From Fontibacillus panacisegetis (GTDB lineage Bacteria; Bacillota; Bacilli; Paenibacillales; Paenibacillaceae), in contig NZ_FNBG01000002.1 in NCBI RefSeq assembly GCF_900102215.1, positions 62,001 to 126,000 on the forward strand: DNA of 64,000 nucleotides, in the 5' to 3' direction. This document shows positions 1 through 64,000 of this stretch, piece after piece. The position numbers and the translations under genes were made by a program. The first letter of the stretch is position 1. Each line of letters begins with the position of its first letter. The notes beneath the pieces are model-generated. The model saw only the letters and a program-made list of their open reading frames with translations, did not search any database and had not been told where the DNA came from.

Positions 1-71
1 TATTTCGGAGATTGTTGCTCGCGTCTCGCGGTTTGATCTTTTACTGCTAAATTCCCCCGTGTATAGGCCAT
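1..71 (-). CDS. ftsL: FtsL-type division protein, N-terminal fragment
   Basis: An ATG at 71 follows the rsmH stop directly (TAA then ATG) and is preceded by GGAGG inside the end of rsmH. The reading frame (MAYTRGNLAVKDQTARR...) stays open to the window edge, so only 23 residues are visible. FtsL is a small bitopic protein of the divisome that partners with DivIC/FtsB; in Bacillota it follows rsmH in the dcw cluster. The visible part is a hydrophilic, basic cytoplasmic start with no membrane segment yet, so the identification rests on gene order and on resemblance of this N-terminus to Paenibacillus FtsL-type proteins. Confidence 0.7.
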   Translation of the reverse strand, partial: MAYTRGNLAVKDQTARREQQSPK

Positions 72-1046
72 TTACTTTTCCTCCGCTATTGATTGCAGTT
101 TCTCCGCAACACGCAATTTTGCCGAACGTGCTCTCGGATTTTCAGCCAGCTCCTCTTCCGATGGAACCAACGGTTTACGATTTACTAGCTTAAGCTGTCC
201 TTTCCCTCCGCATACACACATCGGAAAATCAGGCGGACATGTACACTTCTCTACATAACTTGCAAAAATCTGCTTGCAGATGCGATCCTCCAGCGAGTGA
301 AAGGTGATAACAGATGCTCTGCCGCCGGGAGCAAGACAACGTATCGCTTCATGCAATCCCTCTTCAAAAGCACCCAATTCATCGTTAACAGCGATCCTAA
401 GCGCCTGAAAGCTGCGTTTGGCAGGATGTCCTCCAGTCCGTCTGGCAGCAGCTGGTATACCCTCTTTAATCAGCTCTACAAGCTGTCCAGTCGTTTCTAT
501 CGGATTCTCCTTACGAGTCTCCACTATGACTTTAGCAATCCGTCTGGAAAACTTCTCTTCTCCGTATTGAAACAGGATGCGAGCAATTTCCTTTTCCGGC
601 CATTCATTTACGATTTCACGAGCCGTCAAGTCAGCCGACTGATCCATCCTCATATCCAGCGGAGCGTCGGAATTGTAGCTAAAACCACGTTCTCCCTCAT
701 CAAATTGAGGAGAGGAGACACCAAGATCAAACAATATTCCATCTACTTGGGGAACACCCTCATTCTGCGGTATCCCTTCAAGTTCCAGCAGTTTGCTCTG
801 TAAATGACGAAAATTACTTTTAACTAAAGTTAATCTATCGGCGTATGGAGCTAGTCGTACTTTAGCATTGTCCAGTGCCCAATCGTCCTGATCAAATGCA
901 ATCAGCCTTCCCTTGCCGCTGAGCTGAGACAATATTACCGAGCTGTGTCCTCCGCCGCCTAAAGTGCAATCTACATAAATTCCGTCCGGCTTAATGCGCA
1001 GCCCTTCTGTCGCTTCCTGCTTAAGTACCGTGATGTGATGAAACAA
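72..1046 (-). CDS. rsmH: 16S rRNA (cytosine(1402)-N4)-methyltransferase RsmH
   Basis: Full-length RsmH (MraW), 324 residues. It transfers a methyl group from S-adenosylmethionine to N4 of C1402 in the 16S rRNA decoding centre. The start MFHHITVL is typical of the family; the SAM-binding loop is [11 protein letters not shown] near residues 25-36, followed by [10 protein letters not shown] near 106-115 and a cysteine-rich stretch ([12 protein letters not shown]) near 271-282. The start codon is TTG, eight bases behind a GGGGGG ribosome site. It lies 27 bases after mraZ and abuts ftsL, so it is part of the mraZ-rsmH-ftsL transcript. Confidence 0.97.
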
Positions 1047-1073
1047 GACTGCAGCCCCCCAGACTAAATTGGT

Positions 1074-1511
1074 CTATAAATCAAAATTAAAATCAACTAG
1101 CTTTTCAGCAATCTCATTGAAGCTATCTTCTGATTGCTCAAAATATTGCTCCCACGTATCTTTACTCCATATTTCCACCCGGTTCGACACCCCTATGACA
1201 ACACAATCCTTCTCAAGCTTTGCATATTGTCGTAAATTGCCGGGTAAGTTTACCCTTCCCTGTTTATCCCATTCACATTCTGTTGCACCAGAGAAAAAAA
1301 AGCGGGTAAATGCACGTGCATCAGACTTCATAAGCGGCAGAGCCTTCAGCTTCTGTTCCATAACTCCCCATTCTTCCATCGGGTAGACGAACAGACACTG
1401 ATCCAGACCGCGGGTAACTACAAAAGAGGTCCCAAGGAGGTCGCGAAACTTGGCCGGAATAATAATTCGGCCCTTTTCATCAATGCTATGTTGGAACTCC
1501 CCCATAAACAT
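1074..1511 (-). CDS. mraZ: MraZ, dcw-cluster transcriptional regulator
   Basis: MraZ, 145 residues, a ring-forming DNA-binding protein with two SpoVT/AbrB-type beta domains. The two family signatures are visible: [16 protein letters not shown] at the start and the second copy of the fold near residues 76-90 ([15 protein letters not shown]). In other bacteria MraZ binds repeats upstream of its own gene and controls the division/cell-wall cluster. Three matching boxes lie just upstream here. A second ATG two codons downstream is possible, but MFMGE is the usual family start and AAGGGG is suitably placed for it. Confidence 0.97.
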
Positions 1512-1537
1512 TGGCTAACTCACCCCTTACCTCTTTC

Positions 1538-1566
1538 CCCCACTTTACACCACTTTCCACCACTTT
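1538..1566 (-). promoter_or_regulatory. MraZ operator: three direct repeats
   Basis: Read on the minus strand, AAAGTGGTG, AAAGTGGTG and AAAGTGGGG follow one another with an exact 10-base period (CACTTT on the plus strand at 1541, 1551 and 1561), 26 bases or more upstream of the mraZ start. Tandem boxes of this kind, one helical turn apart, are the known binding sites of MraZ rings. The most likely role is autoregulation of the mraZ-rsmH-ftsL transcript. The core promoter itself is not clear. Confidence 0.8.
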
Positions 1567-1639
1567 GAATAGTATTTATTCTGCAAATAGGCCAAAATTC
1601 CTGCTTTAGTTCATAATTTTTTTTACAAATACCAAAAAA

Positions 1640-1663
1640 CCTCCCTTTTAATTACAAGGGAGG
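1640..1663 (-). terminator. Rho-independent terminator of ahcY
   Basis: Perfect 8-bp stem (AAGGGAGG/CCTCCCTT read on the minus strand) with an 8-base loop, followed by TTTTTT. It lies 35 bases after the ahcY stop and separates the bshC-ahcY unit from mraZ. Confidence 0.85.
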
Positions 1664-1697
1664 TCTTTCCTATCCATCAATTTATCTCATTGTTAGA

Positions 1698-2966
1698 TTA
1701 ATGCTCTTGCCAGCTATCAAGATAAACACGCTGTTCATCAGACAAAGCATCAATCCCGAAGCCAAGACTTTCAAGCTTGAATTGAGCAACCTGCTGGTCT
1801 AATTCATATGGAACGTTAACGACCGTTTTACCGATTTTTTCATAACGTTCATTAACATATTTCAGCGACAATGCTTGAAGCGCAAATGTCATATCCATAA
1901 TTTCCGCAGGATGTCCGTCACCTGCTGCCAGATTTACCAATCTGCCTTCTGCGAGCAGATAAATTTTGCGACCATCGTTTAGTTGATATTCTTCAATGTT
2001 ACGACGAACAGTACGAACTGAGCTTGAACGTTCTTTCAATTCCGGCTTGTTCACCTCAACATCGAAGTGACCCGCATTAGACAAAATTGCTCCGTCCTTC
2101 ATAACATCGTAGTGTTCTCCACGAATTACATCACGATTACCGGTTACTGTTACGAAGAAATCGCCCAGTTTAGCTGCTTCAACCATCGGCATAATGTGGA
2201 AGCCGTCCATGTATGCTTCAACTGCCTTAATTGCATCCACTTCAGTAACGATCACATTAGCACCGAGCCCTTTAGCGCGCATTGCTACCCCTTTACCACA
2301 CCAGCCATAACCAACAACAACAACGGTTTTGCCAGCAACAACGAGGTTTGTTGTACGGTTAATTCCATCCCACACCGATTGACCGGTACCGTAACGATTA
2401 TCAAACAAATACTTGCAATAAGCATCATTAACAGCGACCATAGGGAATTTTAATTGACCTTCCTTATCCATTGCCTTAAGCCGCAATATTCCTGTAGTTG
2501 TCTCTTCGGCTCCACCACGAACATTTTTAAGGAGGTCTGGGCGTTCAGAATGCAAAATGGAGACAAGATCTCCGCCATCATCGATAATCAAATCAGGCTT
2601 GTTTTCAAGGGCGCGAATCATAAGCTCTTTATATTCAGCTGGTTCGGGATTGTATTTAGCGAATACAGTTACACCATCTTCAACGAGTGCAGCGCACACA
2701 TCATCCTGTGTCGATAATGGATTACTACCTGTAATTGTAACCTCAGCGCCCCCTGCTTGTACTACTTTGGCAAGGTAAGCGGTCTTCGCCTCAAGATGTA
2801 AAGAAATAGCTACCTTCAGTCCTTTGAACGGCTGCTCTGCTTCAAATTGCTTGCGGATTCTGCCAAGAACCGGCATATGAGCCTCTACCCAATCAATTTT
2901 CAAATGTCCTTCCGGAGCCAATTTCAAATCTTTGACAATGCTATTCTGAATTGCTGCTGAACTCAT
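1698..2966 (-). CDS. ahcY: Adenosylhomocysteinase
   Basis: S-adenosylhomocysteine hydrolase, 422 residues; it splits SAH into adenosine and homocysteine, relieving inhibition of methyltransferases. Visible motifs: EETTTG near residues 154-159 (substrate loop), NAD-binding VVVGYGWCGKG near 216-226, and GHFDVEV near 308-314. It is the short form without the KPDHYRY-like C-terminal tail of eukaryotic and proteobacterial enzymes, closer to archaeal/Thermotoga-type proteins. Start ATG sits behind AGGAGG. Only 36 bases separate it from bshC, so it is probably co-transcribed. Bacillus subtilis uses the MtnN/LuxS route instead, which makes this position between bshC and mraZ notable. Confidence 0.95.
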   Translation of the reverse strand: MSSAAIQNSIVKDLKLAPEGHLKIDWVEAHMPVLGRIRKQFEAEQPFKGLKVAISLHLEAKTAYLAKVVQAGGAEVTITGSNPLSTQDDVCAALVEDGVTVFAKYNPEPAEYKELMIRALENKPDLIIDDGGDLVSILHSERPDLLKNVRGGAEETTTGILRLKAMDKEGQLKFPMVAVNDAYCKYLFDNRYGTGQSVWDGINRTTNLVVAGKTVVVVGYGWCGKGVAMRAKGLGANVIVTEVDAIKAVEAYMDGFHIMPMVEAAKLGDFFVTVTGNRDVIRGEHYDVMKDGAILSNAGHFDVEVNKPELKERSSSVRTVRRNIEEYQLNDGRKIYLLAEGRLVNLAAGDGHPAEIMDMTFALQALSLKYVNERYEKIGKTVVNVPYELDQQVAQFKLESLGFGIDALSDEQRVYLDSWQEH

Positions 2967-3002
2967 TATTCTTCCTCCTATATAGTTAATGTGTGTAGTG
3001 TA

Positions 3003-4640
3003 CTACAAATAAATAACTCGGTGTGTTCCCGTTACATCATAAGGAATATTCACCAGACCGTCAATCCAATCTTCTCCATAACGATTTAAATAATAGAAAA
3101 CATTATAAACACGTTCTTGCAGCTTGTTCTGCGGGAACAGGCTTAGCTCGATCCGGTCAAAATGTCTCAAGCCGGCTTCATTCGTTTTTGCCAGAGCATC
3201 CTTCGCCTTGCCTCTTAAATACTCGATTTGATCGACAATTTTATCGCGGTTTGCATTTCCTAACTTGACAAGCCCATTCTGAATTCCACCAAGTTGATCA
3301 ATCAATGGGTTGTACATTCCTGTAAAGGCTGCCTTAATCTCATCGAACTGTTCATCCAGATGCAACGCATCCTGTTCTGACAGCCAGCTGTCACGCTTGT
3401 TGTTCAAATGATCCCGATCCTTCACATCATCCCAGCTTAACCCGTATTTCTCCATGTGCTTCTGCAGCGTACCTTCCATAACCGTGAAGGATTCCCTCGG
3501 CAGCAAAATTGGCATCTCAAGTCCAAGTGTATGAAAAGCACGTCCTGTCAATGCCCAGTAGGCAATCTCTCCATTTCCCAGAACCGTACCCAATACTGGC
3601 AGCATACATTCCTGCATGATCGGACGGGTTAATACATTGTTGCTAAATCGGTCAGGATGGCTCATTAATTCCGCAAGCAGCTCTTCTCGAGTAAAAGCTA
3701 CCTTGCCCTTGCGATCACAAAATTTTCCATTTTGCTTGAATAGCAGGAGCCGCTCGCCATCATTTATGTAGAACAAGTTAGCTCCATCTCTTGCAACATC
3801 AGCCTGAGGCGCATAACCCAAACCAACAACTTCATCCGCAGAGATGTGATAAGCCTGTTCCATCTCATCATTACGATTGATTATATCTTCAAAAACATCT
3901 ACTTCAAGTGCCCTCAGTCCCGGGTCAGCGGAATCAAGCAAAATGAGGCCATATCGACCAAACCAGCTACCCATTAATCTAGCAAAACATTCCGTTAGTG
4001 TAGCTGATTCCATTGCTGCTTGTTTGAAGACATCCATCATGCTCTCTTTAAATTCGCTACCTGGCAGCAGCTGTTCCAGCTCTTGTGCTGCCTCCTCCCA
4101 CTCCTCATGACTTACTTCTGTCCAGCTCACCGGACGACGATGGTCAGAATCGCGTGGGATTCGAATACGGCTTACGTGCAGATCAGAGGATAATACATAA
4201 GTATGATTCACTTCATCCCAGTCATGATCCTCGCCAGCTATCCAAAACACAGGAACAACGTGCTGTCCCAATTTTGCTGCCGCATGCTGAGCAGCCTTGA
4301 TAATCGTTACCGCCTTGTATATAACAAGGAGCGGCCCTGTAAACAAACCGCTTTGCTGTCCACCTACAATTACGGCAGTCTCTTTAAGAGCAAGCTTATC
4401 TAAAGCTTTATCCACAGCTTCATGAGAATTATATCGATGGTTGAATTCACGGAGTACTTTGACTAGCTTCGACCGATCTGCTCTTTTACTATCAGATGAG
4501 TGCAGGTAGTCCAATCTATTACTCCAACTCTCATCAAAGCGCGGATTATATCCGTATAAGTGTTCTACAGAGGAGTAATTATTTATGAGTGCCTCTGCCA
4601 GTGGCTGGCCTGATGGCCATGGCTCTTCTACAATTTTCAT
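3003..4640 (-). CDS. bshC: Bacillithiol biosynthesis cysteine-adding enzyme BshC
   Basis: BshC (YllA family), about 545 residues; it adds cysteine to glucosaminyl-malate in the last step of bacillithiol synthesis. The family core is visible: VIVGGQQSGLFTGPLL near residues 89-104, FWIAGEDHDWDEVNHTY near 132-148, and MLPVLGTVLGNGEIAYWAL further on. The longer frame could begin at 4676, but the promoter at 4681-4710 would start transcription at about 4674 and ACAGGAGG sits ten bases before the ATG at 4640, so that ATG is chosen. In Bacillus subtilis bshC directly precedes mraZ; here ahcY lies between. Confidence 0.95.
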   Translation of the reverse strand: MKIVEEPWPSGQPLAEALINNYSSVEHLYGYNPRFDESWSNRLDYLHSSDSKRADRSKLVKVLREFNHRYNSHEAVDKALDKLALKETAVIVGGQQSGLFTGPLLVIYKAVTIIKAAQHAAAKLGQHVVPVFWIAGEDHDWDEVNHTYVLSSDLHVSRIRIPRDSDHRRPVSWTEVSHEEWEEAAQELEQLLPGSEFKESMMDVFKQAAMESATLTECFARLMGSWFGRYGLILLDSADPGLRALEVDVFEDIINRNDEMEQAYHISADEVVGLGYAPQADVARDGANLFYINDGERLLLFKQNGKFCDRKGKVAFTREELLAELMSHPDRFSNNVLTRPIMQECMLPVLGTVLGNGEIAYWALTGRAFHTLGLEMPILLPRESFTVMEGTLQKHMEKYGLSWDDVKDRDHLNNKRDSWLSEQDALHLDEQFDEIKAAFTGMYNPLIDQLGGIQNGLVKLGNANRDKIVDQIEYLRGKAKDALAKTNEAGLRHFDRIELSLFPQNKLQERVYNVFYYLNRYGEDWIDGLVNIPYDVTGTHRVIYL

Positions 4641-4680
4641 CAGGTGTAATCCTCCTGTATTTGTCACAAACATCATTTTG

Positions 4681-4710
4681 ATTGTACCGAAAAAAGAGGC
4701 TGTATGACAA
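4681..4710 (-). promoter_or_regulatory. SigA-type promoter of bshC-ahcY
   Basis: On the minus strand TTGTCA (4705-4710) and TACAAT (4681-4686) are 18 bases apart. Predicted transcription start is near 4674, which excludes the upstream ATG codons of the bshC frame. Confidence 0.65.
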
Positions 4711-4763
4711 ATTAATTTGTACTAATTTGTGCTTATTTGTTAGAAACGTATCATCTACAAAAA

Positions 4764-4801
4764 GAGCTACCGCTTATGGGACTAGCCCATTACGATAGCT
4801 C
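4764..4801 (-). terminator. Terminator after oppF
   Basis: Long hairpin on the minus strand: outer stem GAGCTATCG/CGGTAGCTC with one G-U pair and an inner ATGGGC/GTCCCAT-like stem, followed by TTTTT. It begins about 15 bases after the oppF stop and closes the peptide transporter operon. Confidence 0.75.
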
Positions 4802-4815
4802 CTTATCAAAACTCT

Positions 4816-5754
4816 TTATTTCTTCGGCATGGATACCCAGTGTCCTTTAGATACTTCAACAAGCTCAGAATTATCCAGATCGAACAACCCGCTGCCAGAA
4901 GCAGTTCCTTTAGACGAGCTAATTGGACCATCACCGTGATCTTCAAGCAATATCCTTTTCTTGTTGGCTTCGATTTCAGGGTCTGGAATCGGAATTGCAG
5001 ACAACAAAGTTTTGGTGTAGGGATGCAGCGGATTTGCATATAATTCTTCACTTTCTGCAAGCTCTACAATTCTACCCAAATACATAACAGCTACACGATC
5101 ACTAATATGCTTAACCATTGACAAATCATGCGCAATGAACAGATAAGTTAGGCCGAGACGATCCTGCAGATCCTTCAGCAAGTTGACAACTTGGGCCTGA
5201 ATGGATACGTCAAGAGCAGAGATAGGTTCATCACATATAATGAATTTCGGATTTACAGCCAGCGCTCTTGCAATTCCGATACGTTGACGTTGACCACCGG
5301 AGAACTCATGCGGATAACGAGTTGCATGATCCGGATTAAGTCCAACCATATCCAACAGCTCTTCAACGCGTTTCTTGCGTTCCGCACGTGATCCAGCCAT
5401 ACCATGAATATCAAGTGCTTCACCAATGATATCTGTTACGGTAAACCGAGGATTCAGCGATGCATACGGATCTTGGAAAATCATTTGCATATCCCGGCGC
5501 ATAGCTTTCATCTTTTTGGGAGACAGCTTTGTAATATCCGTTCCGTTGAACATGACACTACCCGCTGTAGGCTCATACAAACGGAGGATCGTCCGTCCAG
5601 CCGTAGATTTACCACAACCGGATTCACCAACGAGACCCAATGTTTCGCCTTCAGCAATAGAGAAGCTGATATCATTTACAGCTTTAAGAACTTTGCCGCT
5701 ACCAACATTAAAGTATTTTTTAAGCCCATTAACCTCTATCAGATTCTTGCTCAT
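4816..5754 (-). CDS. oppF: Oligopeptide ABC transporter ATP-binding protein OppF-type
   Basis: Cytoplasmic ATPase of a peptide ABC importer, about 312 residues. Walker [11 protein letters not shown]-loop [11 protein letters not shown], signature [15 protein letters not shown], Walker [13 protein letters not shown] and the H-loop are all present, followed by the Opp/Dpp C-terminal region ([15 protein letters not shown]). The frame is open to 5796, but GGAGG ten bases before the ATG at 5754, and the 4-base ATGA overlap with the oppD stop, fix the start there. Last gene of the oppABCDF unit. The tail after residue 270 is unusually long and acidic/serine-rich. Confidence 0.93.
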
Positions 5755-6749
5755 TGTGAATTGCCCTCCTTGGCCATCGGATGCAGCTCCCAGCAACGCG
5801 CAGTGTGCGTATCACTGAATTCAGTTGCGCCCGGATCAATACGTTCACAAATCTTCATCGCATGATCACAGCGGGCTGCAAACGGACAACCAACTGGAGG
5901 TTTAATCAAATCCGGTGGCGTACCGATGATTGGAATAAGCGGCTCGCCTTTCTTTTGATCCAGACGTGGCATCGATCTAAGAAGACCTTTAGTGTAAGGA
6001 TGCTGTGGATTTTTGAAAATCTCCCACTTCGTACCAGTCTCAACAACTTCACCTGCATACATAACGATAACTCTGTCACACATGCCCGCAACGACACCAA
6101 GATCATGCGTAATAAGAATGATAGATGTTCCAAGTCTCTCTTGCATATCCTTCATAACATCCATAATTTGAGCCTGAATCGTAACGTCGAGCGCTGTTGT
6201 AGGTTCATCCGCAATAAGCAAAGCAGGACGACAGGCAAGTGCAATAGCTATCATTACACGTTGACGCATACCGCCCGAAAATTCATGTGGATATTGGTTA
6301 AAGCGGGCTTCTGCATTTTTAATTCCAACAAGCTTGAGCATTTCTAGAGCCTGCTTGTTCGCTTCAGCCGCTGACATTTTCTGATGTTTAATTAATACTT
6401 CAGTAATTTGTTTACCTACCTTGATTGTAGGATTCAAAGAAGTCATCGGATCCTGAAAAATCATGCCAATATCCTTACCGCGAATGGCTTCCATTTGTTT
6501 CTCGGTTTTCTTCAAAAGGTCTTCGCCTTTAAAGATAATTTCACCTTGCTTAATGATTGACGGAGGGGAAGGAATCAGGCGCATGATCGTTTGGGCCGTC
6601 ACGCTTTTACCACTGCCGGATTCACCAACGATTGCGATCGTTTCCCCTTTACCTACTTCAAAGTTCATACCGCGAACGGCCTTTACCTCGCCGCCTTTGA
6701 CTTGAAAGGAGACTTGCAAATCTTTGACTTGTAAAATCGGCTCCATCAT
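5751..6749 (-). CDS. oppD: Oligopeptide ABC transporter ATP-binding protein OppD-type
   Basis: Second ATPase of the importer, 332 residues. Walker [10 protein letters not shown]-loop [11 protein letters not shown], signature [15 protein letters not shown] and Walker [13 protein letters not shown] are visible. The C-terminal stretch has the oligo_HPY-type ending with conserved cysteines ([15 protein letters not shown]...ARCWE). Two adjacent ATG codons (6749 and 6746) share one AGGAGG site; the second has the better spacing of seven bases, so the start could be 6746. It overlaps oppF by four bases and follows oppC after eight. Confidence 0.93.
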
Positions 6750-6757
6750 TCCACCTC

Positions 6758-7720
6758 CTATTTCTTCAGTTTAGGATCAAGCGCGTCACGAAGACCATCG
6801 CCAAAAATATTAAAGCATAGCATGGTTAAACTGATTACTGCTGCCGGGAACAACATCCGCCAAGGATAGTACAACCAACCTGTAAGGGCATCGTTGATCA
6901 TCGAACCTAGCGAAGCAATCGGAGCTTGTACACCAAGACCAAGGAAACTTAGAAATGCTTCAGAGAAAATAGCGTTCGGTACAGACAATGTAACTGTAAC
7001 AATAATCGGACCTACTGCATTCGGCAGCAAATGACGGAAGAGCAAACGTCCTGATCCGGCACCCATTGAACGGGAAGCTAAAACAAATTCTCGATTCTTA
7101 AGCTGCATGATCTCACCGCGAACAATCCAGGACATGTTAATCCACCCTGTAATGGTCAGGGCGAGAATAATCGTACCAAGACTTGGCTCCATAACGACAA
7201 GCAAAAGAATAGTTACAAGCAAATAAGGAATGGAATACAAAATCTCAGAAAATTTGTTCATGATTTCGTCTACACGACCACCAAAGTAACCCATTGTGCC
7301 ACCGTAAATAACGCCAATCAAAAGGTCGATACACGCTGCAGCAAGACCAACGATCAATGAAATCTGAGCACCTCTCCATGTACGTACAAACATATCACGT
7401 CCAAGATCATCTGTGCCAAACCAGTGTTCAGCTGATGGCGGTTGATTCGTATTAAGCAAATCATTGGAATAATAGTTATAACCATGTACCCATTCGGAAA
7501 TCACGGGACCAAATATCGCTGCTAAAACGATAATTCCTAAAATAATAAGTGCAGTCATTGCCATTTTGTTCGCACATAATCTTTGCCATGCATCACGCCA
7601 CGCAGAGATACTTTCGCGGGCAATAACCTCCGCTTCCTTCTCATCAGTACCTATTTTTCTAAAATCATCGGGCATCAGATCAGAAGGGGAAGGCATTACT
7701 TTGATTTGATTTGTGTCCAC
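6758..7720 (-). CDS. oppC: Peptide ABC transporter permease OppC-type
   Basis: Inner-membrane permease of the peptide importer, 320 residues, with an OppC_N-type cytoplasmic start, a first membrane segment near residues 54-76, and five more segments. The EAA loop that contacts the ATPases is visible as RSMGAGSGRLLFRHLLPNAVGPI near the middle. The conserved FGTDDLGRD motif that marks OppC/DppC permeases is at about residues 101-109. It starts two bases after the oppB stop, consistent with tight co-expression. Confidence 0.93.
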   Translation of the reverse strand: MDTNQIKVMPSPSDLMPDDFRKIGTDEKEAEVIARESISAWRDAWQRLCANKMAMTALIILGIIVLAAIFGPVISEWVHGYNYYSNDLLNTNQPPSAEHWFGTDDLGRDMFVRTWRGAQISLIVGLAAACIDLLIGVIYGGTMGYFGGRVDEIMNKFSEILYSIPYLLVTILLLVVMEPSLGTIILALTITGWINMSWIVRGEIMQLKNREFVLASRSMGAGSGRLLFRHLLPNAVGPIIVTVTLSVPNAIFSEAFLSFLGLGVQAPIASLGSMINDALTGWLYYPWRMLFPAAVISLTMLCFNIFGDGLRDALDPKLKK

Positions 7721-7722
7721 CC

Positions 7723-8655
7723 TTACCCCTCCTTCTTGCCACTCAATTTAATTCTTGGATCAACAAATACATATGCGATATCCGTAATAAATCTTGCTAA
7801 CATAAGAAGAATACCGTAAAAGATCGTAATCCCCATAATAATCGGATAATCGCGAGTGCTAATAGCTTCAACAAATTGTTTACCAATACCACCGATACCG
7901 AAAATTTGCTCGATAACAACGGAACCGGTAACGATGTTAGCAGTCATTGGACCTAAATACGTTACTACTGGCATAATACCGTTACGAATAACGTGACGGA
8001 ACAGAATAGCCATCCAGCCAAGGCCTTTGGCTTTTGCTGTCTTGATGTAGTCAGCGTTTAAAACCTCAAGCATGCTGGAACGAGTCAGACGAGCAATAAA
8101 GGCAATAGGCTGCGCCGTTAGTGCTGCTACCGGCAATACATAATAGATTGGCCCCTTAAAGCCCATTGTAGGAAGCCAATGAAGCTTCGATGCAAATACA
8201 TATTGCAACAGCGACGCTATAACAAAGCTTGGAACCGCGATTCCCAGAACTGCAACGACCATTGCTATGTTATCAATCAGCTTACGATGATAAAGCGCTG
8301 CAACCATACCAAGCAGAACGCCAACAATAACGGCAACAACAATGGCTACCAAACCTAACTTCAAGGATGCTGAGAAGGTTTGACCAATTATGTCAGATAC
8401 GTCCTGATTGATTTTCTTCATTGAAATCCCAAAATCACCTTGTACAACATCACCTAAATATTTAATATACTGCTGATAAACGGGCTTATCCAAACCGTAT
8501 TGTTCATATAAACGTTCCTGAATCGCAGGTGGTACCTTTTTCTCTGAAGTAAAAGGATCGCCTGGAATAGCCTTCATTAAAAAGAAGGTGGCCGAAATTA
8601 GGATGAACAACGAAACTAACATGTAGAAAAACTTGTTGGCAATATAACGAACCAT
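7723..8655 (-). CDS. oppB: Peptide ABC transporter permease OppB-type
   Basis: Inner-membrane permease, about 310 residues, with the classical OppB layout: a signal-like first membrane segment (FFYMLVSLFILISATFFL), the PGDPF motif, and five further segments. The EAA loop reads KTAKAKGLGWMAILFRHVIRN. A GTG at 8667 is in frame but overlaps the AGGAGGTG ribosome site; the ATG at 8655 lies 11 bases behind that site and is preferred. The gene follows oppA after about 200 bases that contain a terminator-like hairpin. Confidence 0.92.
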   Translation of the reverse strand: MVRYIANKFFYMLVSLFILISATFFLMKAIPGDPFTSEKKVPPAIQERLYEQYGLDKPVYQQYIKYLGDVVQGDFGISMKKINQDVSDIIGQTFSASLKLGLVAIVVAVIVGVLLGMVAALYHRKLIDNIAMVVAVLGIAVPSFVIASLLQYVFASKLHWLPTMGFKGPIYYVLPVAALTAQPIAFIARLTRSSMLEVLNADYIKTAKAKGLGWMAILFRHVIRNGIMPVVTYLGPMTANIVTGSVVIEQIFGIGGIGKQFVEAISTRDYPIIMGITIFYGILLMLARFITDIAYVFVDPRIKLSGKKEG

Positions 8656-8786
8656 GCCCGTTAGCACCTCCTTTTATTTTTATTCGACACTATTCGATTT
8701 TAGGAGAATTATTATACTTTGTCCATTCCATTTATTCGTATATATGCATAAACTTTGGAATCAAGTCATATTCGTACAAAAAAAAG

Positions 8787-8819
8787 GGGATATATATGGA
8801 ATACCCACATATATATCCC
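8787..8819 (-). terminator. Terminator/attenuator between oppA and oppB
   Basis: Perfect 12-bp stem (GGGATATATATG/CATATATATCCC) with a 9-base loop, followed on the minus strand by eight T. It lies 42 bases after the oppA stop and 130 bases before oppB. Such a signal usually lets most transcripts stop after the abundant binding protein while some read through into the permease genes. I see no convincing separate promoter for oppB in the remaining gap. Confidence 0.85.
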
Positions 8820-8861
8820 GAGAAAACTATTTAATTTAAAATCAGCTGGCCAAAGTTACAA

Positions 8862-10559
8862 TTAATGCTCCAGCAAATAAGCGCGTGTATAGTCGATACC
8901 ACCACTGAAGTCAAGACTTACGCCTTTTAGATATGGTTTTTCAAGCGCAATATTAGTGTAGTAATAAATTGGCATGATCCCCATAGTATCTTTCACAAGA
9001 ATCTCTTCGGCTTTTTTGAAGTTTTCATTACGTTTTGCGTTATCTTCAGTTGTTTTTGCTTCGTTAATTAATTTGTCATACTCTGCATCTTTGAGACCGA
9101 TATCGTTGTTACCACTGTTAGAAGTCCACATGTCAAGGAAAGTCATTGGATCGTTATAATCCGCAGTCCAACCAGCGCGTGCTACTTGATAGTTCAAGTT
9201 TTGGCGATTTTCAATAAATACGCCCCATTCTTGGTTTTCCGTTTTCACATCAACACCAAGATTTTTCTTCCACATATCAGCTACAGCCAAAGCGATTTTC
9301 TTATGCGCTTCACTGGAGTTGTATGTCAAAGTAATTTCAGGCAATTGAGTGTAGCCTTCTTCTTTCATACCTTCTTCAAGAAGTTTTTTAGCTTCCTCAG
9401 TGTTTTCTGTAAAGAAATCATCTTTCACTTCGTTGCGGAACTCATCGTTTACACCTTTAATACCTGGAGGAACAAACCCAAATGCAGGAAGTTGTCCACC
9501 CAATGTTACTTTATCAACGATAGCTTGACGATCAATAGTCATTGCAAATGCTTTACGAATCTTTTCATTATCAAATGGTTTAGCTGTCAAGTTAAATTGG
9601 TAGTAGTACGTACTTGCAATACCTTTAACTTTAAATTCGTCTTTAAGCTCTTGTTTGACAATTGGAATTTGATCTGTTGGAACTTCACCGTTAGGATGAC
9701 CCGTGCGATCAAGTTCACCATTTTTGTAAGATGCAAGCTCAGTTGCACCACTATTTACAAGGGACATGGAAATCTTGCTCAACTTAATGTTGTCTTTGCC
9801 CCAGTAGTTTTCGTTTTTAGTAACTTCAATTGTTTGACCTTTAGTCCAGTTTGTCAAAGTAAATGGACCATTAACAATCATCTTGCTTGCATCTACTGCC
9901 CATTTAGCATCATCTTTAACAGATTGATGTACTGGGTAGTAAGTATAGAAGGAAGTCAGACCTAAGAAATAAGGAGTTGGTGAGACCAATTCAACTTCCA
10001 AGGTGTAGTCGTCAACTACTTTAACGCCTACTTGATTGAAATCCGTAATTTTTCCTTCATTATATTCTTGTGCATTTTTGATGTAATACAATTGGTATGC
10101 ATATGGTGGAGCCGGATCTGTATTAGGGCTAAGAACACGTTCCCATGCAAATGCGAAATCTTTTGCAGTTACAGGATCACCGTTGCTCCATTTAGCGTCT
10201 TTACGAAGATGGAAAGTATATTTTGTACCATCAACATCCCATTTTTCTGCTGCTGCTGGTTCAGGTTCGCCGTTATCGTTCATACGAGCAAGACCTTCAT
10301 ACATTGTTTTAAGGACCGTGTTAGCTTGGCTGTCCTGAGCTTGCGCAGGATCGAATGTTGGTGGTTCAGCACTCAAGTTAATTTTAAGTGTTTGGTCTGC
10401 GGCCAGTTTTTCTTCACCACTATTGGTACCACTGTTAGATGTGTTGTTACCGCCATTTGAAGCACTGTTCTTGTCATTGTTAGATCCACATGCCGAGAGC
10501 AGAGTACCTACCGCAAGAACGAGAGTCAAAAGAAGCAATAGACTTTTGTTCTTCTTCAT
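8862..10559 (-). CDS. oppA: Peptide-binding lipoprotein OppA/DppE-type
   Basis: Extracellular substrate-binding lipoprotein of the importer, about 565 residues. Signal peptide with lipobox LSAC (lipidated Cys near residue 24), a Ser/Asn/Gly-rich linker, then the family-5 solute-binding fold: LSAEPPTFDPAQAQD near the start of the mature domain, TYKFHLRKDAKWSNGDPV-like region, and ARAGWTADYNDPMTFLDMW near residue 475. In-frame ATG codons exist at 10568 and 10559; AAGGGGG is placed nine bases before the second, which is chosen. First gene of the operon. The specificity (oligo- or dipeptide, or cell-wall peptide) cannot be told from sequence. Confidence 0.93.
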   Translation of the reverse strand: MKKNKSLLLLLTLVLAVGTLLSACGSNNDKNSASNGGNNTSNSGTNSGEEKLAADQTLKINLSAEPPTFDPAQAQDSQANTVLKTMYEGLARMNDNGEPEPAAAEKWDVDGTKYTFHLRKDAKWSNGDPVTAKDFAFAWERVLSPNTDPAPPYAYQLYYIKNAQEYNEGKITDFNQVGVKVVDDYTLEVELVSPTPYFLGLTSFYTYYPVHQSVKDDAKWAVDASKMIVNGPFTLTNWTKGQTIEVTKNENYWGKDNIKLSKISMSLVNSGATELASYKNGELDRTGHPNGEVPTDQIPIVKQELKDEFKVKGIASTYYYQFNLTAKPFDNEKIRKAFAMTIDRQAIVDKVTLGGQLPAFGFVPPGIKGVNDEFRNEVKDDFFTENTEEAKKLLEEGMKEEGYTQLPEITLTYNSSEAHKKIALAVADMWKKNLGVDVKTENQEWGVFIENRQNLNYQVARAGWTADYNDPMTFLDMWTSNSGNNDIGLKDAEYDKLINEAKTTEDNAKRNENFKKAEEILVKDTMGIMPIYYYTNIALEKPYLKGVSLDFSGGIDYTRAYLLEH

Positions 10560-10600
10560 TCTTTGCATCCCCCTTAAAAGTTTATCGTATATGTTTTTAG

Positions 10601-10630
10601 ATTATACAACCAGTGGTCAAAAAAATCCAA
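10601..10630 (-). promoter_or_regulatory. Promoter of oppA
   Basis: A perfect -10 TATAAT (10601-10606) with a weak -35 TTGGAT (10625-10630), spacing 18, about 40 bases before the oppA start. Immediately upstream (10635-10649) is a CodY-box-like stretch, AATTTTACGAAATTG, with four mismatches to the recalled 15-base consensus. Confidence 0.55.
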
Positions 10631-10797
10631 CATAAATTTTACGAAATTGAACATATGTTAAAAAAAATAGACCATTTTATTAACAAAATAGTCCTTTATA
10701 CAATATTGACTTTTTAGTTTGTTTACAATTAACCAACGATGTTAATTTTTAATGTTCCATTATTATGTGTTTGAAAGTGGTCTCCACTTAGGTTGTA

Positions 10798-11181
10798 TTA
10801 AGCTGCAGAAATGTATGTAATGATGCTAATCAGAAACAATACCACATAAGCTATTCCAGTACCGGCAAACGTCAATCGCCATACCGCTCTAAACATTCGT
10901 CTGATATCGACCTTTCCTTTGAGACGGTTCTGCGCACCACCGATTAACCCGCAAGCAATCAGCAGAATAAGCAGGATAAGATAAAAACCGAAACCAGAAC
11001 CAAATACATTATTAAAGAGAGCGGAAACAGACAAGATCAAAAATAAGGTCGTCACATCCATTGCTAACGCGAAGGCTCTTTTTTTATCTTTCTTCATATA
11101 GTAAGTGATAAAGTAGGCCAAAAGAAAAGGTACGACTGGAACAATGGAGAGAACGATAACAAGGGTGCTGATGTATCCCAT
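10798..11181 (-). CDS. DUF3397-type small membrane protein
   Basis: 127 residues with four predicted membrane segments (about 5-27, 39-58, 65-83, 102-124) and short basic loops (KKDKKR; RLKGKVDIRRMFR), so an integral inner-membrane protein with no enzymatic motif. The pattern and its position next to panE/bshC match the DUF3397 family of Bacilli, whose function I do not know. ATG behind AGGAGG. It follows panE after 41 bases. Downstream is a short hairpin (AAGTGG/CCACTT at 10774-10788) with only a poor T-tract. Confidence 0.75.
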   Translation of the reverse strand: MGYISTLVIVLSIVPVVPFLLAYFITYYMKKDKKRAFALAMDVTTLFLILSVSALFNNVFGSGFGFYLILLILLIACGLIGGAQNRLKGKVDIRRMFRAVWRLTFAGTGIAYVVLFLISIITYISAA

Positions 11182-11222
11182 AGCTACACCTCCTATACTT
11201 ATTGTTCAGTAGAATTATTATA

Positions 11223-12212
11223 TTATTCCTGCGGCTGCAGGCCTTTAATTAACGACGTTATCAACTCATGCCCCGGTGCTGTCAGACCGGAACGGTGTGC
11301 CATTTCTATCAGGCGACCGTTAATGGAGTCTATTTCAGTGGGAGAGCCTTGAAGAACATCCTTTAACATTGAAGATATGTTACGGGATGTCGATTGGCAT
11401 ACCGAAACAATTTGCTCAAACATGTTGTTATCACAAGCTATTTGGTTAGCGCGATATATTTCTACAGCTTCATCACACAACTGTCGTAAAATTTTTCTAC
11501 GCTCTGACACAACCAGAAGATCGCCATTTGGAACTCGCCAGATTGCTGTTAATGGATTAATTACAGAATTAATGAGTAGTTTTCTATAAATATCCCTATC
11601 GATGTCTTTCGACATTAACGCCGGAAATCCTGCTAGGATCAGTTTTTTCGTCAAATATTCTGCTGTTTGATCTGCAAAACCTTCTCTATACTTACCCTCT
11701 GTAAGCAGTTCTACTCCATGAGGGCTATGGCGAGCGGGAATTCCGATCATGGTAGTACCCGGCTTGGATCGAACTACGCTTCTGGCATCCTTACGTCTGC
11801 TTCCTTCAGTTGTGATAGCTGCATATACAGGAATATCCTTAACGATAGCTTGAAACGCTTCGACATGCCCAGTCCCATTCTGAAAACAGACAACCCTAGT
11901 CTCTTGCCCACACAAATGCTGTACTGCCTCAAATAAATGATCATCAACATGCCACTGCTTTGTCGTAATGATCAACCAATCAGGCTGGCGTACGGATCTA
12001 TTAATAATTGAATCTACACAGTAAGCCTCAAAATTATCAGGTTGAATTACCCTATAATTTCCTGCTTCTTCCCCCAATTCGATACCTTCAGCAGTTAATA
12101 TTCTGGCCTGCTCTTCACTTCTTGTCCAAAAAACAACATCTTCTCCTGATGCTGCCAGCTCACCACCAAATAACAGCCCGAGAGCCCCAGCACCTACAAT
12201 ATCGAATTTCAT
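11223..12212 (-). CDS. panE: 2-dehydropantoate 2-reductase family protein
   Basis: 329 residues, ketopantoate reductase fold. The N-terminal nucleotide site is VGAGALGLLFGGELA (GxGxxG) at residues 6-20; FQNGTGHVE near 109-117 and the helical C-terminal domain with NSVINPLTAIW near 214-224 (the catalytic Lys precedes it in YRKLLINS) are visible. The enzyme would reduce 2-dehydropantoate to pantoate with NADPH for coenzyme A synthesis. Start ATG behind AAGGAG. It corresponds in position to Bacillus subtilis ylbQ, between the rsfA-type regulator gene and bshC. Confidence 0.88.
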   Translation of the reverse strand: MKFDIVGAGALGLLFGGELAASGEDVVFWTRSEEQARILTAEGIELGEEAGNYRVIQPDNFEAYCVDSIINRSVRQPDWLIITTKQWHVDDHLFEAVQHLCGQETRVVCFQNGTGHVEAFQAIVKDIPVYAAITTEGSRRKDARSVVRSKPGTTMIGIPARHSPHGVELLTEGKYREGFADQTAEYLTKKLILAGFPALMSKDIDRDIYRKLLINSVINPLTAIWRVPNGDLLVVSERRKILRQLCDEAVEIYRANQIACDNNMFEQIVSVCQSTSRNISSMLKDVLQGSPTEIDSINGRLIEMAHRSGLTAPGHELITSLIKGLQPQE

Positions 12213-12332
12213 ATAATACTCCTTCTTTTAAACGCTAACTTATGCATTATCAACAAAGTCTATTTCATTTATACCAAACTTTACATACAAAACACAAAAT
12301 AATAACATGTACTGTTTCTATAAAAAACAAAA

Positions 12333-12356
12333 AACCTCCCTATATAATGGAAGGTT
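12333..12356 (-). terminator. Terminator of the rsfA-type gene
   Basis: Stem AACCTTCC/GGGAGGTT with one mismatch, loop about nine bases, followed by TTTTTTG on the minus strand, 15 bases after the stop. Confidence 0.8.
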
Positions 12357-12370
12357 CTTTGTTTAGTGAA

Positions 12371-13024
12371 TTACTCTATTCTTTCTAAATTACCATTCGC
12401 ATCCATTTTAAATCTTTTTTTCGAATCTTCTTCCTCTTCATTTAAAAAAGCAAGGCGTCTTGCTCTGTCCATGATTTGGATTAAAGCCTTATAATCGTCA
12501 TTTACTACTCTATAATCACTCTGTACCTCGTTCACTTGAGCTGAAAGCCTTTCATTTATAGAACGCAATTCAGCAAGCTCCTCTTCTTTGTCACGCAATT
12601 CTCTTTCAAGCGTTTTGATATGGCGAGAACTATCATGAACTGTAGACTTCCAGCCACGTAAAAACCGGATTACTGCATCGATTGAGATGGTCTCTTCAGT
12701 GAATGTCTCATTTCTGTATACCCCTTCTTCCAAGTCAACGGAAGCTAATGAGGCTATAGCCGAATTTCCTGATAGAGAGCTCTGCTTCTTAAGATAACTT
12801 CTCTTCTGTCGCTGTGCCTTTGCAATTCCAATTGCCGCATCATACTTCTTGCGTACGCAGCTGTTCCAACGAAAGCCACATGCTGCCGCTGTTCTTCCAA
12901 TTCTTTCCCCAACCTCTTCAAAAGCAGTTAACTGCGTGCTGCCTTCACGGATATGGCGTAAAGTTACCTCTGCCAATATCAAATCATCTTCTGCACTCCA
13001 TGCATCTTGTCTCACTGCTGTCAT
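12371..13024 (-). CDS. RsfA/YlbO-family prespore transcriptional regulator
   Basis: 217 residues. The N-terminus ([21 protein letters not shown]...) is a Myb/SANT-like DNA-binding domain with the spaced Trp at residues 9 and about 53 ([13 protein letters not shown]), typical of the RsfA/GerR family that adjusts sigma-F or sigma-E dependent sporulation genes. The C-terminal half (about 130-180) is a heptad-rich coiled coil ([21 protein letters not shown]), suggesting dimerisation. ATG behind AGGAGG. Its position upstream of panE matches Bacillus subtilis ylbO. Whether the target is early or late prespore expression cannot be told. Confidence 0.85.
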
Positions 13025-13294
13025 GCTATAAAAACCCTCCTAACGACATCCTAATATAACCGTCTTTTAATGGACTCTCGCCCGTTAGACGTCTTAATAA
13101 ATTGCTTCTTACTTCATTTCTATGCTTCTCATAGAGTTCATAGAATCTATTTGATACTAAAATGTATTGCCAAAATAATGCACCTCCATACCTCCTTTTT
13201 CAAAATGCTAAATTAAGTCCGAGGATAGATATAAAGATGCAGTAACAACAATCACATTTTTTCTTGCAAATGCCAACCTTTTATTGACTTTTCG
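13025..13294. other. Divergent intergenic gap
   Basis: About 350 bases lie between the rsfA-type gene (minus) and the DUF2626 gene (plus). The plus-strand promoter at the right end is listed separately. On the minus strand a 57-codon open stretch (13029-13199) ends with a TAG one base before the rsfA ATG but has no ATG/GTG/TTG start near a ribosome site; see findings. I see nothing else. Confidence 0.5.
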
Positions 13295-13323
13295 TTTACA
13301 TGGTAAGGGGTTACAGGTATAAT
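13295..13323 (+). promoter_or_regulatory. SigA-type promoter of the DUF2626 gene
   Basis: TTTACA (13295-13300) and TATAAT (13318-13323) with the ideal 17-base spacing, 50 bases before the TTG start. Confidence 0.8.
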
Positions 13324-13373
13324 GTAGTATAGAAATTGGAAATCGTGTATACATAAGAAAGGGGGATTTACCC

Positions 13374-13610
13374 TTGGCACGCATGTTTCGCGTCCTCGGC
13401 TTCTTCACATTAGCCATTGGACTAATGGCCTTTGCCGGCGACTTGACCGAGATGGCCCTTCTGTTTTTCCTGCAGACAGCATTTTTCGTTCTTTTTGGTT
13501 ACCTGAAGTTTACTGAGAGAACGTATATCCTGCTTTTCTGGGGATACATGATTGTAGCGATCACTGGCTTTAGCTATTGGACGATTTTCCAAATGGGTCT
13601 GCCACTCTAA
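13374..13610 (+). CDS. DUF2626 family small membrane protein (YqgY-like)
   Basis: 78 residues with three hydrophobic segments (about 7-22, 26-44, 50-72), matching the DUF2626 family known from Bacilli as YqgY; function unknown. The start codon is TTG (TTG-GCA-CGC-ATG) behind AAGGGGGAT; an ATG three codons later is also possible, but family members begin M-x-R-M, which favours TTG. It has its own promoter and terminator and so is a single-gene unit. Confidence 0.85.
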   Translation: MARMFRVLGFFTLAIGLMAFAGDLTEMALLFFLQTAFFVLFGYLKFTERTYILLFWGYMIVAITGFSYWTIFQMGLPL

Positions 13611-13632
13611 ATCCCAATCCTTTGAATTGAGT

Positions 13633-13671
13633 AAAGAAGACGATTCGGCAATGAGCCGGAACGTCTTCTTT
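13633..13671 (+). terminator. Terminator of the DUF2626 gene
   Basis: Stem AAAGAAGACG/CGTCTTCTTT with an inner TTCGGC/GCCGGA helix and a run of T after it (13669-13674). Confidence 0.85.
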
Positions 13672-13771
13672 TTTATTGTTCCTCTATAGGAATAAATTTG
13701 ACATGCTGATATTTGATTTCCTGTTATCATATATATATGTATGAATACCACAATTAGGGGGAGGATCACTC

Positions 13772-14854
13772 TTGAGATTAAACAAGCAATACAAGCATCT
13801 ATTCATTACACTATCGCTTCTATTCATCATAACAATTCCTGTGAAAACATCCGCGGCCCCCTTAACGGACGAGGAATTAAAAATATTGAACGATAGCCTG
13901 TCGATCATTGAAATAGACCGGGAAGTCTCCAGAATAGAGAACAGGCAGAAGGAGACACAGCAATCAGTATCCCAATTAAGTGAGCAACTTGGCTATAAGA
14001 ATGAGCAAATCAAGACGAGCCGCGACGCAGCCGGCAAACGATTAGCGGCATACTATATGGGAGAGCGCGAGACCTTGCTTGGTGCCCTGCTGTCTGCCAA
14101 CAGCTTGCATGATTTTTTTACGATACTTGATTACTACCAGATCATCGCTGAACGGGATCATTACGTTCTAGATACTTATCAGAATGAATATGCGAGCTTA
14201 AAGCAAACGAAGGATAAACTTGAGAAAATGACTTCTGACTTAGAGACCATAAAAGATAATTTACTGAAGCAGCGGGAGCGTGTAGCTGCTCTGCAACAAA
14301 GTGTTGATGGCTCACTTAGCTCCAGTGTAGATCCAGAGAAATTACAAGCTATGATTGAGGAAATGACTCTATACTGGGAGAATGTAGGTTTATATGAGGT
14401 AAGACGTTATTTCCGCGCATTAGCTGCGGCGATGTCTGATTTTCCCGACTTTATGCAAGAACATGAATCCAGTCTGACCTCTGATAAAAACGGATATACT
14501 ATAGTAGTTCAGGAGAGTGATTTGAACGATTTTCTTCATTCCAAAAACGAGCTTCTTACAAATATGTCTTTCCAGTTTGATGAAGGTATAATCACAGCAC
14601 AGGGAAGCCGAGAAGGTATTAATCTAAAAGTAGAAGGCCACTATACTGTAGAAAATGAACCGCAAAATTGTATCGTTTTTCACGTTGATCGTTTGTTGTT
14701 TAATGGTCTTGATTTGCCTGACACTACAAGAAAAGAACTAGAGACTGATTTTGACCTTGGCTTTTATCCCAAAAAAATAGTTCCCTTTGTAGAAGCCACC
14801 GAAGCGACAATTCACAAGGGAACTTTAATTATAAAATTAAAGATTGCTCTTTAA
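13772..14854 (+). CDS. Secreted coiled-coil protein of unknown function
   Basis: 360 residues. A Sec-type signal peptide (basic MRLNKQYK, then LFITLSLLFIITIPV, cleavage after TSA-A near residue 29) precedes a long coiled coil (about 30-180, e.g. REVSRIENRQKETQQSVSQL and LKQTKDKLEKMTSDLE) of the CwlO/PcsB type, but no NlpC/P60 or CHAP catalytic domain follows. Instead there is a globular C-terminal part (about 225-360) rich in beta-prone segments that I do not recognise. The start is TTG, seven bases behind GGGGGAGG. It converges with the solute-binding gene, stop codons two bases apart. A role at the cell wall is inferred from architecture only. Confidence 0.75.
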   Translation: MRLNKQYKHLFITLSLLFIITIPVKTSAAPLTDEELKILNDSLSIIEIDREVSRIENRQKETQQSVSQLSEQLGYKNEQIKTSRDAAGKRLAAYYMGERETLLGALLSANSLHDFFTILDYYQIIAERDHYVLDTYQNEYASLKQTKDKLEKMTSDLETIKDNLLKQRERVAALQQSVDGSLSSSVDPEKLQAMIEEMTLYWENVGLYEVRRYFRALAAAMSDFPDFMQEHESSLTSDKNGYTIVVQESDLNDFLHSKNELLTNMSFQFDEGIITAQGSREGINLKVEGHYTVENEPQNCIVFHVDRLLFNGLDLPDTTRKELETDFDLGFYPKKIVPFVEATEATIHKGTLIIKLKIAL

Positions 14855-14856
14855 TC

Positions 14857-16140
14857 TCAGTTCTTTGCTTCATTGATATTGTATATCTCACTTAAAAACT
14901 GGTTGGAACTAAAACCGCCATTATAAAATGTATTGGATAGCTCCGAAAAAAGTTTCATTTGTGAAGGCAGCGCTGCTCCTACAGGAATGGAACTTTTTTT
15001 GCCATTAATTAGCGAGACCGGGATATCATCAGGTAATCCGTTTCGTGATGCCTGATAATACATATTTTTGAATACGGGAAGATGATCTGTCACTTCAATC
15101 CATTGACGCTGCTTGATTTGAGTCGTCATCTCGGTAATCCACAATCCAGCTGCTTCTTTATTGCCAGACCGGGCAGAGACCACATAGCTGCGTCCCGAAA
15201 CCCACATCGTCTCTTTAACATCGTCAGGACCAGCAAAAATAATTTTCATCCATGAGCTATAGTTTTTGCTAACTTCAGTATAGCGAACAAGTGCGGCTGC
15301 GATCTCTCCCTGATTCAGCTTGTCCCATATACCTCCGCTTGTCTCTGATTCTTCATTCAAATTTATAAGATGAGATCTCAGTTTGTCTAACTGCTGCACT
15401 GCATAATCTATGTTCTCATTTTGTTCAAAAGGTGAGGCACTACTGTTTTGCTTCACCTGCCCACCCAATTGCCAAATCAATGACATTGAAGCATAAGGAT
15501 CGGTAAAATCAAATGCCAGAAAATCAGCAGGTAACGGTTCACTAGATTGCGTGTACTTCTCAATCAGATTGGCCCATTCATTTTTTGTAACCGGAAATTC
15601 GGAACCCATCACACTATTAAAACGGGATCGATTATAAACCCAAACGTAAGGATCTACATCAAATGGAACACCCCAAACATACCCGTTCCATTCATTTTGT
15701 GCCAGGGAAGCGCTTAATACTTCACCGGCAAGTGCACCTGAATAATAGTTCTCTGCCGGCATTAAATATCCATCTACAGCAAAATTCCGTACCCACGTAT
15801 TATCTAGCAGCAGCACATCTGGAGATTCTCCAAGCTCTAGCTGCCGCATTAATTCATGATAATCTTCATTAGCCGGCATGTTCATAAGCTCTACCTCTAC
15901 AGGGTGATCTTCCATGAACTGCTTAGTCATATGCTGTAAACGCACAAATTCATTATCCGGGAGCTGAACTGCTACCTTTATGTGCCCCCTATCCTGAACA
16001 GTTACTTGGTTGGGCAGCACTTCTGGCTCATTCTCTCTCGGATTATTTTGCCTGATCAAGGTTGAATTCTCACTTGGTGACAAGTTAATTAGAGCAAGCA
16101 AAAGGATGGCAAACAGCAGCCACTGGTTTTTTCGCTTCAC
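14857..16140 (-). CDS. Extracellular solute-binding-like protein, family 1, without lipobox
   Basis: About 427 residues with a family-1 (MalE-like) solute-binding fold: a short basic start, hydrophobic segment WLLFAILLLALINL, then IKVAVQLPDNEFVRLQHMTKQF, DVLLLDNTWVRNFAVDGYL and GVPFDVDPYVWVYNRSRF. There is no cysteine after the hydrophobic segment, so it would be secreted or N-terminally anchored rather than lipidated. A TTG at 16167 is in frame but its ribosome site is too close; GTG at 16140 has AGAGGA nine bases upstream and is preferred. No permease genes are adjacent, so it may be an orphan component or a sensor partner. Confidence 0.8.
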   Translation of the reverse strand: MKRKNQWLLFAILLLALINLSPSENSTLIRQNNPRENEPEVLPNQVTVQDRGHIKVAVQLPDNEFVRLQHMTKQFMEDHPVEVELMNMPANEDYHELMRQLELGESPDVLLLDNTWVRNFAVDGYLMPAENYYSGALAGEVLSASLAQNEWNGYVWGVPFDVDPYVWVYNRSRFNSVMGSEFPVTKNEWANLIEKYTQSSEPLPADFLAFDFTDPYASMSLIWQLGGQVKQNSSASPFEQNENIDYAVQQLDKLRSHLINLNEESETSGGIWDKLNQGEIAAALVRYTEVSKNYSSWMKIIFAGPDDVKETMWVSGRSYVVSARSGNKEAAGLWITEMTTQIKQRQWIEVTDHLPVFKNMYYQASRNGLPDDIPVSLINGKKSSIPVGAALPSQMKLFSELSNTFYNGGFSSNQFLSEIYNINEAKN

Positions 16141-16251
16141 ACTCGTTCGTCCTCTCCACGTTTTCAAACCCTTGCTAGCTAGTTCTCATATCCTACATTG
16201 TATCAAATCCATTTGGCGCTTGTCCTGATAAATCTTAGCAAAAAAAAGAAA

Positions 16252-16276
16252 CACGCCGGAACATTTCTCCAGCGTG
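16252..16276 (-). terminator. Terminator of the ylaK-type gene
   Basis: Stem CACGCTGGA/TCCGGCGTG (one G-U pair), loop of seven, followed by TTTCTTTTTTTT on the minus strand. Confidence 0.85.
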
Positions 16277-16300
16277 CATTTATCTAAACTACTAAATGAA

Positions 16301-17632
16301 TTACAGCAAGTCAGCAGCAACCTGAGCAAGCTTGGAACGCTCGCCTTTCTCCAGCGTAATATGCCCACTGATTCCTTGCTCTTTGAAACGTTCTACCAGA
16401 TAGGTTAGCCCATTACTAGCTGAATCGAGGTAAGGATGATCGATTTGTTCCGGATCTCCCATAACGATAATTTTACTTCCCTCACCTACTCGAGACACAA
16501 TGGTTTTGATTTCATGACGAGACAAGTTTTGTGCCTCATCTACAATGATAAACTGACCAGGAATCGAACGTCCGCGAATATAAGTCAGAGCTTCAACCTG
16601 AATGCTGCCAAGTCCCATCAATATTTTATCGATATCTCCGGATTTCTTCGTATCAAACAAATATTCCAGATTATCATAGATTGGTTGCATCCATGGCCGC
16701 AGCTTCTCTTCCTTCTCTCCTGGCAAATATCCGATATCTTTACCCATTGGCACGACTGGACGCGCTATAAGCAGCTTTTTGTACTTGTGCTCATCCTCTA
16801 CTTTCAGGAGTCCTGCCGCTAGAGCCAGCAATGTTTTGCCAGTACCTGCTTTCCCTGTAATCGTAACAAGTGGGATTTCGTCATTAAGCAGTAACTCAAG
16901 AGCCATTCTCTGCTGAGCATTACGGGCGCTTATTCCCCACACTGACTCATTGCTAAGAAACAACGGTTCCAGCCTTGATGCATCAATATTTACTCTGAGA
17001 AGAGCTGATTTACCTGTGCCCATTTCGTCTTTCAGAATAACAAATTCATTAGGATATAGAGAATATGGCAATCTTAAGGGTTCAATTCTTAAATATCGAT
17101 ATGAATAAAATTCATCGATTACTGAAGGATGCACCTTTATAGAAGAATAACCGGCATACAATTCTCTCGGTCCTGCTGTTCGATCTGACAAATAATCCTG
17201 TGTTGTGAGTCCCAAAACATCTGCTTTAATTCGTACCAGTACATCTTTACTAACCAATATTACAGGACAAGGCTCATTTTTGTCCTGCTCTTCCAAAAAA
17301 TAATTGAGTGCAACAGCCAGAATCCGATTGTCATTACTTACATCTCCAAACATTTCTTGTACCTTAACAAAACTTCGATGATTTAGCTCAACCTTTACAC
17401 AGCCACCGCTTTCCAAAGGAACTCCATCATGTAAATGTCCCTTCTCACGTAGCCCATCCAGCAATCGCGATACACCGCGTGCATTACGACCTATCTCATC
17501 GGCATTGCGCTTCTTGGAATCGATTTCCTCCAGCACAACGGCCGGAATGACCACTTCATGCTCATCAAAAGCAAAAATCGAATTGGGATCGTGTAACAAT
17601 ACATTTGTATCCAATACAAAGATCTTCTTCAC
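16301..17632 (-). CDS. ylaK: PIN-PhoH fusion ATPase/ribonuclease (YlaK/PhoH2-type)
   Basis: 443 residues in two parts. Residues 1-140 form a PIN nuclease domain (FVLDTNVLLHDP at the start, VVLEEIDSKKR, and acidic DNRILAVAL near 100-108). Residues about 240-440 form a PhoH ATPase with Walker A ITGKAGTGKTLLAL, PVVPMGKDIGYLPG and Walker B FIIVDEAQNLS. Such PhoH2 proteins are thought to be ATP-driven RNA unwinding and cleaving enzymes. GTG start behind GGAGGGG. It is divergent from the YlaJ-type lipoprotein gene, as the yla block of Bacillus subtilis would predict. A second, PIN-less PhoH is encoded at 47825-48796. Confidence 0.92.
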   Translation of the reverse strand: MKKIFVLDTNVLLHDPNSIFAFDEHEVVIPAVVLEEIDSKKRNADEIGRNARGVSRLLDGLREKGHLHDGVPLESGGCVKVELNHRSFVKVQEMFGDVSNDNRILAVALNYFLEEQDKNEPCPVILVSKDVLVRIKADVLGLTTQDYLSDRTAGPRELYAGYSSIKVHPSVIDEFYSYRYLRIEPLRLPYSLYPNEFVILKDEMGTGKSALLRVNIDASRLEPLFLSNESVWGISARNAQQRMALELLLNDEIPLVTITGKAGTGKTLLALAAGLLKVEDEHKYKKLLIARPVVPMGKDIGYLPGEKEEKLRPWMQPIYDNLEYLFDTKKSGDIDKILMGLGSIQVEALTYIRGRSIPGQFIIVDEAQNLSRHEIKTIVSRVGEGSKIIVMGDPEQIDHPYLDSASNGLTYLVERFKEQGISGHITLEKGERSKLAQVAADLL

Positions 17633-17745
17633 AAAAAATCCCCTCCACCAGTGGTCATTTCAGCCCATAATTCCTGTACATAATTTTCTCACGTCCAGTA
17701 AATCTTAAATGATATCATGAATAATCTTGAAAGGACGGATTCAAC

Positions 17746-18312
17746 ATGCGAATTTGGCTGTGTTTGTTCATTATGGCTTCCTTGCTAAGTAGTTGTGCTA
17801 CGTCACCTAAGCAGGCATCACCCTCTCCAAATAATCAAACCCAAAGCATGACGAGAGCACAAAGCAGAAACTATACCGGAAATGGAAATATTACTGTCAG
17901 AGCTACAGATAATACCACCACCAATCAGGTGGATAAAAAAGCCCATCTTGAGAATCTGGCTAAACAGGTACAAGGTGTCAAGGGTGCTCATTGCGTCGTA
18001 TTAGGTACCACAGCAATTGTTGGTATAGATGTCGATTCCAAACTCGAAAGAGCCAAAGTCGGTAGTATCAAATATAGCGTAGCCGAAGCGCTTCGTAAGG
18101 ACCCCAACGGCGCTGGAGCAATCGTTACAGCAGATGTCGATCTTAATCAGCGTCTTACCGAAATCGGGAACAAAATAACACAGGGTCACCCTGTTTCTGG
18201 ATTTGCTACAGAACTCGCGGATATCATAGGACGGATCGTGCCTCAACTTCCAAGTGATACGATTCCGCGCGAGAACGTCCCACAAACTAAGAGTGTTCCG
18301 AGCAAAAAATAA
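17746..18312 (+). CDS. YhcN/YlaJ-family sporulation lipoprotein
   Basis: 188 residues. Signal peptide with lipobox LSSC (Cys near residue 17), a low-complexity Ser/Pro/Gln linker, then the YhcN/YlaJ domain: KKAHLENLAKQVQGVKGAHCVVLGTTAIVGIDVD-type sequence, with regulatory alternation typical of small BON-like folds, and TADVDLNQRLTEIGNKI. Proteins of this family are found in the spore membrane or outgrowing cells of Bacilli. ATG behind AAAGGA. It corresponds to ylaJ and lies next to ylaK here too. No clear sporulation sigma promoter could be read in the 113-base divergent gap. Confidence 0.85.
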   Translation: MRIWLCLFIMASLLSSCATSPKQASPSPNNQTQSMTRAQSRNYTGNGNITVRATDNTTTNQVDKKAHLENLAKQVQGVKGAHCVVLGTTAIVGIDVDSKLERAKVGSIKYSVAEALRKDPNGAGAIVTADVDLNQRLTEIGNKITQGHPVSGFATELADIIGRIVPQLPSDTIPRENVPQTKSVPSKK

Positions 18313-18347
18313 TCAAAGCGTTCTTTAATAAGTCTGTCCCAATATAG

Positions 18348-18381
18348 AAAAAAGCCCAGCGAAAAATCGCTAGGCTTTTTT
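18348..18381. terminator. Bidirectional terminator between ylaJ and ylaL genes
   Basis: Stem AAAAAAGCCCAGCG/CGCTAGGCTTTTTT with one mismatch and a six-base loop; A- and T-tracts on both sides make it work in either direction. The last codon of the minus-strand ylaL gene (stop at 18370-18372) lies inside the stem. Confidence 0.85.
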
Positions 18382-18822
18382 CATTGCAGCAAACACCTGA
18401 TTATCGAGCGAATCAGCTGCACGCTGGTCATATACTTTCTCATAAGTTGGTGCAGAAGCAAGCTGCGCCCCATAGAACAAGGCGTTACGAACCGCCTCAA
18501 TCCGCAGATCAAAGCAGCACATTTTAAAAGGAACCCCTTCAAGGTAATTTTGTACTACATCAGCTACACCGTTTATTGCATAGATTGTCTCCTTGCCAAA
18601 AACGGTAATTGTAATTTTAGGACAAGCCTTAATATTTGTAACCAGTCTGGAACGATGATCCAGAGCAAAACGCAGCACTTGTGAATTTACGGCATAGATC
18701 CATGAAATCGCACTGGAAGTAGGTCCCCCGGATTCGTGATCTACGGTGTTTAACAAAACAAACGTTTCTGACTGAAATTGTGAATACAACGACTCAGGCA
18801 ACTGGGTAACGAGCTCGGACAT
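18370..18822 (-). CDS. ylaL: Pyridoxamine 5'-phosphate oxidase-like protein (YlaL-type)
   Basis: 150 residues, FMN-binding split-barrel fold: FVLLNTVDHESGGPTSSAISWIYAV near residues 21-45 and LRFALDHRSRLVTNIKACPKITITVF near 51-76 are the characteristic strands. These small flavoproteins bind FMN or related cofactors; substrate unknown. ATG behind CAGGAGG. It corresponds in position to Bacillus subtilis ylaL. Its stop codon is inside the shared terminator. Confidence 0.8.
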   Translation of the reverse strand: MSELVTQLPESLYSQFQSETFVLLNTVDHESGGPTSSAISWIYAVNSQVLRFALDHRSRLVTNIKACPKITITVFGKETIYAINGVADVVQNYLEGVPFKMCCFDLRIEAVRNALFYGAQLASAPTYEKVYDQRAADSLDNQVFAAMKKA

Positions 18823-18896
18823 TGTGCCAGACCTCCTGTTTCATACCATTCTTAACTAATTGTATTATAGCATGCCCTAAAACTTGACTTCAATTG

Positions 18897-19979
18897 TTAC
18901 TCGCCTGTTTGCGATCCATTGACGGCTTCAGCAGTCGGTTTAGTACCCGCAAGTTCATTCCTGAGGGCTTGCTTCGATTTCTCCAGCTCATCATCGTTCA
19001 AATATACATAAGGACTTTTCCATGATCCGGTTACAGGAACAAAGTCAACATTTTGCTTGGAGATGTCCCAGTACGCAGCAATCATGTTTTTCATTTGCTG
19101 TGATTCCAGATCAGTTTCCATGTTTTTACCCACCGATTCAATCACTTTGCCCGCACCAAGCACACCATTCAGTGATTTAGCCTGATCAATCAGGGCATGC
19201 AGCACTTCATTTTGTCTCCGGTTGCGATCAAAATCATCCGAAGCTTTTGTTCTTGGAGAACAGTTTGATTTCCGGTATCGGACATAACCAAGGGCGTCTT
19301 CTCCATCAAGATGCTGCTGTCCGGCTTTCAGATTAATATCTGTACCGTCAGCTCTATCTCTATAGCACATATTGGCATCCACATTTATATTGACACCACC
19401 CAATGAATCAACAACATCCCTGAATGCCTGAAAATTCATCACAGTAACATAATCTATGGATAAATCGAAAAATTTGCCCATCATCGTCTTCATTTCCTGC
19501 TCTGCTGAAATTCCGGATTTCTTCTCGGCAACAAGAAAATTAGGGTAAAAAGCGTTAAGCTTGTTCGTTTTATAGCCGTCCATTGAAAATCTTGTGTCCC
19601 GGGGAAGGGATACAACGGTCGCTGATTTGGTCTCAGGATTCATCGCAATCAACATGATAACATCACTTAGATGAGTACCTGTCTCGGGACGATAATCCGT
19701 GCCAAGCAACAGCATAGTTAGCGGTTTAACCTTAGCCGATTTCTCTGGAGCTACTGTATCAGAAGAACCTGTATCCTCGATTACTTTATCTATTGTAGAT
19801 AACATATAGCCAGCATATAATCCGATTCCGATAAATAATACGACGATTACAGTAAGCATAAATTTTGCGAATTTCTTACCAAAAGAAGATTTTTTCTTCG
19901 GTTTTGCTTTGGCAACTTTTGAAGCTCGTCTACTATGGCTCTGCTCACGAGGAGGCAGGCCGCTGCGATTAGAACTCAT
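18897..19979 (-). CDS. LytR-CpsA-Psr (LCP) family wall polymer ligase
   Basis: About 360 residues: a basic Lys/Arg-rich cytoplasmic tail (about 1-40), one membrane anchor (FMLTVIVVLFIGIGLYAGYML), and the extracellular LCP domain. LCP residues that bind the pyrophosphate-lipid substrate are visible: LLLGTDYRP, SLPRDTRF, YKTNKLNAFYP and the YVRYRKSN...DFDRNRRQ block. The family transfers wall teichoic acid or other glycopolymers from undecaprenyl-pyrophosphate to peptidoglycan. A GTG at 19991 overlaps the AAGGTG ribosome site; ATG at 19979 is chosen. Two extracellular cysteines (MCYRD and SNC) about 40 residues apart could form a disulfide. It interrupts the usual ylaH-ylaL order. Confidence 0.93.
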   Translation of the reverse strand: MSSNRSGLPPREQSHSRRASKVAKAKPKKKSSFGKKFAKFMLTVIVVLFIGIGLYAGYMLSTIDKVIEDTGSSDTVAPEKSAKVKPLTMLLLGTDYRPETGTHLSDVIMLIAMNPETKSATVVSLPRDTRFSMDGYKTNKLNAFYPNFLVAEKKSGISAEQEMKTMMGKFFDLSIDYVTVMNFQAFRDVVDSLGGVNINVDANMCYRDRADGTDINLKAGQQHLDGEDALGYVRYRKSNCSPRTKASDDFDRNRRQNEVLHALIDQAKSLNGVLGAGKVIESVGKNMETDLESQQMKNMIAAYWDISKQNVDFVPVTGSWKSPYVYLNDDELEKSKQALRNELAGTKPTAEAVNGSQTGE

Positions 19980-20121
19980 GAATGAATACACCTTATTTCA
20001 TCTGGATTAAGACGCATAGAGAGGTTGTTATTAGACATAGAATCTTGAATATGTCTTTTTGAGCTCTTATTTTAAAAATAACGAATTATCGATCTGAAAA
20101 GTTACACTTCTAAACAAAGAC

Positions 20122-20144
20122 AAGCAGGAATGCTATTCCTGCTT
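20122..20144 (-). terminator. Hairpin at the end of ylaH
   Basis: Perfect 10-bp stem (AAGCAGGAAT/ATTCCTGCTT) with a 3-base loop that spans the ylaH stop codon. The following sequence (GTCTTTGTTTAG) is only moderately T-rich, so termination is probable but not strong. Confidence 0.55.
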
Positions 20145-20438
20145 CTCTACTGCGCTTGGTGCAGCCCCTTTTTTCTTTTGGCGTCCTTCGACAAAATAAC
20201 GGATACGCACCATCAGCATCAATGCAACTGCTACGAGTAGACATTGAATAATTGGCAATTTATCGATTTGAAAAACCAGCAGCATGAGAGAACCTATCGC
20301 AATCAGTAAATACAATACAATTTCTTTCAAAATCGGAAGCTTCTGCTGATTGCGAAACACTTTGTTGTACACGAAAATCACAAGAAACAAAATAATAAAA
20401 TAAGATATGATCGGATTTTGCGCAAACCAGGCCTGCAA
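20133..20438 (-). CDS. ylaH: YlaH-like small membrane protein
   Basis: 101 residues with three hydrophobic segments (about 10-26, 38-56, 60-80) and a basic, Ala-rich tail (GRQKKKGAAPSAVEKQE). This matches the YlaH family, which follows typA/bipA in Bacilli; function unknown. The start is TTG, nine bases behind GGAGG, with no better codon nearby. It is 64 bases downstream of the start of the next gene's stop side, i.e. it precedes typA on the strand by a small gap and may have its own transcript ending in the hairpin at 20122-20144. Confidence 0.8.
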   Translation of the reverse strand: MQAWFAQNPIISYFIILFLVIFVYNKVFRNQQKLPILKEIVLYLLIAIGSLMLLVFQIDKLPIIQCLLVAVALMLMVRIRYFVEGRQKKKGAAPSAVEKQE

Positions 20439-20502
20439 GTGCGATTCCCTCCTTCGCTAGCACATCATTTTAGATAAAGATTAAATTTCACTTCTTGATT
20501 TA

Positions 20503-22344
20503 TTATAAATTAGCTTCTGCATTTTTGCGATGTTTTTCAGCGCGTTCCCGTTCACTCTTGTTCAGAATCTTCTTGCGAAGACGAACAGATTTTGGAGTTA
20601 TTTCGCAATATTCATCGTCATTCAAATACTCCAGAGCTTGCTCCAATGAGAATAGACGCGGAGTCTTCATTTTTACAGTGTCATCCTTAGTTGCTGAACG
20701 TACGTTTGTAAGCTGTTTCTCCTTACAAATGTTAACGACAATATCGTTATCACGAGTATGCTCACCTACGATCATGCCTTCGTAAATCTCGGTAGCTGGT
20801 TCAAGGAACAGGATACCACGATCTTCAATAGACAAAATACCATACAACGTCGATACACCGTTCTCACTGGAAACAAGCACACCTTCATGGCGACCGCCAA
20901 CTTGACCACCATGAAGCGGGCCATAGCTGTCAAATGCATGGTTCATAACCCCGTAACCACGAGTCAGCGTCAGGAAATGTGTACTGTATCCGATCAAACC
21001 ACGAGCAGGAATAAGGAATTCAAGACGAACCTGACCAGTTCCATTGTTGATCATATTTACCATTTCTGCTTTACGTGAACCCAAGCTCTCCATTACCGAA
21101 CCCATGCTTTCTTCAGGTACGTCAATTAGCAGACGTTCAACTGGTTCCATTCTAACTCCGTCAATTTCCTTGACGATAACTTCAGGCTTAGATACTTGAA
21201 GCTCATAACCTTCACGACGCATATTTTCAATCAGGATACCCAGATGGAGCTCACCACGGCCGGAAACGATAAAGGCATCCGGACTGTCAGTTTCATCAAC
21301 ACGAAGCGATACATCTGTTTCAAGTTCTTTGAAGAGACGTTCACGCAATTTGCGTGATGTTACCCATTTACCTTCACGTCCAGCAAAAGGGCTGTTGTTT
21401 ACAAGGAACGTCATTTGTAGAGTAGGCTCGTCAATTTTAAGGACAGGAAGTGCTTCAGGTTGGTTCGGATCGGCAATAGTTTCACCGATATTAATATCCT
21501 TGATACCTGCAATCGCTACGATATCACCAGCGCCTGCTTCTTCAATTTCTACACGACGAAGTCCCTGAAATCCAAATAATTTCTCAATACGTGCTGATTT
21601 CTTGCCACCGTCACGAGTCATAACAGCTACTGGCTGGCCTTGACGAATGATACCACGGTTCACGCGACCGATTGCAATACGGCCTAGGTACTCGTTATAA
21701 TCCATCAAAGTAACAAGGAATTGGAGAGGTTCATCTACTTTTTCAGTTGGTGCGGGGATGTGTTCAATAATGGTCTCATACATCGCTTGCATGTTATCAT
21801 CTTGCTTCTCAGCATCCAGACTTGAAGTACCGTTCAATGCAGATGCATATACAACCGGGAACTCCAGCTGCTCATCATTTGCTTCCAGTTCAATAAACAG
21901 ATCCAGCACTTCATCAATAACTTCAGCTGGTCTTGCTGCCGGACGGTCGATTTTATTTACGACAACAATCGGAGTCAAGTTGCTCTCAAGAGCTTTGCGA
22001 AGTACGAATTTGGTTTGAGGCATACAGCCTTCATAAGCATCAACTACAAGAAGCACACCGTCAACCATTTTCATAATACGTTCTACTTCACCGCCAAAGT
22101 CGGCATGTCCTGGTGTATCAACGATATTAATCAGATAATCTTTATACGTAATAGCTGTGTTCTTAGCCAGAATCGTAATCCCGCGCTCCCGTTCCAGATC
22201 ATTAGAATCCATCGCACGTTCTTGTACGGCTTCATGTTCTCGGAAAATACCTGATTGCTGTAGCAATTTGTCTACAAGTGTTGTTTTACCGTGGTCTACG
22301 TGTGCAATAATCGCAATGTTGCGGATTTGTTTTCTTTCATGCAT
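20503..22344 (-). CDS. typA: Translational GTPase TypA/BipA
   Basis: 613 residues. GTPase motifs: [11 protein letters not shown] near residues 13-23, [19 protein letters not shown] and [11 protein letters not shown]. The EF-G-like domains 3 and 5 ([21 protein letters not shown]) and the BipA-specific C-terminal domain (about 480-613, with [21 protein letters not shown]) follow. TypA binds the ribosome and is needed for 50S assembly and growth under cold or other stress. ATG behind GGAGAG. Upstream are a promoter and a leader hairpin. Its neighbour ylaH follows as in Bacillus subtilis (ylaG-ylaH). Confidence 0.97.
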
Positions 22345-22409
22345 GGTATTCTCTCCATATCCTTTCGTCTCTATATTATGAGGCTATTCAGCATCATTCA
22401 CCACAAAAC

Positions 22410-22438
22410 AAGCGTCGGATCATAAAATGCCGACGCTT
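22410..22438 (-). promoter_or_regulatory. Hairpin in the typA leader
   Basis: 9-bp stem AAGCGTCGG/CCGACGCTT with an 11-base loop, then GTTTTGTGG on the minus strand. It lies between the typA promoter and start codon, so it is in the leader of typA; it may equally terminate the upstream gene. The short T-run makes it a weak terminator. Confidence 0.5.
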
Positions 22439-22452
22439 GACATATCCCTTAT

Positions 22453-22480
22453 ATTATACGCGAAATATGTTAGAATTCAA
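22453..22480 (-). promoter_or_regulatory. SigA-type promoter of typA
   Basis: TTGAAT (22475-22480) and TATAAT (22453-22458), spacing 16, on the minus strand. Transcription would start near 22446, leaving a leader of about 100 bases before typA. Confidence 0.65.
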
Positions 22481-22494
22481 GAACTATCCAGAGA

Positions 22495-22989
22495 TCACCA
22501 TCCCCGGCGTCTGTTGCCTCTTGCTGCTATCAAATAAATTCCGCCAATAATAAGCAGAGTCGCCAGTAAATAAATCAACGACCAAGAAAACAACAGAATG
22601 CCTAATAAAATAATGGACAATGCCCCCAGGATGAAGGCTCCTGCCAGTATACCTTGCTGATGGCGATTTGAGAACGTGTCGTACTCATAAAGCCCAACTG
22701 CGATTCCCAGTATAAATGCGGGCCAAATGTATTTCAACGTATGCCATCCCCCGATAATTCCAATAAAGAAAATGATGCTGTAAACAACCAGAATACCGCC
22801 AGGAAGAAGCAGCTCTGCTGACCCTTTTCTAAAGAAATGCCACAGATGAAGAAGTATGCCCGGTATTAGCAGCAGCAATGGCCACAACGCACTCAAAATA
22901 AAACTGAAAACGCCCCATTTTCCAAGCAGGATAATTATTCCAGCGGCCAGAATGAAAATACCGGTCGTTAGCTTATTATTATCGGACAT
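22495..22989 (-). CDS. LiaI/LiaF-transmembrane-like membrane protein
   Basis: About 164 residues with six to seven hydrophobic segments in pairs (LTTGIFILAAGIIILLGKWG; FSFILSALWPLLLLIPGILL; and so on) and a short basic tail (RGNRRRGW). The repeated pattern of Gly-rich segments followed by LWPLLLLIPGI resembles the N-terminal membrane part of LiaF/LiaI-type envelope-stress proteins (DUF5668-like); no LiaF C-terminal domain is present. A GTG at 23001 overlaps the GAAGGTG site, so ATG at 22989 is used. No partner kinase/regulator genes are adjacent, so a Lia role is not supported by context. Confidence 0.6.
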   Translation of the reverse strand: MSDNNKLTTGIFILAAGIIILLGKWGVFSFILSALWPLLLLIPGILLHLWHFFRKGSAELLLPGGILVVYSIIFFIGIIGGWHTLKYIWPAFILGIAVGLYEYDTFSNRHQQGILAGAFILGALSIILLGILLFSWSLIYLLATLLIIGGIYLIAARGNRRRGW

Positions 22990-23123
22990 TTCATCACACA
23001 CCTTCCAAATGACAATGGAGGACAGGCCGCAGCAAATTGCGACATTCCCTTATGACTTTAGTTTATATGAAATCAGAACAAAAAACCACTCTCCCTGTAT
23101 CAGAAAAATGGATTTTTGTGGGA

Positions 23124-23783
23124 TTATCCACGCTTGACGTAATATTTTTTTATTGCTCCGAACATAATAACGGTCACAGCTATTATAATAGGGATCATAT
23201 TTGTGAAGGCAGGAAATGCCGTTTCAAGCCATACTCCAAATTCCGGATCGTGAAGCAGCATTTTACCTGCCGTGTAACCTAAAATTCCTGCTCCTGCATA
23301 TACAAGTGCTGGTAAACGCTGCAACCAGTTCGCTATCAGATTACTCCCCCAGACAACAATTGGAATGCTGATGACGATACCTATTACTAATATAGCCACA
23401 TCTCCATTAGCGAGTGCAGCGATCGCGAGTACATTATCAAGACTCATAATGAAATCTGCTGCCAAAATCGTTTGAATTGCCCGAAATAAAGTTGTAACTT
23501 CTTTTGTTCGTGATATCTCATCATGCGGAGTAAGAAGCTTAAAGGAAATGTAGGCCAGCATCACTCCGCCTGCGGCTTGAATAAATGGAATTTTGAGCAA
23601 TATCACAGCTATCCAGGTAAGTATAAGGCGCAGCATTACTGCTCCTATGACCCCCCACCAGACAGCACGCTTACGCTGTTGGAGCGGTAAATCCTTACTA
23701 GCCATAGCTATGACCACCGCATTGTCACCGCTTAGAACAAGGTTTATAATTAATATCTCTAACAATAAAACTAAATGTTCCAC
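23124..23783 (-). CDS. TerC-family membrane protein (YjbE-type), copy 1
   Basis: About 219 residues with seven membrane segments. TerC signatures with acidic residues inside segments are present: NLVLSGDNAVVIAMA near residues 14-28 and DFIMSLDNVLAIAAL near 112-126. Related proteins export manganese or other metal ions and can assist metalation of exported proteins. The frame is open to an ATG at 23789, but that codon touches the GGGAGGG site; GTG at 23783 has seven-base spacing and gives a start (MEHLVLLLE) parallel to copy 2. Divergent from copy 2 across 130 bases. Confidence 0.88.
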   Translation of the reverse strand: MEHLVLLLEILIINLVLSGDNAVVIAMASKDLPLQQRKRAVWWGVIGAVMLRLILTWIAVILLKIPFIQAAGGVMLAYISFKLLTPHDEISRTKEVTTLFRAIQTILAADFIMSLDNVLAIAALANGDVAILVIGIVISIPIVVWGSNLIANWLQRLPALVYAGAGILGYTAGKMLLHDPEFGVWLETAFPAFTNMIPIIIAVTVIMFGAIKKYYVKRG

Positions 23784-23913
23784 GCTCATCCCTCCCTTAC
23801 AACTTTTATGAGAAAATGAGCCAAGCTATTCCAATTTATAAAAACAACACTAGACAAATGAATACTTTTCGCAGTTTACTACGTATATACACCTTATAGA
23901 GGAAGTGACAGAA

Positions 23914-24618
23914 GTGGAATTATTCAGTGCTACTTTTTTTGTCTCCTTAATCAATATAATATTTATTGATTTAATACTAGCGGGGGACAACGCAATTGTA
24001 ATTGGTATGGCAGCAAAGAGATTGCCGCTTACGGTTCAGAAGAAAGCGATTCTATACGGTACTGCTGGTGCAGTCATCCTGCGTATTGTAGCCACAATTA
24101 TCGTCGTTTGGCTTCTGGGAATTCCGTGGCTGCATGCGATTGGCGGCGTTATGCTGATCTTTATCGCATACAAGGTTTTAGCTGATGACGATTCACATGA
24201 TAATGTGGAAGCAAAGGATTCTCTGTGGCCAGCGGTTCGAACGATCATCATTGCGGATGCAGCTATGGGTCTCGATAACGTGCTTGCAGTTGCAGGTGCA
24301 TCCGGACAGCACATTGTTCTTGTCATCATCGGTCTCTTGATCAGCGTTCCTATCGTCGTTTGGGGCAGCACCCTTTTCATCAAGCTCCTGAACCGTTATC
24401 CTTGGATCGCCTATGTCGGAGCCGCAGTACTAGCTTATACAGCAGCGCATATGATTACTCAAGAACCTAAATTCAGCGACTTTTTTGCGGACAAGCCAGT
24501 ACTCCAATACCTATTGATTGCTGTAGTAGTCGTAGGTGTACTACTTGCAGGATTCTTAAAGAAGCGCAATCAAAAAAATGAAGGTGATAAAACAAAATCT
24601 CAACCTGCGACTCGTTGA
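23914..24618 (+). CDS. TerC-family membrane protein (YjbE-type), copy 2
   Basis: About 234 residues, seven membrane segments, with DLILAGDNAIVIGMA and DAAMGLDNVLAVAGA as the two TerC motifs, and a hydrophilic Lys/Asn-rich tail (KKRNQKNEGDKTKSQ). It aligns along most of its length with copy 1 (for example GAVILRI..., GGVMLIFIAYKVL against GGVMLAYISFKLL), so the two are paralogues in head-to-head arrangement. A GTG at 23905 has no room for a ribosome site; GTG at 23914, ten bases behind AGAGGA, is preferred. The 130-base divergent gap is too short for a yybP-ykoY manganese riboswitch. Confidence 0.88.
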   Translation: MELFSATFFVSLINIIFIDLILAGDNAIVIGMAAKRLPLTVQKKAILYGTAGAVILRIVATIIVVWLLGIPWLHAIGGVMLIFIAYKVLADDDSHDNVEAKDSLWPAVRTIIIADAAMGLDNVLAVAGASGQHIVLVIIGLLISVPIVVWGSTLFIKLLNRYPWIAYVGAAVLAYTAAHMITQEPKFSDFFADKPVLQYLLIAVVVVGVLLAGFLKKRNQKNEGDKTKSQPATR

Positions 24619-24686
24619 TCAGAAAGCTTATAAAGTTTATGTTTAAGTACGAAGGGAAAATCGCATAACAATTTGAATCATTTTGT

Positions 24687-24723
24687 GAAGAGGAGGGCGT
24701 AGTTAATTCTACAGCCCTCCTTC
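24687..24723 (+). terminator. Possible terminator after TerC copy 2
   Basis: GAAG.GGAGGGC/GCCCTCC.TTC stem with inner GTAG/CTAC. The sequence after it (TTCACTTTGG) is poor in T, so this is a stable hairpin with weak terminator character. Confidence 0.4.
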
Positions 24724-24831
24724 ACTTTGGTATAAAATAATTATAGTTGAAATAGAAATACCTGTTTACACATATAGTATTGGATTACGTCCTTATGCAA
24801 CATCTACTATATGGAGAAAAAATAGTAATTG

Positions 24832-24880
24832 GCAGGCTTTCCCCAGAATTAACTATCTTCATGGAAAAGCCTGCTTTTTT
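24832..24880 (+). terminator. Strong plus-strand terminator in the terC-thiI gap
   Basis: Stem GCAGGCTTTCC/GGAAAAGCCTGC (one bulge) with a 20-base loop and TTTTTT directly after. It points right, 214 bases beyond the TerC stop, so either the TerC transcript has a long tail or a short unannotated plus-strand RNA ends here. The rest of the 290-base gap (24619-24908) shows no gene. Confidence 0.75.
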
Positions 24881-24908
24881 GTAGCAATTTAGGTTCAATC
24901 AAACTTTT

Positions 24909-26141
24909 TTAAAACCATTTATCCTGAATCATGTCTTCATCCTGTTTTCTTCGAACCTCATCATCCGGCTTGATCACCAGTGTCTCCGTACCTGTAACAG
25001 CCTTTTCGATCATATCCTCAAGCCCTGGCACTCCGGCTTCTATCTTCTCAACGATACCCAAATTAGGATTTGTAGATGGAGATTTAGGAACAAACAGTGT
25101 ACAGCAATCCTCATATGGCAATATCGATAAATCATAGGTTCCAATGGTCTGAGCCAGCTGGATAATTTCATTCTTATCGCTCATAACAAGTGGTCTAAGC
25201 AGTGGAATGTCCGTTGCTCTGCCAATGACATTCATGCTGGATAAGGTTTGGCTGGCTACCTGGCCCAAGCTGTCGCCTGTTACTAATGCGAGGGCTTCAT
25301 TGTGATCCGCTAGTATTGTAGCAATTCTCAACATAGCTCTTCGCATCAATGTAATAATCAGACTTTCCTGTCCCGTACCTGCCAATGCAGTTTGTATATC
25401 CGTAAAAGGAACAAGATGCAGCTTGATTTGACCACCGTATCGAGACAATATCTTGGCAAGCTCAATGACCTTCTCCTCTGCCTTTTTGCTCGTAAACGGG
25501 TAGCTGTGGAAGTGAATACATTCAATCTCCAGTCCTCTGCGCATTGCCGACCACCCCGCTACAGGACTATCGATTCCTCCTGAGAGTAACAGCATAGCCT
25601 TGCCGTTAGTCCCAAGTGGGAAACCTCCTGCTGCTGGAATCACCTCACAATATAAATAAGTTGCCTTCTCACGGATTTCCACTCGAAGATCAACGTCAGG
25701 GTTATGAACATCTACTTTCAAATGTTGGCAAGTATTCAGGATAGGTCCACTAACAAGCCGATTCATTTCATGCGAAGAATAAGGGAACAGCTTCCATACA
25801 CGACGAGCGCTCACTTTAAAGGTCGTTTCCTTCTCAAGAGCCAGGCTCTGAATGAAGGTAGTCGCTGCCGATAATATACTTTCCAGGTTTGTATCCACCA
25901 TTTTTACAGGGCTTATTGAAGTAATTCCAAATACATTTTTCAACCTATCGATCACCTGACTAGAAGGCTCGCCATTCAAGACTACGTAGATTCTCCCAAA
26001 GTCTTTTACCACCTGTACATTCGGAAAAGAACGAAGCAACGACTTCACATGTGACAATGCAGCTTTTTCAAAGCGCGGACGGTTTTTCCCTTTTATTGCA
26101 ATTTCTCCAAAACGAAGCAGCAGCATATCGTATTGCAGCAT
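24909..26141 (-). CDS. thiI: tRNA 4-thiouridine synthetase ThiI
   Basis: 410 residues. An N-terminal ferredoxin-like plus THUMP region (about 1-165) precedes the adenylating PP-loop domain with LLLSGGIDSPVAGW near residues 184-197. The protein ends without a rhodanese domain, as in the short ThiI of Bacillus subtilis, so persulfide transfer must use a cysteine in the core (candidates: the Cys pair in YEDCCTLFVP). It adenylates U8 of tRNA for 4-thiouridine formation. The ATG overlaps the stop of the desulfurase gene by one base (TAATG), so the two are translationally coupled. Confidence 0.96.
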   Translation of the reverse strand: MLQYDMLLLRFGEIAIKGKNRPRFEKAALSHVKSLLRSFPNVQVVKDFGRIYVVLNGEPSSQVIDRLKNVFGITSISPVKMVDTNLESILSAATTFIQSLALEKETTFKVSARRVWKLFPYSSHEMNRLVSGPILNTCQHLKVDVHNPDVDLRVEIREKATYLYCEVIPAAGGFPLGTNGKAMLLLSGGIDSPVAGWSAMRRGLEIECIHFHSYPFTSKKAEEKVIELAKILSRYGGQIKLHLVPFTDIQTALAGTGQESLIITLMRRAMLRIATILADHNEALALVTGDSLGQVASQTLSSMNVIGRATDIPLLRPLVMSDKNEIIQLAQTIGTYDLSILPYEDCCTLFVPKSPSTNPNLGIVEKIEAGVPGLEDMIEKAVTGTETLVIKPDDEVRRKQDEDMIQDKWF

Positions 26142-27292
26142 TAGTTCTCTCTCCCTTTTAAATTCCGCAGTTTACGGACCGTTAAGTCCAGTACTGCCAG
26201 CAATTCCTCAACATCTTTCTCCGTATGATCTTCTCCAAGACTGATACGAATACCGGACAGCGCGACTTCCTGACCTTTACCCATAGCCAGAAGTATACGA
26301 CTTGGCTCAGAATGCTTGGACGAGCATGCCGACTTGGTTGACACAATATAACCTGCTTCCTCAATCATGTGGAGCATCGCTTCGGCCTTCATTCCGGGAA
26401 AAGAAAAATTAACGATATGCGATGCACCTGTTTCAGTCGAATTCAGCTCCAGCTCCGGAATAGCTCTAATTCCATCCATTAGCTTGGTTTTTAATGTCGA
26501 AAGCTTAGTCTCACGCTCTCTTCTTCCTTCACTCGTCATTCTTACCGCTTTGGACATGCCAACGATCAGAGGAATGTTCTCCGTTCCGGATCTTCTGCCC
26601 CCCTCTTGACCTCCTCCCGCCAGTAGAGGAAATAAAGTAATGCCCTCTCTGACGAACAATAAACCAATCCCTTTGGGACCTCTCAGCTTGTGAGCCGATA
26701 GACTGTACAGATCAATGCCGCTTTCTTTCAGTGACAAAGGCAATGTCGTAAAGCCCTGCACACCATCAACGTGGAAAATAATCCGAGGATCGTGTTCCTT
26801 CAGCATTTTACCAATACGCTCCACGGGTTGAATCGATCCGGTCTCATTGTTGACATGCATGATCGACACCAGGAAAGTGTCCCTTCTGACAGCGGCCAAC
26901 ACCTCTTCAACAGAAACAAGGCCATCTGTATTTACGGGTAGATAGGTCACTTGCCATCCCAGCTGTTCAAGCTGTTTACAGCACTCATATACTGAAGGAT
27001 GCTCGGTTTCTGTGGTAATTATATGTTGTCCACGGCTTCTATATTGGAATGCTGAACCTTTAATGGCAAAATTGTTGCTCTCAGTCGCACCCGAAGTGAA
27101 AATAATTTCTCCCGGATTCACATCCAGAGCCTTTGCGCACACCTCACGGGATTTACTCAGCAGCTTGCTGCTGGCTTCACCTAGCTTGTGTAACGAAGAA
27201 GGGTTGCCGTAATGCCGGGCCATGATTTCAGCGACCGTCGTTGTCACGTCTTCATATGGAAGCGTTGTAGCAGCATGGTCAAAATATTTCAT
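26141..27292 (-). CDS. Cysteine desulfurase (NifZ/IscS-like) dedicated to ThiI
   Basis: 383 residues, class V PLP aminotransferase fold. Visible: DHAATT near the start, TSGATESNN near 66-74, HVDGVQ near 174-179, PLP lysine in SLSAHKLRGPKG (Lys near 202), GGGQEGGRRSGTEN near 226-239 and catalytic Cys in SACSSKHSEPSR (near 323). It takes sulfur from cysteine and hands it to ThiI. ATG behind AAAGGTG. Direct one-base overlap with thiI mirrors the nifZ-thiI pair of Bacillus subtilis, supporting a tRNA-thiolation role rather than general Fe-S assembly. Confidence 0.94.
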   Translation of the reverse strand: MKYFDHAATTLPYEDVTTTVAEIMARHYGNPSSLHKLGEASSKLLSKSREVCAKALDVNPGEIIFTSGATESNNFAIKGSAFQYRSRGQHIITTETEHPSVYECCKQLEQLGWQVTYLPVNTDGLVSVEEVLAAVRRDTFLVSIMHVNNETGSIQPVERIGKMLKEHDPRIIFHVDGVQGFTTLPLSLKESGIDLYSLSAHKLRGPKGIGLLFVREGITLFPLLAGGGQEGGRRSGTENIPLIVGMSKAVRMTSEGRRERETKLSTLKTKLMDGIRAIPELELNSTETGASHIVNFSFPGMKAEAMLHMIEEAGYIVSTKSACSSKHSEPSRILLAMGKGQEVALSGIRISLGEDHTEKDVEELLAVLDLTVRKLRNLKGREN

Positions 27293-27352
27293 CTTATCAC
27301 CTTTGTTCTATCTTGTTTGTTCGTATTCATGATTTAAAAAAGACCAAAAGAA

Positions 27353-27384
27353 AAAACGCGAAAACCGGACTGCCGGGGCGTTTT
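27353..27384 (-). terminator. Terminator of the transglycosylase gene
   Basis: AAAACGC/GCGTTTT with an inner CCGG/CCGG helix, followed by TT and then mixed sequence on the minus strand; it lies between the transglycosylase stop at 27421 and the desulfurase start at 27292. Confidence 0.75.
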
Positions 27385-27420
27385 CCCATTTGATCTTGAG
27401 TAGTCATAACATAAAATTAA

Positions 27421-28185
27421 CTATACTTCATACTTGGATTGAGCATTCGAAATTTTGGTTATATAATTCTGCGTTTCAACAGGAAGCAAATGAAGCTTCT
27501 CCATCAGTTGCTGATCATTAGTAATTCCAAGCTTCTGAAGACGTCCTGGACCAGCATTATATGCAGCAAGGGCTGTGTTAATATCTCCGCCAAAACGTTT
27601 GATATTGTTAGCCAAATAACGTGTGCCACCGTCAATATTTTGTGCCGGATCAAATGAATTCGTTACTCCGAGACCTCGAGCCGTTCCGTCCATTAACTGC
27701 ATTAATCCCTTGGCTCCAACCTTCGATGTCGCTTGTGGATTAAATGAGGACTCGGTCTCTATAACCGCTTTGATCAAACTTGCCGGAACGCCATATTTTT
27801 GACTTGCTTCAATAATTAACGCCTCCAGATCCTTACCAACCGACGTCGTTGTTACAGATGCAGAAGGCATATCCCCCATTTGCAGGGATAGCTCATCTTG
27901 AATGCTTTGCAGTAAGGGCAAAAAAGATTCATCTATTGAAAAATCGCCATACACATTAGCGTAGCCAAGGCTATTTAACGAAGTTGCAGGAAGACTTTCG
28001 ATTGTGGCAGTCGATATTCCTGTTCCCCGTCCTTCCGAAATCATCATTTCCTGTAATAATATATCAAACAATGATCCGTCAGTGTCAACAGCAGATCCTT
28101 GAGCCGCTGAATTCCCCTGAAAATCAATGCTATTCATCGTTTGAAGCCCTACAAGCTGTCCCATCGTGCGTGGATCAATTTGCAT
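27421..28185 (-). CDS. Lytic transglycosylase, SLT domain
   Basis: 254 residues. The C-terminal half (about 115-250) is an SLT/goose-lysozyme-like domain with catalytic Glu in AVIETESSFNPQATSKVGAKGLMQLM and the downstream AAYNAGPGRL motif. The N-terminal 110 residues are Ser/Thr-rich, contain no recognisable signal peptide (MQIDPRTMGQLVGLQ), and are probably flexible. It would cleave peptidoglycan between MurNAc and GlcNAc with anhydro-ring formation. How it leaves the cell is unclear. ATG behind GAGGGG. Confidence 0.88.
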   Translation of the reverse strand: MQIDPRTMGQLVGLQTMNSIDFQGNSAAQGSAVDTDGSLFDILLQEMMISEGRGTGISTATIESLPATSLNSLGYANVYGDFSIDESFLPLLQSIQDELSLQMGDMPSASVTTTSVGKDLEALIIEASQKYGVPASLIKAVIETESSFNPQATSKVGAKGLMQLMDGTARGLGVTNSFDPAQNIDGGTRYLANNIKRFGGDINTALAAYNAGPGRLQKLGITNDQQLMEKLHLLPVETQNYITKISNAQSKYEV

Positions 28186-28305
28186 ATGCTTACCCCTCTT
28201 TACTTCAACTTAAATAAAAACTTATACACTAACTATTTTACACGTAAAAGCACAATATGACCACCCGTATATCACAAAAAGTCGAATTTCCCTGTAAACC
28301 TAAAA

Positions 28306-28332
28306 GGCTAACGTCGTAATTTGACGTTAGCC
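28306..28332 (-). terminator. Terminator after the 28350-28763 gene
   Basis: Perfect 10-bp stem GGCTAACGTC/GACGTTAGCC with a seven-base loop, followed by TTTTAGG on the minus strand. Confidence 0.75.
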
Positions 28333-28349
28333 TGCTTAGTTACCGAGCC

Positions 28350-28763
28350 TTACCGTGTAAAGGGCATCAATACAAAGTAGCTTAAAGTAGCTACAATTCC
28401 AAGACCGATCGCCCATGCTCCTGCGGTTTTTCTGCCTTGGCTATACGCATAGAATCCCATAATGGCCGCGATTGGTCCAAGGACAATTGACCAGATGAAT
28501 AGTGAAGCGATACCTAGGCCTACCCCAATGTATCCAACTGTTCGACCCGCTGTTCCTTCTTCAACGTCAGACTGGGCTCCCTCTGATCTCTCTAAAATTT
28601 CCCGATTTGTACGGTTAACTTCATCCCGGTCGCTTCTTATTCGTGCTCCGGTCATCGGCATAACCTCAGCGGCATATTCTTCCTGATGTGTTTTCCGCGG
28701 ATAATCAATACGTTTTTTTTCAGATGCAGGATGATGCGGCTTGTGTTTGTTATAATCGCTCAT
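28350..28763 (-). CDS. Small membrane protein, DUF4190-like
   Basis: 137 residues. A long hydrophilic, charged N-terminus (about 1-75, rich in Lys/His then Glu/Arg) is followed by two to three membrane segments (GYIGVGLGIASLFIWSIVLGPIAAIMGFYAY and AIGLGIVATLSYFVLMPF) separated by a SQGRKTAGAW loop, a pattern seen in DUF4190-type proteins. Function unknown. The frame extends to a TTG at 28778, but GGAGG sits eight bases before the ATG at 28763, which is the better start. The DUF1540 gene is 33 bases upstream and may share a transcript. Confidence 0.65.
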   Translation of the reverse strand: MSDYNKHKPHHPASEKKRIDYPRKTHQEEYAAEVMPMTGARIRSDRDEVNRTNREILERSEGAQSDVEEGTAGRTVGYIGVGLGIASLFIWSIVLGPIAAIMGFYAYSQGRKTAGAWAIGLGIVATLSYFVLMPFTR

Positions 28764-28796
28764 GCATTGCACCTCCAAAGGTCGAGTATTATTGCA

Positions 28797-29021
28797 TTAA
28801 GACTTCGGCTTAAACGTGTGGCAGCAAGTGGCTGAAGATGTAGCAGCAGTATCCTTGTGATCCGTTGTAAAAGTCTCTCCGGCAAATTCTGAATCATACT
28901 TGCGATTGGCATGCTGATCAATATCAATCATGATCAGGTCTGCCTTGCATACATTTTTTTCTCCCCAATAACTGCAATTAGACACACTGCATTTTACTAT
29001 CGGTTTATCGCCTGTTGGCAT
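28797..29021 (-). CDS. DUF1540 domain protein
   Basis: About 74 residues with four to five conserved cysteines (VKCSVSNCSYWGEKNVCKAD near residues 9-28 and a final TCCHTF), the hallmark of DUF1540, possibly a metal-binding knuckle. The function is unknown. The frame is open to 29123, but the translation before MPTGDKPIVK is not protein-like and GAGGTGATTATA lies just before the ATG at 29021, so that start is used. Confidence 0.82.
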   Translation of the reverse strand: MPTGDKPIVKCSVSNCSYWGEKNVCKADLIMIDIDQHANRKYDSEFAGETFTTDHKDTAATSSATCCHTFKPKS

Positions 29022-29110
29022 TATAATCACCTCACACTTCATTTTCTCCATGAATCTTGGCACTATGCAGGGTAGTGTGTTGTTAAATCGATGCAAATTT
29101 GCAAAATAAA

Positions 29111-29133
29111 AACCCGGCCACATAAGCCAGGTT
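29111..29133 (-). terminator. Terminator of the ypuI-like gene
   Basis: Stem AACCTGGC/GGCCGGGTT with imperfections and a six-base loop, then TTTTATTTTG on the minus strand, about 20 bases after the stop. Confidence 0.7.
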
Positions 29134-29151
29134 CAGTCAACCGTGATTGTT

Positions 29152-29655
29152 CTATTGTGCTTTATTACGATGAATTCGCAATTGTGTAAGATACTCACTT
29201 TCATAATATGTTAACTCGTCACGAAGCTCTTCGAACGCTCTGGTAATATTCATAACTACATCCCGTAAAGGACGTGTAGGTTTTTTACGAAAACGAATGG
29301 CATCTTGTCCAGTATATGCGTAACGACCATCTTCGGAATAGCTTTCATTTTTAGGATAGAAGAAACGATTCACGCAATCATGATATACTCGATACAACAC
29401 TTTTTCAGCAGATTCCTCATCGAAAGTCCCCCGCCGCAGTACGATGCCGAGTTTCTCATAACATTCTTCAGAAAATACCAACAATTGACGAAGGTCACTC
29501 AAAAATCCGCGGTAAAACAATTCCATCTCTTCACCTTGACCTTCAACAAGCAGAGTCAATGAATAGTGATTCAAAAATGTCTCAATGATGCTAATGTTCT
29601 CCTTCAGCTTTCCCCATGCACTTTCGCATAACTGCTGGACATTACCTTGTGGCAT
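29152..29655 (-). CDS. YpuI-like protein (DUF3907-type)
   Basis: 167 residues, soluble, helical and acidic/aromatic in composition, with no signal peptide and no catalytic motif that I can name. The pattern LRRGTFDEESAEKVLYRVYHDCVNRFFYPKNESYSEDGR and LRDVVMNITRAFEELRDELTYYESEYLTQ resembles YpuI of Bacilli, of unknown function. ATG behind GGAGAA. It has its own terminator. Family assignment is from memory and moderate. Confidence 0.6.
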   Translation of the reverse strand: MPQGNVQQLCESAWGKLKENISIIETFLNHYSLTLLVEGQGEEMELFYRGFLSDLRQLLVFSEECYEKLGIVLRRGTFDEESAEKVLYRVYHDCVNRFFYPKNESYSEDGRYAYTGQDAIRFRKKPTRPLRDVVMNITRAFEELRDELTYYESEYLTQLRIHRNKAQ

Positions 29656-29775
29656 ATTTGTAATTCTCCTTCTCCGTCATACCGGGACAATCTCAATAAA
29701 TACCGTCAAATGTCGGCAATTTCCGGCATAATTCGTATAGTTGGTATGTCTTTACACATCGTAACACAAATTAAA

Positions 29776-29789
29776 TGTAAGCGCTAAAT
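29776..29789 (+). promoter_or_regulatory. Possible cre (CcpA) site upstream of the subtilase
   Basis: TGTAAGCGCTAAAT matches 12 of 14 positions of the recalled catabolite-response consensus TGWAANCGNTNWCA, 74 bases before the start codon. The core AAGCGCT is intact; the two mismatches are at the right end. The promoter it would control is not clear. Confidence 0.4.
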
Positions 29790-29862
29790 GAAATGGAATA
29801 AAAAATTAATCATCTCCTCAAGCTATACATATTCAGACATATAGTCAAGAGGAGGTACTTTA

Positions 29863-31707
29863 ATGAAGTGGCAGAAATGGGCTGCGCTAGGTATTTCAGG
29901 TGTTGCAGCAATTGCTCTCTTTACTACCCTGTATCCCGCCTACAACGTTCCTGTTCGACAAAATGCAAGCAAGTCAGTGGTTCCTACTCCAGGGCAAGAA
30001 CAAAAACTTAAACAAATGATGCTCCAAAGAGATATGACTGCTACAGAAAAGCTGGTGAGACTTGATGCTAATAAACATCTGAAGCTGCTTGCGAATTCCT
30101 TCTCCAAAGCACAGGCTGCTGATTTACAGAAGGACCATCGCCAATTCCAAAATATAGTCTGGTTCGATGGAGAGAGCAACAGGGAGCAGAAGCTGATTCA
30201 TCCACTGTTTAAAGCAAATGCTTCAGAAAAGAAACAAATTAACAATTACTTGACGTTTGCCAAGAAAGCGATCAAAAAAGGCAACGCTTATGAATCTCCT
30301 CTTTTTCCACAGAGCAATCCAAAATATTATGTAACTGCGCAACCAGCCAAAGGAAAACGACAAGGTGTAATCGCATTAATGGATGCTGGCATACTTAATC
30401 GTGTCCAGGATCATCAAAACAAAAATTTACGTCTCATTCCTTACCCAAAAGAAGGGAAATATAAAGTAGAATCCATTCATGCCGACACTCATCGTGACAT
30501 TACCGTCAAAACCGGACACGATAATGAAAAGGCGAGCCATTTTTATGAGAACGAGCTTGTTGTTACGTTTGAAAATGCGCCATCCGCCCGAGATATGAAG
30601 CAGATTGAATCTGAGCTTAGCTGTAAGCCTGCCAAAAAAATCGGTAACACTTATATTTTTCACTCGGATACAATGACAATGCAGCAGCTTAGATCCTATT
30701 TCGAGCGGCACTGGAAACCAAACTATGTAGAGCCTCATTATCTGTATATGACGAACGAGACAGACACTCCTGAAATTCCTAATGACCTGTTGTTCTCAGA
30801 GTACCAATGGAATTTACCCATAATAGAGACGAACCGTGGCTGGAAGCTATCAAAAGGAAGCAATGATGTCATCGTAGCGGTTGTAGATACAGGTGTAGAT
30901 ATTAATCACCCGGATCTGAAGGGGAAACTGCTCAAAGGCTACAATGTTATAAACCCGGATGAAGACCCATTAGATGATGTCGGACATGGTACTCATGTCG
31001 CTGGAATTATCTCCGCCAAGGTAAACAACAATGAGGGTATTGCTGGAATGATGTGGGGAGGTAAATTATTGCCTGTAAAAGCACTTGATAATACTGGCTC
31101 AGGTACTACTTATTCAGTAGCTCAGGGCATTATATGGGCAGTTGACCAAGGAGCTAAAGTTATCAACCTAAGTCTTGGCAACTACGCTGATGCACAGTTT
31201 TTGCACGATGCTATTAAATATGCTTACGACCGGGATGTCGTAATTATTGCGGCAACAGGCAACGACAATACAGAACGTCCGGGATATCCTGCAGCCTATC
31301 CTGAGGTTCTATCAGTATCCGCTACCGATTACAATTTGAACCGGGCTTCTTTCTCCAACTATGGTGATTATATCGATGTCATGGCTCCAGGAGAAAGCAT
31401 TGCCAGCACTTACCCTGATAACCAGTATGCAGCCCTGTCCGGTACTTCAATGGCGAGTCCTCATGTCGCTGCTCTAGCTGCGTTAATACGTTCTATCAAC
31501 CCTGATTTAAAAAACACGGAGGTCATGGACCTTATTCGCAAAAACGTCATCGATCTTGGAGATTCCGGGCGTGACAAGTACTTCGGCTACGGTCAAATCG
31601 ATGTATACTCCGCTCTTCATGCGGCTGGTGGAAACAGTTCTTCTCTCCAATTCTGGCCCCAAGCCATTGAGCGTAAAATTCAAAACATAGTCGAAAACTC
31701 AAAATAA
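29863..31707 (+). CDS. Secreted S8 (subtilisin-type) serine peptidase
   Basis: 614 residues. Signal peptide (MKWQKWAALGISGVAAIALFTTLY), then about 60-200 an extra domain with IVWFDGESNREQKLIHPLF and a later GVIALMDAG strand that recalls Cache-type sensor folds, then a propeptide-like region (ELVVTFENAPSARDMKQIESEL, about 231-252), and the subtilase domain from about 310. Catalytic triad: Asp342 (VVDTGVD), His375 (GHGTHVAG), Ser529 (GTSMASPH); oxyanion Asn467 in ATGND. The protease is probably secreted or membrane-anchored. ATG behind AGGAGG. Single-gene unit with a terminator at 31729. Confidence 0.94.
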   Translation: MKWQKWAALGISGVAAIALFTTLYPAYNVPVRQNASKSVVPTPGQEQKLKQMMLQRDMTATEKLVRLDANKHLKLLANSFSKAQAADLQKDHRQFQNIVWFDGESNREQKLIHPLFKANASEKKQINNYLTFAKKAIKKGNAYESPLFPQSNPKYYVTAQPAKGKRQGVIALMDAGILNRVQDHQNKNLRLIPYPKEGKYKVESIHADTHRDITVKTGHDNEKASHFYENELVVTFENAPSARDMKQIESELSCKPAKKIGNTYIFHSDTMTMQQLRSYFERHWKPNYVEPHYLYMTNETDTPEIPNDLLFSEYQWNLPIIETNRGWKLSKGSNDVIVAVVDTGVDINHPDLKGKLLKGYNVINPDEDPLDDVGHGTHVAGIISAKVNNNEGIAGMMWGGKLLPVKALDNTGSGTTYSVAQGIIWAVDQGAKVINLSLGNYADAQFLHDAIKYAYDRDVVIIAATGNDNTERPGYPAAYPEVLSVSATDYNLNRASFSNYGDYIDVMAPGESIASTYPDNQYAALSGTSMASPHVAALAALIRSINPDLKNTEVMDLIRKNVIDLGDSGRDKYFGYGQIDVYSALHAAGGNSSSLQFWPQAIERKIQNIVENSK

Positions 31708-31728
31708 TTTTTTTCTTATGAGGATACT

Positions 31729-31764
31729 AAAAGGACCTGTGGCATATAAGCCTCAGGTCCTTTT
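31729..31764. terminator. Terminator shared by the subtilase and rnpB
   Basis: Stem AAAAGGACCTG/CAGGTCCTTTT, 11 bp, loop of 14. A/T runs on both sides let it act on the plus-strand subtilase and on the minus-strand rnpB transcript that arrives from the right. Confidence 0.8.
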
Positions 31765-31814
31765 ATGAGCATTCATTAGTCAATGATCATAACAATAATA
31801 AGCGTTGCAGTGAT

Positions 31815-32221
31815 GAAAGTTTGCCGTAAGCCGGGTTCTGTACTACTTCGCGGTATTAACGGGAACTACCCTCCCGCCTTGAGTGACAATCATCTATCTA
31901 GGCCGCTCATTACTGAACGGCTCCAGCGACCAACCTGAACGCATCTCGGGCTAAGACTGCTTCCTTTAACAGAAGCTGCGTTCCTTTAGGTCTTGCTCCA
32001 AGTGGGGTTTACCAGGAACGAAGTCACCAGCGTTCCTCGGGGTCTCTTACACCTCGGTTCCATCCTTGCCTGTGCTGCTTTGCAGCAGCCATCGGCGGTC
32101 CATTTCTGTGGCACTATCCTTCGACTCGCGTCGACTGGACGTTATCCAGCACCCTGCCCTATGGAGCCCGGACTTTCCTCCCGCGGCCTATAGCCGCCGG
32201 CGATTGTCTGTCAAACTTTCG
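31815..32221 (-). ncRNA. rnpB: RNase P RNA, B type
   Basis: About 406 nucleotides. Conserved landmarks on the minus strand: GAGGAAAGTCCGGGCTC near the 5' end (plus 32165-32181), the ACAGAA-type segment before GGCTTAC at the 3' end, and P1 formed by GAAAGTTTG (32212-32220) with CAAACTTTC (31815-31823), which sets the ends. It is the catalytic RNA that matures the 5' ends of tRNAs together with RnpA. Size and layout fit the Bacillus (B) type. The gene lies between nif3 and the subtilase and has its own promoter. Confidence 0.95.
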
Positions 32222-32236
32222 TAGGCAACACTAGTT

Positions 32237-32265
32237 AGTATACAGGCATACCATCATAATCACAA
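32237..32265 (-). promoter_or_regulatory. SigA-type promoter of rnpB
   Basis: TTGTGA (32260-32265) and TATACT (32237-32242) with 17-base spacing on the minus strand; predicted start near 32230, a few bases before the P1 helix. Confidence 0.8.
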
Positions 32266-32312
32266 GTACGAATCTACGGCAGTTTTAACGCATTATGCCA
32301 TTTCCGTCACGA

Positions 32313-33428
32313 TTACATAAATACGAATGGTTCAGTATTTACCTTAGACACATGAACCTTCGTGTCATATTTATCATCACTCAATTTCTCAGCAAGCCAA
32401 GCAGCAACGCGAGGTTTCATTATTTTCTCTGCATTGTGACCTGGATCGATGATCGTAATTCCAGCCATTAAAGCATCCTGAGCTGTGTGATAGTCTACGT
32501 CCCCAGTTACAAGCACATCAGCACCGCGGAACATCGCCGTTTTCCAGTAACGTCCTCCAGAGCCTCCGATCACCGCTACCTTTTTGATCTGCCGATTTAA
32601 ATCTCCCACTACGCGAACCGCAGGAACTTCTAATTTTTCCTTTACTCTCTGAACAAAAGAATTCAAACTGACCGGCTCAGCAAGCTTTCCAACGCGACCT
32701 AATCCGAGACTACGTCCCTTAAGGTCCACAGCATATAAATCATACGCAACCTCTTCATAAGGGTGACTCTTGAGCATGGCCTGAATTACTTTACTGCGAA
32801 TACTTGCAGGAACAAGCGTCTCAATTCTAATTTCTTCAGCTTTTTCCATTTTCCCCTGCTGGCCTATATACGGATCGGTCCCTTCACCCGGAAGAAATGT
32901 GCCATAACCCTCAATATTGAAGCTGCAGTGACTGTAGTTGCCTATTTGTCCGGCTCCAGCATTCAAAATCGCATCCAGAACGCGCTGATGATGATCCTTA
33001 GGAACAAACACAACCAACTTATAAAGATCGTCTGTATGAATATCATCTATGGGAGAGCCATTTTCGATCCCTAACACTTCAGCCATCCAGTCATTCATCC
33101 CGCCATCTGTAACATCCAGATTGGTATGTGCCACATATACGGCAATATCGTTCTTGATCAGCTTCTCATACAATTTGCCCATCGGTGTGTCGCTTTGTAA
33201 ATGAGCAAGTGGACGATAAATAATCGCATGATGGGCAATAATCAGATCTACACCCTTTTCGACAGCTTCTTCGACTACTTCCTCGTTTACATCCAAGGCC
33301 ACTAGTACACCGCGGATTTCTTTCTGCAAGGAGCCTAATTGAAGACCAATCTTGTCTCCTTCCATTGCTACATGCTTCGGAGCCAATTGCTCCATATATT
33401 GAATTACGGTTTGACCTTTTGCAAACAT
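32313..33428 (-). CDS. Nif3-like dinuclear metal protein (YqfO family)
   Basis: 371 residues; two Nif3 halves with an inserted PII-like (YqfO) domain in the middle (about 135-225), typical of the Bacilli version. Metal ligands are visible: HHAIIYRPL near 65, HTNLDV near 102, YHTAQDALM and DPGHNAEK near the C-terminus. Often annotated as GTP cyclohydrolase type 2 homologue, but the physiological role is uncertain. ATG behind GGAGGTG, and the gene overlaps the end of trmK by 25 bases, so it is co-transcribed with trmK as in Bacillus subtilis (yqfN-yqfO). Confidence 0.92.
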   Translation of the reverse strand: MFAKGQTVIQYMEQLAPKHVAMEGDKIGLQLGSLQKEIRGVLVALDVNEEVVEEAVEKGVDLIIAHHAIIYRPLAHLQSDTPMGKLYEKLIKNDIAVYVAHTNLDVTDGGMNDWMAEVLGIENGSPIDDIHTDDLYKLVVFVPKDHHQRVLDAILNAGAGQIGNYSHCSFNIEGYGTFLPGEGTDPYIGQQGKMEKAEEIRIETLVPASIRSKVIQAMLKSHPYEEVAYDLYAVDLKGRSLGLGRVGKLAEPVSLNSFVQRVKEKLEVPAVRVVGDLNRQIKKVAVIGGSGGRYWKTAMFRGADVLVTGDVDYHTAQDALMAGITIIDPGHNAEKIMKPRVAAWLAEKLSDDKYDTKVHVSKVNTEPFVFM

Positions 33429-34171
33429 GTCAGCACCTCCTTAAGCTGGTGGGATAAACCTGCGAGTTGTTGTTCCTTCTCACGGGAAGCTTCCTGATTG
33501 GACGATGCGACTGATTTACGAATTTTGTTCAGCTTGTCCAATTCAGACTCCCATTTCGTGATCAGCACATTCGTGGGTTGCTGGGTCAGCCTTGGTCCCA
33601 TCATTAGCAAAAGTTCCTTCGTTAATACCGCTCCTCCAGGTAGCTTTCGCTCCTGATAGAGCAACTCATTCAAAGCAGCAGCTTCAGGCTCTGACACCGC
33701 CGTAATGATCTCATATATTTTACCGTCTTCCTCAAGAATAGACTCCTCCAGTAAAAACCAATTATGATCAAGAAGCCAGCGTCTAACAATATCTTCACCT
33801 ACATTGGGCTGGAGCACTAGTCTGTTCACCCCGTCAAGCTTATCAGCTCCTGCCGATAAAATGGACGCAATGAGTGCACCGCCCATGCCAGCAATCGTAA
33901 TTGTATCTACTTCGCCTTTCACAATAACGGCAAGACCGTCACCTTTGCGCACATGCACCTTGATATTTAACCCTGCTTCGGCAACCTGCCGTGAAGCAGC
34001 TTCATACGGACCTTCGTTCACTTCACCCGCTACTGCATAAAGAGCGACACCACTCTGAACCGCGTACACAGGTAACAGTGCATGATCTGAGCCAATATCC
34101 GCAAGCCGGCATCCGACTGGAAGTCGATCCGCAATTTGCTGTAGCCTTGCTGAAAGCTTGGTAAGCTTCAT
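33404..34171 (-). CDS. trmK: tRNA (adenine(22)-N1)-methyltransferase TrmK
   Basis: About 255 residues; Rossmann-type SAM methyltransferase (ADIGSDHALLPVYAVQSG near residues 22-39, VDTITIAGMGGALIASIL with the NPPY-like loop replaced, as in TrmK) followed by a C-terminal coiled-coil part (KWESELDKLNKIRKSVASSNQEASREKEQQ). It makes m1A22 in tRNA. An upstream ATG at 34192 is in frame, but the ATG at 34171 overlaps the stop of the preceding gene as ATGA, indicating coupled translation, and gives the family start MKLTKLSARL. Confidence 0.93.
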   Translation of the reverse strand: MKLTKLSARLQQIADRLPVGCRLADIGSDHALLPVYAVQSGVALYAVAGEVNEGPYEAASRQVAEAGLNIKVHVRKGDGLAVIVKGEVDTITIAGMGGALIASILSAGADKLDGVNRLVLQPNVGEDIVRRWLLDHNWFLLEESILEEDGKIYEIITAVSEPEAAALNELLYQERKLPGGAVLTKELLLMMGPRLTQQPTNVLITKWESELDKLNKIRKSVASSNQEASREKEQQLAGLSHQLKEVLTCLQKVKP

Positions 34172-34992
34172 GATGAAATCCACACCACCCATTTTTTTCG
34201 TAAACTATATAATAATACAAATGCTACTACAATTTTCGCTAAAATGATAATTTCCATTCCTTGAGCCGACTGTTGTCTGAGCAACAGCCCGTCCATCTCA
34301 GGCATGAACCATAACGTAAGGGACGCTGCGAACATCACTCTGGTTAACCGCTTGATTCTGTAATGACACAACCAAGTTATCCAGAAGAAAATAATACTGA
34401 GCGGAAGCCAAAGCAGTTGGAGCATGCCCCATGAAGATTCGGGATGAATCCATCCGAAGAAAAATGCATATAACAGCATGCCGAATGCTAGGCCACAGTA
34501 CAGCAAAATATTAAAACGCATAAAGACGCCTACAGTAAACCAGACTATTCCACATACGGAAATTAGTATCGACGTTGCCGTTTCTCCCTCCCACCCCTGC
34601 AAAGCTATCATCAGACTTCCCAGTCCTAGCAAGATCAAACTTCCCGCTCCCGCCAGAGCAAGCGAAAGCAGCTCGTGTCTATGTCTATGTATAGCTGAAA
34701 ACAAATAACCAAGAGCAGATAATAATAACGTAATTGCCATTTGCAATGGCCAAGGAAAAAGGCTAAAATAAAAAACAATAAAGAAAATGAAGGAAATAAT
34801 TCCAAAACCAAGAAACCATGACTTTAAATTCCCTTGTTGTATTGAGCCTAAAGAAATGATGCTTCTAGAGGATTTGATCTCCTCATCATGATAAAGTTTT
34901 TCAAGAAAATCACAATATTGCTCTGGTAGAAGTCGACCTTTTCTCCAGTGATTAATTTCCGCAAGTATAACTTCCCTTTTGTCACGATCCAA
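34168..34992 (-). CDS. Polytopic membrane protein of unknown function
   Basis: About 275 residues: a soluble, charged N-terminus (DRDKREVILAEINHWRKGRLLPEQYCDFLEKLYHDE, about 1-38) that looks like the start of DUF2157-type proteins, then eight to nine membrane segments. No transport or enzyme motif recognised. Start is uncertain: ATG codons at 35013/35010 have no ribosome site, whereas TTG at 34992 has AGAAGG seven bases before it, and is chosen here. It lies between sigA and trmK and overlaps trmK by four bases. Confidence 0.6.
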   Translation of the reverse strand: MDRDKREVILAEINHWRKGRLLPEQYCDFLEKLYHDEEIKSSRSIISLGSIQQGNLKSWFLGFGIISFIFFIVFYFSLFPWPLQMAITLLLSALGYLFSAIHRHRHELLSLALAGAGSLILLGLGSLMIALQGWEGETATSILISVCGIVWFTVGVFMRFNILLYCGLAFGMLLYAFFFGWIHPESSWGMLQLLWLPLSIIFFWITWLCHYRIKRLTRVMFAASLTLWFMPEMDGLLLRQQSAQGMEIIILAKIVVAFVLLYSLRKKWVVWISS

Positions 34993-35071
34993 GCTAATAC
35001 CTTCTTTCATCATTAGGATGAGTAGAATAGTCGTGAGAGAAAGAACTTAAATATATAACTGTGAAAAAAAA

Positions 35072-35097
35072 GACCTTGCTGCTAGCTGCAGAAGGTC
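35072..35097 (-). terminator. Terminator of the dnaG-sigA operon
   Basis: Stem GACCTT/AAGGTC extended by CTGC/GCAG-like pairs, followed by TTTTTTTT on the minus strand, 14 bases after the sigA stop. The downstream gene therefore needs its own promoter or read-through. Confidence 0.82.
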
Positions 35098-35111
35098 AGA
35101 GTGCTACGCGC

Positions 35112-36248
35112 CTATTCAAGAAAATCCTTCAACCGCTTGCTTCGGCTTGGATGACGCAATTTGCGGAGTGCTTTCGCTTCAATCTGACGAATTCTCTCCC
35201 GCGTTACACCGAACACTTTACCGACTTCTTCAAGTGTTCTTGTTCGGCCATCATCCAATCCAAAACGCAGACGAAGTACATTCTCTTCGCGTTCTGTAAG
35301 CGTGTCGAGGACATCCTCCAACTGTTCCTTTAGAAGCTCATAAGCTGCAGCATCTGCTGGAGCCATTGCTTCATGATCTTCGATAAAATCTCCCAGATGT
35401 GAATCGTCCTCTTCACCAATTGGTGTTTCAAGTGAGACCGGTTCCTGGGCTATCTTCATAATTTCGCGAACTTTCTCAACACTAAGCTCCATTTCAGCTG
35501 CAATTTCTTCCGGTGCTGGTTCTCTACCGAGTTCCTGCAACAGCTGACGGGAGACACGGATCAACTTATTGATCGTCTCTACCATATGCACTGGGATACG
35601 AATTGTTCTTGCCTGATCGGCAATCGCACGAGTAATTGCCTGACGAATCCACCACGTAGCATACGTACTGAATTTAAAGCCCTTTTTGTGATCGAACTTC
35701 TCAACCGCTTTAATCAGGCCCATATTCCCTTCCTGAATGAGGTCGAGAAACAGCATACCACGACCTACGTATCGTTTAGCGATGCTGACCACAAGGCGAA
35801 GATTCGCTTCTGCGAGTCTTCGCTTAGCCTCTTCATCACCATTCTCGATACGCTTGGCCAATTCCATTTCATCATCTGCAGTCAGGAGCGGAACTCGGCC
35901 TATTTCCTTCAAATACATCCGTACCGGGTCATTAATTTTAATTCCGGGAGGAAGCGTTAAATCGTCATCGTAGGAATATTCACCGCCATCGTGATGTTCG
36001 CCCTCATCACCATTATTTCTATTGGTTGTTAACTCTTCATCACTGTCTCCAGTAACGTCAATTCCCAAATCCCCCAGCTGTTCAAAAAACTCGTCCATTT
36101 GTTCGGGTTCTTGATCGAAAGTAGAAAGTTTCTCCATGATCTCTTTATAAGTTAATGAAGATCTTTTTTTCCCTTGTTCAATGAGGCGATCTTTCACTTG
36201 CTCCAGTGTTAATTCAGTTTCTAGTTCAGTATGCTGATCATTCGTCAT
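35112..36248 (-). CDS. sigA: Primary sigma factor SigA/RpoD
   Basis: 378 residues. An acidic region 1.1-like N-terminus and Glu/Asp-rich linker (about 65-95) precede [11 protein letters not shown] (region 1.2), region 2 ([38 protein letters not shown]...), region 3 and region 4.2 ([33 protein letters not shown]), all typical of the housekeeping sigma-70 of Bacillota. It directs RNA polymerase to the TTGACA/TATAAT promoters seen elsewhere here. ATG behind GGAGG. Follows dnaG by about 45 bases. Confidence 0.98.
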
Positions 36249-36292
36249 TTACTGGCTCCCTCCTCCCTAGAAACATCCCAACCTACATCGTT

Positions 36293-38113
36293 TCACTGTC
36301 TCTCTAGGGCAATAATCTCACTTGCAATATGTGCCGCACGCATAAAGTCTCCAGCTCGTTCAGCCGCAACCATTTCTTCCTTCTTTTGCTTAATTTCATC
36401 AGTAAGAGGAACTTTCTTGATCTCACGGATGCAATCGTCCAACTCCTGATCACTCCAAACCGGAGTATCCATCATTGCAATAGAAGTAACGGTCTGTTCT
36501 AACCGCTCATCCTGAAGCGATGAAATAAATCGGCTGGCGTCCGGAGTTTTTCCTTGTGCATAATAGGCGTATAGATAAGCAGCAATTGCTGCATGATCAT
36601 CGATGTTAAAGTGATCTCCAAGTCTGTCACCCACATAACGGGCAACTTCTTCATCCTGTAGCATAAAGGAAAGCAATCTACGTTCAGCAACGTGATAAGC
36701 AGGCAATAAAGTCGGCATTGATGCCTGCCCCTTTTTATGCCTACCATTATTCCACCTTTTGTCCTTATTATCCCCTACAGGAGTCTTTTTTTGCATAGCT
36801 ATCCGCTTTTCATTACATTCCTGTTTCAGGCTGTCAAATGACACCTGCAGTTCAGCGGCTAATTCCTTTAAATAGATCTCTCGTTCTGTAGGTGACGGTA
36901 AAGGTGCGATTACTTCCATTGCATCCTTGATATATGCTACCTTACCAGCTTCCTCTAGAAGTATATGGTTTTTTTTCAGATATATAAGCTTAAATTTGAC
37001 AGATGAAACTGCACCATCCAAAACCTGCAGCTTAAACCGTTCAGCTCCGTATTTCTGAATAAATTCATCAGGATCCAGTCCTTCAGTCAGAATCGCAATT
37101 TTGACGGTAAATCCAACAGTTTCAAGTATCGGAATACTTTTTAACGCAGCAGCTTGTCCAGCTTGATCGCCATCATAACAGACTATAGCCTCATCTGCTA
37201 AACCCCTCATCATCGCGGCATGACTATCAGTCAGAGCCGTTCCCATCGTAGCAACTCCGTTATGAACTCCGGCCTCCCATGCACTGATTACATCACCGTA
37301 ACCTTCAAATAATACAATTTGCCGTGTTTTACGGATTTCCGATTTGGCTTGATGAAGATTGTACAGTATTCGACTTTTGGTGAAGAGTCTGCTCTCGGGA
37401 GAATTCAAGTACTTGGGTTGACCTTCTCCGAGAATTCTTCCAGCAAATGCAATCACTTTACCATTTCGATTGTGAAGCGGAAATATGACGCGGTCACGAA
37501 AACGATCCACGTAACCAGTACCATCATGCTTTGAGGACAAAAGTCCACCCTTCTCCATGGCTCCCAGATCAAAAGACCGCTTGTCCAAAAATTGTACAAG
37601 AGTATCCCAACGTGCAGGCGCATAGCCGATCTGAAAAGTATCGATAGCCCTGTCCGTAAAACCTCTGGACTTTAAATAATCCATTGCAGGTTTGCCATGC
37701 TCCGTATTCTTAAGCAAAAAATGATACAGTTTCGCAGACCATTCATAAGCTTGCAGCAACTGTTCAAGCTCAGGGTTTCGTGAGGATTCTCCTCCCCCGC
37801 CCACTCCAAAATCAAAAGGAATATGGACTTCTTCAGCCATCATTTTTACGGCTTCCGGGAAAGTGAGTCCTTCAATTTCCATCCTAAACTTGATAGCATT
37901 TCCGCCCTTGCCACAGCCGTAACAGTGAAAAATTTGCCGTTCAGGTGTCACCGTGAAAGAAGGTGTCTTCTCCGAATGGAAAGGACATAACCCTTTCATA
38001 TACTTCCCTTGTTTAGTCAGATGAACGTGCTTGCCGACTGTGTCAACGATATCATGCTGCCGCAAGACCGCCTCGATGACTTCTTCCGGAATATTACCTC
38101 GCCCGGTACTCAT
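36293..38113 (-). CDS. dnaG: DNA primase DnaG
   Basis: About 606 residues. CHC2 zinc finger near residues 34-61 (CPFHSEKTPSFTV...HCYGCGKGGN), RNA-polymerase-like core with TOPRIM domain (VLFEGYGDVISAWEAGVHNGVATMGT), and a C-terminal helicase-binding domain of DnaB_bind type. It makes RNA primers for replication. The frame is open to ATG at 38128, but AAGGTGG lies five bases before ATG 38113, giving the family start MSTGRGNIPEEVIEAV. It is in the conserved yqxD-dnaG-sigA order. Confidence 0.97.
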   Translation of the reverse strand: MSTGRGNIPEEVIEAVLRQHDIVDTVGKHVHLTKQGKYMKGLCPFHSEKTPSFTVTPERQIFHCYGCGKGGNAIKFRMEIEGLTFPEAVKMMAEEVHIPFDFGVGGGGESSRNPELEQLLQAYEWSAKLYHFLLKNTEHGKPAMDYLKSRGFTDRAIDTFQIGYAPARWDTLVQFLDKRSFDLGAMEKGGLLSSKHDGTGYVDRFRDRVIFPLHNRNGKVIAFAGRILGEGQPKYLNSPESRLFTKSRILYNLHQAKSEIRKTRQIVLFEGYGDVISAWEAGVHNGVATMGTALTDSHAAMMRGLADEAIVCYDGDQAGQAAALKSIPILETVGFTVKIAILTEGLDPDEFIQKYGAERFKLQVLDGAVSSVKFKLIYLKKNHILLEEAGKVAYIKDAMEVIAPLPSPTEREIYLKELAAELQVSFDSLKQECNEKRIAMQKKTPVGDNKDKRWNNGRHKKGQASMPTLLPAYHVAERRLLSFMLQDEEVARYVGDRLGDHFNIDDHAAIAAYLYAYYAQGKTPDASRFISSLQDERLEQTVTSIAMMDTPVWSDQELDDCIREIKKVPLTDEIKQKKEEMVAAERAGDFMRAAHIASEIIALERQ

Positions 38114-38156
38114 CCAAACCACCTTCATCTTTCGTTAGCACGTAAATAATAATTCG

Positions 38157-38618
38157 CTAAAATTGTACATTCTCCTGCAAATGTTGCAAAAGTTTTGTCA
38201 AGATATCTTTAAAATTTGAGCGATCCTCATCAGTAAAGGGTTTGGGGCCTTTAAAGTAACGCCCGCCGCGACGCGCCTTCGCATGATAATGGCGTCGCTC
38301 CAGCAAATAATCAATATTCCCCGGGTGGAATATTTCGCCCCGGGGAGACAATGTAGAACATGATTTAGCTATCGCCAAGGCAGCAAGGCCGTAATCCTGC
38401 GTTACGACAATGTCATTTTTGACGATATGATTAGCGATATACAGATCAGCACTTTGCTGACTTCGATCTACCTGAATCGTAGCTACACCCTCACTCTGCT
38501 TCAATAAATGATCATAGGATGAAACCATGAGCACCTGCACTCCGAATCGTCCTGCAATTTCTACAATTTCAGTCTTTACAGGACAGGAGTCTCCGTCAAC
38601 GACTATACGTGTATTCAT
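38157..38618 (-). CDS. yqxD: YqxD/YaiI family protein (DUF188)
   Basis: About 153 residues; a NYN/PIN-like fold family with IVVDGDSCPVKTEIVEIA at the start, DLYIANHIVKNDIVVTQDYGLAALAI in the middle and a conserved RHYHAKARRGGRYFKGPKPFT near the end. Probable nuclease-like fold but the activity is unproven. ATG at 38618 is chosen; a TTG two codons earlier is possible. The ribosome site is weak and the gene lies 15 bases after glyS, so translation may be coupled. Confidence 0.9.
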   Translation of the reverse strand: MNTRIVVDGDSCPVKTEIVEIAGRFGVQVLMVSSYDHLLKQSEGVATIQVDRSQQSADLYIANHIVKNDIVVTQDYGLAALAIAKSCSTLSPRGEIFHPGNIDYLLERRHYHAKARRGGRYFKGPKPFTDEDRSNFKDILTKLLQHLQENVQF

Positions 38619-38632
38619 CGCCAATATCTTGA

Positions 38633-40711
38633 TTATGCCCAGACAAGCTTGCTAAAATCAGCGAACTGTTTCAAATCGTTATCAATTGCAGCAAGCAGAG
38701 CGAGACGGTTTTTACGAATATCCTCATCTTCAGCCATAACCATTACAGCATCAAAAAATGATGTAATTTCGTTTTTGAGTCCACTAAGCAATTTCAGTGC
38801 ATCTACTGCATTATCATCATTCAGCGTTGAGCTATACTTCTCATTAATAGAGCGCCAATCTTCGTATAGCTGTTTCTCTGCAGGATCGCTGAGCAGATCG
38901 GATCTTACAGTCAAGAAATCAGCTTTAGCTGCCAGATTGCTTACGCGATTCCATGATTCAACAGTCGTTTTGAAATCCTCTTGCCCATTTACAGCATCCA
39001 TTAATGCAGCGCCGCGATCAACAACAGATACAACATCATCGTAGCCAGCGGCCATAACTGCATCAACGACATCATAACGAAGGCTATCGGACAGCGTTTT
39101 TCTTACACGTAAACCGAAGAAATCCATCAGGTCCTTCGAAATCTCTTCTTCAGAACGTTTCAAACCATGGAATTGTTCGTGAGTTTCGAGTGCGATTGTG
39201 AAAATATCCGATAAGGTAATGTCCAATTTATGATCCAACACAATTTGTACAATACCAGCCGCTTGACGTCGCAAGCCGTAAGGGTCCTGTGAGCCAGTTG
39301 GAATGATACCAATGGAGAAGCATCCTGTAATCGTATCTATTTTATCCGCAATGGAGACGATTGAACCCACTTCAGAGCTTGGTGCGCTTTCACCTGAGAA
39401 ACGAGGTTGGTAATGCTCGAATACACCCTTAGCTACAGACTCGGATTCTCCAGCCTTACGAGCATAGTCTTCACCCATAACGCCTTGAAGCTCAGGGAAT
39501 TCATATACCATCTGAGTAACCAGATCAAATTTACAAATCTCAGCAGTGCGATTCACAGCTTCAGAAGTTCCGGTATCTACTTTCAGCAGCGTGGACAGCT
39601 TCTCGGCATTGCGACGGATACGGCGAACCTTGTCTCCTACTGTTCCCATCTCTTCATGGAATACGATGCTTTCAAGCTTGGACAGAGCATCCTTGATTGC
39701 CAGCTTTTGATCTTCTTCATAGAAAAATTTCGCATCGGAAAGACGAGCGCGAAGCACTTTTTCATTACCTCTAGCAATAACATCAAGGGATGACGCATCA
39801 CCATTACGAACTGTAACAAAAAACGGAAGCAAGGCTCCCTGCTTATCCAATACCGGGAAATAACGTTGATGCTCACGCATCGAAGTGATCAGTACTTCCT
39901 GTGGAATGTTCAAGAATGATTCTTCAAATTTACCGAATAGTACTGTTGGAGTTTCGACCAGGAACAGCACTTCCTCCAGCAAATCGTCCTTCACTGCAAT
40001 ATTCCAGTCTTTATCCTTGGCAAGAGCATTAATTTGATTTTGAATCAGCTCCTGACGTTCCTTAACATCAGCAATTACATGTTGTAAACGCAACGCCTCT
40101 ACGTAAGTCGAAGGCTCTTGAATGGTAATATCCTGACCCAAGAAACGATGTCCTCGCGTCACATTGCCAGACTTAACGCCTGCAATTTCCAAATCAACAA
40201 CGTCGCTACCAAACAACGCGATGATCCAACGAATTGGACGAACAAATTTGAAGTCGTAATTGCCCCAACGCATGTTTTTAGGGAAATTCATAGCATGCAA
40301 AATACCAAGTAATCCTTCAGCCAAAATTTGCGAGGTTTCCACTCCTGTAGTGCTTTTGTTTACATAAACGTATTCAGTGCCACCCACGTCCTTGAAAGTA
40401 AACTGCTCAGGGCTGGCGCCTTGACTGCGAGCAAATCCAAGCGCAGCTTTACTCCATTCGCCTTTGTCATCAAGAGCGATTTTGCGGGAAGGGCCTTTCA
40501 CTTCTTCATGAACGTCCTCTTGCTTCTCTGCAACATCCTTGATGAGTACCGTAAGACGGCGTGGTGTTGCATAGCTCTCAACAGCTCCATGCTTAATGAC
40601 AGATTCCTCTAGCCATTTCTCCGTACGTTCTTTCAATTGCTCCATAGCCGCGCGAATAAAACGGGCAGGCATTTCTTCCAAGCCGATTTCAAATAACAGA
40701 TCCTTAGCCAC
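38633..40711 (-). CDS. glyS: Glycyl-tRNA synthetase, beta subunit
   Basis: About 692 residues. The start [26 protein letters not shown] and the block [14 protein letters not shown] are characteristic, with the conserved domain [26 protein letters not shown] and the C-terminal anticodon-binding helical domain. It pairs with GlyQ to form the tetrameric enzyme that charges tRNA-Gly. The frame is open to 40756, but GTG at 40711 with GGGGGC before it gives the family start and overlaps the glyQ stop by eight bases, the usual coupled arrangement. Confidence 0.96.
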
Positions 40712-41591
40712 GGACAGCGCCCCCTTTCTGAAGCATTGGGAATCCAAGCTTCTCACGTTCCTCCAAATATGTCGCAGCTACCTGACGAGCTAAGTTACGA
40801 ACGCGGGTAATGTAACCTGTGCGCTCTGTTACACTAATTGCACCTCTTGCATCAAGCAAGTTAAATGTGTGAGAACATTTCAATACATAGTCATAAGCAG
40901 GGAACACCAAATGCTGTTCCATCGCTTTAGCTGCCTCTTGCTCATACATATTGAACAAAGTGAAGAGCATTTTGACATCAGATATTTCAAAAGTATATTT
41001 GGAATGCTCAAACTCGGCCTGATGGAATACATCACCATAGGTTGTGCCATCTACCCATTCCAGATCAAATACATTTTCTTTATCCTGAATATAGGAAGCA
41101 AGACGTTCCATACCGTAAGTTATTTCTACAGCAACTGGATTCGCTTCAATACCGCCAACCTGTTGGAAGTACGTAAATTGCGTAATTTCCATTCCGTCCA
41201 GCCATACTTCCCAGCCAAGACCCCAAGCACCGAGGCCCGGATGCTCCCAGTTATCCTCAACGAACCGGATATCATGCTCAAGCGGGTTAATACCGAGACG
41301 CTTCAAGCTCTCCAGGTAAATTTCTTGGATATTGTCTGGCGATGGCTTCAAAATAACTTGGAACTGGTGATGCTGATACAAACGGTTCGGGTTTTCTCCA
41401 TAACGTCCATCCGCCGGACGACGGGAAGGTTCCACATAAGCTACGTTCCATGGTTCTGGCCCAATCGAACGCAGGAAAGTCATCGGATTCAGCGTACCTG
41501 CACCTTTTTCCACGTCATAAGGCTGTACCACGATACAATTTTGTTCCGACCAAAACTGTTGCAGGGTCAAAATCATTTGTTGGAAATTCAT
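40704..41591 (-). CDS. glyQ: Glycyl-tRNA synthetase, alpha subunit
   Basis: 295 residues, class II synthetase catalytic subunit: [59 protein letters not shown] is a standard start, followed by [21 protein letters not shown] (motif 2/3 region) and [10 protein letters not shown]. It activates glycine and joins it to tRNA-Gly with GlyS. ATG behind AAGGAG. Upstream is a glycine T-box leader, so expression should rise when tRNA-Gly is uncharged. Confidence 0.97.
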
Positions 41592-41895
41592 GATTTACAC
41601 TCCTTCATCATAATTAGCCGACAGGAGGAACATACCAAAAAACTCTCGCCTCCTACGCCTGCTGTCAGACGTAGGGACGAGAGTTGTATTCCCGCGGTTC
41701 CACCCTACTTGATTTGCACATTTGCCTTAACGGCATTAGGACAAATCCTCTTTTCACGAACAATTGTTCACGCTCCCGGGTTGCCCTTTCATGAGTCTTT
41801 CCGACCGGGCTTTCACTACCCCCGATTCGCTAATACGGATCTAGCACCTCATTACTTTTCCCGTTCAATGCGCTACTCTCCAATAGGAGAAATTC
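41592..41895 (-). promoter_or_regulatory. Glycine T-box leader of glyQS
   Basis: The T-box sequence AGGGTGGAACCGCGGG lies at 41691-41706. Before it, stem I has the loop-E element AAAAGTA on its 5' side and, opposite, AAAGGGCAA, so the specifier codon reads GGC (plus 41783-41785), followed by A as expected; ATGAG/CTCAT closes the stem above. After it comes a terminator stem (41642-41684). Uncharged tRNA-Gly pairs with GGC and the T-box, blocking the terminator. Confidence 0.93.
41637..41684 (-). terminator. T-box terminator hairpin
   Basis: ACTCTCGTCCCTACG/CGTAGGAGGCGAGAGT stem with two internal mismatches followed by TTTTTT on the minus strand; the alternative to the antiterminator of the glycine T-box. 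Confidence 0.88.
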
Positions 41896-41901
41896 TTATC
41901 T

Positions 41902-41930
41902 ATAATAAATGATTTTATATCGTTCGTCAA
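41902..41930 (-). promoter_or_regulatory. SigA-type promoter of the glyQS leader
   Basis: TTGACG (41925-41930) and TATTAT (41902-41907), spacing 17. The -35 overlaps the recO stop codon; predicted start near 41895. Confidence 0.8.
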
Positions 41931-42676
41931 ATTTCGTATTTGTCTAATTGATCTAGAAAATTACGTGATTTCAACTTTAGCCCAAGCTGCATGTCCATAA
42001 AGGCTCGCATCACCGTTTTCAGTTCTGACTTCGTAGTATCTTTTACTTCGATATTGCCGAGTCTTCTTAAATCCATTTTCTCAAACAGAGATAACAATTT
42101 GTACGTTCCTGAAGATACATTAAATGCTGCTGGATCATGGTATCGACATCGACTGCACAATTTCCCACCTAATCTTGCACTTACAGTCATCGAGTCGTCC
42201 TCACGCCCACATGAGATACATGTATCGAAAGAAGGACCATACCCTGCAGCCTGCAGCACCTTCATCTCATACAAATGTGTGATTATCTGCGGGTCCTTCC
42301 CTGAAGAGAGACCTTCCAGGCAAGCCTTAAGCTGTGTGAACCAGAACTGACCCACTTCTTCATCCTGAAGCGTTCGATCTAGCAATTCACAAGCATATGA
42401 TGCGTAGGCTGCAAGAAATAAATCCTCACGTAAAGAAAAGTGAGATTCAATAATCTCACCTTGATTTAAGGTTCCCAGCCCATTATTTTGACGGTAAAAT
42501 ACATATTCACCATAGGTAAAAAGCTGTGTCAGCGCCGCATGACGACTCTTAAGCTTTTTAGCTCCGCGTGCCAGCACTCCGATTTTCCCATGAGTCTCTG
42601 TGCACAGCGTAACAATTTTGTTGCCTTCACCATAATCCATGCTGCGGATGACTATACCCTCCACCCTGTATAACAT
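41927..42676 (-). CDS. recO: DNA repair protein RecO
   Basis: 249 residues. An N-terminal OB fold (LYRVEGIVIRSMDYGEGNKIVTLCTETHGKIGVLARGAKKLKS) and a helical C-terminal part containing a zinc site (CISCGRED...CSRCRY near 147-168). RecO loads RecA on single-stranded DNA together with RecF and RecR. It lies 40 bases downstream of yqzL and before glyQ, the normal order in Bacillota. Confidence 0.95.
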   Translation of the reverse strand: MLYRVEGIVIRSMDYGEGNKIVTLCTETHGKIGVLARGAKKLKSRHAALTQLFTYGEYVFYRQNNGLGTLNQGEIIESHFSLREDLFLAAYASYACELLDRTLQDEEVGQFWFTQLKACLEGLSSGKDPQIITHLYEMKVLQAAGYGPSFDTCISCGREDDSMTVSARLGGKLCSRCRYHDPAAFNVSSGTYKLLSLFEKMDLRRLGNIEVKDTTKSELKTVMRAFMDMQLGLKLKSRNFLDQLDKYEI

Positions 42677-42716
42677 GTCTCTTCCCCCAAACTTACTGGG
42701 CTCCCCGAATAAAAAA

Positions 42717-42857
42717 CTAATCCTCCATCTCCTGCTGGTCGATCAGTTCCTCGGAGGCAGCAGACTCCTCCTGGGATTCGGTGCCGGCTTCTTTATAGAG
42801 CATATAAGCATCGACATCTCCAGTTATTGCAAAATACTTCCACGAAAAATCTCGCAT
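42717..42857 (-). CDS. yqzL: YqzL-like short protein
   Basis: 46 residues (MRDFSWKYFAITGDVDAYMLYKEA, then an acidic Glu-rich tail). The motif DFSWKYFAITGDVDAYMLYK is the YqzL family signature; YqzL in Bacillus subtilis lies between era and recO, as here. ATG behind AAAGGGTG with good spacing. The function is unknown. This is shorter than a typical gene-finder cut-off and is easily missed. The acidic tail of about 20 residues is longer than I recall for the Bacillus subtilis protein. Confidence 0.85.
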   Translation of the reverse strand: MRDFSWKYFAITGDVDAYMLYKEAGTESQEESAASEELIDQQEMED

Positions 42858-43004
42858 ACGTATTCACCCTTTCTTCGGAAATGACGCCTGCATCTTCAAA
42901 GATTAGGATGTACGATCGAGCGGGAAGTATGTGTTGCAATAACTCCCAGTTTGGATTTTGATAACGAAATGCTTCGACAAGGAGTTTTGCGTCATCAGAT
43001 CATT

Positions 43005-43907
43005 CTATGCATCACGGTGGAAGCCGAGATCTTTAAGAACGCGTTCCTGATTGCGCCAATCTTTTTTCACCTTAACCCATAACTCCAGAAAAATTTTAGA
43101 GCCTAACAAGTTCTCAATATCATGTCTTGCCCGTTTGCCAACTTCTTTGAGCAAAGCCCCCTGCTTCCCGATAATGATCCCTTTCTGGGAATCACGCTCT
43201 ACAAAAATGACAGCTGACAAATAAACAACACCATTCTCCTCAACCTTCATGTCTTCTATCGTGACAGCAATGGAATGTGGTACTTCCTCACGTGTCAAAT
43301 GCAGTATTTTCTCACGAATCAATTCCGCACATACAAATTGCTCTGGATGGTCTGTAACCTGATCATCAGGATAATATTGAGGACCTTCCGGCAAATATTT
43401 CTCCACCTGATCAAGAAGTGTATTCACATTGTTCCCCAGCTTTGCAGAGATCGGAACAATTTCTGCGAATGCATACAGCTTCCGATACTCCTCGATAATA
43501 GGGAGCAAGGCTTCAGGCTCAATCCGATCAATTTTGTTCAACACTAGAATGACAGGAGTTCGTACATTTTTAAGCTGCTCAATAATGTAACGATCCCCCC
43601 CGCCGAGTCCCTCTGCAGTATCTACAAGGAAAAGCACGGCTTCAACCTCACCAAGCGTGTTCAGTGCAGTATTGTTCATAAAGTCACCGAGCTTGGATTG
43701 ACGTTTATGGATGCCTGGAGTATCGAGGAAAACTACCTGCATGGTTTCAGTCGTATATACTCCGTGAATTTTATTTCGTGTCGTCTGCGGTTTGTCAGAC
43801 ATAATTGCAATTTTTTGACCAATAACTTGGTTCATCAGCGTTGATTTCCCAACGTTTGGTCGTCCAACAATTGCAACAAAGCCGGATTTGAATTTGGATT
43901 TAGCCAT
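43005..43907 (-). CDS. era: GTPase Era
   Basis: 300 residues. GTPase motifs: [13 protein letters not shown] near residues 16-28, DTPGIHKRQ near 62-70, LNKIDRIE near 123-130, and a C-terminal KH domain ([25 protein letters not shown]). Era binds the 3' end of 16S rRNA and helps 30S maturation. ATG behind AAAGGA. It lies 148 bases before yqzL on the strand; the 303-base gap to cdd holds a repeat cluster. Confidence 0.97.
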
Positions 43908-43975
43908 GTATAAAATAATCCTTTCTTAATAAAACAGTAATATTATAGCTGGTTTAAAATGTTAAGCTGCGACGA

Positions 43976-44156
43976 TACCTGCAATAGTGCATCTTTTTCT
44001 CTTATTTTCCTTCATTACGAAACATTCCTGCAAAAATGCAGTCTTTTCATTGTAAAACTTGAGCTTTAAGTCAAAATCCTGTGAAATTCCTGCACATTTG
44101 CAGGCTTTTTCCCCACATCGGCTGTTCCATTTCAGATACCTGCATATTTGCAGCTT
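43976..44156. repeat. Cluster of four short palindromic repeats
   Basis: Four copies of CCTGCA-n4-TGCAG-like hairpins: near 43979-43993 (degenerate), 44027-44041, 44089-44104 (perfect CCTGCA/TGCAGG) and 44139-44154. They are 48, 62 and 50 bases apart, and the flanks (ATTCCTGCA, CTTTT after several copies) are partly shared. The 303-base gap between cdd and era contains nothing else I can identify apart from a possible -10 (TATAAT, 43942-43947) for era. Confidence 0.6.
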
Positions 44157-44210
44157 ATTGTCGGTCTTTTGCAATATAGAAGCTGCTCGTACTAAGCAAG
44201 CTTACGTGCT

Positions 44211-44618
44211 TTACTTTGAAGCAAGCTGAGATGGACCAAATGAGTACGGAAGCAACTCGCTTACTGTCGTCTGACGAATGTCACCTTTTAGATTGCCCAG
44301 AATGACAGGCATTTCTCCATGACAAAGCTCAAGTAATACCTGTCGGCACACACCGCACGGTGCGATCGGCTCATCGGTATCGCCAACAACGGCGATTGCT
44401 TGAAATGTCCCAGGCTTCAAGCCATCGGCAATTGCCCGAAACATGGCGGTCCGCTCCGCACAATTCGTTGGACCATACGCAGCATTTTCCACATTACATC
44501 CATGATGAACATGTCCATTCTGATCAAGCAGCGCTGCCCCAACTCCAAAACCGGAATAAGGTATATACGCTTTGGTATGAGCTTTAATCGCTTCCTGAAG
44601 CAGCCAATTATAATCCAT
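44211..44618 (-). CDS. cdd: Cytidine deaminase
   Basis: 135 residues. Zinc ligands and catalytic acid are visible: CNVENAAYGPTNCAERTAMF (Cys53, Glu55) and PCGVCRQVL (Cys88, Cys91). It deaminates cytidine and deoxycytidine to uridine and deoxyuridine in pyrimidine salvage. ATG behind AAAGGAG. It lies 27 bases after dgkA in the conserved dgkA-cdd-era order. Confidence 0.97.
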   Translation of the reverse strand: MDYNWLLQEAIKAHTKAYIPYSGFGVGAALLDQNGHVHHGCNVENAAYGPTNCAERTAMFRAIADGLKPGTFQAIAVVGDTDEPIAPCGVCRQVLLELCHGEMPVILGNLKGDIRQTTVSELLPYSFGPSQLASK

Positions 44619-44645
44619 GCGGTTATCTCCTTTACGAAAATAATA

Positions 44646-45026
44646 TTATGAAGATATAATTCCAAGCCAGGTGACTACTGGTTCATAAAAAAGCACAATA
44701 CCTATCAGAACGGCAAAACAAGCTGCAATCAAGACGGCCCCGGCGGCGGCATCCTTAGCCATTTTGGCCAAGCTATGCCACTCCGGGGTCACGAGATCCA
44801 CCACTGCTTCAATAGCGGTATTAAATAATTCCGCACTTATTACAAATCCAATAACTAATAATAACAATGCAATGTCTCTCAAGGAAAGACCAAAATACAG
44901 CGCAGCTAACATCACAATTACGGCTGCCACTAGATGAACTCTCATATTACGCTGAGTTTTGAGCGATACAACGATTCCTTCCAGCGCATATCGGAATGTG
45001 TCGCTCCATTTACAATTTGGTTTCAT
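44646..45026 (-). CDS. dgkA: Undecaprenol/diacylglycerol kinase DgkA-type
   Basis: 126 residues, three membrane segments, with the catalytic AELFNTAIEAVVDLVTPEW block near residues 64-82. In Bacillota these small kinases phosphorylate undecaprenol rather than diacylglycerol, feeding lipid carrier back to wall synthesis. Start ATG follows the ybeY stop directly (TAA then ATG); the ribosome site is weak, so coupled translation is likely. Confidence 0.93.
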   Translation of the reverse strand: MKPNCKWSDTFRYALEGIVVSLKTQRNMRVHLVAAVIVMLAALYFGLSLRDIALLLLVIGFVISAELFNTAIEAVVDLVTPEWHSLAKMAKDAAAGAVLIAACFAVLIGIVLFYEPVVTWLGIISS

Positions 45027-45524
45027 TTAGCGAACAAGACCAACCTGTGCAAGAACTGCTTCCTGCTTGCCCATCATTTCCGCTTCACTGGCCTCATCCT
45101 GATGGTCGTAGCCGAGCAAATGAAGAAATCCATGGACGAACAAAAAACCGATTTCACGTTCAATTGAATGTCCATATTCTTCACTCTGCGCCTGCGCCCG
45201 TTCTACAGAAATAATAATGTCACCGAACATATCTGTCAGGTCGTCGAGCTCTTCATCTTCCTCAACCTCATAAACGATGTCGAGTTCCTCATCCAACGAT
45301 TCATTCATCGCAAAGGAGAGTACATCTGTCGGGCGGTCAATTCCCCGATATTCACGGTTCAGAACATGAATCTCTTCGTCATCCACAAAAGTAAGAGCAA
45401 CCTCGCCCTCTTCGACGCCCTCTGATTCCGCTGCTTTTTGTAGTACTGTATTCAGAAGCTCTATCAGATCATCTCTGATTTCCAGCTTGTCCTGTTCATT
45501 GTTCCAATCCAGTTTAAGCGCCAT
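45027..45524 (-). CDS. ybeY: Endoribonuclease YbeY
   Basis: 165 residues. The zinc motif HGFLHLLGYDHQ (HGxxHLxGxDH) near residues 128-139 is intact. YbeY acts in 16S rRNA maturation and ribosome quality control. Start ATG behind AGGGGGC. It overlaps pgpH by 11 bases and touches dgkA, all in the conserved phoH-pgpH-ybeY-dgkA order. Confidence 0.96.
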   Translation of the reverse strand: MALKLDWNNEQDKLEIRDDLIELLNTVLQKAAESEGVEEGEVALTFVDDEEIHVLNREYRGIDRPTDVLSFAMNESLDEELDIVYEVEEDEELDDLTDMFGDIIISVERAQAQSEEYGHSIEREIGFLFVHGFLHLLGYDHQDEASEAEMMGKQEAVLAQVGLVR

Positions 45525-47787
45525 GCGTCTTTTGCCCCCTGTCTGAATCCTCTGTCACTTTATCCTTCTTTATTTGCTCTGGATATTCGATTCGGGAATG
45601 GAATATTCCCATCACCGTCTCTTTCAACGTCTGAGCGATAATATCAAGCTCCCGCATCGTTAAATCACATTCATTGAACTGATGATCATCAAGCCGGCTC
45701 TTGATAATTTTCTCGATCATCGTTTCAACCTGTTCTACTGTTGGCTTACGCAACGAACGCACGGCAGCTTCGACGCTGTCTGCGATGCCGACAACCGCAG
45801 CTTCTTTGGATTGCGCTTTTGGCCCGGGATAACGGAAATCCGCTTCAGTAAAATCAGGCTCCATGCCTTGCTCTTCGGCAAGCTTTAATGCTTTGTGATA
45901 AAAATAGTGCAGAAAGGTAGTGCCATGATGCTGCTCCGCAATATCGCGAATCGGCTTGGGTAGCTTGTAATCCTTCTGCATTTCAGCTCCGTCACGTGCA
46001 TGAGCGATAATAATGGACTTGCTCAATTTCGGATCGATAAAATCATGCGGGTTCTCTATATTGTTCTGATTCTCAATAAAATAGCTTGGTCGCTTTGTCT
46101 TCCCGATATCGTGGTAATACGAGCCAACCCGGCACAATAATCCATTAGCACCGATTGCCTCTGCGGCTGCCTCAGACAAATTACCGACCATCACGCTATG
46201 ATGATAAGTACCTGGCGTTTCTATAAGCAGCTTCCGTAGCAGCGGATGATTGGGATTGGACAATTCAATCAGTTTTAATGCAGACAGAATACCAAAGGTA
46301 ACTTCAAAAAACGGCATCAACCCGATAACAAGTATTGTAGTCAGCAATCCTCCTGCAATCGCGAAGCCGATCGCATAAAGTGTGCTTGATTGTGTCCACC
46401 CATTATTGTTAATCAGAATTACTGAAAATACGCTAAGCGAACCAAACAAGCAAATCATAATGCCTGCTTTTAACAAAGTAGATCGCTGGCTTGCCCGATG
46501 AATAGCAAATATAGATGCAAAGGAAATGACTAGTGTAAACAATCCAAACTGAAAATCAAAAATATCTCCCTGATGTACATTTAATATAATGCTGGCCAGA
46601 ATACTAAATAAAATGGAGCAAATGTATGCCAACGACAGATCAATCAGAAGTGAAATCAGCATAGCACCTGTTGCTATTGGAGCCAGATAGCCGATGTACG
46701 GACGCTGCTCATTCTGAACAATACTAACAATATGCATAGATGCGATCGTTATAAGAATAATAAGCAATAGCATAACAAATTGAGAATTGTTGTACTTGAA
46801 TCTGCTTACTCCTTCAGATTGACGAATATACATAATCAGTCCAATGCCGAGTAGGATAGACAACACTAAAAGCCCAAACTGAGGAGAATAGTTTACCTGA
46901 TCTTTCAGCAGACCGTTCTTTTCCAACAGCGTGTACATTTCCTGGGTAATTTTTTCACCCTTCTCGACCAGTACATCACCCTGCTTAATGTACACTGTCG
47001 GCGTATTTTCACGGGCATCGACCTTCGCTGTCTTGGTTGCTTCCTCATCATAAAATTTATTCGCTGTAATAGCGAGACGAGCAAGCTCTTGAACGACCTC
47101 ACGTGAAATACGTTTGCTAAGTGAACTAGTGCTGACCATTTCAGCCACTTTGGCGCGAGCCGTCTGTGCATCTATAATTTGGTCAGTGGTAAGACGTGCA
47201 ACAATATCCGCTGCTACCGGCTTCATCTCATTGATATCATCCGATGTCAGACGAGGAATTTTAATGAACGTTTCCTCCGCAATTTGATAACGCTGCTCCA
47301 CTATTTTTGAAGTTACCTCGTTAAACAGTGTCGTTGAATACGTTGCAGAGCTACGGTTGTTTTTAATAAAATTTTGAATATGATCATTAACCTTCTGAGG
47401 AAGTTCTTCACGGTAAATATTAATTTTATCCTCTACAGACACCTGATCATCCTGATTCAATCTAAAAATCCGATCCAGCATTTGCGAGACAAGCGCCTCA
47501 TTGCGCAACGGAAGAATCGTGTAGACTTGTCCGACCTTCTCCGCCGCTTCTTCCTGCGCTTTCAAGGTTTCCTTCGTATTTGGAATTTCCATTGGCGCCA
47601 AAATCTCTTTGTCACTTGGAAGACCTACAGCGATATCGTAAGTTTCAGGCAACAGCTTTGAAGCCATACTGAAATAGAGCATAGCAATCAACAGCACAAA
47701 TAGTGAATAACGCACTGTTTTGCTATGTTTCCAGCCTGATGTTTTGGAATGTAGCGTGTCCTTTTTTTGCTGTTCGTTTGTAGTCAT
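45514..47787 (-). CDS. pgpH: HD-domain membrane phosphohydrolase PgpH
   Basis: 757 residues: an N-terminal membrane segment (about 29-46), an extracellular 7TMR-HDED-type domain (about 47-295), seven membrane segments (about 300-500) and a cytoplasmic HD domain (HHSVMVGNLSEAAAEAIGANGLLCRVGSYYHDIGKTKRP, with the metal-binding HD). PgpH degrades the second messenger cyclic di-AMP in Bacillota. ATG behind GGGAGGG. Overlaps ybeY by 11 bases and follows phoH after 37. Confidence 0.95.
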   Translation of the reverse strand: MTTNEQQKKDTLHSKTSGWKHSKTVRYSLFVLLIAMLYFSMASKLLPETYDIAVGLPSDKEILAPMEIPNTKETLKAQEEAAEKVGQVYTILPLRNEALVSQMLDRIFRLNQDDQVSVEDKINIYREELPQKVNDHIQNFIKNNRSSATYSTTLFNEVTSKIVEQRYQIAEETFIKIPRLTSDDINEMKPVAADIVARLTTDQIIDAQTARAKVAEMVSTSSLSKRISREVVQELARLAITANKFYDEEATKTAKVDARENTPTVYIKQGDVLVEKGEKITQEMYTLLEKNGLLKDQVNYSPQFGLLVLSILLGIGLIMYIRQSEGVSRFKYNNSQFVMLLLIILITIASMHIVSIVQNEQRPYIGYLAPIATGAMLISLLIDLSLAYICSILFSILASIILNVHQGDIFDFQFGLFTLVISFASIFAIHRASQRSTLLKAGIMICLFGSLSVFSVILINNNGWTQSSTLYAIGFAIAGGLLTTILVIGLMPFFEVTFGILSALKLIELSNPNHPLLRKLLIETPGTYHHSVMVGNLSEAAAEAIGANGLLCRVGSYYHDIGKTKRPSYFIENQNNIENPHDFIDPKLSKSIIIAHARDGAEMQKDYKLPKPIRDIAEQHHGTTFLHYFYHKALKLAEEQGMEPDFTEADFRYPGPKAQSKEAAVVGIADSVEAAVRSLRKPTVEQVETMIEKIIKSRLDDHQFNECDLTMRELDIIAQTLKETVMGIFHSRIEYPEQIKKDKVTEDSDRGQKTHGA

Positions 47788-47824
47788 AGAGACAGCCCTC
47801 CCGTAATATTACAGCCTCCAAACT

Positions 47825-48796
47825 TTAACTCTGAGAGTCCGCAGCACGGTCATAAGCAACAATAATTTTCTGAACCAAGGAATGTCTCACGACATCGGAT
47901 TCTGCAAATTGAACAAATCCAATTTCCTCAATGCCTTGAAGAATTTTTTTAGCCTCGATTAATCCTGATTTTTTGCCCTTCGGCAAATCGATTTGCGTTA
48001 CATCGCCTGTAATGACCATTTTTGATCCAAAGCCAAGACGCGTAAGGAACATCTTCATTTGTTCTGGTGTCGTGTTCTGTGCTTCATCTAAAATAATAAA
48101 CGAATCGTCAAGAGTACGTCCCCGCATATAGGCAAGCGGTGCGATCTCGATCAACCCGCGCTCCAGAGCTTTCGCCGTCTGTTCAGGCCCCATAACATCA
48201 TACAACGCATCATACAATGGCCGCAGATAAGGATCGACCTTCTCCTGTAAATCACCCGGGAGAAATCCGAGGCTTTCGCCAGCTTCAACCGCAGGACGTG
48301 TCAAAATAATTCTTTTGACCGAACCTTCCTTAAGCGCCGAAATAGCAAGAACGACTGCAAGGTATGTTTTCCCTGTACCAGCAGGTCCAATCCCGAATAC
48401 GATATCCCTTTTTTTGATCGTCGTAACATAATGCTTCTGCCCAATGGTCTTGACCCGGATCGGCTTACCTCGAAAAGTAACCGCAATCTCACCCTTATAT
48501 AAATCAAGTAGCTGGTCAGCCCGAAAATCTTTAGCCAGATCTATCGCGTACAGGACATCTCTTTCAGTAAGTATGTAGCCGTTACGGATCAGCTCCAGCA
48601 GCACCTCAAATAATTGCTGAACCTTCTCCACTTCCCTGTGCTCTCCACGAATCGAGATTTCAGATTCTCTCAGAGCAATTCCGGTCTCTAAATTTTCTTC
48701 AATCAATTTTAAAAAAATGTCCTGGGGCCCAAACAACGCCAGACCCTCAGACGCATTTTGAAGACTTATTTTAATCGTGACAAGTTGTTGTGACAA
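47825..48796 (-). CDS. phoH: PhoH-like ATPase
   Basis: 323 residues. A KH-like N-terminal part (about 1-110) precedes the PhoH ATPase domain with Walker A FGIGPAGTGKTYLAV near residues 134-148, TRPAVEAGESLGFLPGD and Walker B FIILDEAQNTTPEQ. PhoH proteins are RNA-associated ATPases; the precise role is not settled. The start is TTG at 48796 with AAGGAG eleven bases upstream. It sits between yqfD and pgpH as in Bacillus subtilis. Confidence 0.92.
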   Translation of the reverse strand: MSQQLVTIKISLQNASEGLALFGPQDIFLKLIEENLETGIALRESEISIRGEHREVEKVQQLFEVLLELIRNGYILTERDVLYAIDLAKDFRADQLLDLYKGEIAVTFRGKPIRVKTIGQKHYVTTIKKRDIVFGIGPAGTGKTYLAVVLAISALKEGSVKRIILTRPAVEAGESLGFLPGDLQEKVDPYLRPLYDALYDVMGPEQTAKALERGLIEIAPLAYMRGRTLDDSFIILDEAQNTTPEQMKMFLTRLGFGSKMVITGDVTQIDLPKGKKSGLIEAKKILQGIEEIGFVQFAESDVVRHSLVQKIIVAYDRAADSQS

Positions 48797-48802
48797 ATGT
48801 CC

Positions 48803-49981
48803 TCATTCTCCTTGATTGTGTACTATTGGAAGTTCTTCCGCTATGTTTTGTTCTACTTCAAAAAGCACTTTCATATAAACTTTACCATTGTCTGTCTTCT
48901 CATGCAAAATTTTTTGTTCCAGAATTACACTTGTACGTCCATTTTTAGCTATAATATCACGTTTTGCTCGCTCCAGCCCGGATTTCATCGCTTCATCCTC
49001 TGATAATTTCAGCTCGATCTCTGTCGTCTCCAGCACTTTTTCACTCATCCAGCCGATCGGAAGCTTCATGCTTCTCCATGTTAACGGATCTATCTCCGTC
49101 AAGGTTTGTGATTTTTCAAAAGTGACTTTACCATAGCCTGTCAACTGAATAGCTGTATTTCCAAAAAACAAATATCCTCTTTGCTTCTTTTCCCCGGTAT
49201 ATATTTTTTGCTTTCGAACGAGTGGAACCTCAATATTGTACTCATGCCATACATTACCACGAACTTCACCTTTAGATACTACGATTTTGTTACCCTGAAT
49301 ACCTGAAATCAGAATTTGTCCTTTTCTCACCCGATCATTTTTTTTGACCTCAGGTTGACCTCTTTCAGCATAAATATATGAGACGATGCCATCCGATTTG
49401 CTTACAAGGTGACGAGGATTCATCAGTTTTTTTACTGGTTCAGCCGCTTCCACAACTTGTATTGTAATTTGTGTGCCAGTTCGAGAGACGCCTACCCATG
49501 ACGTTCCGGGCAAATTACGAGTTAAATTGGCAGACAGCTTGTCTTGCTCAGGAAGACGAAAAATCCACTGAAAAGGATATATCCCTTCTTGCCGTGCGGC
49601 GCTTAATACATCCTCAGAGGCAATTTTTTCGTTGCCAACTACCTTAACATCCCATACCAAAGAAGATAAACAAAAAATAATGACGATAAACACAGTAAAG
49701 CCAAAAACAAACCATTTTCTGCCCCATAATCTCATCATTACAAAAGGCATTCCATACCGTTTTTTCACCTTGACTCTGCAGCCTGTCCGCTTTAATAACG
49801 GACGCAACTGAAGAAAGTCCGTTACTCGAATATTCATTTCCATTTTCCCATCAGTCAATGGTTTCAGGTCCCATATCTCAACACCTTGCCTCGCCAGTTC
49901 ATTAATAAGACGTTTAATACCTTCTCCTCTAACGACGATGGTGACAACACCACGCATCTGGGACAACGACGGTAATTTCAC
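48803..49981 (-). CDS. yqfD: Sporulation protein YqfD
   Basis: 392 residues. An N-terminal cytoplasmic region (about 1-90), one membrane segment (FVFGFTVFIVIIFCLSSLVW) and a large extracytoplasmic part with VVGNEKIASEDVLSAARQEGIYPF, the pattern of YqfD proteins needed for efficient sporulation in the mother cell. GTG start behind GGAGG. It begins two bases after the yqfC stop and ends seven bases before the phoH start, so the three are one transcript. A sigma-E-like promoter lies upstream of yqfC. Confidence 0.9.
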   Translation of the reverse strand: MKLPSLSQMRGVVTIVVRGEGIKRLINELARQGVEIWDLKPLTDGKMEMNIRVTDFLQLRPLLKRTGCRVKVKKRYGMPFVMMRLWGRKWFVFGFTVFIVIIFCLSSLVWDVKVVGNEKIASEDVLSAARQEGIYPFQWIFRLPEQDKLSANLTRNLPGTSWVGVSRTGTQITIQVVEAAEPVKKLMNPRHLVSKSDGIVSYIYAERGQPEVKKNDRVRKGQILISGIQGNKIVVSKGEVRGNVWHEYNIEVPLVRKQKIYTGEKKQRGYLFFGNTAIQLTGYGKVTFEKSQTLTEIDPLTWRSMKLPIGWMSEKVLETTEIELKLSEDEAMKSGLERAKRDIIAKNGRTSVILEQKILHEKTDNGKVYMKVLFEVEQNIAEELPIVHNQGE

Positions 49982-49983
49982 AC

Positions 49984-50271
49984 TTATTCCTCCGTTCCTC
50001 GATATTTGATGCCATCAATGCGTCCTTCTATGACAACCTCTTCAGGCATAATCTCCTTGATCACCAGTCCACTTCCTTCTACTTCCAGATAGCCCTTATT
50101 GAGCTCCAGATGCAATGATTCAGGAGAGAAGTGGACCACACCCCGGTGGTTCTCTATGTAAAGCTGCTTACCTCCGATCAGGGTGAGCCTGGGCAAATCG
50201 AATACGAGGTCCTTCGGCAGGTCGAGTGCGTCGACCGTCCATTTCCGAAATTTACGGACAAATCGGCTCAT
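49984..50271 (-). CDS. yqfC: Sporulation protein YqfC
   Basis: 95 residues: small beta-rich protein (LTLIGGKQLYIENHRGVVHFSPESLHLELNKGYLEVEGSGLVIKE) of the YabP/YqfC family, which in Bacilli is made in the mother cell during spore formation. ATG behind GGAGG (spacing 12, slightly long). It directly precedes yqfD. A promoter matching the sigma-E consensus is upstream. Confidence 0.88.
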   Translation of the reverse strand: MSRFVRKFRKWTVDALDLPKDLVFDLPRLTLIGGKQLYIENHRGVVHFSPESLHLELNKGYLEVEGSGLVIKEIMPEEVVIEGRIDGIKYRGTEE

Positions 50272-50301
50272 AATGAGGCAATCCTCCTTCCTCTACTGTA
50301 C

Positions 50302-50330
50302 AAATTATGCGTAAGGAATGGATTTTATGA
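50302..50330 (-). promoter_or_regulatory. Sigma-E-like promoter of yqfC-yqfD
   Basis: TCATAAA (50324-50330), 14 bases, then CATAATTT (50302-50309) on the minus strand. This resembles the mother-cell sigma-E consensus (ATATT-type -35 and CATACAAT-type -10) better than sigma-A, and the genes downstream are sporulation genes. Confidence 0.55.
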
Positions 50331-50341
50331 GAAACAGAAAA

Positions 50342-50369
50342 AACACCCTCTACAAATGTAGAAGGTGTT
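50342..50369 (-). terminator. Terminator of rpsU-yqeY
   Basis: Stem AACACCTTCTAC/GTAGAGGGTGTT with one mismatch and a four-base loop, followed by TTTTT on the minus strand, 12 bases after the yqeY stop. Confidence 0.85.
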
Positions 50370-50381
50370 AATCTGCTTGAG

Positions 50382-50825
50382 CTATTGCAGTTGCTGTTGC
50401 ACTGCCTGATTTACAAGCTTACCGTCCGCCCGTCCTTTAACCTTGGGCATCAAGGCGCTCATCACTTTCCCGATATCGGCTTTCGAAGAAGCACCGGTTT
50501 CCTGGATGGTCTGCTGTACAATGACTTTAATTTCTTCTTCGGTCAGCTGTTCGGGTAAGTACCCGGCAATGATTTCCGCTTCCGCTTTAGCATTTGAGGC
50601 AAGATCTTCACGACCCGCTTTTTCAAATTCTTGGAGGGCATCTTTGCGCTGTTTGATTTCACGACTTAGGATATCAAGCACTTCATTATCGTTCAAAGTT
50701 CTTTTCAAATCTATCTCAAGATTCTTAATCGTAGCACGAATCATTCGAATGGTGGAGAGTTTGAACTTGTCTTGACTCTTCATCGCCTGCTTCATATCTT
50801 CGTTCAATCGCTCGCTAAGATTCAT
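50382..50825 (-). CDS. yqeY: GatB/YqeY domain protein
   Basis: 147 residues. The N-terminal helical part (LNEDMKQAMKSQDKFKLSTIRMIRATIKNLEID) and the GatB/YqeY C-terminal domain with AGYLPEQLTEEEIKVIVQQTI are visible. This domain in the amidotransferase GatB binds tRNA; the stand-alone protein's role is unclear. ATG behind AGGAGG. It follows rpsU after 15 bases. Confidence 0.93.
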   Translation of the reverse strand: MNLSERLNEDMKQAMKSQDKFKLSTIRMIRATIKNLEIDLKRTLNDNEVLDILSREIKQRKDALQEFEKAGREDLASNAKAEAEIIAGYLPEQLTEEEIKVIVQQTIQETGASSKADIGKVMSALMPKVKGRADGKLVNQAVQQQLQ

Positions 50826-50840
50826 GGTAGCATAATCCTC

Positions 50841-51014
50841 CTAAAACTTTCTCTTACGAGCAGCCTCAGACTTTTTCTTGCGCTTTACGCTTGGCTTTTC
50901 ATAATGCTTGCGTTTCTTCACCTCAGCCAATACGCCATCTTTTGCAATGGAACGTTTAAAGCGACGAAGTGCAGCATCAATTGTCTCGTTTTTGCGAACT
51001 TTAGTTTCAGACAC
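50841..51014 (-). CDS. rpsU: 30S ribosomal protein S21
   Basis: 57 residues ([21 protein letters not shown]... then the very basic tail [25 protein letters not shown]). S21 is a late-assembling 30S protein. The open frame begins upstream, but the family start is the GTG at 51014 with GGGAGGG seven bases before it. A perfect-hexamer promoter lies about 60 bases upstream. Confidence 0.95.
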
Positions 51015-51072
51015 CAGTTTTCCCTCCCTCCGACCAGACCGTCCAAGAGCATAACACGGTTCATCAATCTTC

Positions 51073-51102
51073 ATTATAGGGGAAAAATAAATAGGGTGTC
51101 AA
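51073..51102 (-). promoter_or_regulatory. Consensus SigA promoter of rpsU
   Basis: TTGACA (51097-51102) and TATAAT (51073-51078), both perfect, spacing 18, on the minus strand. The -35 lies inside the stem of the upstream terminator at 51089-51119. Start of transcription near 51066. Confidence 0.85.
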
Positions 51103-51119
51103 CCTGACAACCCTTATTT
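51089..51119 (-). terminator. Terminator of the HIT gene
   Basis: Stem AAATAAGGGTTGTC/GACACCCTATTT with one bulge, followed by ATTTTTCC on the minus strand, 20 bases after the HIT stop. It overlaps the rpsU promoter. Confidence 0.7.
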
Positions 51120-51138
51120 ATATATTCTGAATCATATA

Positions 51139-51501
51139 TTATGCATGGGAATTGGAACCTTGTACCAATGCACCCAATTTAGCTCCTCCAAGAAGATGAT
51201 AATGCAGATGATGCACAGTTTGTTCGCCGTCCTTACCGCAGTTATTGATCAAGCGGTATCCAGACTGGGCAATTCCAAGCTTTTCAGCTACTTCCTGAGC
51301 CACTTTGTGAAGCTCGCCGATCAATGCAAAATCCTCCATCTCAACCTCATTCATCGAAGAAATATGCTTCTTCGGAATAATCAGCACATGAACCGGAGCT
51401 GCAGGCTGAATATCATGAAAGACCAAAAAACGGTCATCTTCGTACACTTTATTCGATGGAATGGTTCCTTCGACAATTTTACAAAACAGACAGTTATCCA
51501 A
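51139..51501 (-). CDS. HIT-family nucleotide hydrolase/transferase
   Basis: About 120 residues. The histidine triad HHLHYHLLGG near residues 96-105 and the DNCLFCKIVEGTIPSNKVYEDD start are typical of HinT-type purine nucleoside phosphoramidases. The frame is open to ATG at 51531, but AGGAGGG lies six to seven bases before the TTG at 51501, giving MDNCLFCK, the usual start. It lies between the sRNA candidate at 51558-51674 and rpsU, and has its own terminator. Confidence 0.93.
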   Translation of the reverse strand: MDNCLFCKIVEGTIPSNKVYEDDRFLVFHDIQPAAPVHVLIIPKKHISSMNEVEMEDFALIGELHKVAQEVAEKLGIAQSGYRLINNCGKDGEQTVHHLHYHLLGGAKLGALVQGSNSHA

Positions 51502-51557
51502 CTGTATCCCTCCTGGTACGTATATAGTCATTCTTCACAATCATACCGAAAAAATGC

Positions 51558-51674
51558 AAAAAAAAGAAGCACCCAGCTAGCTCAAGGAGCTTCACTGATC
51601 GCACGGACGTATTGTACCGAAACTTTTCTGTACCAATACGTCCGCCGGGGTGCTTGCAAGATTGATGTCGGCTA
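51558..51674 (-). ncRNA. Candidate structured RNA or leader upstream of the HIT gene
   Basis: On the minus strand an 8-bp stem AAGCACCC/GGGTGCTT encloses a long hairpin (GGACGTATT/AATACGTCC plus GTAC/GTAC with a bulged G; plus 51604-51644) and a small hairpin (AGCTC/GAGCT), then eight T. An extended -10 (TGTTATACT, 51680-51688) lies just upstream, predicting a transcript of about 115 bases. The 3' strand of the outer stem can also pair locally (GAAGC/GCTTC). It matches no RNA family that I recall. It could be a free small RNA or an attenuator of the HIT gene, whose start is 57 bases after the T-run. Confidence 0.55.
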
Positions 51675-51735
51675 ACTGTAGTATAACAGCAGGGTGATAC
51701 TGTATCTGTGATATGCATCACTTAGTGAGAGGTTA

Positions 51736-54700
51736 TTAAATATTTTCAACTATGACCCTAGAGCCCTCTCCTCCACTCTCCGCAGGAATAACGATGAGTT
51801 TACGCGCTAGACGAGAACGGAGCTCGGCTACATGGGAAATGATACCTACCGAAAGATGATCGTCATGCAGATGCTCCAGTGACGTGATCACGGTATCCAG
51901 AAGCTCTGGGTCCAATGTACCGAAACCTTCGTCCAGGAAAAAGAACTGAAGCGGATATTGTCCTCTTAACTGAATTTGGGCTGATAAAGCCAGTGCTAAC
52001 GCCAGCGATGTAAGGAAGGTCTCCCCGCCTGATAATGTAGCTACAGGACGTTTCACACCCCCATTAGCATCGTCACAGATGACAAAACCTCCACCTGAAT
52101 CAATTTCAAGCGAATAACGCTGCTTCGTCAAGTTACGCAAACGCTGTGAGGCCGCGTGACTGACGTGCAGAAGTTGTTCTTCTGCGACGTATTCAACAAA
52201 AGCATTGCCCCGCAATGAGGATTGAAGTTTTCCTAGCAAATCAAATTCACGTGCAAGATTAAGCCGCTGCTGTTCCAGATCTTTCCAACGAACATGTCTT
52301 GTCATCAGGTCCTCCAGATCACGTTCAGCACGTGCCTTAAATTGTAATGCTTCTTCGAGCATGGACTTCGCATTATTCAGAGCTAAAGTACCATCTTCCC
52401 ACTCTTCTTCTGTTACGATTCTGCCTGCGAGCTTGTCGTCCAGCTCCCGCAGGTTGATCTCCAGCTCTCGTTCACGATCCCGGTGATTTTTAATCGTTAG
52501 GGCATATTCGTTCGCAAGTTCAGCAGCAACAAATGAATCCGTAGCTTCTGCCTCATTTTGAAAAGGTGAGACTTCCAGCTCTTCCAACCACCGCTTGTGC
52601 AGCTTTTCTTCCTGTTCCCTTGCAGAAGCATCAGCCTGCAAGGCAAGAGCGTTACTTTGAGCAGCATGATTACTGGATGCAGCAGCAATAGCTTGTCGGT
52701 TTTGGCATTCCTCAACCTGTTTCCTGAGCATTGCTAATCGTTGAGTGGCCTCAGGCAACAGCTTATCTACTGAATCCTCTCCAATCCAAGATGACAGGCG
52801 ACTATGTTTTTCTTGATACAGAGACTGTTTACCTTGCTCCTGTCCTTCCCGCTGCAGCAATTCCTTATCGAGCTCAATTAAATCTTTTCCAAGCTGAGAC
52901 AGCCTTAAATTCTTCTCCTCAATAAAAGGCACACTTAATGCTAAGCGTTGTTTAATATCCTCTGCCTTCCGATCCTTTTCAACGATTTGCTCTAGAAGTC
53001 CAGCCACAGCTTCAACAGAGATGCCCGAATGCTCGGCATTCCATTCTTTCTCTTTATCTCTTAGCTCCTCCCGGCAATTAGTAGACCTCTCTGCAGCTTG
53101 TTTAAAAAATTCTTCTGCTCCCGCTGCCTCTGTACGTACCGCAGCAAGTCGTGGCTGCAGCTCATTCAACCGGGCTATAAACGTTCTTGCTTCCTTCTGT
53201 AAACCTTCCAATTGCGGTCTAAGTAGGGCATGCTGCTCCGCAAGCGTCTGAACAGCACCATGAAGCTTAGATATTTCAAGCACTTCATAGCTCATGTCGA
53301 TTTGTAAAGAAGCTGCAGACTCTTGATTAGAATGAAATGAAATTTTATCCAAGCTATCGTTCTTACAATTCAAAGCATTCGAATCATTAAGCTGTTCTAT
53401 AACAGAGCGTGAAATTTCCATATCACGAGATACTGAAAAGTTCAGTTCTTTAACTGTCGCAAGTAATGCAGATAATTGCTCTAATTGCTTGAAACGATCA
53501 CCGACATTAAGTATCTCCTGTCCTTGACCATGTGCTTCATGTATTGGATGATGCTCCGAGCCGCACACAGGACAAGGCTGCCCTTTCTGCAATTGCTCTG
53601 CCAAACGCGAGAGCCAGACACTTTGTTCACTCTCTTTCACCCATGTGCGCAGCTGAGACTCTGCATTAGCAATCGTATTCATATGATTGGCGAGGATAAA
53701 ATCAAGTTCGTTCAATTGCAGTGCATTATCAAGTGCGAGCTTAGCTAAATCAACACATCTATCCTTGACGGTATTCTCTTCCAACGCGATCCCATGCAAA
53801 AGCTTCACGGAGCTCTCCATTTTTCCGCGCAGTTCTATTTCCTCTGCTTCAGCTTTAGCCAGTTGCTCTTGTGCTCTGATCAATTCTTTTCCAAGCCCGG
53901 CAGCGGCTTGAATACTTTGGCGTTCAGAAGCTTTAACCTCACAATCTTTCAACAGCTTTTCAAGCTCCCGCTGGCGCCCCTGAGCTTTGGCTAGCAGTTG
54001 CTCTTCCTTCTGTATTTCATCAGCAACCGATTGCCGTTTCACCCCAGAGGATTCCTGTGATGCCCGAAGCTGATTCAGTTCCTCCAACAGGCTATTGCAT
54101 TCCGATTGAAGCAGAACCGCCTGCTCTAATTGATTGATCCTTATGAGTAAGCCCGGTTCTTCCAAGCTCAGTGCAGAAGTAGCAGCAGCCAATGCCTCTG
54201 TAGCACTTACCGCTTCCTCTGTGGCAGCTTCTGACGCTTTACGGGCATACACAGCCGCCTCTTGTCGCTGCATCGAAAGTTGACGCGCTTCCTTCCAAGA
54301 GGTCAAGGCAGGCCGGATAGCCTCCGCTGCGGCTGAATGAACCAGTTTTGCTTCAAGCTGTGCGATCGTTCCGTCCTGTTCTTTAAGTTCAGTCAGTTGT
54401 ACTGAGCGCTGTCCACGCTCCATCGCAAGCTCACGTACCTTTGCAAGCCCCTCGACCTTCTTCTCAGCTTCACCCAGCTCATCTCGACGTGAATTAGCTA
54501 GTACAGCCGCCGTCTTCATTGCATGTTCAGCAGCTTGCAATGCCTCTTCAGAGGCATTTCCCAAACCCTGCTGCTCAGCCGCCAATTCCTTCAGCTTCTG
54601 ATCCGATTCTTTCACTCTGCGAGATAGTTTCTGAGCTAGTAAATCACCGTATTTTTCAAGGTGGAATAAGCGCTGAAGCATCTGTCTCCGTTCCGCCCCC

Positions 54701-55188
54701 TTAAGAGAAAGGAACTCTGCGAATTTTCCTTGCGGGAGCACAACTGCCCGTGTGAAATCATCCATCTTAAGCCCAATTTTCTCTTCAACGCATCGCGTTA
54801 CATCCGCCAGCTTATCCGCTAATACGATTTCTCGCTCCGAAGTAATCTCTATAAACCTGCTGATTGTATTGCTCACGGATAGCTCATTTTGCCTCTTGAA
54901 ACGCCGTTCGACCCGATACCGCTCAGACCCATTTGCCGACGATAATTCAAATGTGAAAGAGACGAATAACGCATCTTCCGAATGATTCATTATACCTTGT
55001 GTACCGCCAAAAGCGCGTCCTACTTTCCCGTACATAGCTAATGTTATAGCATCCAGGATAGTGGATTTTCCGCTTCCCGTCGGTCCAAAAATCCCGAATA
55101 GTCCTGTATCGCACAATGCCGTAAAATCAATTTCCTGCATCTCCCGATAACTCTGCAGACCTGATAATTTCAAGGATATCGGCTTCAA
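51736..55188 (-). CDS. sbcC: Exonuclease SbcCD subunit SbcC
   Basis: 1150 residues, SMC-like. Walker A FGPTGSGKSTILDAI near residues 34-48, two long coiled coils flanking a zinc hook (CPVCGSEHHP near 544-553), signature VATLSGGETFLTSLALALALS and Walker B FFLDEGFGTLD near the end. With SbcD it opens DNA hairpins and trims protein-blocked ends. Start is TTG eight bases behind GGAGG; sbcD ends with TAG immediately before it. Last gene of addB-addA-sbcD-sbcC. Confidence 0.97.
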   Translation of the reverse strand: MKPISLKLSGLQSYREMQEIDFTALCDTGLFGIFGPTGSGKSTILDAITLAMYGKVGRAFGGTQGIMNHSEDALFVSFTFELSSANGSERYRVERRFKRQNELSVSNTISRFIEITSEREIVLADKLADVTRCVEEKIGLKMDDFTRAVVLPQGKFAEFLSLKGAERRQMLQRLFHLEKYGDLLAQKLSRRVKESDQKLKELAAEQQGLGNASEEALQAAEHAMKTAAVLANSRRDELGEAEKKVEGLAKVRELAMERGQRSVQLTELKEQDGTIAQLEAKLVHSAAAEAIRPALTSWKEARQLSMQRQEAAVYARKASEAATEEAVSATEALAAATSALSLEEPGLLIRINQLEQAVLLQSECNSLLEELNQLRASQESSGVKRQSVADEIQKEEQLLAKAQGRQRELEKLLKDCEVKASERQSIQAAAGLGKELIRAQEQLAKAEAEEIELRGKMESSVKLLHGIALEENTVKDRCVDLAKLALDNALQLNELDFILANHMNTIANAESQLRTWVKESEQSVWLSRLAEQLQKGQPCPVCGSEHHPIHEAHGQGQEILNVGDRFKQLEQLSALLATVKELNFSVSRDMEISRSVIEQLNDSNALNCKNDSLDKISFHSNQESAASLQIDMSYEVLEISKLHGAVQTLAEQHALLRPQLEGLQKEARTFIARLNELQPRLAAVRTEAAGAEEFFKQAAERSTNCREELRDKEKEWNAEHSGISVEAVAGLLEQIVEKDRKAEDIKQRLALSVPFIEEKNLRLSQLGKDLIELDKELLQREGQEQGKQSLYQEKHSRLSSWIGEDSVDKLLPEATQRLAMLRKQVEECQNRQAIAAASSNHAAQSNALALQADASAREQEEKLHKRWLEELEVSPFQNEAEATDSFVAAELANEYALTIKNHRDRERELEINLRELDDKLAGRIVTEEEWEDGTLALNNAKSMLEEALQFKARAERDLEDLMTRHVRWKDLEQQRLNLAREFDLLGKLQSSLRGNAFVEYVAEEQLLHVSHAASQRLRNLTKQRYSLEIDSGGGFVICDDANGGVKRPVATLSGGETFLTSLALALALSAQIQLRGQYPLQFFFLDEGFGTLDPELLDTVITSLEHLHDDHLSVGIISHVAELRSRLARKLIVIPAESGGEGSRVIVENI

Positions 55189-56367
55189 CTATTCCACCTC
55201 CTCTCCGTGTCCTTCTTCCTCGGCAACAAGTGACATAAACAGCTCAACCAATTCCCCTTCCGGTTCAGCCCCACCGCTCTGCTGCTGATAAAACCTGCGA
55301 AACAACTCATGTACCGGCATTTGCGCACGTGAAGCTGCTACTTCTTCTCGGGATTCACGACCCGGATATATCGGTCTGATGTGAACGATTCCTTCATGCG
55401 CTTTGCGCAGACTCTGGATATCTCCAAGAGACATAGCCTCATTCAGGCTAAGCTCCAAATCAATAAATGCATTCCGATCTCTACCTTCGTCCAGCCACCG
55501 TCTCGCTTCCTCAAGTCCGCCCCGACAGCTCCAACGAACCAATGGCCTGCCGCTCGACAAATAGAGCTCCTGCGTAAAGGGCTCTTTCCCAGGGGCTATG
55601 TCCAGAAGCATAACGGATTTGGTCTGTCCTGCTTCTGAGAAGCTGTAGGCAAGCGGAGAACCGCTATAGCGCATTAACCCCTTTCCTTTGACTGCTTGGG
55701 GACGATGCAAATGTCCCAGCGCCGTGTATTGCGCTCCGATGTCAAGAGCTGATGGATCAACAGTATATGCGCCGCCCACTTGGATAGGGCGCTCGGAATC
55801 GCTTTCTACTCCGCCCAGCACATAGATATGGCTCATTGCCAAATTAATAGAATCGGGCCCGAACGCACTTCCAAGCTGTCTCATCAGCTTACCAACTTTA
55901 GCACTGTACGCGAGGCGAAGCTCACTTTCATCACCGTCTCCTGCCAGCAGTTCCGCAAGCCGCGCTTCTGACGGATACGGCAAAGCGGCGATGACTGCCC
56001 TCTCATTGGTCCGGGGAGCATGAAGCTGGACTGCCTCAGGCAAAGGCAATCCTACAAGCGTTATCCCGCGTCTAGCAACCAACGGCGATACTGCTGCGAT
56101 TCGTTCCGGCTGATCATGATTGCCGGAAATAACGACAAGCTGGCGTCCGTTTTCAGCAAGTCTCGCTGCCGCCTCATAGAACATCGATTCTGCCGCAGCC
56201 GGAGGATTGACGCTGTCATATACGTCCCCAGCCATCATAATAACGTCAACCTTCTCAGCATCCGCCATGACAACCAGCTCGTCCAAAAACTGTTCCTGCT
56301 CCGCCAGTCGGCTTCTCCCTTCAAGCGTACGCCCTAAATGCCAGTCGCCCGTATGCAAAATACGCAT
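55189..56367 (-). CDS. sbcD: Exonuclease SbcCD subunit SbcD
   Basis: 392 residues, Mre11-type nuclease: HTGDWHLGR (residues 5-13), MMAGDVYDSVNPP, VISGNHDQPER and the conserved ALGHLHRPQ carry the two-metal active site. The C-terminal part is the capping domain with an acidic tail (VAEEEGHGEEVE). It works with SbcC. ATG behind AGGGGGAG. It lies 87 bases after addA. Confidence 0.97.
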   Translation of the reverse strand: MRILHTGDWHLGRTLEGRSRLAEQEQFLDELVVMADAEKVDVIMMAGDVYDSVNPPAAAESMFYEAAARLAENGRQLVVISGNHDQPERIAAVSPLVARRGITLVGLPLPEAVQLHAPRTNERAVIAALPYPSEARLAELLAGDGDESELRLAYSAKVGKLMRQLGSAFGPDSINLAMSHIYVLGGVESDSERPIQVGGAYTVDPSALDIGAQYTALGHLHRPQAVKGKGLMRYSGSPLAYSFSEAGQTKSVMLLDIAPGKEPFTQELYLSSGRPLVRWSCRGGLEEARRWLDEGRDRNAFIDLELSLNEAMSLGDIQSLRKAHEGIVHIRPIYPGRESREEVAASRAQMPVHELFRRFYQQQSGGAEPEGELVELFMSLVAEEEGHGEEVE

Positions 56368-56454
56368 TGACCTACTCCCCCTATATCGTTCACCTAGCCG
56401 TTAGCCGTTATTTTTATTAACCTTTTTTTGTTACGAGTCCATTTCCAAGTGTTT

Positions 56455-59400
56455 TTACAGCTTCACAGCATCCCCGCTATCAATGAAATACAGCCATTTC
56501 TCTTCAACAGGCACACCTGTTATATCTTCCACTGCTGTAGCGTATAATTCCAACTGAAAACGGTATGTTTCCGTCAGTGCAGAAATACCGCCCATATGCG
56601 GATGAACCCGGTCGCTCTTATAATCCAGCAAATATTGCTTACCGTCCACAAAGAACAGACAATCCACGATCCCCTGAATAAGTACGGTTTCCTGATCAAG
56701 CTGCTCTGATTGCACGAGTTGCGGGTATGCATTCGTAGCAGGCAAACCGTAAGAGAACGGCATTTCTCTTTTGATCCAATCCGCTCGTCGCAACAAATCC
56801 CCAATAGGTCCACGCAAAAAATCGGCGATTCGATTAGCATTAATAGCTGCGGTCTGCTCCTCAGTCATAATATGAAGTTCTCTTAAACGCTGAAGCGTAA
56901 TGTGAACTATATCTTCATCCGTACTTTCATTCAGCGGCAAATGCTGCATCAAGGTGTGATAAGCTGTCCCCCGCTCAGTAGGCGTCAATTTGGACTGCTC
57001 CATAAACCGTGGACGGCGCAAATGCAGCTTGAATTCGATCTCATCATCCGCTATCTCTTTTTCATATCTCAGCTCCTGCACTTCGAACAAATCGGCAGCT
57101 TGCTCATCCATTTGAGCCAACACTGACTTCATCTCCGTAACAGACGTTTTTGCCGAAATGCTGGTTGCTTCAGAATGTGGATATGACCAGCCCAGCTTGT
57201 CGTTAACCTGCTTTTCCAGTTCAAGAGCTGCTCCATTTGCTCCTGAATCCGTTACAATAGCTCCCCCTGAGATCATCGCTTTCAGCTTGGCAGCATCCAC
57301 CATAGAGGACTCATTCGTCGCAGCCGCTTCCGCGGCCCCTGTCCCAGCCTGCACAATATCTCTAGCACTCACATAACGGATGCCCCAATCAGATGCTCGA
57401 TCTGAAAGGACAGGTGAGGAAGTATCCGGTAGTCCACCAAAACGTCGAAGCTCACTAGCAGCAGGATGTCGAATCAAGGAAGGACCAATCCAGTCCAGAT
57501 AACACCGACCTCTAGCTAAAATATAATCCGGCAGCTGCTCTTCTTTGATTTCAAGCGCTCCGCTCCAAGCTTCAACCGATTTGGCCAAATCTTTTACCGA
57601 TGATATTAATATCAGCTTGTCTTTGGGTCGTGTTAATGCCACATAGAGCACACGCATTTCCTCGGCCAGCAGCTCCATTTGCGCACGGCGTCGAATAGCC
57701 AAATTCGGCAGTGTAGGATAACTGACACGGAGATCACCGTCCACAAATTTTGGCCCAAATCCCATCTCCTTGTGCATCAGGAAAGCTGCATTGAGGTCCT
57801 GACGATTGAACATTTTAGAGAGGCCTGCCACAAATACTACAGGGAACTCCAGCCCTTTACTCTTATGAATCGTCATAATTTTGACGGCATCCCCTTGTTC
57901 TCCAGCAGCTGGAGCCGCACCCAAGTCACCGCCGTTTTCCCGCAATCTTCCGATATATCTTAAAAAGCGAAACAGTCCCCTGGATGAAGTCGTCATTTCA
58001 TATTGTCTCGCCCGATCATGCAGTGCTCTTAGATTTCCTTGACGCTGAGGCCCGCCAGGCAATCCGCCAACCCAATCCAGATATCCGGTTTCACGGTAAA
58101 TGCTCCAAATCAAACTGCTTAGCTCTCCATCCCTGGCCATATTACGCCACGTATTCAATTGGGCCAGGAAGTGCTCTAATTTGAGCTTCAGATTCTCAGC
58201 AAGGTTAACAGCGTTAGCTGCAGCTTCAGCACTTGGAGCATCGGATTTATTGGCTTCAATAGCAAGCGCAGCTAATAACGCCTCATAGTAGCTTCCTCCA
58301 CCAATGGACAGTCTGATCTCCGCGAGTTCCTCTTCAGTGAGACCGTAGAGCGGAGAGCGCAAAACTGCTGCCAGTGGGATATCCTGAAGCGGATTATCGA
58401 TAATTTGCAGAAGGGATAACATGGTCTCTACTTCAGAAGCCTGAAAATAGCCCTGACTTAGTTCACCGAATGCCGGAACACCCTCAAGACGAAGCTCTTC
58501 AATAAAAATGGGAGCCCATGACAACGTGGAACGCAGCAAAATGACCATATCCTTGTACTCAACAGCTCGCATCACCTTCTCATGCTTGTCATAGATCATC
58601 AACGGCGGCTGATCGCCTCCGCCAGTCAATTCATTGATTCGAGCGGCGATCGCTCTCGCCTCTAACCGAACTGCTTCAAGCTCTACAACCTCTTCATCCG
58701 AGTCGCCCTCTTCGCCATTCACTTCGGAAGCAGTTGTATTCGTAATGTCACCATCTTCTGCAAAGGATAAGTTATCACCATTACGATCAATAAGCAGCAG
58801 TTCAGGACGATAATCCTGATGGGTCGTATTTTCCGGAAAGCCTTCTCCGTACACTAGCTCAGCACGAAGATCATAAGAAATTTCAGCTACGCCTTCATTC
58901 ATAATTTGACGAAACAGCAAATTCACAGCATCCACAACTTCTCTTCTGCTGCGGAAATTGCGAGCCAGATCAATTCGAAGACCTATTCCGTCAAAATCCT
59001 CTCCGTAACTCCGATATTTGTCCAGGAACAATCCCGGCTCAGCCAATCGAAATCGATATATACTTTGCTTCACATCCCCTACCATAAAGCGGTTGCCTAT
59101 GCTATTGCTATTGCCTGACATAGGAGCTCCGCGTGAGATCAAGCGGACAATATCCTCTTGTACTGTGTTGGTATCCTGATATTCATCCAGCAGAACCTCA
59201 TCATACTGAGCCTGATACTCCATCGCCGCATCCGAAGGAATAATATGATCAGGACTAGAATCAGGATGACGCAATATTTGCAAACAATAATGCTCTAGAT
59301 CGGAAAAATCCAACCAGCCTTTATTCATCTTTTCCTGCTGATAACGCTGACTGAACGCAGTAATAAGCTTAGACAATTCCTCCATGACAGGAGCCGCTTT

Positions 59401-60447
59401 ATGAAGCTCCTCAAGAAATTCTTCGGCTTTACGTCCATATAACTGTGTGCGAAGCTCTGTCACCATTTTTTTGGCTTCATCCCGCAGTCCTTTTACCCGT
59501 TCCTGCAGCGCAGGATCAGTTTGATCCTTTTTGCATGGCTTCAATTTACCGAATGACACATTTTGGAAAATATCATACAGACCCGACCATGCCCCTGACC
59601 CTACTGCTGACCGCAGCGTATCAACAAGGCTCAAATCTTCCTCCAGCGTTACGACATATGGTCCCGGGCCACCCGGTGATCCAGCAATATCAATTCCTTG
59701 GCGCAGTAAATCTGCAACACCGTCCAGCGCTATCTTCGTATCTTTCAAGATGCTGATAACCCACTGACTTTTCTCTAGAGCATCAATATCTGGTGACAAA
59801 AATGCGGAGGCAGCCTGACTCAGCCAATGCTCTGGCCATGAATGACTTCGCGAAAAATCATACAGCTTCTGTACCAGCACAAAAACCGCATCATCGTTCC
59901 TCTCACCACCAAACCAATCAACTAATGCAACAAATCTTTTGCCATCTTCTTTACCTTCGGATTCGTCAGCATATTTCTCCTCGAACAATTGCTCCAGCAC
60001 TTCCTGACGCAGCAGAGCCGTTTCACTCTCTGAAGCGATCCGAAATCCAGGATCTAACGGAATCAGAGTGTAATACCGCTGTATCACTTCCATGCAAAAA
60101 GAGTGCAGCGTCGTAATCGAAGCACGGCCAAGCATAGCGAGCTGACGTGCGAGGTGTTCACTGCTGGGATCACGCTCCAGTTCCTTCTCCAGTGCTTCGC
60201 GAATACGCTGTCTCATTTCAGAAGCTGCAGCTTTCGTGAAGGTTGCAACAAGCAGTCTATCTACACTAAGCGGAGTATCAGCAGATGACAGCTTACGAAT
60301 AATGCGTTCTACCAGAACCGCTGTTTTGCCTGAACCTGCGGCGGCCGCTACAAGAATATCTCCTCCGGTAAGACTGATCGCTTTCCATTGGTCATCGCTC
60401 CAATAACTCCCCGGAGGTTTGGGTATCGTCGCTATTTTGGCTGTCAC
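56455..60447 (-). CDS. addA: ATP-dependent helicase/nuclease subunit A (AddA)
   Basis: 1330 residues, UvrD-type superfamily 1 helicase with a C-terminal RecB-family nuclease. Walker A AAAGSGKTAVLVERI near residues 34-48, Walker B EVLLDEYQDTN near 410-420, motif with MTIHKSKGLEFPVVFV, and the nuclease motif QGIVDCLFFVDGKQYLLDYKSDR near 1260-1285. AddAB resects double-strand ends until a Chi site. A strongly acidic insert (EEGDSDEEVVELE) lies near 595. GTG start immediately after the addB stop, behind AAAGGAG. Confidence 0.97.
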   Translation of the reverse strand: MTAKIATIPKPPGSYWSDDQWKAISLTGGDILVAAAAGSGKTAVLVERIIRKLSSADTPLSVDRLLVATFTKAAASEMRQRIREALEKELERDPSSEHLARQLAMLGRASITTLHSFCMEVIQRYYTLIPLDPGFRIASESETALLRQEVLEQLFEEKYADESEGKEDGKRFVALVDWFGGERNDDAVFVLVQKLYDFSRSHSWPEHWLSQAASAFLSPDIDALEKSQWVISILKDTKIALDGVADLLRQGIDIAGSPGGPGPYVVTLEEDLSLVDTLRSAVGSGAWSGLYDIFQNVSFGKLKPCKKDQTDPALQERVKGLRDEAKKMVTELRTQLYGRKAEEFLEELHKAAPVMEELSKLITAFSQRYQQEKMNKGWLDFSDLEHYCLQILRHPDSSPDHIIPSDAAMEYQAQYDEVLLDEYQDTNTVQEDIVRLISRGAPMSGNSNSIGNRFMVGDVKQSIYRFRLAEPGLFLDKYRSYGEDFDGIGLRIDLARNFRSRREVVDAVNLLFRQIMNEGVAEISYDLRAELVYGEGFPENTTHQDYRPELLLIDRNGDNLSFAEDGDITNTTASEVNGEEGDSDEEVVELEAVRLEARAIAARINELTGGGDQPPLMIYDKHEKVMRAVEYKDMVILLRSTLSWAPIFIEELRLEGVPAFGELSQGYFQASEVETMLSLLQIIDNPLQDIPLAAVLRSPLYGLTEEELAEIRLSIGGGSYYEALLAALAIEANKSDAPSAEAAANAVNLAENLKLKLEHFLAQLNTWRNMARDGELSSLIWSIYRETGYLDWVGGLPGGPQRQGNLRALHDRARQYEMTTSSRGLFRFLRYIGRLRENGGDLGAAPAAGEQGDAVKIMTIHKSKGLEFPVVFVAGLSKMFNRQDLNAAFLMHKEMGFGPKFVDGDLRVSYPTLPNLAIRRRAQMELLAEEMRVLYVALTRPKDKLILISSVKDLAKSVEAWSGALEIKEEQLPDYILARGRCYLDWIGPSLIRHPAASELRRFGGLPDTSSPVLSDRASDWGIRYVSARDIVQAGTGAAEAAATNESSMVDAAKLKAMISGGAIVTDSGANGAALELEKQVNDKLGWSYPHSEATSISAKTSVTEMKSVLAQMDEQAADLFEVQELRYEKEIADDEIEFKLHLRRPRFMEQSKLTPTERGTAYHTLMQHLPLNESTDEDIVHITLQRLRELHIMTEEQTAAINANRIADFLRGPIGDLLRRADWIKREMPFSYGLPATNAYPQLVQSEQLDQETVLIQGIVDCLFFVDGKQYLLDYKSDRVHPHMGGISALTETYRFQLELYATAVEDITGVPVEEKWLYFIDSGDAVKL

Positions 60448-63400
60448 TTATGCTTCACTCCTTTCTTCCATGCCTTGCAGCAGCTCCCATACCTTGTCCT
60501 TACCCGGCTTACTGAGCACATGATAGCTGCTTCCATCCAACGTCTCATCAAAACGACAGACCGGTCTATAAACGCAATGAGTACATGCGGTTTCTGTTCC
60601 GAGACGGTATGGCGCTATATCTACATCCCCATCAGTAATTCGTGTTCCAATCTCCGTTATGACATGACGAACCGAGGATAGCAGTGTATCCCATTGCTCT
60701 GATGTCGCCACTGATGCGCTGCTATAAAACCCGCCATCTGCCTTTACGGCTACCGGTAAAATGTCAGAGTATCCCCGTTCGAGCTGCCCATCCATTTTTG
60801 CAATCACATCACGATCCGCCAAGAGCAAACCTTTCATTTTGAAGCGTTTCAGCATCTCCAGCTGAGCTTGCTCCAAAGTCATTCCGTTACTGCTCTGAAG
60901 CAGTGGGTAATGCACATGAAAATATAGAGTACCCGCTGGTAGTGCAGGCTGACCCAGCCACTTCTCGGCAGACGAAATCAGCACATCCAGGTAAGTCAGC
61001 ATTTGCAGCGATAATCCATAATACACTTCATGCAGCTTCAGATCGGTCTGGCTGGATTTGTAATCAATCACACGCAGCAATAGACCATCTTCACCCTGTG
61101 CCATATCCACTCTATCAATCCGTCCGACAATTTCCATGACGCAGCCGTTAGGCAGCTCAAAGGTAAGAGATGGCAGCAGACGACCGGGACCAAAATCCAG
61201 CTCTAATCCTACTGGTTCAAAGCTCCCCCGCCGTGACTGTTCCCCCAGAATTACGGAAGCTCGTCCAACGATATTTTTTAATTTACGAGAAATATATCCA
61301 TAACGATGTGAACTAAGTAAAATTTCCCCCTGAAGCTTAGGAGCGAGCTTGTCTACCGCTTCGCTAGCTTCCAGAAGACATTCCTCTGTGGTCAGGCTGC
61401 CCCAGCTTCGATTCTGCTCTTTGAAGGTCATTGCCATCTGACTGAGTGCAGCATGGAATAGCTGTCCAATATCAGGTGCTTTCAGACGGTACATTTGACG
61501 CTCCTTCAACTTGAGACCATGTGAAGCAAAATGGGAGAACGGACATGCTGAGAATCGTTCCATTCTAGAGACGCTTGTCCGAAGTCTGGAGCCATATAGT
61601 TTCCGACTCGTTATCGGACTCAGTCCATGAACCCGATTGCGATAGTCCAGCGATCCGAGAAGCGATGATAGAATACCAGACCATTCCGGCTGATTTCTGT
61701 ACCAATTCAACGCACTCCACCAGATCGGTGATATTTCTTGACCCGTTTTCCAGAGGCGAAGCTGAGAAATCAGACGGGACAGAGTCGGTACAGGACTGTT
61801 CACATAATCAAGCTGAACCTCAGTCCCTTCATCAATCCTGGGTTCATCGTTAATGCGAACCTCAGGCAAATGTCCGGTAAAAATAGTTCTCATATGTCGA
61901 ATAACTTCTGAAGGGAGCAGAGTCTTCCCCTCATCATCAGCTACGGGATAACTTAGCCATAAGGAGTCGCTAGCAGCGGATAGCGCTCGGTATATTAAAA
62001 ATCTCTCGTCAAGCAGCCTTCTAGTCATTCCCGGAGCCAGCTCCAGGCCAATTTCACTAAGACGCATGCGCTCCTGATCACTAAGCACACCTTCTTCCTG
62101 CAGGTTAGCCGGCATGATGCCTTCGTTAATTCCTAGCAGGAATAGATGTTTTACATCACGAATGCGTGTCCGATCAATACTTCCGACAAGCACCTGATCT
62201 ATCGCGGGAGGAACAAGAGCTAGTTTTAAATCCTTGAGTCCGGTTTCCAATATACCTGTAAACACTTCTTTTGATAACATCTCTTCGCCCATCATTTCGA
62301 CGATTTGATCCAGCAGACTTAGAATGGCGTTCCATAGCTGGCGATGCTCCATCGCTTGCTCCGGATCGCCTTGCTGTACTGCACGATGAGCCAACAGATC
62401 CAATTGCTGCGGCGCCTCAATATCTACAAGCAAATAATATACCGCTTCACACATCTCGCGTGCAGTCTTTGATTTTTTCAGACGATCCTCAAATGCACCA
62501 AGTGGCCCTGTCACAACGTCACGACACTTTTCTAAGGATTGGAGCACCTCGAGCCTTTTAGCCGGACGTTTGTCATCATCTACTTCAAGGGATAGGCTCG
62601 GAATATGGCTCCAAGCCCGTTCATCCCGCCAACGATAACCCTGTATCCCACACGCCAGCACATAATTTTCAAGCATGTCCATATCATCACGTGTCAAATT
62701 ACCGTTCACCGGAAGCAAAAATCCACTCTTCACACAGCGAAATACATCGTCATATCTCCAAAACTTCGCAACGACATCCAATGCGCCACGAATCAGTTCA
62801 ATCAATGGATGATGTAGAACATCCCTTTTTTGGTCCATGAAAAAAGGAATGCCGTAGTCTTGAAAAATCGGAGTAATTACATGTTCATAGTCATCTAAAT
62901 TTCTTACAAACAAAGCCAAATCGCGCCATCGCGAACCATTATCGCGTACAAGCTTGACCATCTCGCGAGCGACACCTTCTACCTCAGTCCTCCTGCTTCC
63001 TGCAGCATGTAAGGATAATGACTGACTGATATCCGCCGGGGGTGTGCTTTGCTTCCACGGTGTACGGCGCTCATATGCAGACTCCAAATAGGACAGGGTC
63101 TCACTTCTTTGAAATCTGGGAAATGGGCGTTCATTAAGCCATTTGGATGGCTCCACTTCAATGCTAAGGGACTCTGCGAGTTCTTTAAGCTTGAGATAGG
63201 TCATTGCAGTAGGGTGGAACAGATTCAGCTCATGTGGAGCAATCCCGTCATCATAAGGACGATCCAGTGTAAGGGACACAGTTATTTTAGATACAGTCTG
63301 AAGAAGTGCACCGAGAGCGGAATACTCCTGAGGTGTAAAGGAATGAAATCCATCGATCCACATTTCGGCTCCCTGCAAATAATTACAATGAGGCGCTCCT

Positions 63401-63972
63401 TCAGCAAGCTTAATGACATGATCCTCAGCATCTATGTACAGCCTAGAAAGCTCATCATCAAATTCACGGTAAATTACATTCAAATCGTGCAGCTTGTCCT
63501 TCAGAAGAGGGGATTCACCAGAGGAGCTTTCCAGCAAACGAAGATGGCCGTCCAGCTCATTGAAATCAGCATTATATTTTTTCATTTCCGTATACAATGT
63601 GTTAATCCGGTCTATGAGTCCAAGTTGTTCACTGGCAGTCCCATACAGCTTCAATTCACCCTTGCGGCGTCTAATAATTTTGTACAGCAGCATTTTCTTG
63701 CCTTCTTCACTTATAGGCACAAGAGCTGAGCCTCCAGTCTCCTGCATAACCCGAAGCGCTAAACGCCGAAAACCCAGCACCTGAGCTCGAACAGTTCCAC
63801 GAATCCCGGACGTCTGGACGATGCCCCTCTCAAGCTGGAAAGTTCCCTGTTCAGGCGCAAGTAAAATAAGCGGGGAGCCTGTAGGGTCCTCTTTTAATTT
63901 TGCCTTGATTTCTTCTAATATTAAGCTGCTCTTGCCGCTGCCAGAACGGCCAATGATGAACTGAAGTGACAT
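60448..63972 (-). CDS. addB: ATP-dependent nuclease subunit B (AddB)
   Basis: 1174 residues. P-loop IGRSGSGKSSLILEEI at residues 7-22, a RecB-type nuclease domain (LLLRVIDYKSSQTD near 950-963), and cysteines of the iron-sulfur cluster: the first in FSACPFSHF, the others in CTHCVYRPVC near the C-terminus. AddB recognises Chi and carries the second nuclease. ATG behind AGGAGG. It opens the addB-addA-sbcD-sbcC operon; its promoter lies outside the window. Confidence 0.97.
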   Translation of the reverse strand: MSLQFIIGRSGSGKSSLILEEIKAKLKEDPTGSPLILLAPEQGTFQLERGIVQTSGIRGTVRAQVLGFRRLALRVMQETGGSALVPISEEGKKMLLYKIIRRRKGELKLYGTASEQLGLIDRINTLYTEMKKYNADFNELDGHLRLLESSSGESPLLKDKLHDLNVIYREFDDELSRLYIDAEDHVIKLAEGAPHCNYLQGAEMWIDGFHSFTPQEYSALGALLQTVSKITVSLTLDRPYDDGIAPHELNLFHPTAMTYLKLKELAESLSIEVEPSKWLNERPFPRFQRSETLSYLESAYERRTPWKQSTPPADISQSLSLHAAGSRRTEVEGVAREMVKLVRDNGSRWRDLALFVRNLDDYEHVITPIFQDYGIPFFMDQKRDVLHHPLIELIRGALDVVAKFWRYDDVFRCVKSGFLLPVNGNLTRDDMDMLENYVLACGIQGYRWRDERAWSHIPSLSLEVDDDKRPAKRLEVLQSLEKCRDVVTGPLGAFEDRLKKSKTAREMCEAVYYLLVDIEAPQQLDLLAHRAVQQGDPEQAMEHRQLWNAILSLLDQIVEMMGEEMLSKEVFTGILETGLKDLKLALVPPAIDQVLVGSIDRTRIRDVKHLFLLGINEGIMPANLQEEGVLSDQERMRLSEIGLELAPGMTRRLLDERFLIYRALSAASDSLWLSYPVADDEGKTLLPSEVIRHMRTIFTGHLPEVRINDEPRIDEGTEVQLDYVNSPVPTLSRLISQLRLWKTGQEISPIWWSALNWYRNQPEWSGILSSLLGSLDYRNRVHGLSPITSRKLYGSRLRTSVSRMERFSACPFSHFASHGLKLKERQMYRLKAPDIGQLFHAALSQMAMTFKEQNRSWGSLTTEECLLEASEAVDKLAPKLQGEILLSSHRYGYISRKLKNIVGRASVILGEQSRRGSFEPVGLELDFGPGRLLPSLTFELPNGCVMEIVGRIDRVDMAQGEDGLLLRVIDYKSSQTDLKLHEVYYGLSLQMLTYLDVLISSAEKWLGQPALPAGTLYFHVHYPLLQSSNGMTLEQAQLEMLKRFKMKGLLLADRDVIAKMDGQLERGYSDILPVAVKADGGFYSSASVATSEQWDTLLSSVRHVITEIGTRITDGDVDIAPYRLGTETACTHCVYRPVCRFDETLDGSSYHVLSKPGKDKVWELLQGMEERSEA

Positions 63973-64000
63973 TACAGCTGCCTCCTAACGCATATACGAT

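Follow-up and report, generated by a model that had tools for sequence, protein, structure and literature searches.

A probable, previously uncatalogued small regulatory RNA gene with a candidate Fnr box in Paenibacillaceae

The minus strand from position 51673 to 51558 of the window (the whole 64,000-nucleotide stretch of Fontibacillus panacisegetis DNA that was analysed) very probably carries the gene for a small regulatory RNA that had not been catalogued before. Judged from its sequence, it is a stand-alone gene for an intrinsically terminated, structured sRNA, combining a predicted promoter of its own with a covarying fold and a terminator but no conserved reading frame. Taken as a whole, the features make it probable that this is an Fnr-activated, stand-alone, trans-acting sRNA that acts on mRNAs by pairing through its free 5' tail, with the fba mRNA as the leading candidate. 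The first-pass annotation had proposed an undescribed structured RNA between sbcC and a HIT-family gene, and the conservation, the covariation and the absence of an Rfam match reported below bear this out.

Parts, distribution and fold of the RNA gene

The gene and its surroundings comprise the following features.

51558–51673, minus strand: sRNA gene, about 116 nt from the predicted +1 to the end of the T run; the start is predicted
51673, minus strand: predicted +1, 7 nt past the −10
51680–51688, minus strand: extended −10 TGTTATACT, with the hexamer at 51680–51685
51696–51706, minus strand: conserved GATACAGTATC segment adjoining the box, conserved mainly as ACAGATACAG by column counts
51707–51722, minus strand: NGTGA-N6-TCACA box (AGTGATGCATATCACA), with its centre at −41.5 relative to the predicted +1; candidate Fnr site
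51656–51673, minus strand: 5' single-stranded tail AGCCGACATCAATCTTGC, 18 nt, whose core AGCCGACA is the proposed pairing seed
51648–51655, minus strand: 5' strand of the closing stem, AAGCACCC, with both-side changes in 7 of 8 pairs
51600–51647, minus strand: long hairpin 1 (CGGACGTATTG.../...CAATACGTCCG), from the minimum free energy (MFE) fold and covariation
51575–51599, minus strand: hairpin 2, variable in sequence, with many compensatory changes
51567–51574, minus strand: 3' strand of the closing stem, GGGTGCTT, followed by C and eight T
51558–51574, minus strand: intrinsic terminator formed by GGGTGCTT, C and eight U; the T run is 51558–51565
51736–55188, minus strand: sbcC, upstream neighbour, outside the RNA gene
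51139–51501, minus strand: HIT-family gene, downstream neighbour, outside the RNA gene, with a probable TTG start after AGGAGG

Searched as DNA, the RNA turned up in 36 of the 40 genus genomes, always as a single copy. A multicopy element was considered and rejected, the second match in the own genome being the palindrome of hairpin 1 read on the other strand. A covariance model built from 29 copies, with the promoter excluded, detected the RNA in 130 of 295 genomes of the family, spread over 5 of 19 genera; this model misses divergent copies (L099, L133), so some RNA-negative calls may be false. The order-wide search with the model gave matches in 65 of 198 genomes, every one of them in the same family. 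A fold-independent pattern consisting of the −10 and the 5' tail revealed 117 stretches in 84,980 species genomes, including at least one non-homologue (L178), and the 80 stretches listed came from Paenibacillus, Saccharibacillus, Fontibacillus and one 'Bacillus sp. FJAT-27264'.

The Rfam scan assigned no family to the RNA at gathering score, in agreement with the earlier remark that it resembled no known family. Up to E = 5 it returned only ctRNA_p42d (E 0.6) and BtsR1 (E 3.2), both far below their gathering scores and rejected, and neither the FnrS nor the RoxS/RsaE covariance model gave a match within this limit. The only Rfam match at gathering score in the window was the class A RNase P RNA (31812–32219, minus strand). 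A search of the open-access literature found, among titles and the first parts of abstracts, no description of this RNA and no Fnr-controlled sRNA of Gram-positive bacteria.

Folding of positions 51550–51680 gave an MFE of −43.8 kcal/mol, compared with −31.2 ± 3.7 kcal/mol for shuffled sequences (n = 200; z = −3.4), and one of the 200 shuffles reached the native value. The MFE structure contains a three-way junction closed by AAGCACCC/GGGTGCTT; the extended −10, the junction of about 115 bases and the eight T described by the first-pass annotation are all present. Compensatory changes in the stems among relatives, which had been set as a check, are abundant: in 78 sequences aligned to the covariance model, 25 of 26 pairs exhibited changes on both sides. 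Standard pairs filled 94.7% of pair cells versus 33–46% when the partners were slid, and the covariation score was 0.382 versus 0.159 for shuffles and 0.03–0.07 for slid partners, all in an alignment that was fitted to the model and that favours the pairing figures. These 78 sequences were taken from 81 loci (L001 and 80 thinned from 118 distinct RNAs), of which the three most divergent (L095, L125 and L130) are absent. A plain MAFFT alignment of the genus already contained compensatory changes in hairpin 2, and in other genera the sequence of hairpin 1 differs yet still pairs. Covariation across relatives supports the predicted fold.

Single folding of 126 distinct RNAs, drawn from 166 extracted copies after leaving out four without a T run and two that were too long (L099 and L133), revealed two hairpins inside the closing stem in 112 cases, three in 12 and no junction in two, one of which (L029) had been shortened by the T-run rule. 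At least nine of the first 10 nt were unpaired in the MFE structures of 102 of these 126 copies. The two long RNAs, both from Saccharibacillus, measure about 264 nt, and their hairpin 1 is enlarged by an insert of well over 100 nt; they keep promoter, box, tail and terminator, and the covariance model reports neither. A small protein as the product was rejected, since frame lengths vary widely among copies: the longest closed ORF had fewer than 10 codons in 73 of the 126 copies and at least 20 in 27, with a maximum of 32.

The annotation had also read the RNA as an attenuator or leader of the HIT gene, in which the terminator would be read through on a signal by way of an alternative fold pairing GAAGC with GCTTC of the 3' closing strand. 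The HIT gene of the window starts 57 nt past the T run on the same strand, GAAGC could pair there with the closing strand, and in all 143 of the 162 T-run copies where a HIT gene was found it lay downstream on the same strand, at most 100 nt away in 53 of the 143. However, its distance from the RNA ranged from 49 to 3772 nt and was at least 400 nt in 60 of the 143; opposite-strand ORFs of 315–386 aa intervene in L198 and L137; GAAGC occurred in the corresponding stretch of only 24 of 126 distinct copies, and is not a general partner; and the promoter box keeps its position whatever the HIT distance. All 30 genus copies aligned share the same final closing strand and T run. Because the HIT distance varies so widely, the RNA is not a HIT leader; with neither a constant position before HIT nor a conserved alternative pairing, the attenuator or riboswitch reading was dropped, and we consider such cis action very improbable. 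On the other side of the gene, 127 of 162 copies had an SbcC match upstream in the same orientation, and in 25 copies with more than 1500 nt of upstream sequence no SbcC match was found there.

Two further observations concern the neighbouring reading frames. The HIT gene of the window probably starts at TTG 51501, after AGGAGG, rather than at ATG 51531. In seven copies from other genera (L069, L198, L068, L137, L066, L096 and L080), the first ORF after the RNA encodes a protein of 112–148 aa, which in most of them ends like RRRFN..(L/V)LPL..L..LP(Y/F)Y; two of these proteins were scanned, giving one LSM (Sm-like) match below cut-off (Pfam E 0.065) and none, respectively.

The promoter box and its candidate regulator

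Comparison of the promoter regions revealed an NGTGA-N6-TCA[CT] box at a single position, centred at −41.5, in 162 of 166 extracted copies, which are not independent, several genomes being counted twice. The four copies without it are L095 and L105 (both cut by the locus end), L118 (a variant) and the non-homologue L178. Both the −10 and the tail were used for extraction, so their constancy across the 166 copies is partly by construction, and L071 was missed by the extraction rule. Among divergent copies found by the covariance model, from which the promoter was excluded, the −10 and the box lay at the same distance in 20 of 20. The putative regulator site upstream, suggested by the annotation, corresponds to one box at a fixed position; of the three small inverted repeats it had described, only TGATATGCATCA is conserved, forming the core of the GTGA-N6-TCAC box at 51707–51722. 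By column counts, what is kept of the GATACTGTATC region is mainly the sequence ACAGATACAG, and there is hardly any conservation upstream of the box.

A centre at −41.5 is where Crp/Fnr proteins sit as class II activators. Beside the box no good or clear −35 element was seen, and together with the fixed spacing this fits an activator. The own genome encodes an Fnr homologue that has cysteines near its C-terminus, and the gene beside it we take to be adhE; NCBIfam gave no name above cut-off for this homologue. In the 295 family genomes, an Fnr match at E 1e-121 or better was present in all 130 RNA-positive genomes, the RNA occurred in none of the 35 genomes without an Fnr match at 1e-25, and it was not detected in 130 of 260 Fnr-positive genomes; this co-occurrence follows phylogeny and is no independent proof. 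From box type, spacing and the presence of the homologue, we consider Fnr quite likely to be the regulator of the RNA.

The own genome contains 18 exact TGTGA-N6-TCACA sites, compared with none for the reversed control. Inspection of 15 of the 18 revealed sites before nirB-, cydA-, hmp-, hemH- and NADH oxidase-like genes (the names hmp and hemH scored above the NCBIfam cut-off, nirB and cydA below it) and another before what is presumably pflB, while several precede genes without an evident anaerobic role. A −10-like hexamer with 4–5 of 6 matches lay 21–22 nt from the site for pflB, nirB and hmp, and at most of the 15 sites no such hexamer was seen at class II spacing before the gene. The sites are likely to represent an Fnr/Rex regulon, some of whose members could serve Rex.

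A stand-alone sRNA whose box is bound by another regulator, either the repressor Rex or another Crp-family protein, so that the signal would be redox or something else and not oxygen through Fnr, is the main alternative on the regulatory side. Five HTH_Crp_2 proteins score above cut-off in the own genome, and passages of PMC2883068 give the Rex recognition sequence as TTGTGAAW4TTCACAA, located before anaerobic genes in S. aureus, and indicate that TGTGA-N6-TCACA sites can serve Rex too. Against this, the Rex-type core A....T was found in none of 163 boxes and T....A in 76, a composition on which Rex was rejected; a box kept at −41.5 in a promoter lacking a clear −35 is what one would expect for an activator, and an Fnr homologue accompanies the RNA in every RNA-positive genome. 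We regard control by a regulator other than Fnr as rather unlikely.

The 5' tail, fba and other candidate partners

No other part of the RNA is as constant as the 5' tail, which is nearly invariant and mostly unpaired. AGCCGACATC occurred in 30 of 30 genus copies, and in the divergent copies found by the model AGCCGACA was present in 18 of 20 and GCCGACA in 19 of 20, the exceptions being GCCGATA in L066 and a T before GCC in L078.

In the scan for targets, TGTCGGCT, which is complementary to the tail, was required within 30 nt before GGAGG in 24 genus genomes. By far the commonest match was the leader of fba (class II fructose-bisphosphate aldolase), in at least 15 genomes among the matches listed. 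In the genus, TGTCGGCT of fba starts about 6–9 nt from the predicted mRNA 5' end, and the site ends 37–43 nt before the start codon. At fba, TGTCGGC was found in 34 of the 45 genomes with the RNA and in 4 of the 19 without it (Fisher 7.5e-5, not allowing for relatedness), in a table covering 64 of 80 genomes, as 13 had no match at the threshold and the leaders of three, all RNA-negative, were not parsed by the start rule. Within the own genus (28 genomes) the division was complete, with TGTCGGC in 24 of 24 RNA-positive and none of four RNA-negative genomes, all four of which keep the flanking GTGTGA, although these four may be a single lineage. Outside the genus, 10 of the 21 RNA-positive genomes have the exact 8-mer at fba, as do 3 of the 15 RNA-negative ones, and a fourth RNA-negative genome keeps TGTCGGC; by these counts the link between the RNA and the fba site is weaker there.

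Co-folding of the fba leader with the RNA gained about 13 kcal/mol while the RNA body stayed folded. The duplex with fba in the own genome had a predicted energy of −18.3 kcal/mol, a value equalled by 75 of 6388 windows of the 64-kb stretch (overlaps with the RNA gene included); energy ranking in a single genome was uninformative. Base pairing through the 5' tail is in our judgement likely, and for fba as its predicted target we put the chances at about even.

The alternative to be weighed here is a structured sRNA that acts by binding a protein or through another region, the tail being conserved for other reasons and fba being no target. The sequence of hairpin 1 is nearly invariant within the genus, beyond what pairing needs; the fba site is not conserved everywhere, and conservation of the fba leader might be owed to its own promoter or to other signals. 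On the other hand, the two model-found copies L076 and L077 of group g8 have diverged in body sequence and kept tail and box, a pattern repeated in L095, L125, L130 and L174, although these four were found by their tail; and the RNA-negative members of the genus lost the fba site with its flank kept. Action of this kind, through a protein or another region and with fba no target, is in our estimate improbable, at roughly one chance in a handful.

Pairing through the tail, the preferred reading, probably extends beyond fba. In group g6, fba of this type was found in none of 10 genomes at the threshold used; since the RNA does occur in several genomes of g6, partners of the tail other than fba are required. 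The constancy of the tail, greater than fba would need, likewise points to further partners. In the own genome, complementarity of 14–15 nt was confined to the gene's own locus, and 10-nt complementarity occurred at 11 places, one of them the gene itself, versus seven for the reversed control. Apart from fba, the scans near Shine-Dalgarno sequences gave recurrent matches in about 2–5 genomes each among those listed, apparently in coding sequence, and also returned 23S rRNA. The tail segment AGCCGACATC is perfectly complementary over 10 bases to GATGTCGGCT of 23S rRNA (L309:3756–3765, confirmed as LSU rRNA), and AGCCGACAUC of the tail likewise has a perfect complement in 23S rRNA, in the GAUGUCGGCU segment. 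Pairing with the ribosome or its precursor, as a universal partner, could be what holds the seed constant, or the complementarity may be due to chance. A separate occurrence of GATGTCGGCT in the own genome (C29:88125–88134, minus strand; L224 / L310) lies near a predicted mRNA 5' end, in a leader about 50 nt before what is presumably a metN-like ABC transporter gene.

Proposed mechanism and comparison with known systems

Under low oxygen, Fnr, a Crp-family iron-sulphur activator, would bind the GTGA-N6-TCAC box at −41.5 and activate a promoter whose extended −10 is good and which lacks a clear −35. The resulting RNA of about 116 nt would fold into two hairpins inside a closing stem that doubles as the intrinsic terminator; the nearly invariant 5' tail AGCCGACA would stay unpaired and could serve as a seed. 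This tail would pair with the first bases of the fba mRNA, at TGTCGGCT about 40 nt before the start codon, and pairing at this extreme 5' end might shield the mRNA from 5'–3' exonuclease, much as RoxS does for yflS. A larger supply of aldolase would suit fermentation; alternatively, the pairing could repress fba. Those steps that can be read from the alignments are the conserved predicted promoter, the box, the terminator, the covarying fold and the conserved, apparently free 5' tail. Stabilisation of fba rather than its repression, which leans on the RoxS analogy, is a tentative choice and somewhat the less probable side of the question. Tentative to a further degree, and on balance unlikely, is the complete proposal of a Paenibacillaceae RNA family acting as an Fnr-controlled anaerobic riboregulator that activates glycolysis by capping the fba mRNA 5' end and blocking 5'–3' decay.

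Paenibacillaceae include nitrogen fixers and fermenters. If confirmed, the RNA would give the family an oxygen-responsive RNA regulator of its own, combining a simple promoter with a strongly conserved seed, and would allow control of a glycolytic mRNA by an sRNA at the very 5' end to be tested; if true, this would be a direct link from oxygen to glycolysis through RNA. The RNA appears to be switched on when oxygen is exhausted and may tune a gene of sugar breakdown, in which it would resemble unrelated small RNAs of E. coli and Bacillus.

FnrS of E. coli and AniS of Neisseria are FNR-activated anaerobic sRNAs. The present RNA resembles them in being the product of a small, putatively trans-acting RNA gene that has an Fnr-type box where an activator would bind and ends in a predicted intrinsic terminator; it differs from them in phylum, fold, tail and predicted glycolytic target, and by the absence of an Rfam match. 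In the related species Paenibacillus riograndensis (strain SBR5), RNA-seq revealed 27 intergenic sRNAs, three of them with a known name, according to passages of PMC5670726; the present RNA could be among the others, none of which is described in those passages as an Fnr target. A further comparison is RoxS/RsaE of Bacillus and Staphylococcus, a redox-linked sRNA of Firmicutes of about 115 nt, as the present RNA appears to be (passages of PMC5419742 and PMC8464778). As described there, ResD and Rex control RoxS, which uses C-rich regions for pairing, chiefly CRR3, whereas the present RNA has an Fnr-type box and a putative 5'-terminal seed. The parts of PMC5419742 consulted report that RoxS pairs with the 5' end of yflS in B. 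subtilis, with a predicted energy of −13.7 kcal/mol, protecting the mRNA from RNase J1 and enhancing ribosome binding. Set beside these systems, the RNA is probably a new family of a known kind, that of oxygen- or redox-controlled base-pairing sRNAs.
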